Assembly: GCF_026967475.1 (NCBI RefSeq)
Contig: NZ_CP114058.1
Span: 2,852,001-2,916,000 of the forward strand
Reading direction: 5' to 3'
Length of the DNA: 64,000 bases
Source: Rouxiella chamberiensis
GTDB taxonomy: Bacteria; Pseudomonadota; Gammaproteobacteria; Enterobacterales; Enterobacteriaceae
This document shows positions 1 through 64,000 of this stretch, piece after piece. The first letter of the stretch is position 1. Each line of letters starts with the position of its first letter. The notes under the pieces are model-generated. The model saw nothing but the letters and a program-made list of their open reading frames with translations. It had not been told where the DNA came from and made no database searches. A program made the position numbers and the translations under genes.

Positions 1-623
1 AGGCCGATGCCGAACATGCCGAGCGCCCAGATGTTGCCGATAAAGGCGGTGCCGAAGGCAGCCATCGGGATCTTGAGCATCGCGCCGCCCAGCCCGACCA
101 CCACGCCAACCACCAGCAGCCAGGCCTGACGCCCGCCCCGGTCGCCGGCCTTGATAGCCTCGGCCGCCGCTACGCCCGGAGGCCACGCATTGCTGGCAGG
201 AAAGACTTTGGTGTCAAACATGCGATACAGCAGATAGGCATCGAGCAGCATGGCGACCGACACGCCGAAAAACATCGGCAGAATAAGCTGGGGCTGGCCC
301 ATGACATACGGAATGGCGATAGGCATCAGCAAACTGTTGGCCGCGCCAAAGGTAGCGGAAGAGATAACGGTTTGCGCGAGATTCTGGGTATGAATGGAAC
401 GATAACGCTGAAAGGCTTTCATCGGCACACGCGCCAGCAGCATGGCAAACAGTGCGCCGATGATAGAGGTGTTGGGCGTAACGCCGAGTGTGGTAATCAA
501 CTGGACGCCAATAATGGCGCCTAAAATGGAAAGCAGAATCATGACGGTCAGCGTGCCGATTTCTTTTAACGGATTATAACTTCCGTCGGCGAGCTTGCCG
601 TCATTGCCGGTGTTGCCTGTCAT
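1..623 (-). CDS. OPT-family oligopeptide transporter, N-terminal part
   Basis: The gene runs off the left edge; about 207 residues are visible. The start is the ATG at 623, preceded by AGGGGA. After a polar N-terminus there are several strongly hydrophobic segments (roughly residues 21-45, 50-62, 95-130 and 170-207). A loop carrying SNAWPPGVAAAEAIKAGD is typical of the OPT/YSL family of inner-membrane peptide or metal-chelate symporters. The substrate cannot be told from this fragment. It lies 133 bp downstream of, and on the same strand as, an IclR-type regulator, which may control it. Family assignment is from memory of the motif; the 3' end is missing. Confidence 0.75.
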   Translation of the reverse strand, partial: MTGNTGNDGKLADGSYNPLKEIGTLTVMILLSILGAIIGVQLITTLGVTPNTSIIGALFAMLLARVPMKAFQRYRSIHTQNLAQTVISSATFGAANSLLMPIAIPYVMGQPQLILPMFFGVSVAMLLDAYLLYRMFDTKVFPASNAWPPGVAAAEAIKAGDRGGRQAWLLVVGVVVGLGGAMLKIPMAAFGTAFIGNIWALGMFGIG

Positions 624-756
624 AAAATCCCCTGATGTTGGCGAAAAATGCAATGTTTCCCGGTGTTGGCGCACAGAGGTGCCGAGTGAAATGCACCTGA
701 TGTATCTGCGCTCTTATTTTTTTAATATTGTTATTGTTATTGGGTGCGTTACCGGT

Positions 757-1521
757 CTATTGCCAGTAATCATCACCGAGTTTCTCGGCAAGCTGTCTGG
801 TGACAGCCACCAACCCCTCGCGAATGCCCGCAGGTAATGCATCACCCTCGTGCGGCGAAGGGAAAGACAAGCACAACCCGACGGTTTCGTTGCGGTGCTT
901 GTTGGCGATGCAGGTCGCCAGCGTGCTGATGCCCTGCAAGGTTTCGTTGTTGGCGAACGACCAGCCCACCCGGCGAATGTCGGCCAGAATGTGCAACAGG
1001 GCATCCAGTGTCTGCGGAGAGTTCGGCGAGTTGACCCGATACCCTTCGCGATACCTTTCTACTACCTGCTGGTCGGTATGTCTTGCTAAAATCGCCCTTC
1101 CTATGGCCGTTTCGGCTGCCGGCAACAGACTGCCGGCTGGCGTCACAACCTGAAGATAAGTACGGCCGGGGAACATGCGCATGACCATGATGTTCCGCCC
1201 CTCCAGCATCGAAATATAGCCGGTGCACTGCGTCTGCTGACTGAGCTGCGTCATATACGGCGAGCAGGCATCGACCAGCGGGCTGGACAGATAGTGGCTG
1301 GAAACGGCCAGAAGCAGATGCCCTATCTTGTACAGCCGCGTATCCGGATCCCGCTCCAGCAACCCCTGCGTCTCCATCGTGGTCATCAGACGGGACACAG
1401 TGCTTTTCGGCAGACTCAGTTGCTCGACCACCTCGCTGAAAGAGAGACCGGGATGCCCCTGTCTTATTCCCTTTTGCGCGAAAAGCCTGAGTACGGCAGA
1501 AGCGTTTTCCAGTGTCGTCAC
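757..1521 (-). CDS. IclR-family transcriptional regulator
   Basis: 254 residues with the IclR layout: an N-terminal winged helix-turn-helix (about residues 1-70, containing SLPKSTVSRLMTTMETQG) and a C-terminal effector-binding domain (about 80-250). The start is a GTG at 1521 with only a weak GGA upstream. The gene directly precedes the OPT transporter gene on the same strand, so regulation of peptide or chelate uptake is plausible but not shown. An inverted repeat with GGAAC/GTTCC half-sites just upstream could be its autoregulatory operator. Length is usual for the family. The effector is unknown. Confidence 0.85.
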   Translation of the reverse strand: MTTLENASAVLRLFAQKGIRQGHPGLSFSEVVEQLSLPKSTVSRLMTTMETQGLLERDPDTRLYKIGHLLLAVSSHYLSSPLVDACSPYMTQLSQQTQCTGYISMLEGRNIMVMRMFPGRTYLQVVTPAGSLLPAAETAIGRAILARHTDQQVVERYREGYRVNSPNSPQTLDALLHILADIRRVGWSFANNETLQGISTLATCIANKHRNETVGLCLSFPSPHEGDALPAGIREGLVAVTRQLAEKLGDDYWQ

Positions 1522-1528
1522 GGCAGTA

Positions 1529-1553
1529 GTTCCACTATTCGGAACCGAGTTCC
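1529..1553. promoter_or_regulatory. Candidate operator upstream of the IclR-type gene
   Basis: GGAAC-CGA-GTTCC (1541-1553) is a perfect 5-bp inverted repeat, with a further GTTCC half-site at 1529-1533. It lies within 35 bp upstream of the regulator start. IclR-family proteins usually bind short palindromes close to their own promoter, so autoregulation is inferred. Confidence 0.35.
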
Positions 1554-1803
1554 TAGTTAAGATGAATCAAAAACTAATGCCGATGAGGATCAGCGTCAAG
1601 TTGTTTATTTTTTGAGTGGCCGAAATAGCCTCGTGAACATCACCCGGACGTCACGATTAAAGGAAATTTTGTTTAAGTACGGCGGGGAAAGCAGTGATTA
1701 ATACGCTGTAGCCGCTCATTTTCAGGGCGATACTCTGTATTGCGGAGAAACGTTTCGCTGTAAAAAAATTCCGCGTTGCCCCGTGGCAAACCGGCGCAGA
1801 CAT

Positions 1804-1836
1804 AAAAAAAGCACCGCCTCCTGCAAGGCAGTGCTT
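1804..1836 (-). terminator. Intrinsic terminator of aroL-yaiA
   Basis: In the minus-strand RNA, AAGCACTGCC pairs with GGCGGTGCUU (one G-U pair) and is followed by seven U. On the plus strand the same position is an A-C mismatch, so the element serves the minus strand. It lies 17 bp past the yaiA stop. Confidence 0.8.
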
Positions 1837-1852
1837 ATTGAGCAAAGAACGA

Positions 1853-2044
1853 TTAATCGCCCTCTTCGTCCTCGTAGCGACGTTTCGAATCCTCGGCTTC
1901 CTCTTTGGTTTTGTGTTCACTGATCAGAGTATCGGGCTTTGGATGGTCGGCACGCAGTTCATACCAGGTTTCGGTGTGACCCGGCTGTCCTTTCTCGACG
2001 GGAACGATTTCGGCCTTACGCGGATACGGTGGTTTACTTGGCAT
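1853..2044 (-). CDS. yaiA: YaiA family small protein
   Basis: 63 residues starting [10 protein letters not shown], matching E. coli YaiA in length and sequence ([23 protein letters not shown]). The ATG at 2044 is chosen because AGGAG lies just upstream; a longer reading from 2092 has no support. It follows aroL by about 100 bp on the same strand, as in E. coli, and the pair ends at a shared terminator. YaiA is small, charged and cytosolic; its role is not established, although co-transcription with shikimate kinase is conserved. Confidence 0.88.
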
Positions 2045-2108
2045 AGAGAACTCCTGTAAATGACGCGGGTTCGTTAAGTATAGACAACCCAAGACTTTTA
2101 CCGGAGTC

Positions 2109-2128
2109 AGGAGGCTCGGAAGCCTCCT
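2109..2128 (-). other. Stem-loop between aroL and yaiA
   Basis: AGGAGGCT and AGCCTCCT form a perfect 8-bp stem with a 4-nt loop in the aroL-yaiA spacer. No U-tract follows in the minus-strand RNA, so it is more likely an intercistronic stabiliser or attenuator than a terminator. Confidence 0.4.
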
Positions 2129-2149
2129 AAAACATTTACAAAATGTTAA

Positions 2150-2674
2150 CTAACGCGCGATTTGCAGCGCCAGCGCGTCGAGAATGTCATCGACAATGAC
2201 GGAAGGCTGAAGGGTGCCGTTCAGTACAAAATGCGCCGCTTCCTGATAGAGCGCCTCGCGTTCCTTCAGCACCTGCGAGATCTCTTCGTTGATTGGTTTG
2301 CCGGTCAGCGTGGGGCGTTGATCTTCTTGTGGTGCATCTTCCAGACGATGTGCAAGCGTACTCGCGGGAGAACTGAGGTAGATGACCTGACCGTGTTCAC
2401 GCATGAAACGACGATTCTCTTCGGCGAGAATAATGCCGCCGCCGGTGGCAATCACCGTGTTGGGCGCGCTGATATTTTGCAGAGCCTGAGTCTCACGACG
2501 ACGAAACCCTGACCAACCTTCACGGGCAACTATCTCCGCAACGCTAAGTTGAGAGGTTTGCAGCAGATAAAGGTCCGTATCGACAAACTCATAGCCCAAC
2601 GCCTGCGCGAGCGCTCTGCCGACCGTGGTTTTACCTGCGCCGCGAGCGCCGATCATGAAAATGGGTTGCGTCAT
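2150..2674 (-). CDS. aroL: Shikimate kinase II (AroL)
   Basis: 174 residues, the usual length. AroL phosphorylates shikimate at the 3-hydroxyl with ATP, the fifth step of the chorismate pathway in the cytosol. The P-loop GARGAGKT is at residues 9-16, the shikimate-binding VDTD at about 31-34, and the conserved ATGGGI near 79. Presence of yaiA downstream and a TyrR-type operator upstream identifies it as the AroL isozyme rather than AroK. Expression is probably repressed by TyrR with tyrosine, as in E. coli. Confidence 0.95.
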
Positions 2675-2719
2675 TACCGCTATCCTTATGTGCCTGAAAC
2701 ATCTTTTAACCTGTTGGGC

Positions 2720-2780
2720 ATCATACCGACAAAAAATAAATTGGCAATCCCTGTAAACGTTATGTAAAGTTTATGTTACA
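2720..2780 (-). promoter_or_regulatory. aroL promoter with TyrR box
   Basis: On the minus strand, -35 TTGCCA (2742-2747) and -10 TATGAT (2720-2725) are 16 bp apart. Immediately upstream, 2763-2780 reads TGTAAC-N6-TTTACA, 11 of 12 positions matching the TyrR consensus TGTAAA-N6-TTTACA. A weaker overlapping copy lies at 2752-2769. E. coli aroL is known to be repressed by TyrR through boxes in this position. Confidence 0.75.
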
Positions 2781-2795
2781 TCAATAACCCTTACT

Positions 2796-3395
2796 TTATA
2801 AGGGCTTACAAACATAGACCAGCGCAGGTGGAAAGTTCTTTACTACGCGTATTTTCTTCCAGCTGAAGTAGCGCGACAACATTTTTTCAGACAGACGGCT
2901 GTACTGAAACAGCACCAGCACGCCATCGTTCTCTTTTAAACGAAGCTGCGCGCGTTGCAGGATTTTCATGCTGATGCGGGTAGGAATCGACAGCAGCGGC
3001 AGACAACAGAAAATGGCATCGAAATCCCCCTCGAGATGTTCTGCGGAATACCCCATCACCTGCAAACGGCGATCGTCGATCAAATTGAGTTTGTGAATAA
3101 AATTCGGCTGGATTTCAAACGCCTGAAGTTGCGCATCGGCCTGCATCTTTCCAAGCACGCGGCGAGTCAACACGCCATCGGCCGCTCCGAATTCGGCAAT
3201 TTTGAACGTATTCGCCCAATCAACCTGGTTTACCATCGCCTGGCACAGCCACGGCGAGGAAGGTGCCAGCGTGCCAAAGGTGCGTGGCGAAGAAATAAAG
3301 TTCTGCAAATAGGAGAACTGATTCTTGATGGACTTACGTGTCGCGTTAATTGTCATTCTCGTCGCATTAATCGTTAATCTCGTGGTATTCAGCAT
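2796..3395 (-). CDS. Class I SAM-dependent methyltransferase, phospholipid-methyltransferase-like
   Basis: 199 residues. A SAM-binding motif I is seen at IAEFGAADGVLTRRVL (about 67-82), followed by an acidic loop (AFEIQPNF) and FDAIFCCLPLLSIP. The fold and this motif resemble the COG3963-type phospholipid N-methyltransferases related to rRNA adenine dimethylases; the substrate is not proven. The start at 3395 has GGGGG upstream. The N-terminus carries a tandem 7-residue repeat (TINATR-type, residues about 6-20), encoded by a 21-bp duplication. It is probably monocistronic. Confidence 0.6.
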   Translation of the reverse strand: MLNTTRLTINATRMTINATRKSIKNQFSYLQNFISSPRTFGTLAPSSPWLCQAMVNQVDWANTFKIAEFGAADGVLTRRVLGKMQADAQLQAFEIQPNFIHKLNLIDDRRLQVMGYSAEHLEGDFDAIFCCLPLLSIPTRISMKILQRAQLRLKENDGVLVLFQYSRLSEKMLSRYFSWKKIRVVKNFPPALVYVCKPL

Positions 3396-3715
3396 ATTTA
3401 CAACCCCCTGAAAAAGTAGACCACCATCATGCTGAAAAATTCTTAAGCCAGAATTATTTACCCCACTTATTTTGAAAAAACTTTTTAAATCCTTTTCAAA
3501 ATAAGAAACGTCTTAATTATTCTTCGCCCAGTCATTTTCAGAATATCGGGAAATTCACATCTCACGACCATGCTCTCTTTTAACACACTTGGAAGAAGGT
3601 TGTCATAAAGGGAATCGATGACGGGTAATTTGCAGAATAAATGAAGAATCAGACAAATAGAGTCTGCTTGATTTAAGGGGATAATAGGTTTAACGCGGGA
3701 GATATTTCAGGGTAA

Positions 3716-3786
3716 CCGCCGAGTGAGACACAGGGGACAGAAGCGCTGGCGTCACTTCTGATTGAGGGTATCCCCACACTCGGCGG
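3716..3786. repeat. Nested palindromic structure in an otherwise empty 410-bp gap
   Basis: CCGCCGAGTG (3716-3725) pairs perfectly with CACTCGGCGG (3777-3786). Inside, GGGGA (3733-3737) pairs with TCCCC (3771-3775), and CAGAAG (3738-3743) with CTTCTG (3755-3760). The result is a ~71-nt three-helix hairpin just 3' of the DUF1471 gene. No gene is seen in the rest of 3396-3807, which is AT-rich next to the methyltransferase. It could be an intergenic palindromic repeat, a 3'-UTR structure or a small RNA. Confidence 0.5.
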
Positions 3787-3807
3787 CCATTACTGCACAA
3801 CGGCGGC

Positions 3808-4083
3808 TTATCGGTAAAGCTCAACGCTTGCGCGCGGCAGGCTTGAGTCGCCCGGCGTGCTCACACCAATGACACGGTAGTGCGTAGCGCCTTCTTCATT
3901 GGCTTTCTGATTGACCTGCGCTTTCAGGTTCATGTCAGCCGTATTGTCCTGACGGACGTCGACGACGCCGAGTGACTGATAATTATTGCTATTCACCTGA
4001 GATTCCGTGATTTCCGTTGCGGCTAAAGTCGAGAATGACGCGGTGGTAATGAGTGCGGCGGCAAATAAAGGTAATAGTTTCAT
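3808..4083 (-). CDS. DUF1471 (YdgH/BhsA/McbA-like) small periplasmic protein
   Basis: 91 residues from the ATG at 4083, chosen for the AGAGG 6 bp upstream and because it places a clean signal peptide at the N-terminus (MKLLPLFAAALITTASFSTL, probable cleavage after LAA near residue 22). The mature part shows the DUF1471 pattern: a middle VDVRQDNTADMNLKAQV segment and a C-terminal ATHYRVIGVS. Relatives are small stress-induced periplasmic proteins affecting biofilm and stress tolerance; the precise role here is unknown. Confidence 0.8.
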   Translation of the reverse strand: MKLLPLFAAALITTASFSTLAATEITESQVNSNNYQSLGVVDVRQDNTADMNLKAQVNQKANEEGATHYRVIGVSTPGDSSLPRASVELYR

Positions 4084-4443
4084 GATTAACCTCTTCTTGG
4101 TCATATATCGAATGATGAATCGATGATTAATAGGTCAGGATGTTTTCCTTGAATTAATTATCGTTCATTAAATGAAAACTAGAGGTCAGAGAAGGTAAAG
4201 AAAGTTAAGCAATATGTGAAAAATGAGGAGAGAATGCGGCTGATTATTTCATTAATGCGCGATGATGGGGAAAATGTAATAAAAAGGCACGTTACTGGTG
4301 CAGAGAAAATAAATTTGAGATAAGTCATTCGGCGAACTCTTGCTAGATTCGCATAAATCGACGCCCGATGGCAATCGCTGTTATGATTCTTTTTAACGTT
4401 CTATATTTAAAAACAATTCGAAAAACCTCTAGGGAGAGTTTAC
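4084..4443. other. Intergenic region, no gene seen
   Basis: 360 bp, strongly AT-rich, between divergent DUF1471 and yedI genes. It must hold both promoters; no confident -35/-10 pair, operator or RNA could be singled out. GGGAGAG precedes the yedI ATG. Confidence 0.5.
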
Positions 4444-5370
4444 ATGGCAGGAAGTAGCCTTTTGGCTTTGATTGATGATATCGCCTCGATACTCGATGAC
4501 GTCGCCGCGATGAGTAAAGTGGCGGCCAAAAAAACCGCCAGCGTGCTGGGCGATGATCTTGCCCTCAATGCGCAACAGGTTTCCGGTGTCAAAGCCGATC
4601 GCGAATTGCCTATCGTCTGGGCGGTCGCCAAGGGTTCCCTGCTGAACAAGGCGATTCTGGTGCCGCTCGCGCTGCTTATCAGCGCCTTTGCCCCGTGGGC
4701 CATTACACCGCTGTTAATGGTGGGCGGTGCGTATCTCTGTTATGAAGGTTTCGAAAAAGTTGCGCACAAATTCATGCCGCACGACAAAGAAGCCGAAGCC
4801 GAGAAAAAGGCCAAACTCAAGGCGGCCAGCCAATCTCCCGATGACCTCGCAAAAATGGAAAAGGACAAAGTAAAAGGTGCCGTGCGTACCGACTTTATTC
4901 TTTCGGCAGAAATTATCGTGATTTCACTGGGTACCGTTTCCACCGCCCCGTTTATCGATCAGGTCATGGTCATGGTAGCGATTGCCGTGGTCATGACACT
5001 TGGCGTTTACGGTCTGGTGGCCGGTATTGTGAAAATTGACGACGCCGGGCTGTATCTCAGCAAACTCGAAGGCGACAGCGTTTCCATGCGTGCCGTGCGG
5101 GCGTTCGGCGGCGGTATCGTCAATGCCGCGCCGCTGCTGATGAAAACCCTGTCTATCGTCGGCACCTTCGCCATGTTCCTGGTAGGGGGCAGCATTATCA
5201 GTCACGGCCTGCCGTTTATGCACAGTCTGCTGGAAGGACTGACGCACGGCCATCAAGGCTGGGTCAACACGCTGATTACGGGCGCAACGGATCTGGTCAC
5301 GGGCATCATTGTGGGCGCGCTGGTATTGCTGGTCGTCACCGTGGGCAGCAAGCTGTTCAGGAAGAAATAA
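4444..5370 (+). CDS. yedI: DUF808 inner-membrane protein YedI
   Basis: 308 residues, close to E. coli YedI (305). The N-terminal MAGSSLLALIDDIASILDDV is the family signature. Hydrophobic segments occur near 70-100, 155-195, 230-255 and 280-305, consistent with a polytopic inner-membrane protein; a lysine- and glutamate-rich cytoplasmic loop lies near 110-145. Function is unestablished. The ATG at 4444 has GGGAGAG upstream. The gene is followed directly by an intrinsic terminator. Confidence 0.9.
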   Translation: MAGSSLLALIDDIASILDDVAAMSKVAAKKTASVLGDDLALNAQQVSGVKADRELPIVWAVAKGSLLNKAILVPLALLISAFAPWAITPLLMVGGAYLCYEGFEKVAHKFMPHDKEAEAEKKAKLKAASQSPDDLAKMEKDKVKGAVRTDFILSAEIIVISLGTVSTAPFIDQVMVMVAIAVVMTLGVYGLVAGIVKIDDAGLYLSKLEGDSVSMRAVRAFGGGIVNAAPLLMKTLSIVGTFAMFLVGGSIISHGLPFMHSLLEGLTHGHQGWVNTLITGATDLVTGIIVGALVLLVVTVGSKLFRKK

Positions 5371-5391
5371 TCGCGTTTCGCGCAGAATGAC

Positions 5392-5418
5392 AACGGGCCG
5401 ACGGTGGCCCGTTTTTTG
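5392..5418 (+). terminator. Terminator after yedI
   Basis: AACGGGCC and GGCCCGTT form an 8-bp stem with a 6-nt loop, followed by a T-run ending near 5418. It separates yedI from the convergent methyltransferase gene. Confidence 0.85.
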
Positions 5419-5422
5419 TTTC

Positions 5423-6193
5423 TCAGAACCGGGTGGCTTCGATAAACACGGTGTCCGCCTGGAACGTCCCGTCCTGCTGTATCGCAAAATAGTGTACCAC
5501 TTCTTCTGACGACACCTTTTGCAGCTCGCGTATCGCGGTCACGAAATGCGTCGGGGTGTTCAGTCGCGCTATCCAGCTGCCAAACTCCAGTTCCAGCTTG
5601 CCACTATTGAGCGCCGTGGTCCGCATTCCGGCTTCGTTCAACATTTGCAGCCATTCACCGGTCGCGTAATTTTTTACGTGGGAGGTATCGCGCAGCTTTT
5701 CGACCACCTGTAAATGCACGTCCAGCACAGGATGTCCGGGCGAGGCGATATCCATCATGATAAGTTTGCCTCCGGGCTTCAGAATGCGGCGCACTTCCCG
5801 CAGCGCCTGCCCGACATCATGCCAATGGTGCGCGGAATAGCGGCTGATGACCACATCCATGCTCGCATCGGCAAACGGCAGCGATTCGGCATAGCCCTGT
5901 CGCGTTTCGATATTGCTTAGCGCTTTGTCCGCCGCCGTCTGCTCCACCACCGCCAGCATCTCTGCCGATAAATCATAGGCAATGACCCTGGCGACATTTT
6001 TAGCCGCCGTAAAGCTGGCATGGCCTGCGCCACAGCCTAAATCCACCACCTGCGCATGCGGGTAGGCGGCAAGCAATGATGCCAGTCTATCCAGATCGGC
6101 GCCCTGCGCATGAACCGCGCTGGTCAAATAGTTTTTGGCATTCGGGCTAAATTGCTGACTGACGCGCTCGGCGTGGCTGTGTCTGGTGTCCAT
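5423..6193 (-). CDS. SAM-dependent methyltransferase, YafE/UbiE-like
   Basis: 256 residues from the ATG at 6193 (GGAG 7 bp upstream); a reading from 6223 adds ten residues without support. Methyltransf_11 features are present: VVDLGCGAGHASF (motif I), AYDLSAEML (motif II), ADASMDVVISRYSAHHW, and RRILKPGGKLIMMDIASPG (motif post-III). The N-terminal RVSQQFSPNAKNYLTSAVHAQG is typical of the YafE group. The substrate is unknown. It is divergent from an MmyB-type regulator, with two short palindromes between them, suggesting that the regulator controls it. Confidence 0.75.
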   Translation of the reverse strand: MDTRHSHAERVSQQFSPNAKNYLTSAVHAQGADLDRLASLLAAYPHAQVVDLGCGAGHASFTAAKNVARVIAYDLSAEMLAVVEQTAADKALSNIETRQGYAESLPFADASMDVVISRYSAHHWHDVGQALREVRRILKPGGKLIMMDIASPGHPVLDVHLQVVEKLRDTSHVKNYATGEWLQMLNEAGMRTTALNSGKLELEFGSWIARLNTPTHFVTAIRELQKVSSEEVVHYFAIQQDGTFQADTVFIEATRF

Positions 6194-6240
6194 CTGAATC
6201 TCCGTTTTGGATGTTTTGCTCAACAGAACTTCACCCTACC

Positions 6241-6282
6241 CCCGTTTTTATACGGGTACAATATGACGATTTATACTAGTAT
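6241..6282. promoter_or_regulatory. Two palindromes between divergent genes
   Basis: CCCGT-N6-ACGGG (6241-6256) and the perfect 10-bp palindrome ATACTAGTAT (6273-6282) sit in the 121-bp space between the methyltransferase and regulator starts. They are candidate operators of the adjacent helix-turn-helix protein. Confidence 0.4.
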
Positions 6283-6314
6283 CAATGACTCCCTGTTTAC
6301 GCTGCGAGCGCATT

Positions 6315-7109
6315 ATGTCGACCCTCGATCCCCTTTCCGGCCCCAAGGCGCTGGGCGCGTTTCTCCGCGCGCACCGTGAGCGGGTTACGCCCGAGATGGT
6401 AGGGCTTCCGCACGTCTCTCGTCGCCGAACCCAGGGCCTGCGACGCGAGGAACTGGCGCAAATCAGCGGCATCAGCACAACGTGGTATACCTGGATAGAA
6501 CAGGGTCGCGATGTCTCCATCTCGGCGGCCACCCTGAGCCGTCTGGCGCAGGCGCTTAGGCTGCAACCTGCCGAGCGGGAATACCTGTTTAGTCTGGCCG
6601 GGATTAAAAATCCTGATGAGTCTGCAAAGCCGCCCCTTCCCGACGAGCATCTCAGGCAAAGTGTGCACCAGCTGAATTGCCCCGCCTATCTGCTCGACAG
6701 CACTTGGAACATGCTGGCGTGGAACGCGCAAACGCACCAACTTTTTGCAGGATGGCTGGATATCGACCCTCAACCTAATCTTCTGCATTTTATGTTTTTG
6801 GACCCGCTGGCGCGCACGCTGCTCATTGATTGGCCGGCGCGAGCCAAAAGGATCGTGGCGGAATTTCGGGCCGAAACCAGCCACTACGCGCACTCGGAAG
6901 AGATTCGACAGCTAGTGTTAAGTCTGCGTGAACAAAGCAGTGTTTTTAATCAGTGGTGGGCGCAGCAGGAGGTGCTGGCACGGGAGGCAGGAGAGCGCCG
7001 ATTTATGCATCCGATAGAGGGGCCGGTGTGCTATCGACAGCAGACATTTATCCCGGCAGGACGCCGTGAACTGAAACTGGTCATGCTCGTCGAACTTACT
7101 GATTCATAA
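6315..7109 (+). CDS. Helix-turn-helix regulator with MmyB-like ligand domain
   Basis: 264 residues from the ATG at 6315. No strong ribosome site is seen, but MSTLDPLSGPKALGAFL begins the conserved part better than the in-frame ATG at 6285. The N-terminal HTH (about 10-80) contains RRRTQGLRREELAQISGIS and TWYTWIEQGRDVSIS, hallmarks of the MmyB group. The C-terminal MmyB-like domain (about 95-260) shows LLDSTWNMLAWNAQTHQLF and NLLHFMFLDP. Such proteins often control a divergently transcribed enzyme, here the YafE-like methyltransferase. Confidence 0.85.
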   Translation: MSTLDPLSGPKALGAFLRAHRERVTPEMVGLPHVSRRRTQGLRREELAQISGISTTWYTWIEQGRDVSISAATLSRLAQALRLQPAEREYLFSLAGIKNPDESAKPPLPDEHLRQSVHQLNCPAYLLDSTWNMLAWNAQTHQLFAGWLDIDPQPNLLHFMFLDPLARTLLIDWPARAKRIVAEFRAETSHYAHSEEIRQLVLSLREQSSVFNQWWAQQEVLAREAGERRFMHPIEGPVCYRQQTFIPAGRRELKLVMLVELTDS

Positions 7110-7208
7110 GCAACTTAACACTATTAATTGCCTATTTGACAACCTGTTACAAAATATGTGAGTCTGCCATTCACGCTGGGAAAAAAGTTTTACCGAGAGG
7201 AGAGCGCT

Positions 7209-7759
7209 ATGGCGAGCCGCATGATATATCGAGATGATAATCTAGAAATCCGCGTCCCCAATGAACTGGAGGCGCCTCTACATTTCGAGGCGATTCAGGC
7301 CTCGTTCAAAGACATTTCCGCCTGGGAAAACTGGTGCAGCGCAGGCTATAGCCTCGAAGACAGCCGCACCTATCTCATCGACTCCTTCATCAAACGCCAG
7401 CGCGGGCTTGAATACCGTTATTGCCTGTATGATCTGCCCAGCGGAAAGATTATCGGCTCGGTGGCGTTGAATCGTATTGTTCATGAATATAAAACCGCTA
7501 ATATCGGATACTGGATCCGCAGCGATTTCACCGGGCGTTCTCTGGCGGTAACGGCGGTCAAGGCGCTGGCGCGTTTCGCCTTCGACGAACTGGCCATGAC
7601 CCGACTTGAAATCGTGGCGATGGAAAAAACCTTCGCAGCCGTCGGGTGGCCGAAAAATCCGGCGCGGTCGATGAAGGACTGCACCGCAATCGTCTTTATC
7701 TGCAGGGCAAGCCTATCGACGCCTGGGTTTATTCACTGATACCCTCGGATCTGGCGTAA
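7209..7759 (+). pseudogene. GNAT acetyltransferase (RimJ/RimL type), frame-broken
   Basis: The start at 7209 has GAGAGGAG just upstream. The first ~139 residues are a normal RimL-type GNAT domain (GKIIGSVALNRI, ANIGYWIRSDFTGRSLA, MTRLEIVAMEK). At the A6 run at 7624-7629 the frame shifts. Restoring one A continues with NLRSRRVAEKSGAVDEG and ends at 7757-7759, giving about 183 residues, the usual length. Both halves are intact, so a one-base homopolymer error is the simplest explanation. The substrate, an N-terminal amine or a small molecule, is unknown. Confidence 0.75.
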
Positions 7760-7834
7760 TACGAGGGCGACGAGGCGTGTTCTGCTTTCGCCTCCCATGG
7801 CTTTCTCGACAATGACTTACAGGATCTGGAAATA

Positions 7835-8674
7835 ATGTGTTCATCTATCGTTTCGACCGACTGGCTGGCTGAGCATCTGGGTGCGCCCGGCCTTATCATT
7901 ATCGACTGCCGGAAATCCAAACCGGGCATCACGCCACCCATTGATTTCAAAGGTAAATACCTTGAAGCCCACATTCCGGGTGCGTTGCATATCGAAGTCG
8001 ACGATATTTCGGATTGCAGCACCGGCCTGCCGCACATGATGCCGACGGCGGCGGCGTTTTCACAATCCATGAGCGAACGCGGTATCGGCAATGACAGCAC
8101 GATTATTCTTTACGATGAAGGCGATCTGTTCAGCGCTCCGCGCGTCTGGTGGATGCTTACCCGTTTCGGCGCAACGGATGTGCGCATTCTCGACGGCGGT
8201 CTGAATGCCTGGCTGAAAGAGCACAAAGTGACGGAAAGCGGAGAAAATACCCTGCCGCCCGCCGCTTTCAATGCGCATCTCGCACCCGACATCGTGGTCA
8301 ATGCCCAGCAGGTCAAAGACTCGCTTGGCAAGACGCAGATTATCGATGCGCGCTCGCTCGGACGTTTTCGTGGCGAGCAGCCGGAGCCGCGTGCGGGTCT
8401 GCACGGCGGACACATCCCCGGCAGCTTGAGCGTGCCGTTTACCGAACTGACCGAAAACGGCAAGATTAAATCGCCGCAGGCGCTGAAAGAGACTTTCTCG
8501 CGTCTTGGCGTGGATATCACCCAGCCGACAATAGCAAGCTGCGGCTCCGGCGTGACGGCAACCGCTCTCTTGTTCGGCCTGCATCTGATTGGATCCGACG
8601 CGGTGAAAATCTATGACGGCTCCTGGGCCGAATGGGGCGATATCAATGAAGATTACCCGATAGAGACTCACTGA
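7835..8674 (+). CDS. sseA: 3-mercaptopyruvate sulfurtransferase
   Basis: 279 residues with two rhodanese domains: an inactive N-terminal one (about 5-125, IIIDCRKSK) and a catalytic C-terminal one (about 150-275). The active-site loop CGSGVTA, with cysteine near 235, is the 3-mercaptopyruvate type rather than the CRKGVT of thiosulfate rhodaneses. It transfers sulfur from 3-mercaptopyruvate to thiol acceptors or cyanide in the cytosol. The length matches E. coli SseA. It follows the broken GNAT gene by 75 bp and converges on agp. Confidence 0.92.
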   Translation: MCSSIVSTDWLAEHLGAPGLIIIDCRKSKPGITPPIDFKGKYLEAHIPGALHIEVDDISDCSTGLPHMMPTAAAFSQSMSERGIGNDSTIILYDEGDLFSAPRVWWMLTRFGATDVRILDGGLNAWLKEHKVTESGENTLPPAAFNAHLAPDIVVNAQQVKDSLGKTQIIDARSLGRFRGEQPEPRAGLHGGHIPGSLSVPFTELTENGKIKSPQALKETFSRLGVDITQPTIASCGSGVTATALLFGLHLIGSDAVKIYDGSWAEWGDINEDYPIETH

Positions 8675-8714
8675 TTCCCTTGTTGCCGTCGACGTAATTC
8701 CGTCTCGAGACGGC

Positions 8715-8741
8715 AAAAAAAGCCCGTACCGAAGTACGGGC
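8715..8741 (-). terminator. Terminator of agp
   Basis: In the minus-strand RNA, GCCCGUAC-UUCG-GUACGGGC forms a perfect 8-bp stem with a stable UUCG tetraloop followed by seven U. It lies about 140 bp past the agp stop and terminates agp ahead of sseA. Confidence 0.85.
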
Positions 8742-8877
8742 AGAACAAACTGGTCTATCAGAGAGAGTCTATCTTTATTCTGGGGTAACACTGACAACAA
8801 GTGTAGAACGAATCCACCGGTCTGTTGTTATAAAAATGTAATCAAATAATATACAAAATGTTTCAATCACCCCATTT

Positions 8878-10189
8878 TTACCCTTTCAGCCGTTCCTGCA
8901 ACAGCTTATTGAAAGTTTCCGCAGAACAAAATCCTTGATTATCAATGGCACAGCCTTCCATTTCTAAAACGGTTCGCTTCATCGGATTCTTTAAGCTATA
9001 CGTGCTGTTGTTACGTATTTGTACCGCGGTGGGGTAAACGTATTCGATTTTCATCAGATCCCTGTCGGCCTTCTTGTCATGCCAGCGCTGGAACACCACG
9101 GCCCCGGCGATAGGCGTGCGCTCATATTGACCGGGCAAGGTGAAGTCCTTGATTTTCAATGCCGATACAAACGCGGCAATGTTGGAATCATGCCCTACCA
9201 TCAAGGTGACCCTGGCCTTTTGCGCGGCCTGCTGATCGGCAGTTTTCGCGAGAGAGGGATCCAGCACACCCGAGATAAAGTTCAGTGTGGGCGCAGCGGT
9301 GTTGACGCCGACCTCACGCGAGCTGAACAGTGCCTTTTGATCGGCATTTTTAAATTCTTCAACCTGCTTCCACTGCTCGGGCGTCGAGATCTGCCCCCAC
9401 GCCACGTCCTTCATCGGCAGGCCTTCGTAATATTGCAGCATAAAGGCGTCACTCACGCCGGTTCCCAGTCCCAGAGGTCCGGAGATGCCCGGCTCCTTAC
9501 CTTGCGCCAGCACCAGTTTTGACGGCTGGGCGGTCAAATCGCAGATCTTGTCCTTTTTACAGGTTTTGGCGTTTCTTGAAATCCATGACCTTTTCGATGA
9601 GCGCATAGTTCGGTTTCAGCCGTTGGTTCAATCCATCCAGCCCGCCCTCGCCTGCCAGTGTATTGGTTGCATCGATAGCGCCCTGATTGAATTTCTCGTC
9701 AACGGTGGCGGTCACAATCGGGTTGAAGACGGGATCCATCTTGCCTACTTCCACCCGATTCACGACGGGCAGTTCACAACCCGGGAAGGCACCGATCAGG
9801 AAATGCTTCGCGGTATCGATGGTGCGCGGCAGGCTATTGGCGTAGGCGAACACAGACTGCGGCTGCGGACAGCCCTTGGCCGGCACCAGATTGTTCTTCG
9901 CAAGCCACAGGCGATAATACTGGCCGACATGCTCTTCAACCTGGCCGCCCTTTGGCGTCAGCAACCCGCCTTCCGTGCTCCATGTCGGCCATGAATGCGT
10001 GGTCGCGTTACCCAGCGCGTTATTGTAGTTGGCGAGTGGCGCACGAATGCTGTGGCGGCTGAAAATCAGTACCTGCTGTAATTCAAGATGGCTCTCTGCG
10101 GCCATCACGGGCAGCGAGGTTATGGCCGCCGCGGCGATCGCGACGGATAAAAGGCAGGTTCCAGGTGCATTAAGGGAAAAACGTTTCAC
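8878..10189 (-). pseudogene. agp: Periplasmic glucose-1-phosphatase Agp, frame-broken
   Basis: Histidine acid phosphatase that releases glucose from glucose-1-phosphate in the periplasm. Signal peptide at residues 1-31 (ending PVMAAES), phosphohistidine motif RHSIRAP at about 45-51, and the proton-donor HD in VGHDSNIA in the second half. The frame changes near 9574: removing one A (AAGAAACG to AAGAACG on the minus strand) joins VMDFK to NAKTCKKDKICDL and gives about 436 residues. Both halves are conserved, so sequencing error is more likely than decay. It has its own terminator. Confidence 0.85.
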
Positions 10190-10344
10190 GTGACTCTCCT
10201 GTGCGACTTATTATGAGGAATGACGATATCCTCTCGTTTTATTACGGGTAATGGTAAATAAAGACAAGGGAAATCAAGCATAAGTCATCAGGCTTCGGCA
10301 GAGAGAGATCTGGCTCACAGCGCCGAGGCTTCAGGAGCGTGGCG

Positions 10345-10953
10345 TTAAAACTGAAATCTTAACCAGCCAAAGAAAACGTTGCCGTTATTATGGGTGCCCG
10401 GAATATAGGTCGCCTGAAAAGTAAATCGCTGATAACCCACAGAGGCCAAAGGCAATACCAGCGGGATAGGAATATAATTATAGTTATCGCGTGCCGTGAC
10501 CGCGGCGGTATAACCCAATCCAAATTTAAGCTCCTGCCCGTCAACGGGTCGCCATATTTTCTCATAGCCGTAACCGCCAATAGGCTCCCATTTATTAAAT
10601 GAGTCTTTGAAGGCCATGACATAAATCCCATGCCAGTCTCCGTTTTCGTCGTAGCGCGACATACCGTAACCGCCGCCCCACGGCCGTTCATTATAACGAT
10701 CCGTTTTCTCGCGATCGTAAGTGGCGCGGTTGTGCCAGGTGATAACCGGCAGATAAAAGTCGTGATGCTGCGGGGCATGCCAGGTGTCAGCCACGTCCTG
10801 CTGCCAGGCTTGCCACCAGCCGTGAAATCCTGTCGAAGGCGTTGCAGCCGCTGATTCGGGTAACGTTTCTGTATAGGTGTTGCTGGCCGTTGCGGCCGAG
10901 AAGGCGCTCCCCCAGAAGAGCAACGCGAGGAACAGATGACTAATAATACGCAT
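10345..10953 (-). CDS. pagP: Lipid A palmitoyltransferase PagP
   Basis: Outer-membrane beta-barrel enzyme that moves palmitate from phospholipids to lipid A. The ATG at 10953 is preferred to a TTG at 10992 because it starts a clean signal peptide ([20 protein letters not shown]). Conserved PagP blocks are evident: [49 protein letters not shown] (catalytic Asp-Ser), [18 protein letters not shown] and the terminal aromatic FGWLRFQF used for barrel assembly. In relatives it is induced by PhoP; no convincing PhoP box is claimed here. Confidence 0.93.
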
Positions 10954-11286
10954 ACACAATATCTTCTTTACAGCTTCATTGAGGTATTTCAATACTTAAT
11001 AATAACGCACGGGTCGTTATAAAATATTAAATAAGTCTTAAATGAACAGGCAGAAAAATATAGCGTACTGATATGACTGAAATAATCATGAAACTAATAA
11101 TTTCATTATAGGAAAAAATCAAACATTAATTATTAAGCACGCCGTTTCGATTAATAAAAAATTATAATTTTGGCAACATTAACTTTACATTAAAATAATG
11201 AATATAAATTTGAGCGGAAATTACTATCCAAAAGTCGTCAGGAAGCCTAATTTACGCGCTATCTCTTCCCGAATTGGAACGTCGCC
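10954..11286. other. AT-rich intergenic region, no gene seen
   Basis: 333 bp between pagP and the divergent unknown ORF, very AT-rich. It must carry the pagP promoter. A loose pair of TTTA half-sites 5 bp apart (near 11030-11045, minus strand) recalls a PhoP box but is too weak to call. Confidence 0.4.
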
Positions 11287-12363
11287 ATGATAATTTCCAA
11301 TGCCACCCTTCTTAACCTGCTTAGTCTGTTCAATGGCGTAACCCGTGTTCTTGCATCGCCTGCCATACAGCCGTTATCGCACGTGTCGGCGATTGGCAAT
11401 GTCCCGCAGCATCCTCTGTCTCTGCATTCATTGAACACAATTAATGATAAAAGCGATAACTTTCATCACATTGCGCTAAGGTCATTGAATATTTACGACG
11501 AGCAGGAACCTCCCGTACGCACCTCGGCGCAGACCCGCAGGCAGTATAGAATTCAGCGGGAATGCATCAAGGACGTCATCAGCGACCTCAACGCGCTGAA
11601 CGAGGTGATAAGACCCCAGATCCACGAGAGTGAAATATGTGGCGAGATGGACGAGGCGATGGCGCTTGCCCAACAGGCATTACCGGTGGCGCTCGTCCCC
11701 ATTCCGCCCGCCAATTGCCTGAAATTTTGCGCAGATACCCAAAAAAGCCTCAAGATGAATGCCGAGATTCTGGCCTTTGCCGATAACCATCTGGATTACG
11801 AAATCCGCACGCTCGACAACAATCAACCCACACACATCCAGGCCGCGATTATTCGCACCGTGATAGACACCAAAAAACAGCGCATCGAAGACATTTATGC
11901 TCGCACGCGCCTTCTCGATGAAGAGTGCGATTCCGTGCTCGATAAAGAGGCCAACAATATTGTCGGCTCATTCACCCGTAAAAAACGCTTTGACCGGCAA
12001 TGCCTTCCCTATTTTCACGGCGACATCCACTACCCGACTTTTCCTGAAACGCCCGACATTGCCTATGACGGCGTGAGTCGCCATCGGGCAGACCTTATCG
12101 ATACCTGTCGGGATATGCTTATCGAGCACGTTGAACTGGCGAAGGCGGAAATCTGGCAAAAAAATCCACAGGCCGGGGCGCTGTGGATTTTCAGGGTCAG
12201 CCGAGTGGCGTTAATTAGCCAAGCTGCTTACGGGCGTTGCGGAACATACGCATCCACGGGCTGTCTTCGCCCCAGGTCTCTGGATGCCAGGAGTTGCTCA
12301 CGGAACGGAATACGCGCTCAGGGTGCGGCATCATCACGGTCACACGACCCGAAAGGTTGGTGA
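11287..12363 (+). CDS. Unrecognised protein whose 3' end runs into purL
   Basis: 358 residues, no recognised domain. The N-terminus ([25 protein letters not shown]) is hydrophobic but not a clear signal peptide. The middle is charged and helical ([38 protein letters not shown]) with several cysteines (about 95, 116, 144). From residue ~294 the frame reads through the purL terminator and then antisense to the last 149 bp of purL, giving a low-complexity arginine/serine tail. The tail is probably not native: a one-base indel near 12158-12164 would end the protein at about 12213-12221. Function unknown; an effector- or surface-related accessory gene is possible. Confidence 0.45.
12158..12190 (-). 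terminator. Terminator of purL
   Basis: In the minus-strand RNA, AAAUCCACAG pairs with CUGUGGAUUU (10 bp) followed by seven U. On the plus strand only four T follow, so it serves purL. It overlaps the end of the convergent unknown ORF. Confidence 0.85.
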
Positions 12364-15300
12364 CTGCCGTGATCCCGTTCGGAGAACCGTTCGGGTTCGC
12401 CGGATAGTTCTCGGTCACGTGGCCGTGGTTGTCCACGAAACGCAGCGACACCAGATTTGCGTGCTCCAGTTGAGACAGGTGCACCGCATCACGCACTTCG
12501 ACGTGGCCTTCACCGTGTGATACGGCGATTGGCATACGGGAACCGGCCATGCCCTGCAACAGCAGCGACGGGCTGGCGGTGACTTCAACCAGACTGAAAC
12601 GCGCTTCGAAGCGGTCAGACAGGTTGCGCACGAAACGCGGCCAGTGCTCGGCGCCCGGAATCAGCTCTTTCAGGTTGGACATCATCTGACAGCCGTTACA
12701 CACGCCCAGCGCCAGCGTCTGTGGACGATGGAAGAACTCTTCGAACTCGTCACGTACACGTTCGTTGAACAGCACGGACTTCGCCCAGCCTTCACCCGCG
12801 CCCAGCACGTCGCCGTAGGAGAAACCGCCGCACGCCACCAGCGTGTGGAAGTCCTGCAAGTCACGACGGCCCGCCAGCAGGTCGCTCATGTGCACGTCCA
12901 CCGCATCGAAACCGGCGCGGTGGAATGCCGCGGCCATCTCGACGTGGGAGTTGACGCCCTGCTCGCGCAGAACGGCCACTTTCGGACGCGCACCGGTGGC
13001 GATATAAGGCGCAGCCACGTCTTCTTCCGGTGCGAAGGTCAGCTCGACGTTCAGACCCGGATCGTTGTTGTCTTTCTTGGCGTCGTGTTCCTGATCGGCA
13101 CACTCGGGGTTGTCGCGCAGGCGCTGCATCTGCCAGGTCGTCTCGGCCCACCAGGTACGCAGCGTGGTGCGGCTCTCGCTGAACACCGGCTTGTCGCCAG
13201 AGGTGATGACAAAGCGATCGCCCTGTTCGACGCTGCCCAGCACGTGAACGCACTCGGCAAGACCATGTTGAGCAAAGATCTGCTCGACGTCGGCACGCTG
13301 CCCGTTACGTACCTGAATGACCGCACCCAGCTCTTCGTTGAACAGCGCAGCAAGCGCGGAATCGCCCAGTGCCGCGATATCGGCAGTAATGCCACAGTGA
13401 CCCGCGAAGGCCATTTCGGCCAGCGTGACCAGCAGGCCGCCGTCCGAACGGTCGTGATAGGCCAGCAGTTTCTGTTCGGAAACCAGCTTCTGCATGGCGT
13501 TGAAGAAACCTGCCAGCTGCTCGACGTTGCGCACATCGGCCGGTTTGTCGCCCAGTTGACGATAAACCTGTGCCAGCGCGGTCGCGCCCAGCGCGTTGTG
13601 ACCGTTACCGAGATCAATCAGCAGCAGCGAGGTGTCGCCCTTGTCGGTACGCAGTTCCGGCGTCACGGTATGACGAACGTCTTCGACACGCGCAAAAGCA
13701 GTGATAACCAGCGACAGCGGCGAAGTCATCTCGCGCTGCTCGGTCCCTTCCTGCCAGCGGGTTTTCATCGACATCGAGTCTTTACCAACCGGAATGGTTA
13801 TGCCGAGCGCCGGGCAAAGCTCTTCGCCTACCGCTTTAACCGCGGCATACAGACCGGCGTCTTCACCCGGATGACCGGCTGCCGACATCCAGTTTGCAGA
13901 CAGTTTCACCCGCTTGAGGCTACCGATTTCGGTCGCGGCAATGTTGGTCAGCGCTTCGCCCACGGCCAGACGACCGGAAGCGGCGAAGTCCAGCAGCGCC
14001 ACCGGCGCACGTTCGCCCAGTGACATCGCTTCGCCGTGATAGCTGTCGAGGCTGGCAGTCGTGACCGCGCAGTCGGCGACAGGAATCTGCCACGGACCCA
14101 CCATCTGATCGCGCGCCACCATGCCGGTCACGGTACGGTCGCCGATGGTGATAAGGAAGGTTTTCTCGGCCACGGCCGGCAGATGCAGAATGCGGTTCAC
14201 CGCTTCGGCAATCTGAATGTTCTCGCCGTTGAGTGCATCGCCGGCGGCTTTCAGGGTTTGCACGTCGCGAGTCATCTTCGGCGTTTTGCCGAGCAGCACG
14301 TCAAGCGGCATGTCGATTGGCTGGTTGTCGAAGTGACTGTCTTCCAGCGTCAGGTGCATCTCTTCGGTGGCTTCACCGATCACGGCGTAAGGTGCGCGCT
14401 CGCGTTTACAGATAGCATCGAACTGCGCCAGTTGCGCAGGCGCAACCGCCATCACGTAGCGTTCCTGCGATTCGTTACACCAGACTTCCAGCGGGCTCAT
14501 GCCCGGTTCGTCGTTGAGGATATCGCGAAGCTGGAAGCGGCCACCGCGCTCGCCGTCGCTGACAAGCTCAGGCATGGCGTTGGACAGACCGCCCGCGCCC
14601 ACGTCGTGGATAAACAGAATCGGGTTGTCTTCGCCCAGCTGCCAGCAGCGGTCGATCACTTCCTGACAGCGACGTTCCATCTCCGGGTTATCGCGCTGAA
14701 CGGAGGCGAAATCGAGGTCGGCATCGGACTGACCCGAAGCCATGGAAGAGGCTGCGCCGCCGCCCAGACCGATGTTCATTGCCGGGCCACCCAGCACGAT
14801 CAGTTTGGCACCGACGGTGATTTCACCCTTCTGTACGTGGTCGGCACGAATGTTACCAATACCGCCCGCCAGCATAATTGGCTTATGATATCCGCGCAGT
14901 TCTGGTCCATTATGGCTGTTGACCTGCTCTTCATAGGTACGGAAGTAACCCAGAAGCGCCGGACGGCCGAATTCGTTGTTGAAGGCTGCGCCGCCAAGAG
15001 GACCGTCGGTCATGATTTCAAGCGCGGTCACGATGCGTTCCGGCTTGCCGAAATCTTCTTCCCAAGGCTGTTCGAAGCCTGGAATACGCAGGTTGGAAAC
15101 CGAGAAGCCGACCAGGCCCGCTTTAGGTTTCGCGCCGCGTCCGGTTGCGCCTTCGTCACGAATTTCGCCACCTGAACCGGTCGCGGCACCCGGCCACGGA
15201 GAAATCGCGGTGGGGTGGTTATGAGTTTCGACTTTCATCAGGATATGCGCATCTTCCTGATTGAAGTTGTAGAGGCCGGTTTCGGCGTTGGCATAGAAAC

Positions 15301-16105
15301 GGCCCACCTTCGAGCCTTCCATCACTGCGGCGTTGTCTTTATAGGCAGACAGCACGTGGTCGGGAGTATGCTCAAAGGTGTTCTTGATCATCTTGAACAG
15401 CGATTTCGGCTGTTCCTTGCCGTCGATAACCCAATCGGCGTTAAAGATTTTATGGCGGCAGTGCTCGGAGTTGGCCTGCGCGAACATATAAAGCTCGATG
15501 TCGGTCGGGTTGCGGCCAAGTTGCGTAAAGGCGTTGACCAGATAGTCGATTTCGTCTTCCGCCAGTGCCAGACCCAGTTTGACGTTGGCCTGCTCCAGCG
15601 CAACGCGGCCTTCGCCCAGCAGATCGACATGCTGAACCGGTGCCGGTTGATGTTGAGCGAACAGTTTTTCTGCATCGGACAGATCGCTGAAGACGGTTTC
15701 CATCATGCGGTCGTGCAGCAGCGCGCCGAGTGTTTTCCACTGTGCTTCGGTCAGTTCAGGTGCCTGCACGTAAAACGCCAGACCGCGCTCGAGACGCACA
15801 ACCTGAGACAGGCCGCAGTTATGGGCGATGTCGGTTGCCTTGGAAGACCACGGGGAAATCGTGCCCGGGCGTGGAGTAACCAGAATCAGACGGCCAACGG
15901 GTGCATGTTCGGCGAGAGAAGGACCATATTTGAGCAGGCGTTGTAACTTGGTTTGTTCTTCCGCAGTCAGCGGCGCGCTGACATCGGCGAAATGTACGAA
16001 TTCGGCGTAGACGTCGTTAACCGGAAGCTTGGCTTCCTGAAAACGGGAAAGCAGTTTATTAATGCGAAAAGCCGACAAAGCGGGCGAACCACGCAGTATT
16101 TCCAT
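12215..16105 (-). CDS. purL: Phosphoribosylformylglycinamidine synthase PurL
   Basis: 1296 residues from the ATG at 16105 ([16 protein letters not shown]); E. coli PurL has 1295. A longer reading from 16249 would include the promoter and is rejected. PurL converts FGAR to FGAM with ATP and glutamine, the fourth step of purine synthesis. The order is N-terminal domain, two AIRS-type ATPase halves ([30 protein letters not shown] region, [15 protein letters not shown]) and a C-terminal glutaminase domain with the nucleophile in [10 protein letters not shown] and the HPE triad residues in [11 protein letters not shown] PurR box overlaps the promoter. Confidence 0.97.
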
Positions 16106-16180
16106 AATCAAATATCTCTCGTCTTCGAAGCAACTGACCGTAGGTGCTTCATTGGGCGCAACAGGGGGAAAACGCGGGCT

Positions 16181-16219
16181 ATTATAGAGAATCCTCGAGC
16201 GCGACGAAACCGTTTGCGC
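16181..16219 (-). promoter_or_regulatory. purL promoter with PurR box
   Basis: On the minus strand -10 TATAAT (16181-16186) and -35 TTTCGT (16204-16209) are 17 bp apart. The -35 lies inside GCGCAAACGGTTTCGT (16204-16219), a near-exact PurR operator (consensus ACGCAAACGTTTNCGT). This implies repression of purL by PurR with hypoxanthine or guanine. Confidence 0.88.
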
Positions 16220-16385
16220 AGGGAATATTAATAATACCTTTATCCTCACAGTTTACAGGGGTTATCAGGAATAAAGTTGCAGATTGCCGTTTTGTTGAGC
16301 AAAATGCGTCGGCACCAGGGCGACGCCCCCTTTTTCAGCACTGTTTTATCTTATTAAAAGAATAGCGCCGCAGAGAGATAACTAT

Positions 16386-17852
16386 TTGAAGCGCATAAAA
16401 ATAACCTATTTTATTGTAGGTCTCATTACCTTGTTACTGGCGCTCGCCCTATGGCCGAGCATTCCGTGGGAACGCGGGTCCGGAGACCAGCTGCAAAACA
16501 TACTTTCCCGTGGGGAATTGCGCGTCAGTACGCTCGACTCTTCACAGACCTTTTTTAACGGCACCACCGGTGACCGGGGATTTGATTATGAATTAGCCAG
16601 CCGCTTCGCCGACTACCTCGGCGTGAAGCTGGTGTTATCGCCACACAAAGATATCGAGAGCCTTTTCAGCGATCTCAAAAACAACAAAGCCGACATGCTG
16701 GCTTCGGGCCTTATCTATAATCCCGAGCGTTTAAAGTCGTTTCGTACCGGACCGGAATACTACACCGTGTCCCAGCAGGTACTTTATCGACAAGGCTCGG
16801 TGCGCCCGAAATCCTATGAGGATCTTAAAGGCAATCTGGTGGTGTCCGCCGGAGCCGCGCACATCACTACGCTCGAAGAGGCCAAAAAGACGTTTCCCGA
16901 CCTCGACTGGGGCGTGACCCATCGTTATTCGCCTGCCGAGCTGATGCAGCAGGTGGCGCAGGGAAAACTCAAATATACGCTGGGAGACTCAGTCACCGTT
17001 GCCCTGTTGCAGCGGGTTTATCCGCGTCTTGCCGTGGCATTCGACGCCACCGAAGACGAGCCGGTAACCTGGTATTTCAACAAGAAAGACGATGACGACA
17101 GCCTGTATGCGGCCATGCTCGACTTTTACAGTCAAATCTCGGAAGACGGCACGCTCGAGCGGCTGGAGGAGAAGTATCTGGGCCACGTGGGCGGTTTCGA
17201 CTTTGTGGATACCCGCGCTTTCCTTAATAGCATCGATGCCAAACTGGGCACGCTGCAACCTCTATTCGAAAAGTATGCCGACAAGATTGACTGGCGATTG
17301 CTGGCGGCCATCTCGTATCAGGAATCGCACTGGGATCCCTCGGCCACGTCGCCGACCGGCGTGCGCGGCATGATGATGCTGACCCGTGCCACGGCGCAGG
17401 GGCTGGGCGTGGGGAATCGTCTGGATACCGAAGAGAGCATTCGCGGCGGCGCGCTTTATCTTAATCGCATCATCAATACGCTGCCGACCTCGATTGCCGA
17501 CGATGACAAGATCTGGTTTGCGCTCGCGGCCTATAACATGGGTTACGGACACATGCTCGATGCCCGCGCGATGACGGCAGCGCAGAAAGGCAATCCAGAC
17601 AGTTGGGTCGATGTGAAACAGCGCCTGCCGATGCTTAACCAGAAGCGCTATTACAGCAAGACGACTTACGGCTATGCGCGCGGCACGCAGGCATTTAACT
17701 ACGTCGAGAATATTCGCAAATACCAGATTAGCCTCGTGGGCTATCTGCTCGAGAAAGAGAAACAGAAAGCAGCGGCCGCCCTGCTGCAATCGCAGTTGGC
17801 GGCCGGTTATCCGGCGGTTTCACAGGAAGAGTTACGCAGTGTGGGCGGCTAG
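16386..17852 (+). CDS. mltF: Membrane-bound lytic transglycosylase F
   Basis: 488 residues. The start is a TTG at 16386 with AGAGAG upstream, giving [20 protein letters not shown], an uncleaved anchor or signal segment as in E. coli MltF. Residues about 40-265 form a periplasmic-binding-protein-like regulatory domain ([29 protein letters not shown]); about 285-450 form the SLT domain with the catalytic glutamate in [18 protein letters not shown] and the Gxx[11 protein letters not shown] motifs. It cleaves peptidoglycan to 1,6-anhydromuropeptides at the outer membrane. It is divergent from purL, as in other enterobacteria. Confidence 0.95.
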
Positions 17853-17864
17853 CAGGCCGCGCCC

Positions 17865-18428
<564 letters not shown>

Positions 18429-18502
18429 TCACGGCAGACACAGTATGACGACGGTTTTAGTTAACAAAGAAAGAGCGAAGCCTGATTTCGCGCGCGCAGC
18501 CC

Positions 18503-19141
18503 TTATTCCAGCTGTTGCAGTTCGCCCTGCTTGCTGACGCGAAAACGGTGTTCGCAAAAGAACAGCAGCGGATTGTCCTGCTTGCTGTCGCTGTAACCGC
18601 TGTAAAGTTTCAGCGGCGAACCGATACGTTGCTCGAGCTGGGAAACTTTCTCTTCACCCAGACAGCGCATGGCCAGCACCCATCCTCCGCGACGGCGAGC
18701 GATGCGGCTGCCCACCAGTTTGACGTGCGGAAGAAAAGGCGACGCATTGTAAACCTGCTGCACCAGATTCTCGGGAGAACCGGTTATCAGCCAGACGTCG
18801 GCGTCGCCGTGCTCGAGATAATCACGCAGGCGCATTTGCACCACTGGAAACGCCACCACTTTCTGGCGGAACCAGTTGACGAAACTCAGTTCCAGCGCCT
18901 TTAAACGCGCCTCGCTGTGACCAAAGGTAATGGACCACAGCAGCAGGCTCATCGGCCAGCGCTCGGCACGGCCGCACAATACCAGCCCAATGCCGATAAC
19001 CGGCAGCAGCGGGATGACCAGCAGTAAATTTTGCGGCATCCGCCACAGCAGAAAGCGCATAAAGGTGCCGAACATATCCTGCTGATGCAGCGTGCCGTCA
19101 AGGTCGAAAAAAACGACTCGTCGATCCGTCTTCGCGCTCAA
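18503..19141 (-). CDS. pgpC: Phosphatidylglycerophosphatase C (YfhB)
   Basis: 212 residues. HAD-superfamily phosphatase with nucleophile motif VVFFDLDGTLH near the N-terminus, ITGSPENLV (motif II) and YSGYSDSKQDNPLLFF (motif IV). One hydrophobic stretch (about 37-62) anchors it to the inner membrane. It dephosphorylates phosphatidylglycerophosphate to phosphatidylglycerol, one of three redundant enzymes. Position next to tadA is conserved. Confidence 0.9.
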   Translation of the reverse strand: MSAKTDRRVVFFDLDGTLHQQDMFGTFMRFLLWRMPQNLLLVIPLLPVIGIGLVLCGRAERWPMSLLLWSITFGHSEARLKALELSFVNWFRQKVVAFPVVQMRLRDYLEHGDADVWLITGSPENLVQQVYNASPFLPHVKLVGSRIARRRGGWVLAMRCLGEEKVSQLEQRIGSPLKLYSGYSDSKQDNPLLFFCEHRFRVSKQGELQQLE

Positions 19142-19332
19142 TGCGTTACTCCCCGGGATCGTTTAACCCCATGATTCAGGTAAATATTCGCCATGCCCTG
19201 TTCATCAGGGCACAACGAACTCGAAACGTGATACGGCGATTTCCGCCCTTTTTCTGTGCGGCTGATTATCGCGTCGGCCATTTCTCGCGCGAACGTCTTT
19301 AGCCATTCGATCGCAGCATAACAAATTGTAGC

Positions 19333-20226
19333 CTAGTCGTTCAGTGCGGCGCGTAGAAAGCCGTGATGTGTTTGCAATCTTGCTTTGGCCCGATCGGCAG
19401 TTATCTGCGCCAAAATCATCAGGATCGCCGGTTTGACCTCAAATTCTGTCTGCGTGAGCGCCGCTTTTGCTTCGTCGTACTCCGCACCTGTAGCCTCAAC
19501 CACAATACGGCAGGCGCGATCCACCAGTTTGACGTTGGTAGCTTTCACATCGACCATGAGATTCTGATAAACCTTGCCGATTTTTACCATCGCGCCAGTG
19601 GAAATCATGTTCAGCACCAACTTCTGCGCCGTGCCGGATTTCAAACGGGTCGAGCCGGTCAGCGCTTCGGGGCCGACCACCGGAGAGATAGCCACCTGCG
19701 CTTCGCCTGCAATCGGCGAATCGGGATTGCAGGAGAGCGCGACGGTCGCGCAGCCCAGATTTCGGGCATAACGCAGCGCGCCAATCACATACGGCGTGCG
19801 CCCTGAAGCGGCCAGCCCCACCACCGTATCGGCGGCGGTAAGCGATAAATTCATCAAATCTTCTTCGCCGAGTGCGGCGTTGTCTTCGGCACCTTCAACG
19901 GCTTTCAACAGCGCGCCCGGCCCGCCCGCGATTAATCCGACCACCATGCCCTGCGGCACGCCGAAGGTGGGCGGACATTCGGAAGCATCGAGCACGCCCA
20001 GACGACCGCTGGTCCCTGCGCCGAGATAAATCAGTCGTCCTCCCGCACGAAAAGACGCCGCCGCCAGATCGACTGCCTGCGCAATCTCGGGCAGCACCGC
20101 TTTAATGGCGAGCGGCACCTTGCCGTCTTCTTCATTGAAACAGGTTACCATTTCCAGCGTCGACATCTCGTCGAGCGTTGTCGTGGCCGGGTTGCGGGTT
20201 TCAGATACCAAAGCGCCTAGGTTCAT
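19333..20226 (-). CDS. murQ: N-acetylmuramic acid 6-phosphate etherase
   Basis: 297 residues from the ATG at 20226 (GAGG 5 bp upstream); the reading from 20259 has no ribosome site. MurQ cleaves the lactyl ether of MurNAc-6-P to GlcNAc-6-P in cell-wall recycling. SIS fold with [20 protein letters not shown] and the catalytic glutamate in [10 protein letters not shown]; also [11 protein letters not shown] and [11 protein letters not shown]. It is divergent from an RpiR-family regulator, a typical murQ-murR arrangement, while no murP transporter lies nearby. Confidence 0.94.
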
Positions 20227-20348
20227 GCTGTCCTCGTGAATATTTAATTCGAAATTCATTTCTCATATTTGAATAGTTTATTCAGCAAAGCGAGGTTTTT
20301 TGCTAGCTTAGAGACATCGCTCCAGAAACTCAGCGCAGGACACGGATC

Positions 20349-21197
20349 ATGAGCAGTATGATACGCATTCGCCAGATGTATCCGCAGCTGGCCGAAAACG
20401 ACAGGAAGCTGGCCGACTTTTTACTGGCGCAGCCCGAACAGGCGCGTCATTTAAGCTCGCAAAAGCTGGCGGAACTGGCGGGCGTGAGTCAGTCGGGCGT
20501 GGTGAAATTCGCGCAGAAACTGGGTTACAAGGGCTTTCCGGCACTCAAGCTGGCATTGAGCGAGGCGCTTTCCGCGCCGCAGCATGATGCGGCGATTACC
20601 GTTCACCACCGCATTCTCAGCACCGACAGTCTGTTGGTCGTCGGCGAGAAATTACTGGCGGAAAAACAGGCCGCCCTGCGCGCCACGCTCGACGTCAACA
20701 GCGAGCAGCGCTTGCAGCAGGCGCTGTTTATGCTGACCGATGCGCGAAAAATCGTGCTGACCGGTATGGGCGCGTCCGGGTTGGTGGCGCGCGATTTTGC
20801 CTATAAGCTGCTGAAAATCGGCATTACGGCGATCGCCGAATCGGATACTCACGTGCTGCTGGCCACGGTACAGGCGCTGGATGAACGGGATCTGCTGCTG
20901 GCCATTTCGTTTAGCGGTGAACGGCGAGAGATCAATCTGGCCGCCGAAGTGGCGCGCAAGGCGGGGGCCAAAACGCTGGCGCTGACCAGTTTTTCGCCCA
21001 ATTCGCTGCAACAGCAGGCCGATCACTGCCTCTATACGCTGGCAGAATTGCCGGTAACGCGCGGTGCAGCTATTTCGGCAAGCACGGCGCAATTTTCCCT
21101 GACCGATATCCTGTTTATGGCGCTGATTCAGCAAGATACCGAAAAAGCGCCCGATCGCATCAAACAAAGTGAAGCGCTGGTGAAGAAGCTGATTTGA
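20349..21197 (+). CDS. yfhH: MurR/RpiR-family transcriptional regulator (YfhH-like)
   Basis: 282 residues, the same length as E. coli YfhH and in the same position before yfhL. The N-terminal HTH_6 domain (about 1-77) includes SSQKLAELAGVSQSGVVKFAQKLGYKGF; the C-terminal SIS domain (about 125-265) includes VLTGMGASGLVARDFAYKL and ISFSGERREINLAAEVARKAGA, able to bind a phosphosugar. Being divergent from murQ, its likely ligand is MurNAc-6-P and its target the murQ promoter; this link is inferred. Confidence 0.88.
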   Translation: MSSMIRIRQMYPQLAENDRKLADFLLAQPEQARHLSSQKLAELAGVSQSGVVKFAQKLGYKGFPALKLALSEALSAPQHDAAITVHHRILSTDSLLVVGEKLLAEKQAALRATLDVNSEQRLQQALFMLTDARKIVLTGMGASGLVARDFAYKLLKIGITAIAESDTHVLLATVQALDERDLLLAISFSGERREINLAAEVARKAGAKTLALTSFSPNSLQQQADHCLYTLAELPVTRGAAISASTAQFSLTDILFMALIQQDTEKAPDRIKQSEALVKKLI

Positions 21198-21288
21198 TCT
21201 GCATCAGCTTTTGCGCCTTTATCTGCGCGCCGGATTATCGAGCAGGTATAATTTGCCGACCTTTTATTGATCCTTCCACAAGATACTC

Positions 21289-21549
21289 ATGGCGCTGCTG
21301 ATTACATCAAAATGCATTAATTGCGATATGTGCGAGCCGGAATGCCCGAATCAGGCGATTGCTCGTGGAGAGAAGGTGTATCAGATAGACAGCACGCGCT
21401 GTACGGAATGTGTGGGGCATTACGACGCCCCAACCTGTCAGAAAGTATGCCCGATCGACAATACCGTTATCTTCGACCCGCATCGCCGCGAAAGCAGCGA
21501 GCAGCTGTGGGATAAATTCGTGCTGCTCCACCCTTCCGTTTTGCTGTAA
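21289..21549 (+). CDS. yfhL: YfhL family 2[4Fe-4S] ferredoxin
   Basis: 86 residues with two cysteine sets: CINCDMCEPECP near the N-terminus and CTECVGHYDAPTCQKVCP in the middle, the Alvin-type spacing with an insertion in the second cluster. The C-terminal extension (RRESSEQLWDKF) is family-typical. It is a low-potential electron carrier in the cytosol; the partner is not known with certainty. It is convergent with acpS, as in E. coli. Confidence 0.94.
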   Translation: MALLITSKCINCDMCEPECPNQAIARGEKVYQIDSTRCTECVGHYDAPTCQKVCPIDNTVIFDPHRRESSEQLWDKFVLLHPSVLL

Positions 21550-21570
21550 GCGGCGGCAGCACGCAGACCG

Positions 21571-21951
21571 CTAGTTTTCGATAATCACCGTGGCGCAGGC
21601 GTAATGGCGTTCATCGGCCAGCGTGACGTGCACGGATTTTACACCGAATTCTGCGGCCATCTCCGCCGCGCGATCGTGGAAAATCAGGTTCGGCTTGCCG
21701 AGCGCATCATTGACGACTTCAAACTGCTCGAACGCCAATCCGTTACGAATGCCGGTGCCGAGGGCCTTGGCCGCCGCCTCTTTGACCGCGAAACGTTTGG
21801 CGAGGAACCGCACCGGCTGCTGATGCTTGAGATAGAGCTGCCATTCGTTGGCGCTGAGAATGCGCCTGGCCAGCCTATCGCCGCTGCGCTCAACCACCGC
21901 TTCGATGCGGACGATTTCGACGATATCGGTGCCCAGCCCAAGAATAGCCAT
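21571..21951 (-). CDS. acpS: Holo-[acyl-carrier-protein] synthase
   Basis: 126 residues. It transfers 4'-phosphopantetheine from CoA to apo-ACP. The magnesium-binding motif GLGTDIVEI is at the N-terminus, and [19 protein letters not shown] in the middle provides the second metal and CoA site. Its ATG overlaps the pdxJ stop by one base (TAATG), so the two are translationally coupled in a recO-pdxJ-acpS arrangement. Confidence 0.97.
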
Positions 21952-22682
21952 TAGCGACGCGCTTCTCGCATCAGGGCTTTCATTTCGCTGACCGCGCCTG
22001 CCAGGCCATCAAACACCGCCTGACCAATAATGGCATGGCCGATGTTCAGTTCATGCATTTCGGGCAGCGCCGCAATCGGCTGAACGTTTTTGTAGGTGAG
22101 TCCATGACCCGCGTTGACCTTCAACCCTTTCGAGGCGGCGTAGGTTGCAGCGTGTTTGATGCGCTCGAACTCGGCCTCGCGATGAATGCCTTCCGGCGCT
22201 TCGGCGTAGGCACCGGTATGAATTTCGATATAGGGCGCGCCGACGGCAACGGCGGCATCAATCTGGCGCATATCCGGATCGATAAACAGCGACACCAGAA
22301 TGCCGGCCTGCGACAGACGTTCGACAGCGACCGTCATCTTGTCTTTCTGACCCGCAACGTCAAGGCCGCCTTCCGTGGTCACTTCTTCACGCTTTTCCGG
22401 CACCAGGCAGCAGAAATGCGGTTTGATGTCACAGGCAATGCCGACCATTTCGTCGGTAACGGCCATCTCGAGGTTCATGCGCGTCTGAATGGTTTCACGC
22501 AAGATACGCACGTCGCGATCGGTAATGTGGCGACGGTCTTCGCGCAGGTGAACGGTAATGCCGTCTGCACCGGCCTGTTCGGAGACAAAGGCCGCCTGAA
22601 CCGGATCGGGATACGCCGTACCGCGCGCGTTTCTCAGTGTAGCGATGTGGTCAATATTGACGCCCAACAGTAACTCGGCCAT
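21951..22682 (-). CDS. pdxJ: Pyridoxine 5'-phosphate synthase
   Basis: 243 residues, the normal length. PdxJ condenses 1-deoxyxylulose-5-P with 3-amino-2-oxopropyl phosphate to give PNP. TIM-barrel motifs are clear: [34 protein letters not shown], and NAGHGLTY near the C-terminus. It lies 99 bp downstream of recO and couples to acpS. Confidence 0.97.
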
Positions 22683-22781
22683 GAAACACTCCTCATTTTT
22701 GAACCCACGCGGGTTTCAAACGCAGCAGAATTTAGCAAATAGAGGCGGCAGTTTACCACGCTATCGCGCGCGCAGACAAAA

Positions 22782-23519
22782 TCAGTCGGCAGGATTTTCA
22801 GCAGGAGGCGCGGGTTTCTTCAGCACAAACTGTCGGAACAGCTCTCTGCTTTTCAAGGGTTTACCGCCGAGATAGGGTTTCAGCGCCATGCGGGTAAACC
22901 GTTTGGCGGCGCGCAGGGTCGCGGCATCGGGAAATTCACGGCTGTCGAGCGCCATCAAGTCTCGGCCGGTAAAGGTCGCATTGTCGATAACCAGACTGGC
23001 GATAAAGCCTTTCTCTTCACGATAGCGATAGGTCATGTCTTCACTGACCTCTTCGCCGCTGCCCGCGCAATGCAGGAAATCGACGCCATAACCCAGGTTG
23101 TTCAGCAGGGCCAGTTCGAACTGACGCAGGGCATATTCAGGGGTAAGGGTGGCCGCAGCCAGACTTTGCAGACAGTGGAGATAATCGAAAAACAGCGCGG
23201 AATAGTTGGCTTCCTGCTCGAGCACGCGGGACACCAGTTCGTTAACGTAGAGGCCGCTGTAAAGCATGGTGCCGGAGAGCGGCAACGCCAGAGAAACCGC
23301 CTCGGCGTTGCGCAGGGTCTTGACTTCGCCTCGCCCGCTCCAGCGGATGAGGAGAGGCGTGAAAGGCTGCAGGGCGCCTTTCAGATTGGAACGGCGGCCA
23401 CGCGCACCTTTCGCCAGTATGCGTACCCGCCCCTGCCCTTCAGTGAACATATCCAGCATGAGGCTGGTTTCACTGTAAGGTCGCCCATGCAAGACAAAAG
23501 CGCGTTGCCAGCCTTCCAT
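22782..23519 (-). CDS. recO: DNA repair protein RecO
   Basis: 245 residues. N-terminal OB fold ([26 protein letters not shown]) and C-terminal helical domain. RecO loads RecA on SSB-coated single strands in the RecFOR pathway. It starts 11 bp after the era stop, in the rnc-era-recO operon. No zinc-binding cysteine cluster is seen, as usual in enterobacteria. Confidence 0.95.
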
Positions 23520-23530
23520 AGGCGCGGACC

Positions 23531-25116
<1,586 letters not shown>

Positions 25117-25293
25117 TTACCAATAGATCAAGAATGCGTCAAAAACTTCAGCATACGGAACAGGCCTGCTTCGCCAAAAGCCGATCCAAAGCTGTTTCGT
25201 TTGCAGTGGTTCCCGTTATTTTAAATAGGGTAACCCACTTTTTATCGCTCGAAGGGATATTCTACAACGAGTGGAAAGATAATGCTGGGATAA

Positions 25294-25320
25294 TATGCCC
25301 GTCCAGAAAGGACGGGCATA
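25294..25320. other. Perfect 11-bp hairpin between lepB and rnc
   Basis: TATGCCCGTCC pairs with GGACGGGCATA around a 5-nt loop, seven bases past the lepB stop. The following sequence on the minus strand is only weakly U-rich (UUAUCC), so it is an imperfect terminator, an attenuator or a processing signal in the lepAB-rnc transcript. Confidence 0.5.
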
Positions 25321-25326
25321 ACATTA

Positions 25327-26304
25327 TTAATGAATTCCACCAATACGGCTTAAACGTATACCCGTTGGCCATTCGCCTTCTTGCTTCTTAAAGCTCATCC
25401 AGATACCTGAAGCTCTGCCCACCAGATCTTTCTCCGGGACAAATCCCCAATAACGGCTGTCGGCGCTGTTATCACGGTTGTCGCCCATCATGAAATAATG
25501 ACCGGCAGGAACAACCCAGGTACCCAGCGGTTGACCGGGTTGCTGATAATATGCCCCCATCTGGTCGCGCGCACCGGAACCGGTAAGAATATTATGGGTA
25601 ACATCGCCCAGCGTTTCTTTGCGCTCGAGTAAACGAACGCCGTCCTGCGGCACGGCAGCCGAAGGATCGGTCTCGAAGAAACCGCTGCTTGCCTCATTGC
25701 CGGAAGCCTGACCAAACGTCTGTACGAAATGGCTGGCGTCATTCGCCGTGTAGGTAATGGCCAGCGCCTTGTCACACGCCTGTCCGTTATTACACGCCGG
25801 TTGAACGGTCACTTCCTTGCTCATTGGGTCATAGCTTACGCGGTCACCCGGCAAGCCAACCAGACGCTTGATATAATCCAGCTGCGGATTAAGCGGATAT
25901 TTAAATACCACGACATCCCCGCGCTTTGGCTCACCGGTAGAGACGAGCTTGGTCTGGGTAATCGGGTCTTTAAGTCCGTAGGCGTATTTTTCGACCACGA
26001 TAAAGTCGCCGATAAGCAGCGTCGGCATCATTGATCCTGACGGGATCTGGAAGGGTTCGTAAATAAATGAACGCACCACAAAGACCACCAGCAGAACCGG
26101 GAACACGGAAGCACAGGTTTCAACCCAGCCCGGCTGTTTTGCCGCCTTGCTCAAGGTTGTTTCGTCTACCGCGCCCGCCGTTTCGACTTTCAGACGCGCG
26201 ATTTTCTCGCGACGCGCAGGAGCCAGTTTAAAACGATCCAAACACCAGATTATCCCTGTTACCAGCGTTGCTACCGCCAGAATCAGGGCAAACATGTTAG
26301 CCAT
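25327..26304 (-). CDS. lepB: Signal peptidase I
   Basis: 325 residues (E. coli 324). The N-terminus begins with a membrane segment (MANMFALILAVATLVTGIIW), with a second near 68-86. The catalytic serine is in PSGSMMPTLLIGDF and the lysine in DYIKRLVGLPGDRV; box E is GDNRDNSADSRYWG. It removes signal peptides on the periplasmic face of the inner membrane. It is 29 bp downstream of lepA, the classical lepA-lepB operon. Confidence 0.97.
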   Translation of the reverse strand: MANMFALILAVATLVTGIIWCLDRFKLAPARREKIARLKVETAGAVDETTLSKAAKQPGWVETCASVFPVLLVVFVVRSFIYEPFQIPSGSMMPTLLIGDFIVVEKYAYGLKDPITQTKLVSTGEPKRGDVVVFKYPLNPQLDYIKRLVGLPGDRVSYDPMSKEVTVQPACNNGQACDKALAITYTANDASHFVQTFGQASGNEASSGFFETDPSAAVPQDGVRLLERKETLGDVTHNILTGSGARDQMGAYYQQPGQPLGTWVVPAGHYFMMGDNRDNSADSRYWGFVPEKDLVGRASGIWMSFKKQEGEWPTGIRLSRIGGIH

Positions 26305-26333
26305 TCCTACTCCTCGACAAACTTATACAAAGA

Positions 26334-28132
26334 CTACTTGTCTTTACCTACGTGCAGAATGGCCAGGAACGCTTCCTGAGGCAGTTCGACGTTGCCGACC
26401 TGCTTCATGCGCTTCTTGCCGTCTTTCTGTTTCTGCAAGAGTTTCTTCTTGCGGCTCACGTCGCCGCCGTAGCATTTTGCCAGGACGTTTTTACGCAGCT
26501 GTTTCACGGTCGAACGGGCAATCACGTGGTTGCCGATAGCCGCCTGAATGGCGATATCAAATTGCTGACGCGGGATCAGCTCTTTCATTTTCTCGACCAG
26601 ATCGCGACCACGATATTGCGAGTTGTCGCGGTGAGTGATCAGTGCCAGGGCGTCGACGCGCTCGCTATTGATTAGAACATCAACACGGACCATGTCAGAA
26701 GCCTGGAATCGTTTGAAATTGTAATCAAGTGACGCATAACCGCGCGAGGTCGACTTCAGTCGGTCGAAGAAGTCGAGCACGACTTCCGCCATCGGGATTT
26801 CATAGGTCAGCGCAACCTGGTTACCGTGGTAAACCATGTTGGTCTGCACGCCGCGCTTCTCGATACACAGGGTGATCACGCTGCCCAGGTATTCCTGAGG
26901 CATCAGCATGTGACACTCGGCGATAGGCTCGCGCAGCTCTTCGATATTGTTCAGGGCCGGCAGTTTGGACGGGCTGTCAACGTAGACGGTTTCGCCTGCG
27001 GTAGTCACAACTTCATACACAACCGTCGGGGCCGTGGTGATAAGCTCAAGATCGTATTCGCGTTCGAGACGTTCCTGAATGATCTCCATGTGCAGCAGAC
27101 CCAGGAAGCCACAGCGGAAGCCGAAGCCCAGCGCGGTTGAACTTTCCGGCTCGTAGAAACCAGCGAGGCATCATTGAGGCTGAGCTTGCCCAGCGCATCA
27201 CGGAAGTTTTCGTAATCGTCGGAGCTAATCGGGAACAGACCCGCGTAAACCTGAGGCTTCACTTTCTTGAAGCCCGGCAGCGCTTTTTCGGCCGGATTAC
27301 GGGCCAGTGTCAGCGTATCGCCCACCGGCGCGCCGAGGATGTCTTTGATAGCACACACCAGCCAGCCTACTTCACCGCAGTGCAGCGCGTCTTTATCAAC
27401 GCGTTTTGGCGTGAAGATGCCGAGACGATCGGCGTTGTACACCTGACCGGTGCTCATCACCTTGATTTTGTCGCCCTTGCGCATGGTGCCGTTTTTAATA
27501 CGTACCAAAGAAACAACGCCCAGATAGTTATCGAACCAGGAGTCGATGATAAGCGCTTGCAGCGGCGCATCAGGGTCACCTTCCGGTGCCGGAATATCAC
27601 GCACCAGACGTTCCAGAATATCGGGCACGCCCACGCCGGTTTTCGCCGAACAACGCACGGCGTCGGTGGCATCGATACCGACGATGTCTTCGATTTCCTG
27701 AGATACGCGATCCGGATCGGCCGCAGGCAGGTCGATTTTGTTCAGAACCGGCACTACCTCGAGATCCATTTCCATCGCGGTGTAGCAGTTGGCCAGCGTC
27801 TGGGCTTCTACGCCCTGACCGGCGTCGACCACCAGCAGCGCGCCTTCGCAGGCGGCAAGCGAACGGGAAACTTCATAGGAGAAGTCAACGTGTCCGGGGG
27901 TGTCGATAAAGTTGAGGTGATAGGTTTCGCCATCAAGCGCCTTGTAGTCCAGCGTGACGCTCTGCGCCTTGATGGTAATGCCGCGCTCACGCTCCAGATC
28001 CATGGAGTCGAGGACCTGGGCAGCCATTTCACGGTCTGACAATCCACCGCAGATCTGGATAATACGGTCAGAGAGAGTCGACTTACCGTGGTCAATGTGA
28101 GCAATAATGGAGAAGTTTCTTATGTTCTTCAT
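26334..28132 (-). pseudogene. lepA: Elongation factor 4 (LepA), frame-broken
   Basis: Ribosome-associated translational GTPase, about 598 residues once the frame is repaired (E. coli 599). The first part has GTPase motifs [17 protein letters not shown] and NKIDLP; the second carries the LepA-specific C-terminal domain with [22 protein letters not shown]. Near 27158-27162 the frame shifts: after LNDASL the reading continues correctly with [18 protein letters not shown] only if two bases (GT) are removed or one added. Both halves are conserved end to end, so an assembly error is likely. Confidence 0.92.
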
Positions 28133-28525
28133 TTATAGATGATTTTCTCTAATTGATAGCGCTTGTAGCTTTCTAATGGACGCAGCGTTGGGTTACACAC
28201 CAAAACGACCCATACAAATATGGGCGCATCTTACACTGTATGCGGGTTACACGAAAGGATGCGATAACTTTAGGCGGCGATGTGACCCTAAAAAAGAATA
28301 TCAATTTGAATTATTGGCTTAGCTAAATAACTCCCCTGTCGGGCCAAATTGCTTAAGGCAGTTTAGGAAAATGCTCATTTACCGAGCGGAGATAATGTCG
28401 TTAACTGACTGTTATAAAAATAAATTTGTGTCACCACACCTTTTGATATTCGTTAGATATTTTTAACTATCAACAGATTTAACTTTCAATAATTTAAAAC
28501 TCCAATCGGTCACAAGGTTAATGTC
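28133..28525. other. Intergenic region, no gene seen
   Basis: 393 bp, AT-rich, between lepA (minus) and a two-TM protein gene (plus). It must contain both promoters. No RNA gene, strong palindrome or known operator was recognised. Confidence 0.45.
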
Positions 28526-29348
28526 ATGATCAATGAAGGTCGGCTGCTTAGCCGGCATGGCTTTGCTAAAGCAAACTCGTGGATCACTATGGTGCTGGCT
28601 ACTCTGTTGATGGTAGCGGGCGCCGTGCAGCTTGTGTTTCTACTGACACTCGGAAAATCCGCCTACTTTGGCCAGCACGTTATCCTGATGTCGACTATCT
28701 TCAGCATCTCGCTGGGCATTGTCCTTATTATCCTGCGCCAGTTCATCAAACCGCGGCAAATATTCCAGCTTTACGAAAACGGCGTGCTGGTGATTTCCAA
28801 ACCCGACAACAAGAATAAATTCATTCCGTTTGAAACCATCAATGACATCTACCGTTATCGTTCCGGGAAATATACCCGCAAGATCCTTAACACCATGGCG
28901 TTTCGTGAGAGTGCCGAAGCGCCCGTGGTACAAAATAACCCCGAACATTGCGCATGCCGATCGTCTGATTGAAGTCATCAAAAACGAGCAGCTGCTGATT
29001 CGAGGTCCGCAGGCCCTCAACACGCTTGCGCAGGACGGTACCGTCGGATTCAGCTATCTGACGGAAAGTAAAAGTCGGATTCGCCGCTTCCTGCGGGGCA
29101 ACTTCCTGATGATGAATGAACGAAAACTGCGGCTTTCGGCGCGTTCATTAGATTCCGACGACGGACACCATATTTCTATTGAAGAAGTGCAATTTATCAG
29201 CGGCGGCAGCAACAGCCAGATGATCAAGCTTCTGGATATGCACGGCAGGGCGCTGTTTTCCGTGCCCTACACGTCACTCTTTAGCGCCGATCTGTTTATC
29301 GCGCTTATCGAGCACATGATCCACAACCGCATTCCGGTACGTGGCTAA
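28526..29348 (+). pseudogene. Two-TM membrane protein of unknown function, frame-broken
   Basis: The N-terminal half has two membrane segments (about residues 20-44 and 52-75), then a soluble domain beginning QIFQLYENGVLV with FIPFETINDIYRYRSGKY. The frame changes near 28925: deleting one C from CCC in GCGCCCGTGG gives AEAPWYKITPNIAHADRLIEV and continues to 29348, about 273 residues. The soluble half repeats similar elements (ERKLRLSARSL, ISIEEVQFISGG), suggesting two PH-like halves; this is a guess. No known function. A terminator follows. Confidence 0.55.
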
Positions 29349-29373
29349 ACCCCTCTGCGGTTCCTTCGAGAAT

Positions 29374-29414
29374 AAAAAAAGCGCCCGGGATGAAAATCAT
29401 CGGGCGCTTTTTTT
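29374..29414. terminator. Bidirectional terminator
   Basis: AAAAAAAGCGCCCG (29374-29387) pairs with CGGGCGCTTTTTTT (29401-29414) around a 13-nt loop. A- and T-runs on both sides let it end both the two-TM gene (plus) and rseC (minus). Confidence 0.85.
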
Positions 29415-29442
29415 GAGAAGCGTTTAGGCAGGAAGGGAGAAA

Positions 29443-29913
29443 CTATTTCGCTTCTTCGGCCTGGAAACGGAAAGCGTTGGGCGGAAGGCCAACTTGCAGG
29501 ATAACCGGCTGATAGGCTTCTTTATCGGCAACCTGCGCCGCAAAGTAGCGGGCAATCAGGAAGCCGAGCAAACCGCCCGACACCGCGCCAATCAGCGCAT
29601 AGACGTCGGCTTTCAGCAGCCACTGCAACACGCCGCCGCCGGCTATCACGCCAAACAGCGGAATCATGTAAACCAGCAGCGCAGAACGCAGCAGGCTACC
29701 TTCCATGATGCCGAGTTCAACCTTCTGACCCGGCTCCAGCTGCTCGGCGCTGTTCACCTGCAAGTTATGCTCGGTCTGGGGGCCAAGTTCGTTAAGCACG
29801 CGAGAACCGCAACCTGAACGCGAATGACAGCTGCTGCAACCCGCCTGCGTTTCACAACGCAGTTCTGCAACACCGTTTTGCCACGAAATGACCGTGGCCC
29901 ATTCTTTCATCAT
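29443..29913 (-). CDS. rseC: SoxR-reducing system protein RseC
   Basis: 156 residues from the ATG at 29913 (AGGTG 5-6 bp upstream); a GTG at 29922 would add three residues. The N-terminal cysteine cluster CETQAGCSSCHSRSGCGSRV is the RseC signature; two membrane segments lie near 75-95 and 103-122. It sits in the inner membrane and helps reduce SoxR; it is the last gene of the rpoE-rseABC operon. Confidence 0.94.
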   Translation of the reverse strand: MMKEWATVISWQNGVAELRCETQAGCSSCHSRSGCGSRVLNELGPQTEHNLQVNSAEQLEPGQKVELGIMEGSLLRSALLVYMIPLFGVIAGGGVLQWLLKADVYALIGAVSGGLLGFLIARYFAAQVADKEAYQPVILQVGLPPNAFRFQAEEAK

Positions 29914-29950
29914 CGAAGTCACCTACCCCGTAAACCAGAACACAGACTAT

Positions 29951-30913
29951 TTATTGTCCAGAGAAGACAATACTATCAGAAATTCGCTTGGCAGTGGAAG
30001 GCGGTAACTCGCCCACAACAGTAATCTCGTTGCCATTGCGCACTTCTGTCTGCACGGTTCTTCTCCCCTGCCTAATGATTTGATCGGCGGCGGCATTGGC
30101 CGTGCTGCTGGTATTCACATTAATCGAAAAACTGAACAGCCCATCGCTGTAAAGCCGAGACTCGATATTTACCGGCAGATTGGGAAGCTGACGTTTACTG
30201 CGTGACACTTCCTTCACGCCGTCGGGCAACCATTTTGGATCCCAGGTAAATTGCGTCTTGCTGGATTCGGGAATACTCAGCAACGGCGGCAGGTTGGCTT
30301 TTTCGATGCCGTTGAAGGCTTCTTCAACCGCAGGATCGACCGTCAGAGAAATCACGCGGAATTGCTCAAGGGTTTCGCCGTCTCTGTCGAGCAAGTCAAC
30401 CCGCAGCGGCAGTTTGTCCTGATCGTCAATCCAGATGATATAGCTGAAACGCGAGCCATCACGCGAAACCACGCGGATGACTTCACAGCTGCGATCCACG
30501 GCACGGGCGCGTCCTACGGAGATAAAGTCGTAGTATTTCGCCAGATGGGTGATGTCGCTAAACGCCAGTTCGGGCAGCGAATCAACGATATGATCGCCCG
30601 ATAACGTAAAGGGTTGCAGGCCGGTTTCAAAGTAGCTGATGTCGTTCCCGCGCTGGACAACTTCACGGCGCGGACCGTCCATCAGCAACAAATCGCCGAA
30701 TTGTGACGCCTGCTTCTTCGCATGCCGGTATCGATAGGAATCTATGCCCTGCTTCGTAATGCTGATAAAGGACAGTTCATAGTTCAATGATTGACTGGCA
30801 GCGCTCATCTGTTGCAATAACGCCTCGGGAGCGGGTGAAGTCTCGGCCGAGGCGGTATGAGTGGCGAGCAAACTGCATGTCAGTAGGGAAACAGCGTACC
30901 AAATTTGCTTCAT
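29951..30913 (-). CDS. rseB: Sigma-E regulator RseB
   Basis: 320 residues with an N-terminal signal peptide (MKQIWYAVSLLTCSLLATHT, cleavage around ASA). RseB is periplasmic, binds the RseA periplasmic domain and senses mislocalised LPS and porins through its LolA-like N-terminal domain (about 28-205); a smaller C-terminal domain (about 225-320) contacts RseA. Its ATG overlaps the rseA stop by one base. Confidence 0.95.
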   Translation of the reverse strand: MKQIWYAVSLLTCSLLATHTASAETSPAPEALLQQMSAASQSLNYELSFISITKQGIDSYRYRHAKKQASQFGDLLLMDGPRREVVQRGNDISYFETGLQPFTLSGDHIVDSLPELAFSDITHLAKYYDFISVGRARAVDRSCEVIRVVSRDGSRFSYIIWIDDQDKLPLRVDLLDRDGETLEQFRVISLTVDPAVEEAFNGIEKANLPPLLSIPESSKTQFTWDPKWLPDGVKEVSRSKRQLPNLPVNIESRLYSDGLFSFSINVNTSSTANAAADQIIRQGRRTVQTEVRNGNEITVVGELPPSTAKRISDSIVFSGQ

Positions 30914-31560
30914 TACTGCGTTTGCGTTCCTAAAGACTGGTTACCCGGGACCTGAATAGCGGCCTGCTGCGGAGTGGAGGAATCAAGTTGAAGCTGATCG
31001 GAATGCAATCTGCGCTGCAACTCGTAATCCTGCAAGATAGCATTCACGCGCTTGCGCTGTTCCTGCATATTCTGCGTGCCGCTCGCCGTGCTGCCTTCGT
31101 TGGGTACGCCGAAACTGACAGGACTTGCCTTGCCCATCATAGGCAGCGTATTGAACGTTGGCGTTTCGGGAGAAGCTCCCGGCGCATCGGACTGGCCGTA
31201 ATGCTGCACACCCACGATGACCGCGAGTGAAACACAGGCTGCTACGCCAACCTGGGTAATCTGGCTCGCCCATGGGCGGACTTTGTGCCAGAAAGGCATT
31301 TTTTCCCAGGTTTGAGGTAAAGGTTGGGACTCTTTAGCCGCGCCTGGAACCAGTTTGGCAGGTTCATTTGCCAAGGCAGCCGCGACTCTGTCTGCAATAT
31401 CCAGATGTACAACAGTCCCCATGTCTCCGCGAATGGCATCACGGATCAAGTGATAACTCTGCCAACTTTCCTGAAGCTTCTTGTCACTTGAAAGCGAACT
31501 CAAGAGTTCGGAATCAAGGGCTTCACCATCCATCAGAGCCGAAAGCTTTTCTTTCTGCAT
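30913..31560 (-). CDS. rseA: Anti-sigma-E factor RseA
   Basis: 215 residues. The cytoplasmic N-terminal domain (MQKEKLSALMDGEALDSEL) binds sigma-E; one membrane segment near 101-120 (ITQVGVAACVSLAVIVGVQH) is followed by a periplasmic domain cleaved by DegS and RseP during envelope stress. The glutamine-rich C-terminus is usual. It lies 30 bp downstream of rpoE. Confidence 0.95.
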   Translation of the reverse strand: MQKEKLSALMDGEALDSELLSSLSSDKKLQESWQSYHLIRDAIRGDMGTVVHLDIADRVAAALANEPAKLVPGAAKESQPLPQTWEKMPFWHKVRPWASQITQVGVAACVSLAVIVGVQHYGQSDAPGASPETPTFNTLPMMGKASPVSFGVPNEGSTASGTQNMQEQRKRVNAILQDYELQRRLHSDQLQLDSSTPQQAAIQVPGNQSLGTQTQ

Positions 31561-31590
31561 GCCTAAGTACCCTTTAAGTGTCCGCCATCG

Positions 31591-32166
31591 CTAACGCTGG
31601 ATCAGCGGTTGAACTTTATTATCAATAGCTTCTCGAGCACGGAAGATACGCGACCTGACCGTGCCCACCGGGCAATCCATGATGGCGGCTATCTCTTCAT
31701 AGCTCAAACCATCCAGCTCCCTGAGAGTAATTGCCATCCGCAAGTCCTCGGGAAGCGCTTCAATAGTCCGAAAAACAATCTGCCGTAACTCCTCTGACAA
31801 CATTAAGTTCTCAGGGTTCGAAATTTCTTTCAGTGCACCGCCATTTTCGAAGTTTTCGGCTTCGTTGGCGTCGACATCGCTGGACGGAGGGCGACGGCCC
31901 TGCGCAACGAGGTAGTTCTTGGCGGTATTGACGGCAATACGATACAGCCAGGTATAAAAAGCACTATCACCACGGAAAGATTCCAGTGCCCGATAGGCCT
32001 TGATAAAGGATTCCTGAACCACATCAGGGACATCGCCCTGAGGAACGTAGCGGGATACAAGGCTCGCCACTTTATGCTGGTAACGAACAACCAGTAAATT
32101 GAACGACTTTTGATCACCTTTCTGGACCCGCTCGACCAGAACCTGATCTGCTAACTGCTCGCTCAT
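31591..32166 (-). CDS. rpoE: RNA polymerase sigma-E factor
   Basis: 191 residues, identical in length to E. coli RpoE. Region 2 (DQVLVERVQKGDQKSFNLLV, PDVVQESFIKAYRAL) and region 4 (LRELDGLSYEEIAAIMDCPVG) are complete. It directs the extracytoplasmic stress response and is held inactive by RseA. A sigma-E type promoter lies 85 bp upstream, indicating autoregulation. It is divergent from nadB, as in E. coli. Confidence 0.98.
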   Translation of the reverse strand: MSEQLADQVLVERVQKGDQKSFNLLVVRYQHKVASLVSRYVPQGDVPDVVQESFIKAYRALESFRGDSAFYTWLYRIAVNTAKNYLVAQGRRPPSSDVDANEAENFENGGALKEISNPENLMLSEELRQIVFRTIEALPEDLRMAITLRELDGLSYEEIAAIMDCPVGTVRSRIFRAREAIDNKVQPLIQR

Positions 32167-32250
32167 TCGAGGTAATCTCTCCCCAAAGCCATCTCCGCGC
32201 TAAAAGTAGTACTGCCAGCTTTCATCATTATTTTCCTGAGCAAGTACTGC

Positions 32251-32278
32251 TTGGAGTTTAAACAGAATGTTAAGTTCC
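32251..32278 (-). promoter_or_regulatory. Sigma-E dependent rpoE promoter
   Basis: On the minus strand GGAACTT (32272-32278) is followed after 16 bp by TCCAA (32251-32255), close to the sigma-E consensus GGAACTT-N15/16-TCnAA. It fits autoregulation of the rpoE operon. Confidence 0.7.
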
Positions 32279-32357
32279 ATAAAACACAAAGTTTTTAATC
32301 TATTGTCGTGCATCTGATTGTAGTGCTCGTGGCTTTTGCACGTCCAGTTAGGCTAAC

Positions 32358-34001
32358 ATGAATTTCCCTCTTCTTCTGCAAACATCATACGTTATGCAAC
32401 CTTCATCAGACTTTGTTAGTGATGTATTGATTATTGGAAGTGGTGCCGCAGGCCTTTCATTAGCTTTACGCCTTGCAGACCACTGTAAAGTCACCGTTCT
32501 AAGCAAAGGACCTTTAAACGAAGGCTCGACGTTCTACGCCCAGGGCGGCATTGCTGCCGTTTTTGACGAGACGGACAGTATTGATTCGCACGTTGACGAC
32601 ACCCTGATAGCCGGTGCCGGTCTGTGTGACAGAGAGGCCGTCGAATTTATTGCCGGCAACGCCAGACACTGCGTGCAGTGGCTCATCGATCAGGGCGTGC
32701 TCTTTGATACCGAAACCGGCGACAGCGCTGAAGAACGCTATCATTTAACGCGAGAAGGCGGCCACAGTCATCGGCGCATTCTCCATACTGCTGATGCAAC
32801 AGGTAAAGAAGTAGAAACCACGCTGGTAGGGAAAGCAAGGTCCCACCCCAATATTAGCGTAAAAGAACGTTTTAATGCGGTCGATTTGATAACCTCCAGC
32901 AAACTCGGCTTGCCGGGCACACAGAGGGTTGTCGGCGCGTATGTCTGGAACCGCGATATCGAACAGGTTGAAACGCTGCGCGCCAAGGCCGTGGTTCTCG
33001 CGACCGGCGGGGCCGCCAAGGTGTATCAGTACACTACCAATCCCGATGTGGCATCGGGCGACGGCATCGCCATGGCCTGGCGTGCGGGGTGCCGCGTGGC
33101 CAACCTCGAGTTCAACCAGTTTCATCCGACCTGCCTGTTTCATCCGCAGGCGCGCAATTTCCTGCTGACAGAAGCCCTGCGCGGAGAAGGTGCCTACCTC
33201 AAACGCCCCGACGGCACGCGCTTTATGCCCGATTTCGACCCGCGAGGCGAGCTGGCCCCGCGCGACGTGGTTGCCCGCGCTATCGACCATGAAATGAAAC
33301 GCCTGGGCGCAGACTGCATGTATCTCGATATCAGCCATCGTCCGCCAGAATTTATCAGACAACACTTCCCGATGATTGATGAAAAACTGCGGTCTTTGGG
33401 CATCGATCTGACGCGCGAACCTATTCCGATTGTTCCGGCGGCGCACTACACCTGCGGGGGCGTGATGGTGGATCAACACGGCAGAACCGATCTCGACGGG
33501 TTGTATGCTATCGGAGAAGTCAGCTATACCGGCCTGCACGGCGCGAATCGTCTGGCTTCCAACTCGCTGCTGGAGTGTCTGGTTTATGGCTGGTCGGCCG
33601 CAGAAGATATCCTTACCCGCCTGCCGCTTACCAAAATGCCCAAGGCCCTGCCCGCCTGGGACGAGAGCAAAGTTGACGATTCTGATGAAAAAGTGGTGAT
33701 TCAGCATAACTGGCACGAACTGCGCCTGTTTATGTGGGACTACGTCGGCATTGTGCGCACCACCAAGCGGCTCGAACGTGCGCTGCGTCGTATCAATACG
33801 TTACAGATGGAAATCGACGAGTATTACGCCCATTTCCGCATTTCGAACAACCTGCTGGAACTCAGGAATCTGGTTCAGGTCGCCGAACTGATTGTCCGTA
33901 GCGCCATGGCAAGAAAGGAGAGCCGTGGGTTGCACTTTACCCTCGACTATCCTGACCTGCTCGACCAGGCAGCGCCGCAACCGACGATACTGCAACCCTG
34001 A
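32358..34001 (+). CDS. nadB: L-aspartate oxidase
   Basis: 547 residues from the ATG at 32358, which has AGG 5 bp upstream; the in-frame ATG at 32394 starts nearer the conserved region ([15 protein letters not shown]) but lacks a ribosome site, so the start is uncertain. The FAD motif [20 protein letters not shown], the [11 protein letters not shown] loop and the active-site HPTCLF and RGEGAYL regions are present. It oxidises aspartate to iminoaspartate in NAD synthesis. It is tail-to-tail with trmN6, 12 bp apart. Confidence 0.96.
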
Positions 34002-34013
34002 TTTCAGGAAAAA

Positions 34014-34760
34014 TCAGTAGTTCAGATAAAAATCAGCAATTAATCCCTTGAACTCCGCGCTGTAAACATTCAGTTTCTCGCGGAGATCCAGAGTTTGCCG
34101 AACGGCCTCACCGGGTTGACTTCCGAGCGCCAGTAACATGCGGTTTAGCGGCTTTTCAGGGCGATCGCGAATATCCAGCCGTGAATGCGTGTGCCAGCCC
34201 TGTTGCTGTGCCGTCTGTTCAAACGTCAATCCGATTTCATAAGGCAGCACGACGCAGAAAATCCCGTTTGTGCTCAGTAATCTTGCCGCGCACTCGAGCA
34301 ATGCCTGATGCGTGAGTGTTTCGGTATAGCGCGCCGCATTGCGGGCTTCGTCGCGACAGGCCACGGCCGATTCAAAATACGGAGGATTGCTGACAATAAG
34401 GTCATAGCGCCGAGTCGAGCGCTCGGCAAACTGGTTAATGTCTTCGGAAAAAACACTCAGCCTCGACGACCACGGCGACTCGGCGAAATTTTCCTGTGCC
34501 TGTTCTGCGGCCGAACTTTCCAGCTCGACGGCATCAACCCGTACCGATTCGGCGGAGCGCTGTGCCAGCATCAGCGCCACCAGCCCGGTTCCGGTACCGA
34601 TATCCAGAATATGCGTGACCTGCGCATTGATAGGCGACCATGCGCCGAGCAGCACGCCGTCTGTGCCGACCTTCATGGCGCAGCGGTCATGAGCCACGAA
34701 AAATTGTTTAAAAGTAAACCCGTTACGACGTAAAGGCTTGTTGGCACCCGCTTCTGTCAC
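34014..34760 (-). CDS. trmN6: tRNA1(Val) A37 N6-methyltransferase
   Basis: 248 residues (E. coli YfiC 245). SAM motif HILDIGTGTGLVALMLAQ and the N6-adenine methyltransferase motif NPPY (in DLIVSNPPYFE) are clear. It methylates A37 of tRNA-Val(UAC). The start is a GTG at 34760. The pairing nadB, trmN6, srmB is conserved across enterobacteria. Confidence 0.94.
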   Translation of the reverse strand: MTEAGANKPLRRNGFTFKQFFVAHDRCAMKVGTDGVLLGAWSPINAQVTHILDIGTGTGLVALMLAQRSAESVRVDAVELESSAAEQAQENFAESPWSSRLSVFSEDINQFAERSTRRYDLIVSNPPYFESAVACRDEARNAARYTETLTHQALLECAARLLSTNGIFCVVLPYEIGLTFEQTAQQQGWHTHSRLDIRDRPEKPLNRMLLALGSQPGEAVRQTLDLREKLNVYSAEFKGLIADFYLNY

Positions 34761-34920
34761 TACGCTTTCCTGTTATATTCACCCGAGATTAACGGTGTTA
34801 ATGGCATAATGGGTTAAGCATAAGACAAAGCCATTCGGAGTAAAAGCGACCCTTTGCGCTTAAATAGGTGAAGATCGCGGCCAACACGTCTATAATCGGC
34901 GCCCCAAGTAGAGGTAGACC

Positions 34921-36238
34921 ATGACTGTAACGAATTTTTCCGAACTCGAACTCGATGAACGCCTAATCGAAGCATTGACCGATAAAGGCTATAGCCGCCC
35001 CACTGCTATCCAGGCAGAGGCCATTCCGCCCGCGATGGACGGACGCGATGTGTTGGGTTCGGCGCCTACCGGCACCGGCAAGACCGCAGCATTTCTGTTG
35101 CCAGCGCTGCAACACCTGCTGGACTTTCCGCGTAAAAAGTCTGGTCCACCGCGTGTCTTGATCCTGACGCCAACCCGTGAGCTGGCGATGCAGGTTGCAG
35201 ACCAGGCTCGTGAACTGGCTGCACACACCGATTTAGACATCGCCACCATCACCGGCGGTGTTGCCTACATGAACCACGCTGAAGTCTTCAGCGAGAATCA
35301 GGATATCGTGGTCGCCACCACCGGACGTTTGCTTCAGTATATAAAAGAAGAAAACTTCGACTGTCGCGCCATCGAAACGCTGATTCTTGACGAAGCCGAC
35401 CGCATGCTGGACATGGGTTTCGCGCAGGATATCGAAACCATTTCCGCCGAAGCGCGCTGGCGCAAGCAGACGTTGCTGGTTCTCCGCGACCCTCGAAGGC
35501 GAAGCGATTCGCGAGTTTGCCGAACGCATTCTGACCGAACCCGTTGAAATTGAAGCCGATCCCTCACGTCGTGAGCGTAAGAAGATCCAGCAATGGTACT
35601 ACCGTGCCGACGACCTGAAACATAAAACCGCCTTGCTCTGCCACTTGCTGAAACAGGAAGACGTGACTAAATCCGTTATCTTTGTTCGCAAGCGCGAGCG
35701 TGTGCACGAGCTTGTCGGTCTGTTGCGCGAAGCCGGTATCAACTCCTGCTACCTTGAAGGCGAGATGGTTCAGGTCAAACGTACCGAAGCCGTCAAGCGT
35801 ATGGTCGAAGACCGCGTCAATGTGCTGGTTGCCACCGATATCGCCGCGCGTGGTCTGGATATCAACGACATCAGCCACGTGTTCAACTTCGACATTCCGC
35901 TGACTGCCGATACCTATCTGCACCGCATTGGTCGTACCGGCCGTGCAGGACGCAAGGGTACGGCCATCTCGCTGGTTGAAGCGCATGACCACCTGCTGCT
36001 GGGTAAAATCGAACGCTATCTGGATCAACCGCTTAAATCCCGCGTAATTGATGAGCTGCGTCCAAAGACCAAGGCACCGAGCGCGAAGTCTACGGGCAAG
36101 CCGTCGAAGAAAGTGCTGGCCAAGCGTAAAGAGAAGCAGAAAGAAGAGAGCGCCAAGTCTAAAGTGAAGGTGAAAGTTCGCCATCGCGACAGCAAAAACG
36201 TCGGTAAACGCCGCAAGCCGAACACTGAAACCAACTGA
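34921..36238 (+). pseudogene. srmB: DEAD-box RNA helicase SrmB, frame-broken
   Basis: Helps assemble the 50S subunit. The first part has the Q motif, Walker A (APTGTGKT), PTRELAMQ, TGGVAYM and DEADRM; the second has SATLEGEAIREF, FVRKRERVHEL, ATDIAARGLD and HRIGRTGRAGRKG, ending in a lysine-rich tail. The frame breaks near 35480: deleting one G in TTGCTGGTTCTCC restores KQTLLFSATLEGE and gives about 438 residues. All helicase motifs are present across the two frames, so an inserted base is probably an error. Confidence 0.92.
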
Positions 36239-36263
36239 TTTATCTTTGGTCACGGTGTTATCG

Positions 36264-36294
36264 AAACCCTGCCTCTTCGGCGGGGTTTTTTATT
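36264..36294 (+). terminator. Terminator of srmB
   Basis: AACCCTGCC pairs with GGCGGGGTT (one U-G pair) around a 5-nt loop, followed by a T-run. It lies 26 bp past the srmB stop. Confidence 0.8.
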
Positions 36295-36336
36295 TTCAGC
36301 CCCCTGCCCGTACCGCCCTGCCCAAAGGTGACAGGT

Positions 36337-36369
36337 AAAAAAATCCCAATCATCTGACAATGATCGGGA
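36337..36369 (-). terminator. Orphan minus-strand terminator in a gene-free gap
   Basis: In the minus-strand RNA UCCCGAUCAU pairs fully with AUGAUUGGGA (one G-U) around a 6-nt loop and is followed by seven U. On the plus strand the same pair is an A-C mismatch, so only the minus RNA folds well. No minus-strand gene precedes it: 36370-36653 holds no ORF. In E. coli grcA occupies this place on the minus strand, so this may be a relic of grcA or the end of a small RNA. Confidence 0.65.
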
Positions 36370-36653
36370 CGCGCAACATAAGCGCTAACACCAATGGAAT
36401 CTCTCTACGTTGGCGACATACTCAGCAAAGATAATTAAGTCATTGAGTTAACGCTATGATAAGCCTGTGAGTAATTTCTGATATTTCTCTGAGTAAAACC
36501 TGAGCATCAGAACTTGTCTGCCTGGAAATCGCGATAATGTCTGTCGAGCGGATTCATTTAAGACCGTGTTGCCGTATCTCTGCCACGCCTGAAAAGGTAA
36601 GCTACGCTCAGTAATGTTACGCCGTACTACTACCGCATATATGGAGAGCGCTT

Positions 36654-37334
36654 ATGGCAGCCCCGCTCACCTGGCACGATGTCATTGGCCAGGAAAAACA
36701 GCAGAGTTATTTTGTCGATACCTTGAAATTCGTCGCCGGCGAGCGCGCGGAAGGAAAAATCATTTATCCGCCCCAGGAGGACGTGTTCAACGCCTTCAGG
36801 TCGACAGAGTTTTCGCAGGTTAAAGTGGTGATTCTCGGGCAGGATCCCTATCACGGCCCCAATCAGGCGCACGGGTTGTCTTTTTCCGTGAAGCCGGGCG
36901 TGCCTGCACCGCCTTCGCTGGTCAACATCTATAAAGAGCTGGCGACCGATATTCCCGGTTTCGTGCGCCCGACTCACGGATATCTGCAAAGCTGGGCCGA
37001 TCAGGGCGTGTTGCTGCTCAACACCGTGTTGACGGTAGAAGCCGGCAAGGCGCACTCGCATGCCAAGTTAGGCTGGGAAACCTTTACCGACAAAGTGATT
37101 GAAACCTTGAATACCCATCGCGAAGGCGTCGTGTTCATGCTCTGGGGCTCTCACGCACAGAAAAAGGGCAGCATTATCGACCCGAAACGGCATCGTATTC
37201 TGAAAGCGCCACACCCTTCTCCGCTGTCTGCACATCGCGGTTTTCTGGGCTGCCAGCATTTCTCGACGGCCAATCAACTGCTCGAAGAGCAAGGCCTGAC
37301 GCCTATCGACTGGATGCCAAGACTGCCCGAGTAA
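36654..37334 (+). CDS. ung: Uracil-DNA glycosylase, family 1
   Basis: 226 residues. Removes uracil from DNA to start base-excision repair. The catalytic water-activating motif [18 protein letters not shown] is at about residues 62-79, [10 protein letters not shown] in the middle, and the DNA-intercalating [13 protein letters not shown] near 188-200. The ATG at 36654 has GGAG upstream. Confidence 0.98.
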
Positions 37335-37370
37335 GCTTTATGATGAAAAGCCTCGCGGCATTCAGAAAGC

Positions 37371-37396
37371 AAAAAGGCACCCTATAGGTGCCTTTT
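37371..37396. terminator. Bidirectional terminator between ung and grpE
   Basis: GGCACC (37376-37381) and GGTGCC (37387-37392) form a stem flanked by AAAAA and TTTT, extending the pairing and serving both converging genes. Confidence 0.75.
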
Positions 37397-37417
37397 GTGT
37401 TCCCGTGAGGGAAAGAA

Positions 37418-38005
37418 TCATGCTTTGGCTTTTGAAACGGCCACCATGGCAGGGCGCAGCAGGCGACCATTCAGGGTATAACCTTTCTGCATCACCATGA
37501 TGACATGGTTGGGCGCCAGCTCTTCGGATTCCATCAGGGTCATCGCCTGGTGCAGTTCAGGGTTGAAAGGCACGTGAACATCGCCCACGACTTCCAGACC
37601 AAACTTGTTAACCGCGCTCAGCAGTGACTTCAGTGTCAAATCCACCCCTTCGATAATCGAGGTCAGTTCGGCATTGGATTTGTCGGCCAGATCCAGCGCG
37701 CGCTCCAGGTTGTCGATCACCGGCAGCAGTTCACCTGCGAATTTCTCGAGGGCAAATTTGTGCGCTTTCTCGATGTCCAGCTCGGTGCGGCGGCGAATGT
37801 TCTCGACTTCTGCCTTGGCACGCAGCAGGCTATCACGCTCACGCTGCTGAGCGTCTTTCAGCTGGGATTCCAGTTCGGCAATACGTGCATCGCGCGGATC
37901 GATGGCGTCAGCCGTCTCGGTTTCCGCTTCCACATGCAGCTCTTGTTCCTGATTCAATTCATCCGAGGCTTGCTCGTTAGGCGTCTTATGTTCTTTACTA
38001 CTCAT
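37418..38005 (-). CDS. grpE: Nucleotide exchange factor GrpE
   Basis: 195 residues. A disordered acidic N-terminus (residues 1-40) is followed by a long coiled coil (about 40-90, [20 protein letters not shown]) and the beta domain that contacts DnaK, ending [20 protein letters not shown]. It releases ADP from DnaK. A sigma-32 promoter lies 42 bp upstream. It is divergent from nadK, the usual enterobacterial arrangement. Confidence 0.97.
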
Positions 38006-38046
38006 GAATATCTCCGCGTTTTAGCTTTAATCTTGCTAGTTGGCTT

Positions 38047-38075
38047 ATTATGGGGATCAAAACTGGGGATTCAAG
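38047..38075 (-). promoter_or_regulatory. Heat-shock (sigma-32) promoter of grpE
   Basis: On the minus strand CTTGAA (38070-38075), 14 bp, then CCCCATAAT (38047-38055) matches the sigma-32 consensus CTTGAA-N13/15-CCCCATnT almost perfectly. Confidence 0.9.
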
Positions 38076-38142
38076 GCCTGTTATCTCATTTACAGGTCAT
38101 ACTCCAGGTGTCATACATGCGGTTTCGAGGATAACCAAAGCA

Positions 38143-39021
38143 ATGAATAAAAATTTTGAGTGTATCGGGATTGTTGGGCATCCCCGCCATCCTTCCGCTC
38201 TGGCTACCCATGAAATGCTTTATCACTGGCTGATTTCCAAAGGTCATCAGGTCATTGTCGATACTCAGGTCGCCGAAGAGCTGGGACTTGAGGGCGCACA
38301 GACCGGTTCACTGGCCGAAATCGGCAAGCTTGCCGACCTTGCCGTTGTCGTGGGCGGTGACGGCAATATGTTGGGCGCAGCGCGGGTACTGGCGCGTTAC
38401 GACATTAAAGTGATTGGCATTAACCGCGGTAATTTGGGATTCCTGACCGATTTGGATCCCGACAATGCATTGCAGCAACTGGATGACGTGTTAAACGGCG
38501 AATATATCAGCGAACAGCGGTTTTTACTGGAAGCACTGGTGCGCAGCGGTGAAAAGCAGTGTCGGGTGAGCACGGCCATCAACGAAGTGGTGCTGCATCC
38601 GGGCAAAGTGGCCCACATGATTGAATTTGAAGTCTATATCGATGAACGTTTCGCGTTTTCGCAGCGCTCCGACGGACTGATAATTTCGACGCCGACGGGG
38701 TCAACGGCCTATTCTCTTTCAGGCGGCGGCCCCATTCTGACCCCGACTCTGGACGCAATTGCGCTGGTGCCGATGTTCCCGCATACACTGTCGGCGCGAC
38801 CGCTCGTGATTAACAGCAGCAGCACCATTTGCCTGCGTTTTTCTCATGTCAGTACCGACCTCGAAATAAGCTGCGATAGCCAGATTGCGCTGCCTATTCA
38901 GCAGGGTGAAGAAGTGATTATCAGACGCAGCGAGTATTACCTGAACCTGATACACCCCAAAGACTACAGCTATTTCAACACGTTAAGCACAAAACTTGGC
39001 TGGTCCAAAAAATTATTCTGA
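38143..39021 (+). CDS. nadK: NAD kinase
   Basis: 292 residues from the ATG at 38143 ([20 protein letters not shown]), the E. coli length; an upstream in-frame ATG at 38050 lies in the grpE promoter and is rejected. It phosphorylates NAD to NADP. The catalytic [11 protein letters not shown] and the [21 protein letters not shown] motif are intact. It is followed by recN 99 bp downstream. Confidence 0.97.
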
Positions 39022-39052
39022 TTTTTTCCTGAAATCAGGGAGTCAGGGGGTT

Positions 39053-39094
39053 TACTGTATATAAAACCAGTTTATACTGTATGAAATTACAGGT
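39053..39094 (+). promoter_or_regulatory. Two LexA (SOS) boxes at the recN promoter
   Basis: CTG-N10-CAG occurs twice: TACTGTATATAAAACCAGTT (39053-39072) and TACTGTATGAAATTACAGGT (39075-39094), with a -10-like TATACT (39073-39078) between them. This double arrangement is the known layout at E. coli recN and implies tight SOS control. Confidence 0.93.
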
Positions 39095-39120
39095 CTGTTG
39101 TTATGTACAGGAAGGTGATC

Positions 39121-40782
39121 ATGCTAGCGCAATTAACCATTAATAACTTTGCTATTGTTCGCGAGTTAGAAATTGATTTCCATGCGGGTATGACGGCAAT
39201 AACCGGCGAAACCGGTGCAGGTAAATCCATCGCCATTGATGCTCTGGGTCTCTGTTTAGGCAGCAGAGCCGATGGCAACGCTGTTCGTCTCGGCACCAAC
39301 CGCGCCGATGTCTGTGCACGTTTCACGCTTTCAGACACACCTTCCGCCAAACAATGGCTTATCGACAATCAGCTTGATGAAGGCCAGGACTGCATCCTGC
39401 GCCGTACCATCAGCACCGATGGCCGTTCACGCGGCTTCATCAACGGCACGCCGGTGCCACTGTCGCAGCTTCGCGAGCTTGGTCACCATCTAATTCAGAT
39501 TCATGGCCAGCACGCCCATCAGATGCTCGTCAAACCCGAACACCAGAAACACCTGCTTGATGCCTATGCAGCGCAGTCTTTCCTGCTTTCACAAATGCGG
39601 AGTGCCTATCAGAACTGGCACCACAGCTGCCGCATGCTGGCGCAATTCCAGCAGCAGGTCACCGAACGCGAATCCCGCCGCCAGTTATTGCAGTATCAAC
39701 TGAAAGAACTCAATGAGTTTGCGCCGCAGCAGGGTGAGTACGAACAAATCGACGAAGAGTATAAATTGCTCGCCAACAGCGGTCAGCTCCTGTCTCTGAG
39801 CCAAAGCGCGCTCTACTTGTTGAGTGACGGCGACGATCAAAACATCAGCAGTCTGCTGTACACCGCCAAAAACAAACTGACGGAACTGGCTGAACTCGAC
39901 GGTAAAATGAATGACCTTATTGTCATGCTCGATGACGCCTCGATTCAGATCAGCGAAGCCAGTGACGAACTGCGCCATTACAGCGAAAGACTCGAGATGG
40001 ACCCTAACCGTCTGTTTGAGCTCGAGCAGCGTTTGTCACGTCAGATGGCGCTTGCCCGCAAGCATCATGTTAGCGCAGAAGAGTTGCCTGAACTTCATCG
40101 TCAACTGCTCGAAGAGCAGAATGCGCTGGACCAGCAGGAAACCAATCAGGCAGAACTGAGTGAAGCGGTTACGCTGCATCATCAGCAGGCGCTCGAGATT
40201 GCCGGCGCCCTGCATCAGCAGCGTCAGCATTTTGCCGACGAGCTTACCGATTTGATTACCCAAAGCATGCAAACCCTCTCAATGCCTCACGGGAAATTCA
40301 AAATTCAGGTACAGTTTTCCCCTGATCATCTGAGTGCCGAAGGGGCAGACCGCATTGAATTCCAGGTCACCACCAACCCCGGTCAGCCGCTACAGGCACT
40401 GGCTAAAGTGGCATCCGGCGGCGAGCTTTCCCGTATTGCTCTTGCAATTCAGGTGATTACTGCACAGAAAATGGAAACGCCTGCACTTATTTTCGATGAA
40501 GTGGATGTCGGTATCAGTGGCCCAACGGCTGCCATTGTCGGTAAACTACTGCGTCAGTTAGGTGAATCCACGCAGGTTATGTGTGTAACTCACTTACCGC
40601 AGGTTGCGGGTTGTGGTCATCAGCACTACTTTGTCAGTAAAGAAACTGACGGCGAAGTGACTGAAACCCAGATGAGTCGGTTGGATAAAAAAGCACGTTT
40701 GCAGGAGTTGGCGCGTCTGTTGGGTGGAAGTGAAGTTACACGGAATACCCTTGCCAATGCAAAAGAGTTGTTAGCAGCGTAA
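39121..40782 (+). CDS. recN: DNA repair protein RecN
   Basis: 553 residues from the ATG at 39121 (GGAAGG upstream), the E. coli length. SMC-like ATPase of double-strand break repair: N-terminal Walker A GETGAGKS, central coiled coil (about 155-370), and C-terminal ABC signature [14 protein letters not shown] with Walker [10 protein letters not shown]. The last residues (ANAKELLAA) resemble an exposed ClpXP degron, as in E. coli where LAA-ending RecN is degraded. Controlled by two LexA boxes. Confidence 0.97.
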
Positions 40783-40894
40783 AAACCTCAACTTTTTTAC
40801 ATTCCAGCGGTCATACTGGTGCCCTGCAAAGGTTTCAAACTGATGAAAGGTCTATTATCATCGGCATCTTATGCCCTAAAGGAATGTAAAGACT

Positions 40895-41233
40895 ATGCGC
40901 TGTAAAACGCTAACTGCCGTCGCTGGAGCACTTTTGATGCTGACTGCCGGTTGTTCCACCGTGGAAAAGATCGTTTACCGTCCTGATATCAATCAGGGGA
41001 ACTATCTGGCCGCGGCTGACGTACAAAAGATTCATACCGGGATGACCAAGCAGCAGGTTGCTTATATCCTGGGCACGCCAATGATGGATGACCCATTTGG
41101 CAACAACACCTGGTTCTACGTATTCCGTCAGCAGCCAAGTCATGAAGATGTTACTCAGCAGACATTGACCCTAAACTTCGACGAAGCAGGCGTGTTGACC
41201 AATATCAACAACAAGCCAAAGCTGAACGACTAA
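40895..41233 (+). CDS. bamE: Outer-membrane assembly lipoprotein BamE
   Basis: 112 residues (E. coli 113). A lipoprotein signal peptide ends in the lipobox LTAGC (cysteine about 20). The mature domain shows [32 protein letters not shown] and the final NKPKL. It is part of the BAM complex that inserts outer-membrane proteins. A bidirectional terminator separates it from rnfH. Confidence 0.96.
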
Positions 41234-41291
41234 AAGCCCGATAATTTGGTGCTGACCTTATGTAATTCGTCAGCACACTACTTTCAGGGTA

Positions 41292-41324
41292 AAAAAATAA
41301 GGCGCTCATGGCGCCTTATTTTTT
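41292..41324. terminator. Bidirectional terminator between bamE and rnfH
   Basis: AAAAAATAAGGCGC (41292-41305) pairs with GCGCCTTATTTTTT (41311-41324) around a 5-nt loop, a perfect 14-bp stem with A/T runs. The rnfH stop codon lies inside the stem. Confidence 0.88.
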
Positions 41325-41600
41325 AGACTGTTCAGCTCGGATTCTTCGTAGCTCTTTCGGATCGGCAATCAGTGGCCGATAAATCTCTACCCTGTCGCCC
41401 TCGGCAACCACATCACTCAGCTTTACCGGTCGGCTATAAATCCCGACTTTGTTGACCTTCAAATCAATCTCACGACGCATCTCAAGCAATCCAGAAGCCC
41501 GAATTGCCTGTTCCACACTGCTGCCTTCTTCAAGACGCACGGTTTTCAGATATTGACGTTCAGGCAAGGCGTACACCACCTCAACGGAGACATCAGACAC
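41316..41600 (-). CDS. rnfH: RnfH family ubiquitin-like protein
   Basis: 94 residues from a GTG at 41600 ([19 protein letters not shown]), overlapping the end of ratA by 8 bp; the longer reading to 41684 is antisense-like and lies inside ratA. Conserved blocks [27 protein letters not shown] and [15 protein letters not shown] match E. coli RnfH. Beta-grasp fold; function uncertain, paired with ratA as a toxin-antitoxin-like gene pair in the literature. Confidence 0.92.
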
Positions 41601-42027
41601 TGTAAACCTCTTTGGCGCGTTTGGTAAAAGCCTGCACCATGCTTCCAGCCAACTCTTTGAAAATTTTACCAAAAGCCAGTTCAATCAGCATATTGGTGAA
41701 TTCAAAATCAAGGCTCAGTTCAACTTTGCAGGCATCCGGGCTCAACGGAGTAAACTGCCATCCGCCCATCAGCTTGCGGAAAGGGCCATCGACCAGTTGC
41801 ATATCGATGCTTTGATTGCTGGTTAACGTATTCTTTGTCGTAAAGGTTTTGCTGATCCCGGCTTTGGCAACGTCTACGGCCGCCGTCATCGTATTATCAG
41901 TTTTATCCAGTACGCGACTGCCGGTGCAGCCAGGAAGAAATTGCGGATAGGCATCCACATCGTTTACCAGCGTATACATTTGTTCCACGCTGAAGGGTAC
42001 GAGCGCAGAGCGGCTAATATGAGGCAT
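41593..42027 (-). CDS. ratA: RatA, ribosome-associated START-domain protein
   Basis: 144 residues of the COQ10/START family: [39 protein letters not shown], and the C-terminal helix [10 protein letters not shown]. In E. coli RatA inhibits 70S formation when overproduced. It overlaps rnfH by 8 bp and is divergent from smpB. Confidence 0.94.
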
Positions 42028-42183
42028 ATCATTTTCCAGGTGTCATAAAACATACAGATCATACCATTTATCGGGCCACGGGCAAAAAAGTCAGGGCCGA
42101 TACCGCACAAGCTGTGAAAAACAGCACCGCTAAACCCTCAGGGGATTTCATTCGGCAATGCTTACAGTATAATAAGTATCACT

Positions 42184-42667
42184 ATGACAAAGAAAAAAGC
42201 ACATAAACCCGGTTCCGCAACGATTGCAATGAACAAACGCGCTCGCCATGAATATTTCATCGAAGATGAAATTGAAGCGGGTATTTCTTTGCAAGGTTGG
42301 GAAGTAAAATCACTGCGTGCTGGCAAAGCCAACATTGCCGATAGCTATGTAACCTTCAGAGACGGGGAAGCTTTCCTGTTTGGTGCGACCATCACACCGC
42401 TGACCGTTGCTTCAAGCCATGTTGTCTGCGAGCCAATGCGTACCCGTAAACTCCTCATGAACAGACGTGAGCTCGATAAGCTGTTTGGCAAGGTAAACCG
42501 CGATGGCTACACGGTAGTTGCTCTCTCTATGTACTGGAAGAACCGCCTGGACCAAAGTAAAAATTGGTCTGGCCAAAGGTAAGCAGGATCACGACAAACG
42601 TGATACCGCTAAAAATCGTGAGTGGGCTGTCGATAAAGCTCGCATTATGAAAAACGCCAAACGTTAA
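42184..42667 (+). pseudogene. smpB: SsrA-binding protein SmpB, frame-broken
   Basis: Partner of tmRNA in trans-translation. Residues 1-119 match E. coli SmpB ([23 protein letters not shown] type). Near 42544 one extra C (AACCGCCTGG instead of AACGCCTGG) shifts the frame to an early stop at 42582. Without it the protein continues [20 protein letters not shown] to the usual lysine/arginine-rich tail and stops at 42665-42667, 160 residues. A functional ssrA lies 49 bp downstream, so a sequencing error is likely. Confidence 0.93.
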
Positions 42668-42716
42668 GTCTCTGGCTTATCGGTATAAAGTTCTGATATA
42701 CTGTTTACAGTTCTTT

Positions 42717-43097
42717 GGGGCTGATTCTGGATTCGACGGGATTTGCGAAACCCAAGGTGCATGCCGAGGTGCGGAGGCCTCGTAAAAAACCGCAAAAAAA
42801 ATAATTGCAAACGACTCGCAATTCGAATCTGCTGCTTTAGCAGCTTAATCAGTCTAATACACTGAAGGTTCCCTCTCTCCCTAGCCTCCGCTCTTAGGAC
42901 CGGGATCAAGAGAGGTCAAACCCAAAAGAGCTCGCGTGGACATCCTGCCTGGGGTGAAAGCGTTAAAACCAATCAGGCTAGTTTGTTAGTGGCGTGTCCG
43001 TCCGCAGCTAACCGGTGAATGTGATGACTGGACTAAGCATGTAGTGCCAACGGCGTAGTAATTTCGGACGGGGGTTCAAATCCCCCCAGCTCCACCA
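42717..43097 (+). ncRNA. ssrA: Transfer-messenger RNA (tmRNA)
   Basis: 381 nt. The 5' end GGGGCTGATTCTGGATTCGA and the 3' tRNA-like end with T-loop GTTCAAAT and CCAGCTCCACCA pair as the acceptor stem. The resume codon GCA opens a tag frame reading ANDSQFESAALAA followed by TAA, three residues longer than the E. coli tag. The pseudoknot segment CCCTCTCTCCCTAGCCTCCG is conserved. It rescues stalled ribosomes with SmpB. Its 3' end is the integration site of the downstream island. Confidence 0.98.
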
Positions 43098-43179
43098 AAT
43101 AAGTTTTCGGCTATTACCAGATAAGGCCTTAAACGCAGAAGAAGCCCGCATCCCCAAAGGTTGCGGGCTTTTTTGTGTC
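43083..43179. repeat. attL: 97-bp direct repeat spanning the ssrA 3' end
   Basis: Identical over 97 bp to 50707-50803. It begins in the acceptor stem (CCCCCAGCTCCACCA) and includes the ssrA terminator. Confidence 0.95.
43142..43174 (+). terminator. ssrA terminator
   Basis: AAGCCCGCA pairs with TGCGGGCTT around an 11-nt loop and runs into T6. A second identical copy lies at 50766-50798 in attR. Confidence 0.85.
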
Positions 43180-43217
43180 TGTAGAAGTCCGAGAAGATCC
43201 GCCTGAAACCGGCGTCT

Positions 43218-43259
43218 ATTGGTATACGCTAAGATATATACCAATAAACGTATACCAAT
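43218..43259. repeat. Left integrase arm-type sites
   Basis: ATTGGTATACG (43218-43228) and its inverted copy CGTATACCAAT (43249-43259), with a partial copy TATACCAAT at 43237-43245. The same 11-mer occurs at the right end of the island (50623-50633), as expected of recombinase arm-binding sites. Confidence 0.6.
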
Positions 43260-43275
43260 TATGGAAGATCATTGC

Positions 43276-44490
43276 ATGGCGCGGACTACACGCCCCATCA
43301 CCCACACCGAAGTACAAAAAGCTAAAGCCACAGACAAGGACCTCACATTGCATGATGGTGACGGGCTCTTTCTCCTGGTCAAAACAACCGGCAAGAAAAT
43401 TTGGCGTTTTCGCTACCAGGTGCCTAGCACTTCAAAACGCACCATGATTAGCCTCGGCGCTTATCTTGCTCTTTCACTGGCTGATGCCAGAGAAGTGCAT
43501 GCAGAGAAGCTTGCGATGTTAGTCAAAGGAATAGACCCACAAGCAAGAGCTGGCGAAGAAGCTGAGAAGCTCCAGATCGCTCAGGAAAGCATTTTCGTTA
43601 ATGTTGCACGTAAATGGTTCGAGCTGAAACAAAGTCACGTCAGCGCTGACCATGCTAAAGATATCTGGCGTTCTATTGAGAAAGACATCCTGCCCAGTAT
43701 TGAAAATGTTCCTGTTCAGGAGCTGAAAGCACGCGCCTTGATCCAGGTGTTAGAACCAATCAAAGCGCGGGGAGCATTGGAGACGGTCAGAAGGTTAGTG
43801 CAGCGCATCAATGAAATTATGATTTATGCGGTGAATGTTGGACTAATTGAGGCAAATCCAGCTTCAGGTATCGGTAATGCCTTTAAGCGCCCTAAGAAGC
43901 AGCACATGCCAACGATACGCCCTGAAGAACTGCCCAAGCTAATGCGCACTATTTCTATGAGCAACTTGTCGATACCAACCCGTTGCCTGCTTGAGTGGCA
44001 ACTGCTGACCCTCATACGACCAGCAAAAGCATCGGCAACAGCCTGGTCAGAGATCGATATAGACAATAAGCATTGGTGTATTCCGGCTGAACGGATGAAG
44101 GCAAAGCGTGACCATATCGTCCCCTTGTCAGATCAAGCTTTAGAGTTGCTGGAGATTATGCGTCCTATTAGTAGTAATCGTCAGTACGTTTTTCCTAGCC
44201 GCAATGACCCAAAAAAACCGATGAACAGTCAAACAGCGAATGCCGCCTTGAAGCGTATTGGATATGGTGGAAAGTTGGTAGCTCATGGCTTGAGATCTAT
44301 AGCTAGTACTGCTATGAATGAAAAGGGTTTTAACTCTGATGTTATCGAGGCTGCACTTGCTCATAGTGATAAGAATGAGGTCAGAAAAGCCTATAATCGA
44401 ACTACATATTTAACGCAACGAACTGAGTTGATGAGTTGGTGGGGCGACGCGATTTATTCAATTGATTTCTTTAAAAAGGAGGCGAAATGA
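43276..44490 (+). CDS. P4-type tyrosine integrase
   Basis: 404 residues from the ATG at 43276 (GGAAGA upstream). The N-terminal DUF4102 arm-binding domain has THTEVQKAKATDKDLTLHDG and GLFLLVKTTGKKIWRFRY; a central core-binding domain spans about 100-195; the catalytic domain has the first Arg in LLTLIRPAKA, HGLRSIAST (His-x-x-Arg) and the nucleophile Tyr in RKAYNRTTYL. The LIRPAKASATAW segment departs from the usual VRPGE but keeps the Arg. It drives insertion at ssrA. Its stop overlaps the next start (ATGA). Confidence 0.93.
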   Translation: MARTTRPITHTEVQKAKATDKDLTLHDGDGLFLLVKTTGKKIWRFRYQVPSTSKRTMISLGAYLALSLADAREVHAEKLAMLVKGIDPQARAGEEAEKLQIAQESIFVNVARKWFELKQSHVSADHAKDIWRSIEKDILPSIENVPVQELKARALIQVLEPIKARGALETVRRLVQRINEIMIYAVNVGLIEANPASGIGNAFKRPKKQHMPTIRPEELPKLMRTISMSNLSIPTRCLLEWQLLTLIRPAKASATAWSEIDIDNKHWCIPAERMKAKRDHIVPLSDQALELLEIMRPISSNRQYVFPSRNDPKKPMNSQTANAALKRIGYGGKLVAHGLRSIASTAMNEKGFNSDVIEAALAHSDKNEVRKAYNRTTYLTQRTELMSWWGDAIYSIDFFKKEAK

Positions 44491-45734
44491 GTAAATACCA
44501 AAAAATTGATTTAGCATATGATTTTTTAATTGAGAAGGAAAAAGCAGGGGCCACCTTCAAAATGACTGAGCTGTCAGCGGCAAGCACATGGTCACCAAAA
44601 ACTTGCTCAACGCATATATCAAAAAAGCTTAACGCCTATTTTCAAAGAGAAGGTGATGATTATATAACCAATGGCATTCTTTTTTTGAGTAAAAATGACT
44701 TCAGAGCAACACTAAGTCAAATAGCGACACTCTCAAATAATTATTCCAGAAAGGGAATCCTTCTTAACAAAGCCAAAGAATTTGCAGTTCTAGCTGTTTC
44801 AACATATAACAACCCAACTATAAAATTCAAAACTTATGGCTTTATAGTAAACATGAATATAGCTTTCACATCTTTATTTCATGCCATATTTGAAAAAAAT
44901 GGAATTGATTATTTTTATAAGAATGGAATTGGGGATACTGTATTCATTGATGGAGAAGAAAAAGCATGGGAATTAAAGGAGTGCACAGAGAAATACTGGT
45001 TAGGAACAACCTCCCCAATTAAGTCTAATCTTCATTTTTTGATTGGTCTTAGAAATAAAATTGAACATCGTTTCTTACCTGTGATTGACTTGATGTGTAG
45101 TGGAGAATGTCAAGCGGCGTTAACTAATTTTGAAAATATTATTACTAAAGAGTTTGGTGATGAACATGCTTTGCTGGTAAACCTAGCTGTATCCATGCAA
45201 CTTAGCCGGGCATCTACCGAAGCTAAGGTTGAAGCATTAAAACAATTCCAATCACAAAACTATTCCATAGTGAGGGAGTTTATGAATGCCCAACATCATG
45301 AGCTAAACCAAGAAACACTGGAGAGTCAAGAATATCGCATCAAAGCCTTTTTAATTCCTAAAATAGGAAACCATGCCTCCACATCAGATTTATCAATAGA
45401 GTTTGTGAATTTCAGGAAGCTTAGCGCTGAAGAAAAAGAACAATATGAACAAGGAATAACCTTTATCAAGGAAGTAAGGACCCCGTTTATACATAAACCA
45501 TCTGACATCGTATTGAAGATAAAAGACACACACCCATTTTTTAATATGGCACTACACACCAAGTGCTGGAAATTTTTCGAAGCCAGACCGATAGAGGTTA
45601 ACGTTGACTTCAAAGGACCTTATTCTGGATTTGTATTGGGCTTCAATAACTACCTTTACACAAATGATTGGATTGCATATTTAAAAGAACAGCTTAACGA
45701 TGAAGTCGCACTGCGTAATATACGTGCATCTTAA
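44487..45734 (+). CDS. DUF3644 protein with HEPN-type motif
   Basis: 415 residues. Residues 1-65 look like a winged helix (ASTWSPKTCSTHISKKL). Residues about 95-235 are the DUF3644 region: NIAFTSLFHAIFEKNGIDYF, ELKECTEKYW and FLIGLRNKIEHRF. R189-NKIE-H194 fits the R-x4-H catalytic motif of HEPN RNases, a superfamily rich in toxins and defence effectors. The C-terminal half is of unknown fold. It has AAGGAGG inside the integrase gene and starts 4 nt before its stop. It is AT-rich, unlike the core genome. With the kinase gene 9 bp downstream it forms a two-gene unit; a regulated toxic RNase is inferred, not shown. Confidence 0.75.
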   Translation: MSKYQKIDLAYDFLIEKEKAGATFKMTELSAASTWSPKTCSTHISKKLNAYFQREGDDYITNGILFLSKNDFRATLSQIATLSNNYSRKGILLNKAKEFAVLAVSTYNNPTIKFKTYGFIVNMNIAFTSLFHAIFEKNGIDYFYKNGIGDTVFIDGEEKAWELKECTEKYWLGTTSPIKSNLHFLIGLRNKIEHRFLPVIDLMCSGECQAALTNFENIITKEFGDEHALLVNLAVSMQLSRASTEAKVEALKQFQSQNYSIVREFMNAQHHELNQETLESQEYRIKAFLIPKIGNHASTSDLSIEFVNFRKLSAEEKEQYEQGITFIKEVRTPFIHKPSDIVLKIKDTHPFFNMALHTKCWKFFEARPIEVNVDFKGPYSGFVLGFNNYLYTNDWIAYLKEQLNDEVALRNIRAS

Positions 45735-45743
45735 GGATTAATA

Positions 45744-46844
45744 ATGAATAGTTACTTTCGGTTAGATAGAGATTGGGGATTCTTACAGGCTTTAGAGGAA
45801 ATTAATTCTCATTACAGGCCCGGAGGTATGGTTTCTGGAATGGCTAGAAATGTTCAAATACAAAACTGGGGGGTGATAGTTGGTCGAACTCGAGCACTTG
45901 CCGAGGTTGAATTTGCAATATCATCACTGGGATCAAAAAGCAAACTTTGCAAATCAATACAAATCTCAGCCTCATCATTGAATTCAATGATTAGTTTTTT
46001 TGAACGTCTTCCTAATGACATCCATAATCAAGGCATCAAACAGGGAACATCAGTAGCAGGACATTTGTTACTTCGTCAGATTGGAAAGGGAGGAAATGCA
46101 GTGGTATGGAAAACCAGGAATCAAAACAACAAATTTCACATAATGAAAATCGCGAGACGTGCCAAAGGCATATCTTTATCTAGATTCAATGATGAGATCG
46201 CCACATTAAAAAAAATAGCCGCCATCAATGACAATAACATTCATACAATACCCATAACAAGCAACTATTCAAACTTGGATGATGATGGATTAGCTTGGTT
46301 TACCATGCCTGAAGCTATTCCATTAGATAATTATTTAGAGAAACACTCATCAACTCCCCTGAGCATTCTAAAAGGCATGGTTGACATTTGTAAAACAATC
46401 GAAAGACTTCACGCAAACAAAATATTTCACCGTGACATTAAGCCGGACAATATTCTTATTTATCAAAACAAATGGGCTTTAGGTGATTTTGGTATTGCAA
46501 CATTCCCTGATAAACAAAAAGTAACGAAGGAAGGGACTAAGATGGGATCATTGCATTACTATGCGCCGGAAATGCTAAGCAACTCCCCTGAAAACTCTGG
46601 TTCACATGCAGATGTATATAGCTATGCAAAGTCATTATGGGCTCTATTAAGTGGAAATAGATTCCCCATAGCTGGAGAGCTCCGCTTAGACCGCCCCGAA
46701 GCCTTAATATCAACTTACTGTAAGATTGTGAATATTGAGTTATTGGACGAAATAATCTCAGCTTGTACAAGTTATACACCAACGAATCGCCCTTCAATTT
46801 CTGATCTAAAGACTACTATTGAAAAAGTGATTGAGGGTAAGTGA
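45744..46844 (+). CDS. Eukaryotic-like Ser/Thr protein kinase
   Basis: 366 residues. After a ~105-residue N-terminal region without known domain comes a complete kinase: glycine loop IGKGGNAVVW (113-122), catalytic lysine in HIMKIARR (K135), HRDIKPDNIL (229-238), DFG (248-250), APE (274-276) and DVYSYAKSLW (290-299). All catalytic residues are present, so it should be active. AAGGA precedes the ATG, 9 bp after the DUF3644 gene. Lone kinases in satellite islands often act in abortive-infection systems such as Stk2-like or BREX/Pgl-like ones; the partner here suggests control of the HEPN protein. Confidence 0.88.
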   Translation: MNSYFRLDRDWGFLQALEEINSHYRPGGMVSGMARNVQIQNWGVIVGRTRALAEVEFAISSLGSKSKLCKSIQISASSLNSMISFFERLPNDIHNQGIKQGTSVAGHLLLRQIGKGGNAVVWKTRNQNNKFHIMKIARRAKGISLSRFNDEIATLKKIAAINDNNIHTIPITSNYSNLDDDGLAWFTMPEAIPLDNYLEKHSSTPLSILKGMVDICKTIERLHANKIFHRDIKPDNILIYQNKWALGDFGIATFPDKQKVTKEGTKMGSLHYYAPEMLSNSPENSGSHADVYSYAKSLWALLSGNRFPIAGELRLDRPEALISTYCKIVNIELLDEIISACTSYTPTNRPSISDLKTTIEKVIEGK

Positions 46845-47018
46845 TCCCCTCAGCGCGCTCTCGTAGCCCCGCCACGCCTGCCCGCTTTATGGAGCGGTTT
46901 TCATGCATCTGCATGATTAGCTCTTAGCCGCGCCGCTGCTGGCCTTATCTGCCGTTCCGGGGTGCCGGAAACTCATGCGTTTTCATGCAGCATAGACGTG
47001 TACTTACGCAACGGACGT

Positions 47019-47044
47019 AAAAAAGCCCGGCACGGGCCGGGCTT
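47019..47044 (-). terminator. Minus-strand terminator in the P4-like backbone
   Basis: In the minus RNA AAGCCCGGC pairs with GCCGGGCUU around a 4-nt loop and is followed by six U. It lies 23 bp beyond the stop of the minus-strand ORF at 47068, supporting that frame. The preceding 46845-47018 is GC-rich noncoding sequence with TTTTCATGCA repeated twice. Confidence 0.75.
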
Positions 47045-47067
47045 CGGTGAATTTCTGTGTCTGTGGC

Positions 47068-47496
47068 TCAGAAAAGTTTGCGCTTGCGGCGGTCGGTTCT
47101 GGCTCCCCGGAAAGGATGCGCACCGCTGACGCTCAGCACGTCATCACGGAACATCAGCGGCTGGTTTACACCCGTCCATTGCCTGATAAGGCTCATAACA
47201 TATCTGCGGTACAGCGTGTCGGCATCGTTCGCGCCTTCGATAACGCCCGGTGCATGCGTTGAGCCATTCCGTTCAAACTGGCTGTACTTCATCCTGAGCA
47301 GGCTGCTCAGCTCCGCGCCATGAATGATAAAGAAGTCATCAATCAGCGTATCAATGCGCTCATCCGTGATGCCCTTACTCGGGCAACGGTTCTGTATCCG
47401 TTGTGCCGTCTGTGTAATGGTGGCCCGGGCGGGGCAGCCTTCGGGCTGGCCGGTTTCCTTGAAGGCCGGTATTCCTACCCCCGTTCGGGTCACCAC
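47068..47496 (-). CDS. Unidentified minus-strand ORF
   Basis: Up to 142 residues; the start is uncertain (GTG at 47496) and the first ~25 residues are antisense to ash. From about residue 35 it reads like a protein: [51 protein letters not shown], with a basic C-terminus. An intrinsic terminator follows on the same strand. No family recognised. It may be a conserved P4-type accessory gene or the 3' part of a truncated gene. Confidence 0.4.
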
Positions 47497-47745
47497 CAGT
47501 GAGCGTAGGAACTCCGGTGGTGGCGATAACCGCTACTTCAGGGAGACTGCCATCATGGCTACCGTCCTTAATTCCCCATGCCCTCAGTTTGTTTTCGTCT
47601 TTGCCGCCGTGCGCCGTAATGAACGCCAGCAGCGTATCCACATGCTCCGCACCGTTGCCGCTGACGAACGCACCGCCCGATTGCCGCTGGCCCGCGATTA
47701 CGTACTGTCCCTTGTCGCCTGCCGGTCCGGGAGGTGCGCGCATGA
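47417..47745 (+). pseudogene. ash: Ash family protein of P4-like elements, frame-broken
   Basis: Starts [18 protein letters not shown] and continues [29 protein letters not shown] and RDYVLSL, the recurring pattern of the phage Ash family found upstream of the alpha primase in P4 satellites. Near 47713 the frame is off by one. In the shifted frame the conserved ending RLPVREVRA precedes TGA at 47743-47745, which overlaps the next ATG (ATGA). About 109 residues when repaired. Function in host interaction is only loosely known. Confidence 0.7.
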
Positions 47746-48584
47746 CTCACGCCACCATTTCCCACGCCGACCTGTTACGCCTTGAGCATCTGCGTAACGC
47801 CGGGCGCTTTATCAGCGACATGACCCTGCTTCAGGAGTGCCACGAGCAACCACCGGCCGCACAGCAGGCGCAGCTGAATTCGCTGATTATCCTGCCCGAC
47901 CAGGAAAAATGGAGCGGCGACGGCGCGGGCATCAAGGCGATTACCGGTGGAGATGCGGTTTCCGTGGACCCGAAGTACCGTGACGCCTATTCAACCCACA
48001 TACCGGCGGTGATTCTGGCGGTGAACAACAACCCGATGCGCTTCACCGATCGCAGCGGAGGCGTGTCGCGCCGCCGGGTGATCCTGCACTTCCCGGAAAT
48101 CATCCCGGCAGGCGAGCGCGATCCGCAGCTGAAGGAAAAAATCAGCGGTGAGCTGGCCGTTATTGTGCGCCAACTGATGCAGCAGTTCAGCCAGCCACAG
48201 CAGGCCCGGTCGCTGCTTCAGTCGCAGCAGAACTCCGACGAGGCGATGCGCATCAAGCGCGACGCGGATCCGATGGTGGACTTCTGCGGCTATCTGTTCA
48301 CGACGCCGGAGCCAAACGCGCTTTACATGGGAAACGCCAGCATCAGACCGCTTCAGCCCAGGCGTTATCTTTATCACGCCTATCTGGCTTATATGGAGGC
48401 CAATGGCTACAAGAATCCGCTGAGCATGAAGATGTTTGGCCTGTCGCTGGAAAGCATCATGCGTGAGTACGGACAGCACTACATGAAACGACGGACAAAG
48501 CTGGGGGTGCAGACCAACCTTGATTTAAGGGAAGAAAGCAGCACCGACTGGCTGCCGAAGTGCGACGGTCCGGCAGCAGCATGA
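47742..48584 (+). pseudogene. Internally deleted P4 alpha primase/helicase (C-terminal part)
   Basis: 280-residue chimera. The first ~40 residues ([20 protein letters not shown] type) come from the small gene that normally follows ash; from IILPDQEKWSGDGAGIKAIT onward it is the C-terminal part of P4 alpha, including AVILAVNNNPMRFTDRSGG and RRRVILHFPEIIP. The primase domain and Walker A are missing, so replication activity should be lost. A reading that starts at 47499 is antisense-like upstream and rejected. A terminator follows the stop. Confidence 0.75.
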
Positions 48585-48611
48585 CTATCAGAACCGGCGA
48601 AGGCCGGTTTT
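48582..48611 (+). repeat. Terminator repeat, left copy
   Basis: 30 bp starting at the alpha stop, including hairpin AACCGGC-GAAG-GCCGGTT and T-run. It matches 49688-49717 at 28 of 30 positions. The two copies flank the EVE-like/HNH gene. Confidence 0.75.
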
Positions 48612-48696
48612 ATTAATAGTAACGCTAAGCAACAATTGACACTTAAGAATAATCTTATTAATTTAATATTAAAATTCATAAAATTAAGGATTTTAA

Positions 48697-49536
48697 GTGA
48701 ATACTTGGGTCATTTATGTAGCTGGAATTTCTAAAAAAAATTACGACATTGGTAAGCAATACGAAACATGGGGAATAAAAAAGCTAGTTAAAAACTCTTT
48801 ATTTATGAATATAAAGGTTGGTGATAATGTTATTTTTATACATAACATTACACGCCCCAAAAATATTTTTCCAGACAAAATCCCTGGATTCCCAAGAGTA
48901 AACCTTAATAATTTTAAAAAATTTGAAGGGGTGGTTAATGAAATCATAATGGCTAAAGTTACTAATAATTATAGCTACAGTAATGAAACGATATGGCCAG
49001 ATGACATATATCCACATAGATTTAACTTCCAAATAAAAGAAACACAAGAAAATGTGCTATTCACTATTGAGGAAGTAGGTGAACCTTTAATTGAATCAGC
49101 TTTATTATCATTCCATTTGAAAGGTGACATTGCTTTAACTCAAGTAGAAGCATCCTCAGTCAGTGCAAAAATTCATATAGTGAATGATTTAAACTACGCC
49201 ATTGAAGGTGGAGCATCATATAAAATTCATAAAAAAATAGAGCGCAATAGAAAAATAGTTGAAAGTAAGAAAGAAGAATTTATCAAAAGGCATGGCAAGC
49301 TATTTTGTGAAATCTGTAACTTCTCATTTGAAGATGTTTATGGAACAGCCCTTAAAAGATCATCTATTGAGTGCCATCACGTTAACCCATTAGCTGAGAA
49401 TGGAAAGAAAGAAACGCGGCTTTCTGATTTAGTTCTACTTTGTCCTAATTGCCATAGGGTTTTGCATCAGCATAATCCATGCTTAGATGTTAAGAAACTA
49501 ATTGAAAGCATGAAAATGATAACTCATGTTAAATGA
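48697..49536 (+). CDS. EVE-like/HNH protein, predicted modification-dependent endonuclease
   Basis: 279 residues from a GTG at 48697 (AAGGA 6 bp upstream). The N-terminal ~145 residues resemble the EVE/PUA-like fold that reads modified bases: MNTWVIYVAGIS, VGDNVIFIHN and WPDDIYPHRFNF. The C-terminal HNH nuclease has C204-x2-C207, the ECHHVNPL motif (H227, H228) and CPNCHRVLH (C249, C252, H257), an McrA-like zinc-bound beta-beta-alpha metal finger. Known EVE-HNH enzymes cut DNA containing modified cytosines, a type IV restriction. It is AT-rich cargo between two terminator copies. Confidence 0.82.
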   Translation: MNTWVIYVAGISKKNYDIGKQYETWGIKKLVKNSLFMNIKVGDNVIFIHNITRPKNIFPDKIPGFPRVNLNNFKKFEGVVNEIIMAKVTNNYSYSNETIWPDDIYPHRFNFQIKETQENVLFTIEEVGEPLIESALLSFHLKGDIALTQVEASSVSAKIHIVNDLNYAIEGGASYKIHKKIERNRKIVESKKEEFIKRHGKLFCEICNFSFEDVYGTALKRSSIECHHVNPLAENGKKETRLSDLVLLCPNCHRVLHQHNPCLDVKKLIESMKMITHVK

Positions 49537-49687
49537 TTAAATTTATTGCCATTAGCAAATTTATAAATTATCGCTTCAGTAACATTTTCTATACGGCAGT
49601 CTGAGATGTATTTAAAAGATGAAGATGAGAGCAAGCCAATTTCAAACTTAGAGTTGGCTGCCAAAGTACAATGATCCCACCTTAAAT

Positions 49688-49717
49688 TGACTATCTGAAC
49701 CGGCGAAAGCCGGTTTT
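49688..49717 (+). repeat. Terminator repeat, right copy
   Basis: TGACTATC then AACCGGC-GAAA-GCCGGTT and T6; partner of 48582-48611. It lies in a 353-bp gap (49537-49889) that otherwise holds AT-rich sequence with no gene. The T-run makes it a working terminator for the plus strand. Confidence 0.75.
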
Positions 49718-49889
49718 TTACGCCTATACTTCATCGATGGTGAATGGTATCCTTCATCCTACATTTACCCATCATCGCTTAATTCTTTGTCTATAATTAA
49801 TAAAAAATAAAAAGTGAACAGTGTGATGGATAAATTCAAAAAAGTTTTTTTCTGTAATATGGGGTATCAATTTCACATTCGGATTATCA

Positions 49890-50585
49890 GTGGACGCCAC
49901 CAAAAATTTCATTCTGCACGGACTTGCAAACTTTGGCCTGAGCGACTTACCAGGTAGACCTTACGATAGTGCGTTTGAACTATTGGCCTCACCACCTGCT
50001 CGAAAGCGCCTCATCATGATGGGACTGAATGGTTCATCAGTAGACGCCCATATGACTAATTACCTATCCGTCATCAATGATTATGAGTTCCCTTATGTTT
50101 CAAATGTCCAGAGTGGAACCGAAGGCGCATGGGGAATAACTCATCTGGCTAAACGATTGCAGCAGATTCCGGCTCAGCTTGATTATAACTGGCAAGATGT
50201 CGTTTATACGAATGCCTTAATGATGTGCTCTGTAAACGCTGCATCATTGAAAAATGAAGCGTTCAAACTCAATCAAACACTCGAAGATCTGGTAAAAAAT
50301 TCGATGGGCTTCTTTGAGAACGTAACACTCCCTCTATGCAATCCAGATATGATTATCGCTTACAGTAATGGGCTATCTTCACTTTCCGCAGCAAGCCTTT
50401 TGTTTAAACATTTCGGGGATAAAAACACACTGAAATATTCGCATCCAAAAGGCTATTACACTACGTTCGCCTTTCTGGCTAAGTTCAAAGATCGTAGCAT
50501 CCCGGTAATCTGCATTCGGCACATGTCGAGGTTTAAACCCCAACAGGATTACATCAAAACAGCGATTTCTTTAATGGAGCATTGA
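49890..50585 (+). CDS. Unrecognised island protein, weak uracil-DNA-glycosylase-like pattern
   Basis: 231 residues from a GTG at 49890. No family is recognised with confidence. The order of short motifs recalls the UDG superfamily: LIMMGLNGSS (41-50, like motif GLNP), DVVYTNALMMCS (103-114, like the TN-x-V-K strand), NPDMIIAYSNG (151-161) and HPKG (185-188, like the HPS loop). If so it could act on modified DNA, but this is a guess from pattern order only. It is the last gene before attR. Confidence 0.5.
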   Translation: MDATKNFILHGLANFGLSDLPGRPYDSAFELLASPPARKRLIMMGLNGSSVDAHMTNYLSVINDYEFPYVSNVQSGTEGAWGITHLAKRLQQIPAQLDYNWQDVVYTNALMMCSVNAASLKNEAFKLNQTLEDLVKNSMGFFENVTLPLCNPDMIIAYSNGLSSLSAASLLFKHFGDKNTLKYSHPKGYYTTFAFLAKFKDRSIPVICIRHMSRFKPQQDYIKTAISLMEH

Positions 50586-50622
50586 GGCAAATTCAAAAGT
50601 CGTTTTGCTAACGTTTTCTAAG

Positions 50623-50646
50623 ATTGGTATACGCTTAGGTATACCT
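50623..50646. repeat. Right integrase arm-type site
   Basis: ATTGGTATACG (50623-50633), identical to the left-end 11-mer, followed by palindrome AGGTATACCT (50637-50646), 60 bp from attR. Confidence 0.55.
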
Positions 50647-50706
50647 GCAAAACCACAATTAGATAAAAACTATAAAATATAATAAGTTACATAGCTAAAC
50701 CAGACT

Positions 50707-50803
50707 CCCCCAGCTCCACCAAATAAGTTTTCGGCTATTACCAGATAAGGCCTTAAACGCAGAAGAAGCCCGCATCCCCAAAGGTTGCGGGCTTTTTTGT
50801 GTC
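50707..50803. repeat. attR: 97-bp direct repeat with displaced ssrA 3' end
   Basis: Perfect copy of 43083-43179, holding the original ssrA acceptor-stem end and terminator displaced by the insertion. Confidence 0.95.
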
Positions 50804-51541
50804 CCTAATAGTGCAAAAACGATACGGGTTTGATTTTTTGCCTGAACTTTGGGAAACAAGAACTTATGAATTCCTAATGACATTACATCAGGTGTAAAAT
50901 CGTAGCCCCTTTTCGTGGAAGTGGCGGCAAAATGGCGACAGAGAAAGTGCGCCGTTTCAGACATACCCCCTCCTGTTCAAAATATACGCTTATCTGTCTC
51001 AAGCATTTTGGCTTTATTACAGGCTGGCGGCTTGGGCTTTCAAGGATATTAAGGTGTTAGCGTCCGAATAGAGGTATTGATTATCCGCCCAAACATCAAT
51101 AATCACCACGCAGGGACAAGGCTATAAGAGCATAGGCACAACACTTTTTGAGTGCGTGACCACTTGTCCAGTGCCCAGTGAATTTGAACTAATCTTTTAA
51201 CAAGTTTCAGCATCAAACAAATTTCGTAAATTATAAAACGAATAAGTCAAAACCTGACTCGATACGCTCGGCCAAAAAAATCCCCGCTATTTACCGAATA
51301 TGCCTTTATCGTAGAAAAATCCCGCTTCGCCCAAAATAACAGGCTTGTTCGTTTGGTCGGTTTTAACTTATTGATCTTGCACGCCTAACAAACCTGCGCG
51401 CCTTCAAATTACTGAGCAAAATATCGACTCTAGGATTGTTTCACCGCGTCATCCCCGTTAGCGTAACAGCTTATTTAATCATCTATATCAATAACATAGA
51501 TAGATTATATATTTCCTTCCTCCTATATAGGTTCAATCAAT
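50804..51541. other. Gene-poor stretch beyond attR
   Basis: 738 bp without a convincing gene. A minus-strand ORF (50695-50964) is mostly antisense to the att repeat. The mixture of short open stretches and AT-rich sequence resembles decayed mobile DNA from an earlier insertion at ssrA. No operator or RNA recognised. Confidence 0.4.
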
Positions 51542-51790
51542 ATGACGAAGAATAATAAGCAGTCTTCCAGGAATATGACGATGCTCGCGGCGAGAGTGTT
51601 GAAAGATCCCTACGCGTCGGATCTAGAGAAAAGTCTGGCGGGTTCGGTACTTTCACAATATGGAACAGATAATCAAACGGGCGCGGATTTACAGACGCTG
51701 GCCTCGGCGGCGCTGAAAGACCCGGCGTCGAGTGAGAGGATTAAAAAACTGGCGGGGTCCGTGGTGTCACAATCTACAACCGACCGCTGA
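51542..51790 (+). CDS. Small hypothetical protein with two internal repeats
   Basis: 82 residues, polar, no signal peptide. Two copies of a ~22-residue unit are visible: AARVLKDPYASDLEKSLAGS (about 16-35) followed by VLSQ, and SAALKDPASSERIKKLAGS (about 55-73) followed by VVSQ. Similar small proteins are common in enterobacteria and have no assigned role. The GNAT gene on the other strand shares the terminator that follows. Confidence 0.65.
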   Translation: MTKNNKQSSRNMTMLAARVLKDPYASDLEKSLAGSVLSQYGTDNQTGADLQTLASAALKDPASSERIKKLAGSVVSQSTTDR

Positions 51791-51798
51791 TTTCCACT

Positions 51799-51830
51799 AA
51801 AAAGCCGTGGGTCACACCCCGGCTTTTTTT
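51799..51830. terminator. Bidirectional terminator
   Basis: AAAAAGCCG and CGGCTTTTTTT flank an 11-nt loop, between the small repeat protein (plus) and the GNAT gene (minus). Confidence 0.75.
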
Positions 51831-51834
51831 AAAC

Positions 51835-52311
51835 TTATTCGTCGACCCAAATCATCTCTACACAATCGAGGTAAGCCCCCACAGACTGCGAATAATATTT
51901 GCCTTGTGAAACAATGCTAAAACCCTGCGTCTGATAAAAACCAACGGCATTGGGGGTCGAAGACAGGGTAAGCTGAGACATACCGAGCGCAGTTGCCTGT
52001 TGCTTGATGGAGGAGATAATCGCGCTCGCAAGCCCCCTGCCCTGATAATCCGGATGGGTAAAAATAGCCTCGACATTGCCTGTAACCAGATCAAGATAAC
52101 CGCACGCGCACGGAAATCCAGCATCGGGCGCATCAATGACGTAAACCTGATGTTCCGTGATGGTTTTACGCATGCCCTCCGGCATGATATCGGGCGTAAA
52201 GGCGTGTAATGTCGGCGCATCATACACCTTTGCGCATCCGTGCCTCAGCGCCTGATTACGCAATTGCCACAACCCTTCTGCATCTTGTTGCGTTGCAATT
52301 CTGGTCTTCAT
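51835..52311 (-). CDS. GNAT-family N-acetyltransferase
   Basis: 158 residues. Compact GNAT domain: VEAIFTHPDYQGRGLASAII contains the acetyl-CoA loop (Q-x-x-G-x-A type), and VGFYQTQGFSIV is the closing strand-helix. The N-terminus MKTRIATQQDAEGLWQLRNQ is typical. Substrate unknown. GAGAGAAAA lies upstream of the start. Confidence 0.85.
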   Translation of the reverse strand: MKTRIATQQDAEGLWQLRNQALRHGCAKVYDAPTLHAFTPDIMPEGMRKTITEHQVYVIDAPDAGFPCACGYLDLVTGNVEAIFTHPDYQGRGLASAIISSIKQQATALGMSQLTLSSTPNAVGFYQTQGFSIVSQGKYYSQSVGAYLDCVEMIWVDE

Positions 52312-52521
52312 TTTCTCTCCTTGATAATCCTAGAGAAAGCCGCGCTACATTTCGCTGTAAGCCCTATATTGTTCCTGTTCTATCATTCTGGCTGAAGCAT
52401 TACACTGTTTTAATTGTGCAGGTTCTGTTCCCTCTGGCAGTCAGGTATTCTCATGAATAATTCATAAAGATGGTACGTATCTTGCTCTGATTAGCCATAA
52501 CTTTACCCTGAGGAATATCTG

Positions 52522-53305
52522 ATGAAAAAAGCGCGTTGATCACTCTGCTGGCTCTGGCCTCGTTTAGTTCTCTGGCGAGCACGCCGAATCAGTTTTGCGC
52601 TTCGGTGTCGACCCCACTTTCGCCCCTTTTGAAACCAAGGCGCCGGACGGCAGTCTGGTGGGTTTCGACGTGGATCTGGGTAATGCCATCTGTCAGGAGT
52701 TGAAAGTTAAGTGCCAGTGGGTCGAAACGGCCTTTGACAGCATCATTCCAGCGCTGGATGCCAAGAAGTTCGATGCCGTACTGTCTGCAATGTCTGTTAC
52801 GCCAAAGCGTCAGGCGCAGGTCGATTTCTCAGATATGCTTTATCACATTCCGAGCGTGCTGGTAGCCAAAAAAGGCAGCAATATCCTGCCAACGCCGGAA
52901 TCTTTACAGGGTAAAACCATTGGTGTCGCACAAGGCACGATTCAGGAAGCTTATGCGCAGGCGCTGTGGCAGAGCAAGGGTGTGAATGTTGTTTCCTATC
53001 AGAATCAGGATTTGGTGAATCAGGATCTGGAGTCTGGTCGCGTGGATGCAACGCTGACCAATGCCGCCGCCGCGCAGTCCGGCTTCCTGGATACGGCGGC
53101 CGGCAAGGATTTTGCCTTTAGCGGCGAAATGCTGACGGATCCGAAATATCTGGGTGCGGGCACAGCAATTGGTCTGCGCAAGGGTGATAAAGAGCATCAG
53201 GACATGATCAACAAGGCGCTGGCGGCCATTCACCAGAACGGCACTTTCGAAAAAATCGAGAAAAAATACTTCAGCTTCGAAGTCTACAACAAGAAGCCTC
53301 AGTAA
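52522..53305 (+). pseudogene. Periplasmic amino-acid ABC substrate-binding protein, frame-broken
   Basis: SBP_bac_3 family, like ArtJ/HisJ. The start is the ATG at 52522 with AGGA upstream. Two shifts break the signal peptide: one A missing in A6 (52525-52530) and one T missing in T4 near 52589. Repaired, it begins MKKSALITLLALASFSSLAS and continues RFGVDPTFAPFE, GFDVDLGNAICQ, SMSVTPKRQAQVDFSDMLY and GTAIGLRKGD. No permease or ATPase gene lies beside it. Both breaks are in homopolymers, pointing to sequencing errors. Confidence 0.82.
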
Positions 53306-53331
53306 AAAACTGCCTAAACAAGGAGATAAGG

Positions 53332-54436
53332 ATGCTGCAAGGTTACGCCGAGCTACCGAATTTTAGCCAACAACGACAACGTTTTCTGGCGACGGCTCAG
53401 GAGGCGGGAGCGCAAGTGACTGAGTATCCTCATCCCCTGAAAGGTCCGCACGGGGAAGATCTTGCCACCGACGTGGCGATCCTGGGCGATCCGCTCGCGC
53501 CACGTCTGATGGTTGTCGTTTCCGGCACCCACGGCGTTGAAGGCTATTATGGTTCACAGTGTCAAATTGACTGGCTGAAAGCAAATCATGCCCATGCGCT
53601 GCCCGCCGATACCGCCGTCGTAATGATCCATTTGATCAATCCGTGGGGCACCGCTCACCTGCGTCGGGTCAATGAAGACAATATGGATCTCAACCGCAAC
53701 TTCGTGGACTTTGACAAAGCGCTTCCCGACAACGCTCAGTATGAGAATTTACATGATATTTATCTGAGTAAAGATCTGAATGGCCCTGAGCGTGCCGCCG
53801 CGGACGATCTGATAGATCAATACTCTGAACAATCAGGGTGGAGCGAGGTGAAGAAGATTGTCGAGGCGGGTCAATATGCCCACGCCGACGGCATTTTCTT
53901 CGGGGGTCAGCATCCGAGCTGGTCTAATCGCACCCTGCTTGCCATTATCGAAACGCATCTGGCGCATGCCAAATCCATCATCAGCTTTGACCTGCACACC
54001 GGTGCCGGTGCCTATGGCCATCCGATGCTAATGGCCATTGCCGAACCAGGCTTATCCTGCCCTGCAACAGGCTCGAGATATTTTTGGCCCGTGGCTTTAT
54101 GTGTTGATTACGGGCAAGAATATCGGCAGCAATACCGGCGTAACGGCAACGGCGACCGGTTATCTTTCGCAATTTATGCTAGATAATCTGCCCGATACCC
54201 AGTTGATTCAATTGGTTATCGAATGCGGAACCTACGACGGCGAAACCATGCATCATCTGGTACGCGATGACCACTGGCTGCATCTTTACGGCGACCCTGA
54301 AAGCGCTCAGGGCAGGAAGGTCAAAGGGGAATTGTTCGAAGGTTTCAATCCGCAGGATACAGACTGGCAGCAGCTGGTTCACTTGCGCACCCAGCAAATT
54401 TTCAGCCGTGCTTTTCGCGCCCTCGCGGCACTCTAA
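53332..54436 (+). pseudogene. DUF2817 (M14-like zinc hydrolase), frame-broken
   Basis: Starts 27 bp after the binding protein, probably in the same operon. Metallo-carboxypeptidase-like features: VVSGTHGVEGYYGS (zinc His and Glu), NPWGTAHLRRVNEDNMDLNRNF and SFDLHTGAGAYG (second zinc His). Near 54046 one extra C (GAACCAGG) breaks the frame; without it the reading continues IAEQAYPALQQARDIFGPW to the stop at 54436, about 367 residues. Family members are thought to hydrolyse peptides or acylated amino acids. Confidence 0.75.
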
Positions 54437-54472
54437 TCATGAAGCCCATCCGCCAGGGATGGGCCATCTTTA

Positions 54473-55252
54473 TCAAACTCGACCGTAAAAGGTCATTCTG
54501 GCCGTTTCCGACAGGGCAATGTCTGGCTGGGAATTGTAGGCCAGCACCACCAGCATCCGCGTCGTGTCTCCTTGCGTTGGCGTAACGCGATGAATTGCAT
54601 TGCGTCCGCGGAACAGCACGAGATCGCCCGCCTCAATACCTAATTTCTTCGGCTCCAGCGTTTTGTCGAGCAGCTTTTCCACCCCGGAATAATTCATGTC
54701 GCCGCTGTCGGCATCACGCAGATTTTCGACATATTCGAAAACGCCGCCCGCTTCGGGTTTCTGAATAAGCAGCGTGATGGCAAACGAGGAGTTATCGAAA
54801 TGCCAGCCAAGTTCCTGCCCTTCACCGGCGTAATGCAGATTGATGGAGGAAAGCGCATCCGCATAAGGATAAAGCTGTTGCTCACCCAGCACTTCACAGA
54901 GAAAGGCCCTGAATTCGGGGGCATCGTAGAGTACGCGCAGTGCAGAGTCCGCCGGAATCTGGTCGTCGGTAATACATCCCTTTGACGACACTATCTGTCG
55001 ATTGCGAGGATGAGAATCAGAAAGACTCGGGTCCGGCTTTTGCAAATAGACGTTGTGGCTACTTTGGGTGTAATACGCCAAATGCTGATTTTCATCGCCT
55101 TCGCGCTTGATCCCTTCCAATGCTTCAGGACGCAGAAAATGATGCAGTACCAGTGCGCCCTTTTCGTCCAGCGTTTGCTTGCACTGTGCCAGAAACGGGC
55201 CGTCGGTAATCGGGTTGCGAGAGACATCTACAATGGAGTCGAGTGCTTGCAT
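54473..55252 (-). CDS. 2-oxoglutarate/Fe(II)-dependent oxygenase, HalD/ArpA-like
   Basis: 259 residues. The iron facial triad is visible as H151-x-D153 (LGWHFDNSS) and H221 (NAIHRVTP), with R232 (TRMLVVLAYN) as the 2OG-binding arginine. The HxD aspartate is present, so it should hydroxylate rather than halogenate. The group is annotated as HalD/BesD or ArpA-like and often acts on free amino acids; the substrate is not known here. It converges on the DUF2817 gene, with a GC-rich hairpin between them. Confidence 0.75.
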   Translation of the reverse strand: MQALDSIVDVSRNPITDGPFLAQCKQTLDEKGALVLHHFLRPEALEGIKREGDENQHLAYYTQSSHNVYLQKPDPSLSDSHPRNRQIVSSKGCITDDQIPADSALRVLYDAPEFRAFLCEVLGEQQLYPYADALSSINLHYAGEGQELGWHFDNSSFAITLLIQKPEAGGVFEYVENLRDADSGDMNYSGVEKLLDKTLEPKKLGIEAGDLVLFRGRNAIHRVTPTQGDTTRMLVVLAYNSQPDIALSETARMTFYGRV

Positions 55253-55445
55253 CAGGATCCTCAGAAAATCTTCAGGAAGAAATCAGTTGCTTCTACTTTA
55301 ATCAATACGGGGCAATCGAGGAAGCACTCAAACGTTAAAAAACCGTCTCTTTTTTCTTCTGCGCAAACGGTTGTGCTCAATGAGGTGTTCTGCTGTTATA
55401 AACAGGAACTCTCATACAACTGACTCAGCTAAAACGGAAAATAAG

Positions 55446-56158
55446 ATGACGACCCTCAATCATTTTGGACAACCGATCGGTGACGAACTTCCGGGTTGGC
55501 AGGCACGTCCGCAGCCACAGCGCACCACGCTGGAAGGCCATTATTGCAAGCTGGAACCGCTGGATGTGGATAAGCACAGCGAATCCCTGTTCAATGCCTG
55601 GCACAGCATCGATGACGAACGCGACTGGACCTATTTTTCCATCGACCGACCTGCAACCCAGCAAGCCTGTGACACCTACATCACCCAGATGTCGAGCCTG
55701 AAAGATCCTTTGTATTTTGCGGTGGTGGACAACAAGACCCAACGCGCTATCGGGGAGTGTCATTGATGCGTATTGATGCGCCAAACGGCGTGGCCGAAAT
55801 AGGCTGGGTTAACTGGTCGCCTTTGATGAAGCGCTCGCGCTTTGGCACCGAGGCGATTTATCTGCTGCTGGCCCACCTGTTTGATGACCTCGGATATCGC
55901 CGCTGCGAATGGAAATGCAACAGCCTCAACGATGCTTCAAATATTGCGGCCAGGCGCTTTGGCTTTCAGTATGAAGGCACCTTCCGCCAGGCGCTGATAA
56001 CCAAAGGCCACAACAGGGATACCTGCTGGTATTCGATGCTCGACGGTGAATGGCCGCCCATTAAAGCAGCCTTCCGCCGCTGGTTGAGTGAAGACAATTT
56101 CACGCCCGGCGGTCTGCAAAAGCATAAGCTCGACGAATTCATGCCCGTCACCGAGTAG
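55446..56158 (+). pseudogene. GNAT acetyltransferase (RimJ/RimL type), frame-broken
   Basis: The ATG at 55446 starts MTTLNHFGQPIGDELPGW, the N-terminus of a common ~237-residue GNAT group. The frame shifts near 55755, where IG should join VSLMRIDAPNGVAEIGWVNW; one base is missing or two are extra. The rest (GYRRCEWKCNSLNDASNIAARRFGF, type) is intact to 56158. Probably a sequencing error. The substrate is unknown. Confidence 0.75.
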
Positions 56159-56183
56159 CTTCCGGCAGGTTTAACGTCTGTTA

Positions 56184-57269
56184 TCAGGATTCGGACGCGG
56201 TATTGGCGCGTTCTTTTTCCAGCAGACGTTTTTTGCGCGCCACGCCCCAGCGGTAGCCCGAAATATTGCCGCTGCTTTTCACCACGCGATGGCACGGAAT
56301 GGCGACCGCCAGCAGGTTTGCGGCGCAGGCACCCGCCACGGCACGCACAGCCTTCGGGGAGCCAATTTTTTCGGCGACGGCGGCATAGCTTAGTGTTTCA
56401 CCCTGCGGAATGGCGCGCAATGCCTGCCATACCCGCTGTTGAAACGCGGTGCCGCGAATATCCAGAGGCAGCGCCAATGCCGGTTGCTCGCCATCCACAA
56501 AACCGACCACGACGGCAATGCGCTGTTCAAATTCGGCATCGTTTCCCAATAACTGCGCGTGAGGGAAACTGTTCTGTAAACTTTCGACCAGCGCTTGCGG
56601 ATTATCGCCGAGGAGAATGGCACAAATGCCTCGCGGGCTTTCCGCGACCAGAATATCGCCGAGCGAACAGCGCCCGACGGCAAACCACACCGCCATGCCT
56701 CGGCCTCCGGCGCGATAGGCGCTGGGTGTCATGCCGAGACTTGCCGGTGACGAGGCATAAAAATTGCCGTTTGAAGCATAACCCGCCTCTAGCAGCGCCG
56801 ACGTTACCGAAACGGTTTGCGCCAGATTATCGCGTACCCGCTGCTTTCTTTTGGCAACCGCGTAAGCGCGAGGCGTCAGGCCGGTTAAACTTTTGAATAT
56901 CCGATGAAAATGATAGGCACTTAGCCCGACTTCAGTTGCCAGTTGCGAAAGCGTCGGCGTTTTATCGCTGTTTTCAAGCAGGCGGCAGGCGAGTTCAACC
57001 TGATGCGTGTGTTGATGTTGTCGCGACATACGGCCTTGTCGGCAGCGCTTGCATGGCCGGTATCCCTGCGCTTCTGCCTGTTCGGCATTCTCGAAGAACA
57101 CGACATTCTCTCTATTGGGCTGGCGTGAAGGACACGACGGCGCGCAATAGATACCGGTGGTTTTCACTGCATAGACAAACTCGCCATCTGCCGTGTCGTC
57201 ACGATTGACGACGGCCTGCCAGCGCGCCTCGTCGGCACTCCATTCGGCTTGTTGTGGTTGCTGTTTCAT
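56184..57269 (-). CDS. ada: Ada: methylphosphotriester/O6-methylguanine repair protein and activator
   Basis: 361 residues from the ATG at 57269. The N-terminal zinc domain has GIYCAPSC (C42, C46) and RPCKRC; C42 accepts methyl from phosphotriesters. An AraC-type HTH follows (about 95-175, SQLATEVGLSAYHFHRIFK), then the O6-methylguanine transferase domain with active site VAIPCHRVVKSSG and GYRWGVARKKRLLE. It repairs alkylated DNA and activates its own regulon. A GTG at 57281 is a less likely start. Confidence 0.95.
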   Translation of the reverse strand: MKQQPQQAEWSADEARWQAVVNRDDTADGEFVYAVKTTGIYCAPSCPSRQPNRENVVFFENAEQAEAQGYRPCKRCRQGRMSRQHQHTHQVELACRLLENSDKTPTLSQLATEVGLSAYHFHRIFKSLTGLTPRAYAVAKRKQRVRDNLAQTVSVTSALLEAGYASNGNFYASSPASLGMTPSAYRAGGRGMAVWFAVGRCSLGDILVAESPRGICAILLGDNPQALVESLQNSFPHAQLLGNDAEFEQRIAVVVGFVDGEQPALALPLDIRGTAFQQRVWQALRAIPQGETLSYAAVAEKIGSPKAVRAVAGACAANLLAVAIPCHRVVKSSGNISGYRWGVARKKRLLEKERANTASES

Positions 57270-57345
57270 GATTTGTCTCACTCAACGGGTCGATACAGAC
57301 AGGCTAAGGCTTACGGGTCGAGATAACACTCTGCCGCTTGCTTTT

Positions 57346-57867
57346 TCATTCAGCCCGCGGTGCGTCGGGTGTCGCCAGAATCCGTTGATAAAAGGCCAGA
57401 TCCAGCCAGCGTTCGAATTTATATGCCGCCTGCCTGATGATACCGGCTTCGGAAAATCCAGCCTGAACATGCAGCGCAATACTCGCCTTGTTGGTCGCAT
57501 CGATACCGCCAATCAGGGTATGCACCTGGCGCTTTTCAGCTTCGGCTATCAGTGCATTCAGCAAAATTTTTCCCAAACCCTGCCCGCGATGATCCCGATG
57601 AAGATAAATAGAATGTTCGACCGAATATTTATAGGCAGGCCACGCGCGAAAGGTGCCATAACTGGCAAAGCCGAGCAGATTTCCGTGGTCATCCTCCAGG
57701 CCTATCACCGGAAAGTTGCCCTGTGCTTTCGCGGCAAACCAGGTTGTCATTGAGGCGAGGTCGCGCTCCCGATAATCATAAAGCGCGGTAGAGTTAAGAA
57801 TCGCTTCATTGAATATTTCCAGTATAGCGGCGGCGTGACGAGATTCAGTGCAGTCGATCATCTTCAT
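57346..57867 (-). CDS. GNAT acetyltransferase, phosphinothricin/methionine-sulfoximine type
   Basis: 173 residues. Features of the PAT/MnaT group: ILNSTALYDYRER near the N-terminus, YKYSVEHSIYLHRDHRGQGLG (acetyl-CoA loop) and GIDATNKASIALHVQAGFSEAG. Members acetylate phosphinothricin, methionine sulfoximine or related amino acids and often detoxify them. It lies just downstream of ada's start on the same strand, about 80 bp upstream in transcription. Confidence 0.87.
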   Translation of the reverse strand: MKMIDCTESRHAAAILEIFNEAILNSTALYDYRERDLASMTTWFAAKAQGNFPVIGLEDDHGNLLGFASYGTFRAWPAYKYSVEHSIYLHRDHRGQGLGKILLNALIAEAEKRQVHTLIGGIDATNKASIALHVQAGFSEAGIIRQAAYKFERWLDLAFYQRILATPDAPRAE

Positions 57868-57943
57868 TGGGATTTCCTCTTGCTGGCCTTGATTCCAATA
57901 TAGTAGAATTTATTCCACCAAAGTAAACACAAGAGAACACCCG

Positions 57944-58498
57944 ATGTCAATTGATGAAATCATCGCCAGTCGATTACTGGTTTTACGCAAAAGCAAAGGG
58001 TTGAGCCTCGAACAACTCGCCGAGCTTTCGGACGTCAGCAAGGCAATGATTTCGAAGGTAGAAAGACAGGAAAGCAGCCCCAGTGCGACCCTGCTCGGAA
58101 AACTGGCGTCCGGACTCGGCGTCTCCGTGACCCAACTGCTGACCGACGAGGGTTCAAGTGCCGAAAATCTGCGCCCACTCGCCGAGCAGGCACTCTGGAA
58201 AGACCCGGACATCGGCTACCTACGTCGTCAGGTATTGCCGCCCGAGCCGCATAGCGGGCTTGAGATGATTGAAGTCACGCTGCCGCCACGGGCCCGGGTG
58301 AGCTATCCGAGCTGGGGAAATCGCGCCTATAAACAGCGTCTGTGGTTAATCGAAGGAGCGCTGGAACTCCACTATGGCGAGGATAAATTTCAGCTGGCGG
58401 CGGGCGATATACTGACCTTCGGCGTCGATCTTGCGGTTACGTTTGACAACAAAGCCGAGTCAAATTGCCGTTATCTGCTGGTTATCAATCAGGAATAA
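57944..58498 (+). CDS. XRE-family regulator with cupin domain
   Basis: 184 residues. The N-terminal HTH_3 (about 8-66) has LRKSKGLSLEQLAELSDVSKAMISKVER-type helices; the C-terminal cupin (about 110-180) has LWLIEGALELHYGEDKF and LAAGDILTFGVD. Such proteins sense small molecules. The next gene, a GNAT, begins 10 bp downstream and probably shares its transcript. Confidence 0.88.
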   Translation: MSIDEIIASRLLVLRKSKGLSLEQLAELSDVSKAMISKVERQESSPSATLLGKLASGLGVSVTQLLTDEGSSAENLRPLAEQALWKDPDIGYLRRQVLPPEPHSGLEMIEVTLPPRARVSYPSWGNRAYKQRLWLIEGALELHYGEDKFQLAAGDILTFGVDLAVTFDNKAESNCRYLLVINQE

Positions 58499-58508
58499 GG
58501 GAAAAAAC

Positions 58509-58967
58509 GTGCTTGAAGTGACCCTCACGACGCTGCAAAACCCGCATTTTATCGAACTGGTTCGCCAACTCGATGCCTATCAGAGCGTGCTTTACCCGGC
58601 CGAAAGTGATTACAGCATGCCGCTTTCGGCAATGGCCGACTTTGAGCACTACCCGTTTATCGCCACAGTGAAGGGCGTTGCCGTCGGCTGTGTCTGCCTG
58701 TTTATCGGTGCCGATGGACTGGCGGAAATCAAGCGGGTGTACGTCCATGCCGATTACCGTGGTCAAAAAATTGCCGAAAAGTTGATGCAGGCGTTGGAAG
58801 AACAGGCGCGGGCCTTGAAGTTATCTCGCCTTTATCTGGAAACGGGCGTGGATCATCATGCGGCTATCGGTTTCTATAAAAAATCCGGCTACTGCATCAC
58901 CGAGTGTTTTGGCGATTACACCCACGATCCGCTCAGCGTTTATATGGTCAAATCGCTCCCGGAGTAA
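58509..58967 (+). CDS. GNAT-family N-acetyltransferase
   Basis: 152 residues from a GTG at 58509, with AAGGGA upstream, 10 bp after the cupin regulator. The acetyl-CoA loop is VYVHADYRGQKIAEKLMQAL, and AAIGFYKKSGYCIT closes the fold. It is likely controlled by, and functionally linked to, the upstream regulator; substrate unknown. Confidence 0.87.
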   Translation: MLEVTLTTLQNPHFIELVRQLDAYQSVLYPAESDYSMPLSAMADFEHYPFIATVKGVAVGCVCLFIGADGLAEIKRVYVHADYRGQKIAEKLMQALEEQARALKLSRLYLETGVDHHAAIGFYKKSGYCITECFGDYTHDPLSVYMVKSLPE

Positions 58968-59080
58968 AATCAAAACCTTGCACAATAATGAAAGGAATAT
59001 TTCTAATATAAGAATGACTCACCCTTTAATTAATTCGCCGTAGGCTATGATTACTAGACCTTATTGTGCGAGCAACGGAT

Positions 59081-60358
59081 ATGACTCTTGATCTTATTGG
59101 TGTAGGGATTGGCCCGTTCAATCTTAGTCTGGCGGCGATGGCTAAAGACAGCGGGCAGATTCAAAGTGCTTTTTTCGATGGAAATAACGAGTTCGGCTGG
59201 CATCCGGGAATGTTGCTGCCAACCGCCACGATGCAGACCTATGTCCTGCAGGATTTGGTCACCACCGTCGCCCCGCGCAGCGAATTCTCATTTATCAATT
59301 ATCTGGTCGAACGCAAAAAGATTTACCGCTTTCTGGCGACCGAGCAGTTGATCATCAGTCGTGACGAGTTTTCCGATTATCTGCTCTGGGCCTGCGGCAA
59401 GATGTCCAATCTGCACTTTGCGCATTCCGTGGAAAAAATCGATTTCAACGAGCGGGAAAAATGCTTTGAGGTGCACACCTCGAAAGGCGGCTATCAGGCA
59501 CGCAATATTTGTCTCGGGACCGGTCATGCGCCGTGGATCCCGGAAACGGCACGGGCTGCCGTGGGCAAAAACTGTTTCCACGCGGCTGAAATAGAGCTGC
59601 TCGAGACCGATTTTACCGGCAAAAGCGTGATGGTGGTCGGCGGTGGGCAAAGCGGTGCGGATATCGTACTCAACACGCTTGACGGGCACTGGGGCAAACC
59701 GGCGCATCTCGGCTGGCTGTCGCGCCGTCCGAATTTTCAGCCGTTGGACGAGTCTATTTTTACCAACGAATATTTCACGCCGGAATACGTCAACTATTTC
59801 TATACCCTTTCTGAAGACGTTCGTCAGGAAGAGATAAAAACCCAGAAACTGCCTTCTGACGGCATCAGTTATCATACGCTCGAGAAGATTTACCATCATC
59901 TTTATCATCGATTCGATGTTCTTCAGGAGCCGAGAAACGTCTCGCTGCTGCCCCACCGTTCTCTGCAAGGCATTACACGCACCGCGGACGATCGCTTCCA
60001 GCTGCGCGCCGTGCATGGCCTGAGCCAGTGCGACGAACATTTTGACGCGGATATCGTGATTCTGGCGACGGGTTATCGACCGGGTTTACCGGCGTACCTC
60101 GAACCGCTGCTGGAGAGAATTCCGTACGACGGCGAAAAACATCTGCCGCTACAGCCCAATTTCAACCTGCGTTGGGATGGCCCGGAAAACAATCACATAT
60201 ACGCAGTGAATGCCGGAATCCACAGCCACGGCAGCGCCGAAGGCCAGTTAACGCTGACGGCGTGGCGGTCGGCGAAAATCGTCAATCACCTGCTGGGAAA
60301 ATCGCATTACGACATTAGTCCCAGCCAGTCACTCGTGCAGTGGTGGCCGGGCGCGTAA
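59081..60358 (+). CDS. IucD/SidA-type lysine/ornithine N-monooxygenase
   Basis: 425 residues from the ATG at 59081. FAD motif LIGVGIGPFNLSLAAMA at the N-terminus, the conserved FGWHPGMLLPTATMQTYVLQ-type loop, the NADPH motif MVVGGGQSGADIVLNTL (about 192-208), and ATGYRPGLPAYLEPLL near the C-terminus. It N-hydroxylates the side-chain amine of lysine, ornithine or a diamine for hydroxamate siderophores. No synthetase or acyltransferase gene lies next to it, so the product cannot be told. Confidence 0.85.
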   Translation: MTLDLIGVGIGPFNLSLAAMAKDSGQIQSAFFDGNNEFGWHPGMLLPTATMQTYVLQDLVTTVAPRSEFSFINYLVERKKIYRFLATEQLIISRDEFSDYLLWACGKMSNLHFAHSVEKIDFNEREKCFEVHTSKGGYQARNICLGTGHAPWIPETARAAVGKNCFHAAEIELLETDFTGKSVMVVGGGQSGADIVLNTLDGHWGKPAHLGWLSRRPNFQPLDESIFTNEYFTPEYVNYFYTLSEDVRQEEIKTQKLPSDGISYHTLEKIYHHLYHRFDVLQEPRNVSLLPHRSLQGITRTADDRFQLRAVHGLSQCDEHFDADIVILATGYRPGLPAYLEPLLERIPYDGEKHLPLQPNFNLRWDGPENNHIYAVNAGIHSHGSAEGQLTLTAWRSAKIVNHLLGKSHYDISPSQSLVQWWPGA

Positions 60359-60364
60359 GCGGTT

Positions 60365-61246
60365 CTACAGCGTGAGTGTGCCGTCAATCAGCGTACAGGA
60401 TTGGCCGCCAATCCACGGTTGCCCCTCTTCATAATGAACAAAGACCCGTCCATCACGCTGGCGGCAGGTACCTTGCCGCACGCGGTACTGCTGCGGCGTC
60501 TGGCCGCCATCCGGGAAATACAGCATCGCCAGCACACGGGCCAGACAGGCGTTGGCACTGCCGGTTACCGGATCTTCCACCAGCTGCGACTGCTCCACCA
60601 GCAAGGCACGCACCTCATAATCATACTCCTTGCCGGCAAGATGCGGACCATAAAGCGCGATACCGTTCACCCCCACCTGTTTTTGCAGGCGGGCGAGTGC
60701 GGCGGTATCTACATTGACCTGCAAGCACTCATCGGCGGTGCTCATACGCACGACCAGCCAGCGAATGCCCATGTTCACCACATAGGCTTCGCTGCCTGCC
60801 TCATAAGGCGTGGTGTTGAGCGTTGCCTCGAGCAACGGAACAAAAGCCGGCTCGAGCGCATGAATCTCGACCGGCGGCGCGCCGAAGGCCAGACCGCCTT
60901 CAGAGAGTAGGCTGACGGGAACCAGCCCCACGCCACATTCCTGAATCAGTTGACCGGCGGTTTTGGGCGTAACGCCCGATTCCAGCAGGGCATGCGCGGT
61001 GCCCAGGGTAGGATGACCGGCAAAAGGCAGCTCGGAATCGGGGGTAAAGATGCGCACACGATAATCGGCGGCGGGATCCTGCGGCGGCAGAACAAAGGTG
61101 GTTTCAGAAAGATTGGTCCAGCGGGCTATCGCCTGCATCTGCTCGTCCTGCAACCCTTCGGCATCAAGGATGACCGCAAGCGGATTGCCCTTGAGCGCCT
61201 GTGCGGTGAACACATCCACCTGTTTAAAACGACGTTTGGCTGACAT
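60365..61246 (-). CDS. PhzF-family isomerase-like protein
   Basis: 293 residues from the ATG at 61246 (GAGGG 4 bp upstream). PhzF fold: KQVDVFTAQALKGNPLAVI with LSETTFVLPP (catalytic glutamate) and LPFAGHPTLGTAHAL in the first half, and DPVTGSANACLARVL in the second. YddE-like members have no settled substrate. It is tail-to-tail with the N-monooxygenase, 6 bp apart. Confidence 0.88.
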   Translation of the reverse strand: MSAKRRFKQVDVFTAQALKGNPLAVILDAEGLQDEQMQAIARWTNLSETTFVLPPQDPAADYRVRIFTPDSELPFAGHPTLGTAHALLESGVTPKTAGQLIQECGVGLVPVSLLSEGGLAFGAPPVEIHALEPAFVPLLEATLNTTPYEAGSEAYVVNMGIRWLVVRMSTADECLQVNVDTAALARLQKQVGVNGIALYGPHLAGKEYDYEVRALLVEQSQLVEDPVTGSANACLARVLAMLYFPDGGQTPQQYRVRQGTCRQRDGRVFVHYEEGQPWIGGQSCTLIDGTLTL

Positions 61247-61291
61247 AACGCCCTCTTTCAAGAAAGTGATGGGAAATATCGGGCACTTGCA

Positions 61292-61825
61292 CTAACAGGA
61301 AGATTCACGCGACTGGCGCTCTCGAAGTAAATCCACATAAGCGCAGTCAATCAGTTCCTGACGCTGGATATCCAGGCGTTCAAGCAGCTCTTCCGCAACG
61401 CGAATGCCTTGGGCCTGAGTTTCATGTTCCGCCAATACCACTTCGAATTCCAGAAAATCCCCTAAATCTTTGACGCGATCCAGATGTAAACGGGTTTGAC
61501 CTACCATAAACAGCGTGCGCTGCTTGATAACGCGCCCGACACTGCCATAGGCTAGGGTCAGCGTCTCACGGAGGCTGTCGGGATCGGCGGTTTCAGAAAT
61601 AGTATAGAAACTGGTTTTAGGCCCGGCCCTGTCTTCGCGCCGATAAAAAATCAGTTGTCCCCGGTCAACGGCCAGGGTCCGCAGCTTCAACCGCCCGTGT
61701 GAACAGGCAAAAAAGGTATCATCATGATCGACAAGCTCGGGCGGAAGGTCGGACAGCAAGGCTAACTTGGCGTAAAGCGCTGAAAAATCATCAATTCTTG
61801 CTTTTATTTCAATATTGCGAGCCAT
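61292..61825 (-). CDS. CYTH-domain protein (class IV adenylate cyclase type)
   Basis: 177 residues. The metal- and triphosphate-binding motif appears at the N-terminus as NIEIKARI (E-x-K core), and later GRLKLRTL, LIFYRRED, FLEFEVVL. The overall pattern is that of CyaB/thermophilic class IV cyclases. It could be an adenylate cyclase or a triphosphatase. It is 45 bp downstream of the PhzF gene's start on the same strand. Confidence 0.75.
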   Translation of the reverse strand: MARNIEIKARIDDFSALYAKLALLSDLPPELVDHDDTFFACSHGRLKLRTLAVDRGQLIFYRREDRAGPKTSFYTISETADPDSLRETLTLAYGSVGRVIKQRTLFMVGQTRLHLDRVKDLGDFLEFEVVLAEHETQAQGIRVAEELLERLDIQRQELIDCAYVDLLRERQSRESSC

Positions 61826-61971
61826 AGCCTACTCCATTTTCCGAGGAAAAAATCAAGTTTACCCGTACCTCATGAAACTAGCAGTTTCGACAAGGATTTG
61901 CAGTTGATTAAGCGCAGTAACCCTATAAACTCATTGCCATTACGCATTGAGGCCGGAGGCCAGAGTCAAGA

Positions 61972-62412
61972 ATGATATGGATTATGATTGCTGCACTGGT
62001 GGCTGTTTTTGTGGTCGGCTACTGGTTTATGACCGCCGATACCCGTAAGGCGAATGATTCACTGGCGAGCTTGCTGAAAATCAGACCGGTGTACATTGAT
62101 TCGATGTTGCTGGAGATGGGGAAACGTCAGAGTGCGATGTTTATTCGCTCGATAAGCGGAGGTTATGCGGAAGAAATACGGAAAGCGGCGTACATCGTTT
62201 TTATCTATCAGACCTTTATCAAGGACGCGTCGGACGAGAATATCGCGCATTGGCGCAATGTGCTGGTGCGTGCGCATCTGGATCCGGTGCTCACCAGCGA
62301 ACATGCCGAACTGGCGCTGTTCTATTTTGCCGAGCTGGATATCGAGCCTTTTGAACTGGCGCAGTTCCGTCGCAATTACAACGAAACCTTCAATCAGCTG
62401 CATCTGGTTTAA
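61972..62412 (+). CDS. DUF1198 membrane protein (YicN-like)
   Basis: 146 residues. One N-terminal membrane segment (MIWIMIAALVAVFVVGYWFM), then a cytoplasmic helical domain with IDSMLLEMGKRQSAMFIR, AAYIVFIYQTFIKDASDENI and the C-terminal FRRNYNETF. This layout matches the DUF1198/YicN family of unknown function. Confidence 0.75.
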   Translation: MIWIMIAALVAVFVVGYWFMTADTRKANDSLASLLKIRPVYIDSMLLEMGKRQSAMFIRSISGGYAEEIRKAAYIVFIYQTFIKDASDENIAHWRNVLVRAHLDPVLTSEHAELALFYFAELDIEPFELAQFRRNYNETFNQLHLV

Positions 62413-62472
62413 AGCACGCCTGAATCGCCGGCAGACTGCCCTTCTCCTCCGTTCAAGAAAAGGGCAAACCGG

Positions 62473-62808
62473 TTATCTGAATACGTTATCCAGATAATTG
62501 CTCAGAAGCTGGCGAGAGCTGAAACCATGACAGATGCCATAATAGGCCGCCGTTTCACTTTCTAAATCCAGCGGGAACTGGGTGTAGACATTGCTGCTGC
62601 GAAAAGACGCGGTAGGGTCGGCAAAGCGCTCGCTGCGCTCTTTCATCGCCGGGTGAATCACTAACGCCGTGCGCCCAAAGCGCGCCTCGCGATTGACGTA
62701 AACGTAGTGCTCGCCCCGGCGATAGCCGTAGGCTTTGTCGTCAATGAAATCACGTTCAAATCCTGATGTTTCCAAAACTCTTGCCACTTCGTCGGGCCGT
62801 AAATACAT
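62473..62808 (-). CDS. DUF2002-like small protein
   Basis: 111 residues beginning [20 protein letters not shown], followed by [20 protein letters not shown] and [13 protein letters not shown], and ending [18 protein letters not shown]. The N-terminus and the YVYVNREAR block are characteristic of a conserved enterobacterial family that I recall as DUF2002. No known function, no signal peptide. Confidence 0.6.
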
Positions 62809-62949
62809 GGGTTGTCCTCACTCTCAAAACCGCAAAGCGACCTTACCGCAATAAATCTGCCAAACAATGCATTTACGTCAAAATCAGGGCGATTTAGGAT
62901 TTATCTAAGCTTTTCCCGACACGATATCCACCCGTCGGGAAGGCTTTAC

Positions 62950-64000
62950 CTACAGAATCTCTTTTTGACGATTTTCGATGCGCAGCATTTTCAGCGTGAT
63001 AAGCATCGCCAGCAGGACCATGAAAGAGGCCGCCAGATAAATGGACGGCGTACCAAAGTGCGAAATCACGATACCGGCGACAGGGCCGGTGATGCCGAGT
63101 CCCAAATCCAGAAACGCGGAATAGGTCCCGAGCGCGGTGCCCTGATTCTGCTGCGGCACCTGTTTGACCGCCTCGACGCCCAACGCCGGAAAGATAAGCG
63201 AGAAGCCCGAGCCGGTAAGAAATGCGCCAATCTCGACGCTGAAGGGGCTGTGCCCTTGCCAGATAAACAGCAGGCCGATAATTTCCACCACGAAAGAGAC
63301 GATTGACACCCGCAGGCCGCCAAAACGGGCAATGTTGCTGCCAAAGATCAGGCGCATGCCGACAAAACCGAGACTGAAAAGCGTCAGGGTAAACGCCGCG
63401 CCTTCCCAGCCTTTATCGGCGTAATAAAGCGTAATGAAGGTAGCAATCACGCCAAAGCCGATGGTACCGAAACCCAGGCCAAGTCCGTGCATCCAGATTT
63501 TGCCGACCACCGCGCGAAACGCGATGCGCTTGCCGGTTACAACAGTGATGGCCTGCTTGGAAGACGCCAGCGCAATCGCCAGTGCAGCAATCAGAAGTAT
63601 AGTCAGGGAAACGCCCGGCAGTCCAAAATGCGCGTTGAGGAAGACGCCGAGCGGCGCGCCAGCCGCCATTGCGCCATAGGTTGCCACGCCATTCCAGGAG
63701 ATGACGCGCCCGGTATGAATAGGATTGGTCGCGCCAATTCCCCAGAGAATCGTGCCGGTCGCGGCAAAGCTTTCACCAATGCCGAGGAACACGCGGCCTA
63801 TGCAGAGGAGAATCAGACTGAGCACGGGTGAACCGGTACTCAACCAGGCAAAGATATAAAACAGGCCGCTGAGTCCACAGCAGGACAGCCCGAAAATCAC
63901 CACTTTTTTGGGGCCGATATTGTCGGCAAAGCGTCCGGCATGGGGACGACTGGCCAGCGTGGCAAAATATTGCACGCTGATAATCAGCCCCGCCAGCACC
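62950..64000 (-). CDS. MFS transporter, C-terminal part
   Basis: At least 350 residues are visible; the N-terminus lies beyond the right edge. Major-facilitator features: RPHAGRFADNIGPKKVVI (loop 2-3 motif A), GRVFLGIGESFAATGTILWG, and a second set of hydrophobic segments with GMRLIFGSNIARFGGLRVS. The sequence resembles the YhhS/YfcJ group of predicted drug or metabolite exporters. Substrate unknown. Confidence 0.85.
   Translation of the reverse strand, partial: VLAGLIISVQYFATLASRPHAGRFADNIGPKKVVIFGLSCCGLSGLFYIFAWLSTGSPVLSLILLCIGRVFLGIGESFAATGTILWGIGATNPIHTGRVISWNGVATYGAMAAGAPLGVFLNAHFGLPGVSLTILLIAALAIALASSKQAITVVTGKRIAFRAVVGKIWMHGLGLGFGTIGFGVIATFITLYYADKGWEGAAFTLTLFSLGFVGMRLIFGSNIARFGGLRVSIVSFVVEIIGLLFIWQGHSPFSVEIGAFLTGSGFSLIFPALGVEAVKQVPQQNQGTALGTYSAFLDLGLGITGPVAGIVISHFGTPSIYLAASFMVLLAMLITLKMLRIENRQKEIL

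What the first reader, a model, noticed from the sequence alone, without database searches (positions are those of the whole stretch)
44487..46844. Two-gene HEPN (DUF3644) plus Ser/Thr kinase module coupled to an integrase
The DUF3644 protein has R189-NKIE-H194, the R-x4-H motif of HEPN ribonucleases; the gene 9 bp downstream encodes a kinase with every catalytic residue. The pair is AT-rich and sits at the int-proximal position where P4 satellites carry defence cargo. Its first start codon overlaps the integrase stop (ATGA). I know of no described system of exactly this composition. Hypothesis: a phage-sensing kinase activates or restrains a toxic RNase, giving abortive infection.
Basis: partly seen in the sequence, partly recalled or inferred. 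Interest (0 to 1): 0.8.

Follow-up and report, generated by a model that had tools for sequence, protein, structure and literature searches.

The report
HEPN RNase–kinase pair in phage satellite
A worn-out phage satellite in an enteric bacterium still carries two intact neighbouring genes, a predicted RNA-cutting toxin and a protein kinase, and the kinase's front domain turns up elsewhere on the toxin itself and on a third protein type, which suggests a swappable anti-phage alarm and effector.

The parts
43083..43195 (.). left att-like direct repeat (end of ssrA and adjacent bases)
   Evidence: 113-nt direct repeat, 94%; overlaps the end of the tmRNA gene at 43097
43219..44490 (+). P4-type tyrosine integrase (true start may lie downstream of this TTG)
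   Evidence: NCBIfam PRK09692 562 bits, Pfam Phage_integrase 112 bits
44487..45734 (+). DUF3644 protein: wHTH (about residues 1-80), HEPN domain (about 92-225, R189NKIEH194), uncharacterised C-terminal part
   Evidence: Pfam PF12358 160 bits; PADLOC PDC-S19 311 bits; R/H invariant; wHTH and HEPN fold from a homologue's model
45744..46037 (+). N-terminal ~95-aa all-helical, HTH-like domain of the kinase (no Pfam match); shared with DUF3644 fusions and Schlafen/AlbA_2 fusions
   Evidence: HMM built from the kinases finds it at the N-terminus of 10 of 120 listed DUF3644 homologues, E 1e-29 to 4e-17; model helices 13-23, 29-46, 48-62, 65-72, 76-88
46038..46844 (+). Hanks-type Ser/Thr kinase domain with all catalytic motifs
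   Evidence: Pfam Pkinase 95 bits, alignment of 18, model pLDDT 88
47499..48584 (+). remnant of P4-family primase (C-terminal third only)
   Evidence: PHROG 2249 positions 572-800 of 802; TIGR01613 67.9 bits, below cut-off 108.7
50707..50819 (.). right att-like direct repeat

Best explanation
The pair is int-proximal defence cargo of a decayed P4-type satellite. The DUF3644 protein is a wHTH-HEPN ribonuclease effector. The kinase carries an HTH-like N-terminal domain that senses an infection cue or docks on the effector, and the kinase domain phosphorylates the effector or itself to license RNA cleavage, stopping phage growth at the cost of the cell. Shown: intact genes, operon-like spacing, conserved RX4H and kinase residues, HEPN and wHTH fold match for a homologue, satellite setting, and the domain shared by kinase and DUF3644 proteins. 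Inferred: RNase activity, sensing or docking role of the domain, phosphorylation of the effector, activating direction, anti-phage outcome.
Against: No activity data. Where read, DUF3644 genes lack this kinase, and the E. coli relative of the kinase pairs with a different protein, so the two genes could be separate cargo. No clear candidate phosphosite. In five of six genomes that carry the domain on an AlbA_2 protein my HMM found no DUF3644 in the 9-18 kb read; that HMM also missed one divergent Pfam-positive DUF3644 (L133). B379's locus is followed by IS26 and resistance genes, so a kinase could have been lost there by rearrangement.
Confidence: 0.45

Rival explanations
1. Two independent defence genes stacked in one hotspot: DUF3644 as a single-gene RNase system (PDC-S19-like) and the kinase as its own effector, like other defence kinases.
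For: None of 80 DUF3644 loci has the domain-kinase, and 28 of the closer loci share no partner (largest neighbour cluster 3 of 28); a kinase of the family sits beside another protein in E. coli; PADLOC defence-kinase models match the kinase domain; prophage Ser/Thr kinases can be toxic effectors (PMC11341870, passages).
Against: The kinase's N-terminal domain recurs fused to and beside DUF3644, which stacking does not predict; the kinase is second gene of a tight pair in both settings (9 and 54 bp).
Confidence: 0.27
2. Toxin-antitoxin pair: the kinase silences the HEPN toxin by phosphorylation, as MntA silences HepT by AMPylation; infection removes the block.
For: HEPN toxins of HEPN-MNT pairs are the nearest solved folds; MntA modifies HepT beside RX4H (PMC7641770, passages).
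Against: The acceptor position of RX4HXY is F196 in the window; DUF3644 is widespread without a shared partner.
Confidence: 0.18
3. Satellite-helper control: the pair regulates satellite or helper phage gene expression through its HTH-like and wHTH domains rather than defending the cell.
For: Both proteins carry predicted HTH-type domains; a prophage kinase module controls lysogeny as well as defence (PMC11341870, passages).
Against: Invariant RNase motif; DUF3644 also occurs on plasmids and in phyla far from P4 hosts; satellite core genes are decayed here while the pair is intact.
Confidence: 0.1

Closest known systems
DUF3644 / EC042_2821 HEPN family (Anantharaman 2013, PMC3710099, passages); PADLOC candidate PDC-S19
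   Same: Same Pfam family, wHTH N-terminus, RX4H HEPN motif
   Different: No adjacent kinase and no shared N-terminal domain mentioned in the passages I read
HEPN-MNT (HepT-MntA) toxin-antitoxin, PMC7641770 (passages)
   Same: HEPN RNase beside an ATP-using protein-modifying enzyme; best structural match
   Different: Partner is a kinase, not a nucleotidyltransferase; Tyr acceptor of RX4HXY missing; effector found without this partner at 80 of 80 loci
CapK-CapS and VapK-VapS-VapC (PMC13373217, abstract and passages)
   Same: Portable kinase (CapK with an HTH domain of unknown role) beside diverse immune operons; VapKSC releases an RNase by phosphorylating its antitoxin
   Different: GHKL-type kinases with STAS partners, not Hanks-type; no HEPN
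KKP kinase-kinase-phosphatase of prophages (PMC11341870, passages)
   Same: Mobile-element Ser/Thr kinases in phage defence
   Different: Two kinases plus phosphatase; kinase toxicity itself is the effector
IRE1 / RNase L (kinase with KEN, a HEPN domain; PMC3710099, passages)
   Same: Kinase-type domain paired with a HEPN-family RNase in stress or antiviral response
   Different: Eukaryotic single polypeptides; here two genes, with a domain of unknown role in front of the kinase

Membership tests
DUF3644 (PF12358) | Pfam score above gathering cut-off | tested here: met
   160.3 bits, cut-off 27.6
HEPN superfamily ribonuclease | conserved R-x4-6-H | tested here: met
   RNKIEH; invariant in 120 of 120 listed homologues and present at 7 of 7 Pfam-search loci
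HEPN superfamily ribonuclease | HEPN helical-bundle fold | tested here: met
HEPN superfamily ribonuclease | RNase activity | not testable with these tools
   -
Hanks-type Ser/Thr kinase | Lys, Glu, HRD, Asn, DFG, APE motifs and kinase fold | tested here: met
HEPN-MNT toxin-antitoxin | RX4HXY with acceptor Tyr | tested here: not met
   RNKIEHRF: F196 at the Tyr position (motif from PMC7641770)
HEPN-MNT toxin-antitoxin | adjacent MNT nucleotidyltransferase | tested here: not met
   the two flanking genes are integrase and kinase by Pfam
MADS kinase MAD6 | NCBIfam equivalog cut-off | tested here: not met
   82.3 bits against 460; the PADLOC mad6 match covers residues 89-364 only, against 34-315 of 659
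KKP module | two kinases and a phosphatase | tested here: not met
   one kinase and no phosphatase among the six proteins scanned
P4 psu-int defence hotspot | cargo directly behind int of a P4-type element | tested here: met
   primase remnant
P4 psu-int defence hotspot | psu on the other side | tested here: not met
   no psu relative in the window, as expected if the satellite has decayed; in E. coli the related kinase does lie between int and psu
Abi N-terminal domains (AbiJ-NTD and others) | match of the kinase N-terminal domain to a described Abi-NTD | tested here: inconclusive
   no Pfam family reaches its cut-off in this domain; whether every published NTD has a model I did not check

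The most novel reading that the evidence does not exclude
An undescribed HTH-like domain is the common input module of a combinatorial bacterial immune family. It can plug directly into a HEPN RNase (fusion), or act on it in trans through a Ser/Thr kinase or a Schlafen/AlbA_2 protein, and the kinase can also drive a non-DUF3644 effector. The kinase-HEPN version is then a two-polypeptide bacterial counterpart of kinase-RNase signalling as in IRE1/RNase L.
Probability: 0.3. Interest if true: 0.8.

Novelty: new variant of a known kind. Interest (0 to 1): 0.6.

Why it matters
DUF3644 HEPN proteins are numerous (2031 homologues at E 0.001), yet the name occurs in only one held paper. The shared domain gives a handle on how they may be triggered: three natural arrangements of one input domain with one effector family can be compared directly. 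A kinase that licenses a HEPN RNase would add phosphorylation control to bacterial HEPN immunity.

Tried and rejected
Fixed two-gene system: rejected for the family at large. Integrase coupling as a special feature: rejected, the same ATGA overlap occurs with other P4 cargo. Phosphosite hunt: kinase-clade DUF3644 has 13 clade-specific Ser/Thr/Tyr positions beside 72 clade-specific invariant columns; eight other clades have 0-9 beside 4-74. The clade of most similar divergence has 6 beside 74, but three others have 7 beside 20, 9 beside 34 and 8 beside 28, so no clear enrichment; four of the 13 (30, 34, 36, 41) lie in the wHTH, a lead only. E. coli 495-aa partner: no Pfam family above cut-off, no NCBIfam or PADLOC family; it looked nuclease-like to me by eye only. 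PDB sequence searches with DUF3644 and with the N-terminal domain: best E 0.14 and 0.032, unrelated proteins. Foldseek with the DUF3644 model: nothing at E 0.001; the VIA second look gave HEPN toxins. Protein-database search with residues 1-98 of P0076 found only itself and P0080 among 34 candidates, a sensitivity limit since genome searches found more. IMG/VR: kinase scans gave 14 and 1 loci, none with the domain; no relative of a fused DUF3644, of the 495-aa or of the AlbA_2 protein. Domain searches without a match: 0 of 392, 0 of 369, 0 of 198, 0 of 30, 0 of 20, 0 of 4, 0 of 5 genomes, draws partly overlapping. Host genus not identified: best recN match about 71% in the 119 genomes sampled. 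Literature: DUF3644 in one held paper, PDC-S19 in none. Listings of searches for kinase with HEPN or for P4 cargo show no such pair (two searches showed 15 of 141 and 15 of 35). Passages of DefensePredictor (PMC13092281) report four validated systems with HEPN domains among 31; I could not see whether one is DUF3644. Only open-licence papers and no supplements could be searched.

Full report
WHAT IS THERE. The two genes are present and intact: DUF3644 at 44487-45734 and kinase at 45744-46844, 9 bp apart, the first overlapping the integrase stop. The element is a decayed P4-type satellite in ssrA: tmRNA 42717-43097, P4-type integrase, 113-nt direct repeats at 43083 and 50707, 7.6 kb apart, a primase reduced to its C-terminal third, and no psu relative. 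GC inside the pair is 0.35-0.37 against about 0.50 in the flanking chromosome.

THE KINASE. The catalytic motifs are present and conserved across 18 aligned proteins; the model is good (pLDDT 88). 25 relatives passed E 1e-15; DUF3644 homologues number 2031 at the laxer E 0.001, so the sizes are not strictly comparable, but the kinase family is clearly small.

THE SHARED DOMAIN. In front of the kinase lies a ~95-residue domain with no Pfam match. An HMM built from 17 of the 18 aligned kinases was run on the 145 proteins held. Besides the kinases, which match by construction, it finds exactly 10 of the 120 listed DUF3644 proteins, the ten that are 508-532 aa long, always at the N-terminus (E 1e-29 to 4e-17). 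Invariant columns of a mixed alignment include W11, G27, G32, R35, N36, W42, G47, A51. Both models give the same five helices; the last three resemble a helix-turn-helix, with only weak Pfam hints (YdaS_toxin E 0.17; HTH_Crp_2 E 0.14). In whole genomes the domain is rare: 3 of 394 in the order, 3 of 217 and 1 of 116 in the families of the Vibrio and Shewanella loci (one genome shared), none in the other draws (misses). All six distinct genomes carry it in front of a Schlafen/AlbA_2 domain (Pfam for five; the sixth, L118, by eye, its gene being split). In one (L110) that gene ends 69 bp before a wHTH-DUF3644 gene with an RX4H motif; in the other five my HMM finds no DUF3644 in the stretch read, though this HMM missed one divergent Pfam-positive DUF3644 (L133). 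DUF3644 itself is in 7 of 128 genomes, including the centre chosen for having it. Three arrangements of two uncommon things are unlikely to be chance; they say that the domain and the HEPN effector work together.

HOW FIXED IS THE PAIR? Not fixed across the family. The genome scan kept the 80 best of 117 DUF3644 loci; none has the domain or its kinase in the held flanks of up to 8 kb. 60 of the 80 hold at least 1.2 kb on both sides of the gene. Two hold a distant kinase-domain hit about 5 kb upstream without the domain (L015, L076). At the 7 Pfam-search loci there is none either. An important limit: the best of the 80 is 57% identical, so the window's own clade (P0001-P0007, 60-94%) is not sampled, and within it the pairing may well be stable. 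Of 28 closer loci examined for neighbours within 4 kb, the largest shared neighbour cluster covers 3. Some DUF3644 genes sit just behind integrases (L020, L138) or in contigs with P2-like genes (L100-L102; the P2 identity is my reading). In E. coli, 7 of 5426 genomes carry a kinase of this family (57% identical, domain included). In all 7 the gene before it, at the same spacing, is a 495-aa protein without a family match. In the two loci read in full this lies in a P4 satellite at the selenocysteine tRNA, between int and psu, and the 495-aa gene overlaps the int stop. A 57%-identical relative of that protein stands behind an integrase without a kinase in strain B379, where IS26 and resistance genes follow, so later loss is possible. 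The kinase tree has separate clades for the window group and the E. coli group. Kinase-paired DUF3644 proteins fall in two places of the DUF3644 tree, the window clade and P0073 (quick tree; two of the three pairs are inferred from equal contig lengths, not read).

MECHANISM. The fusion shows that the domain can act on the HEPN protein directly, so the domain is most simply an input or docking module. The kinase looks like an optional transmitter that can also serve another protein. Since DUF3644, and a relative of the E. coli partner, exist without it, it is unlikely to be an obligatory antitoxin; I favour licensing over silencing. The HepT-style acceptor Tyr is absent (F196), and I found no clearly enriched candidate phosphosite. 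CapK/VapK shows that a kinase can be a portable controller next to immune operons and that an RNase can be released by phosphorylation (PMC13373217, abstract and passages); KKP shows mobile Ser/Thr kinases in defence (PMC11341870, passages).

NOVELTY. HEPN effectors, defence kinases and P4 cargo hotspots are known kinds. The combination, and above all the shared domain in three partners, I did not find in the held literature (listings and passages of six papers; open-licence papers only, no supplements). I file it as a new variant of a known kind.

Noticed in passing
window 48697-49536: 279-aa protein with C-terminal HNH endonuclease (Pfam 1.1e-8), a PADLOC type IV restriction match (1.6e-6) and a weak N-terminal match to PRK00809 (9e-5), which I recall as an EVE-domain protein: probably a second defence cargo in the same island.
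   Followed up: partly
window 49890-50585: 231-aa protein without a match in Pfam, PADLOC, NCBIfam or PHROGs; it reminded me of uracil-DNA glycosylase-like proteins by eye only.
   Followed up: no
L106 3907-5394, L111 4962-6461, L112 4908-6371: A 487-499-aa family of unknown function in E. coli, behind integrases (L106, L111) or in a prophage-like region with a SEC-C tail (L112), with the domain-kinase only in the first.
   Followed up: partly
L097, L098, L099/L110, L118, L119, L120: The same N-terminal domain in front of Schlafen/AlbA_2 in six genomes, in five without a detected DUF3644 nearby.
   Followed up: partly
L100: A DUF3644 gene in a viral contig with a reverse-transcriptase-like gene about 0.4 kb upstream; a relative of that gene also lies about 1.5 kb downstream of DUF3644 in L022.
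   Followed up: no
L138: An integrase-like frame ends 29 bp before a split DUF3644 gene in another genome, the same int-proximal placement as in the window.
   Followed up: no
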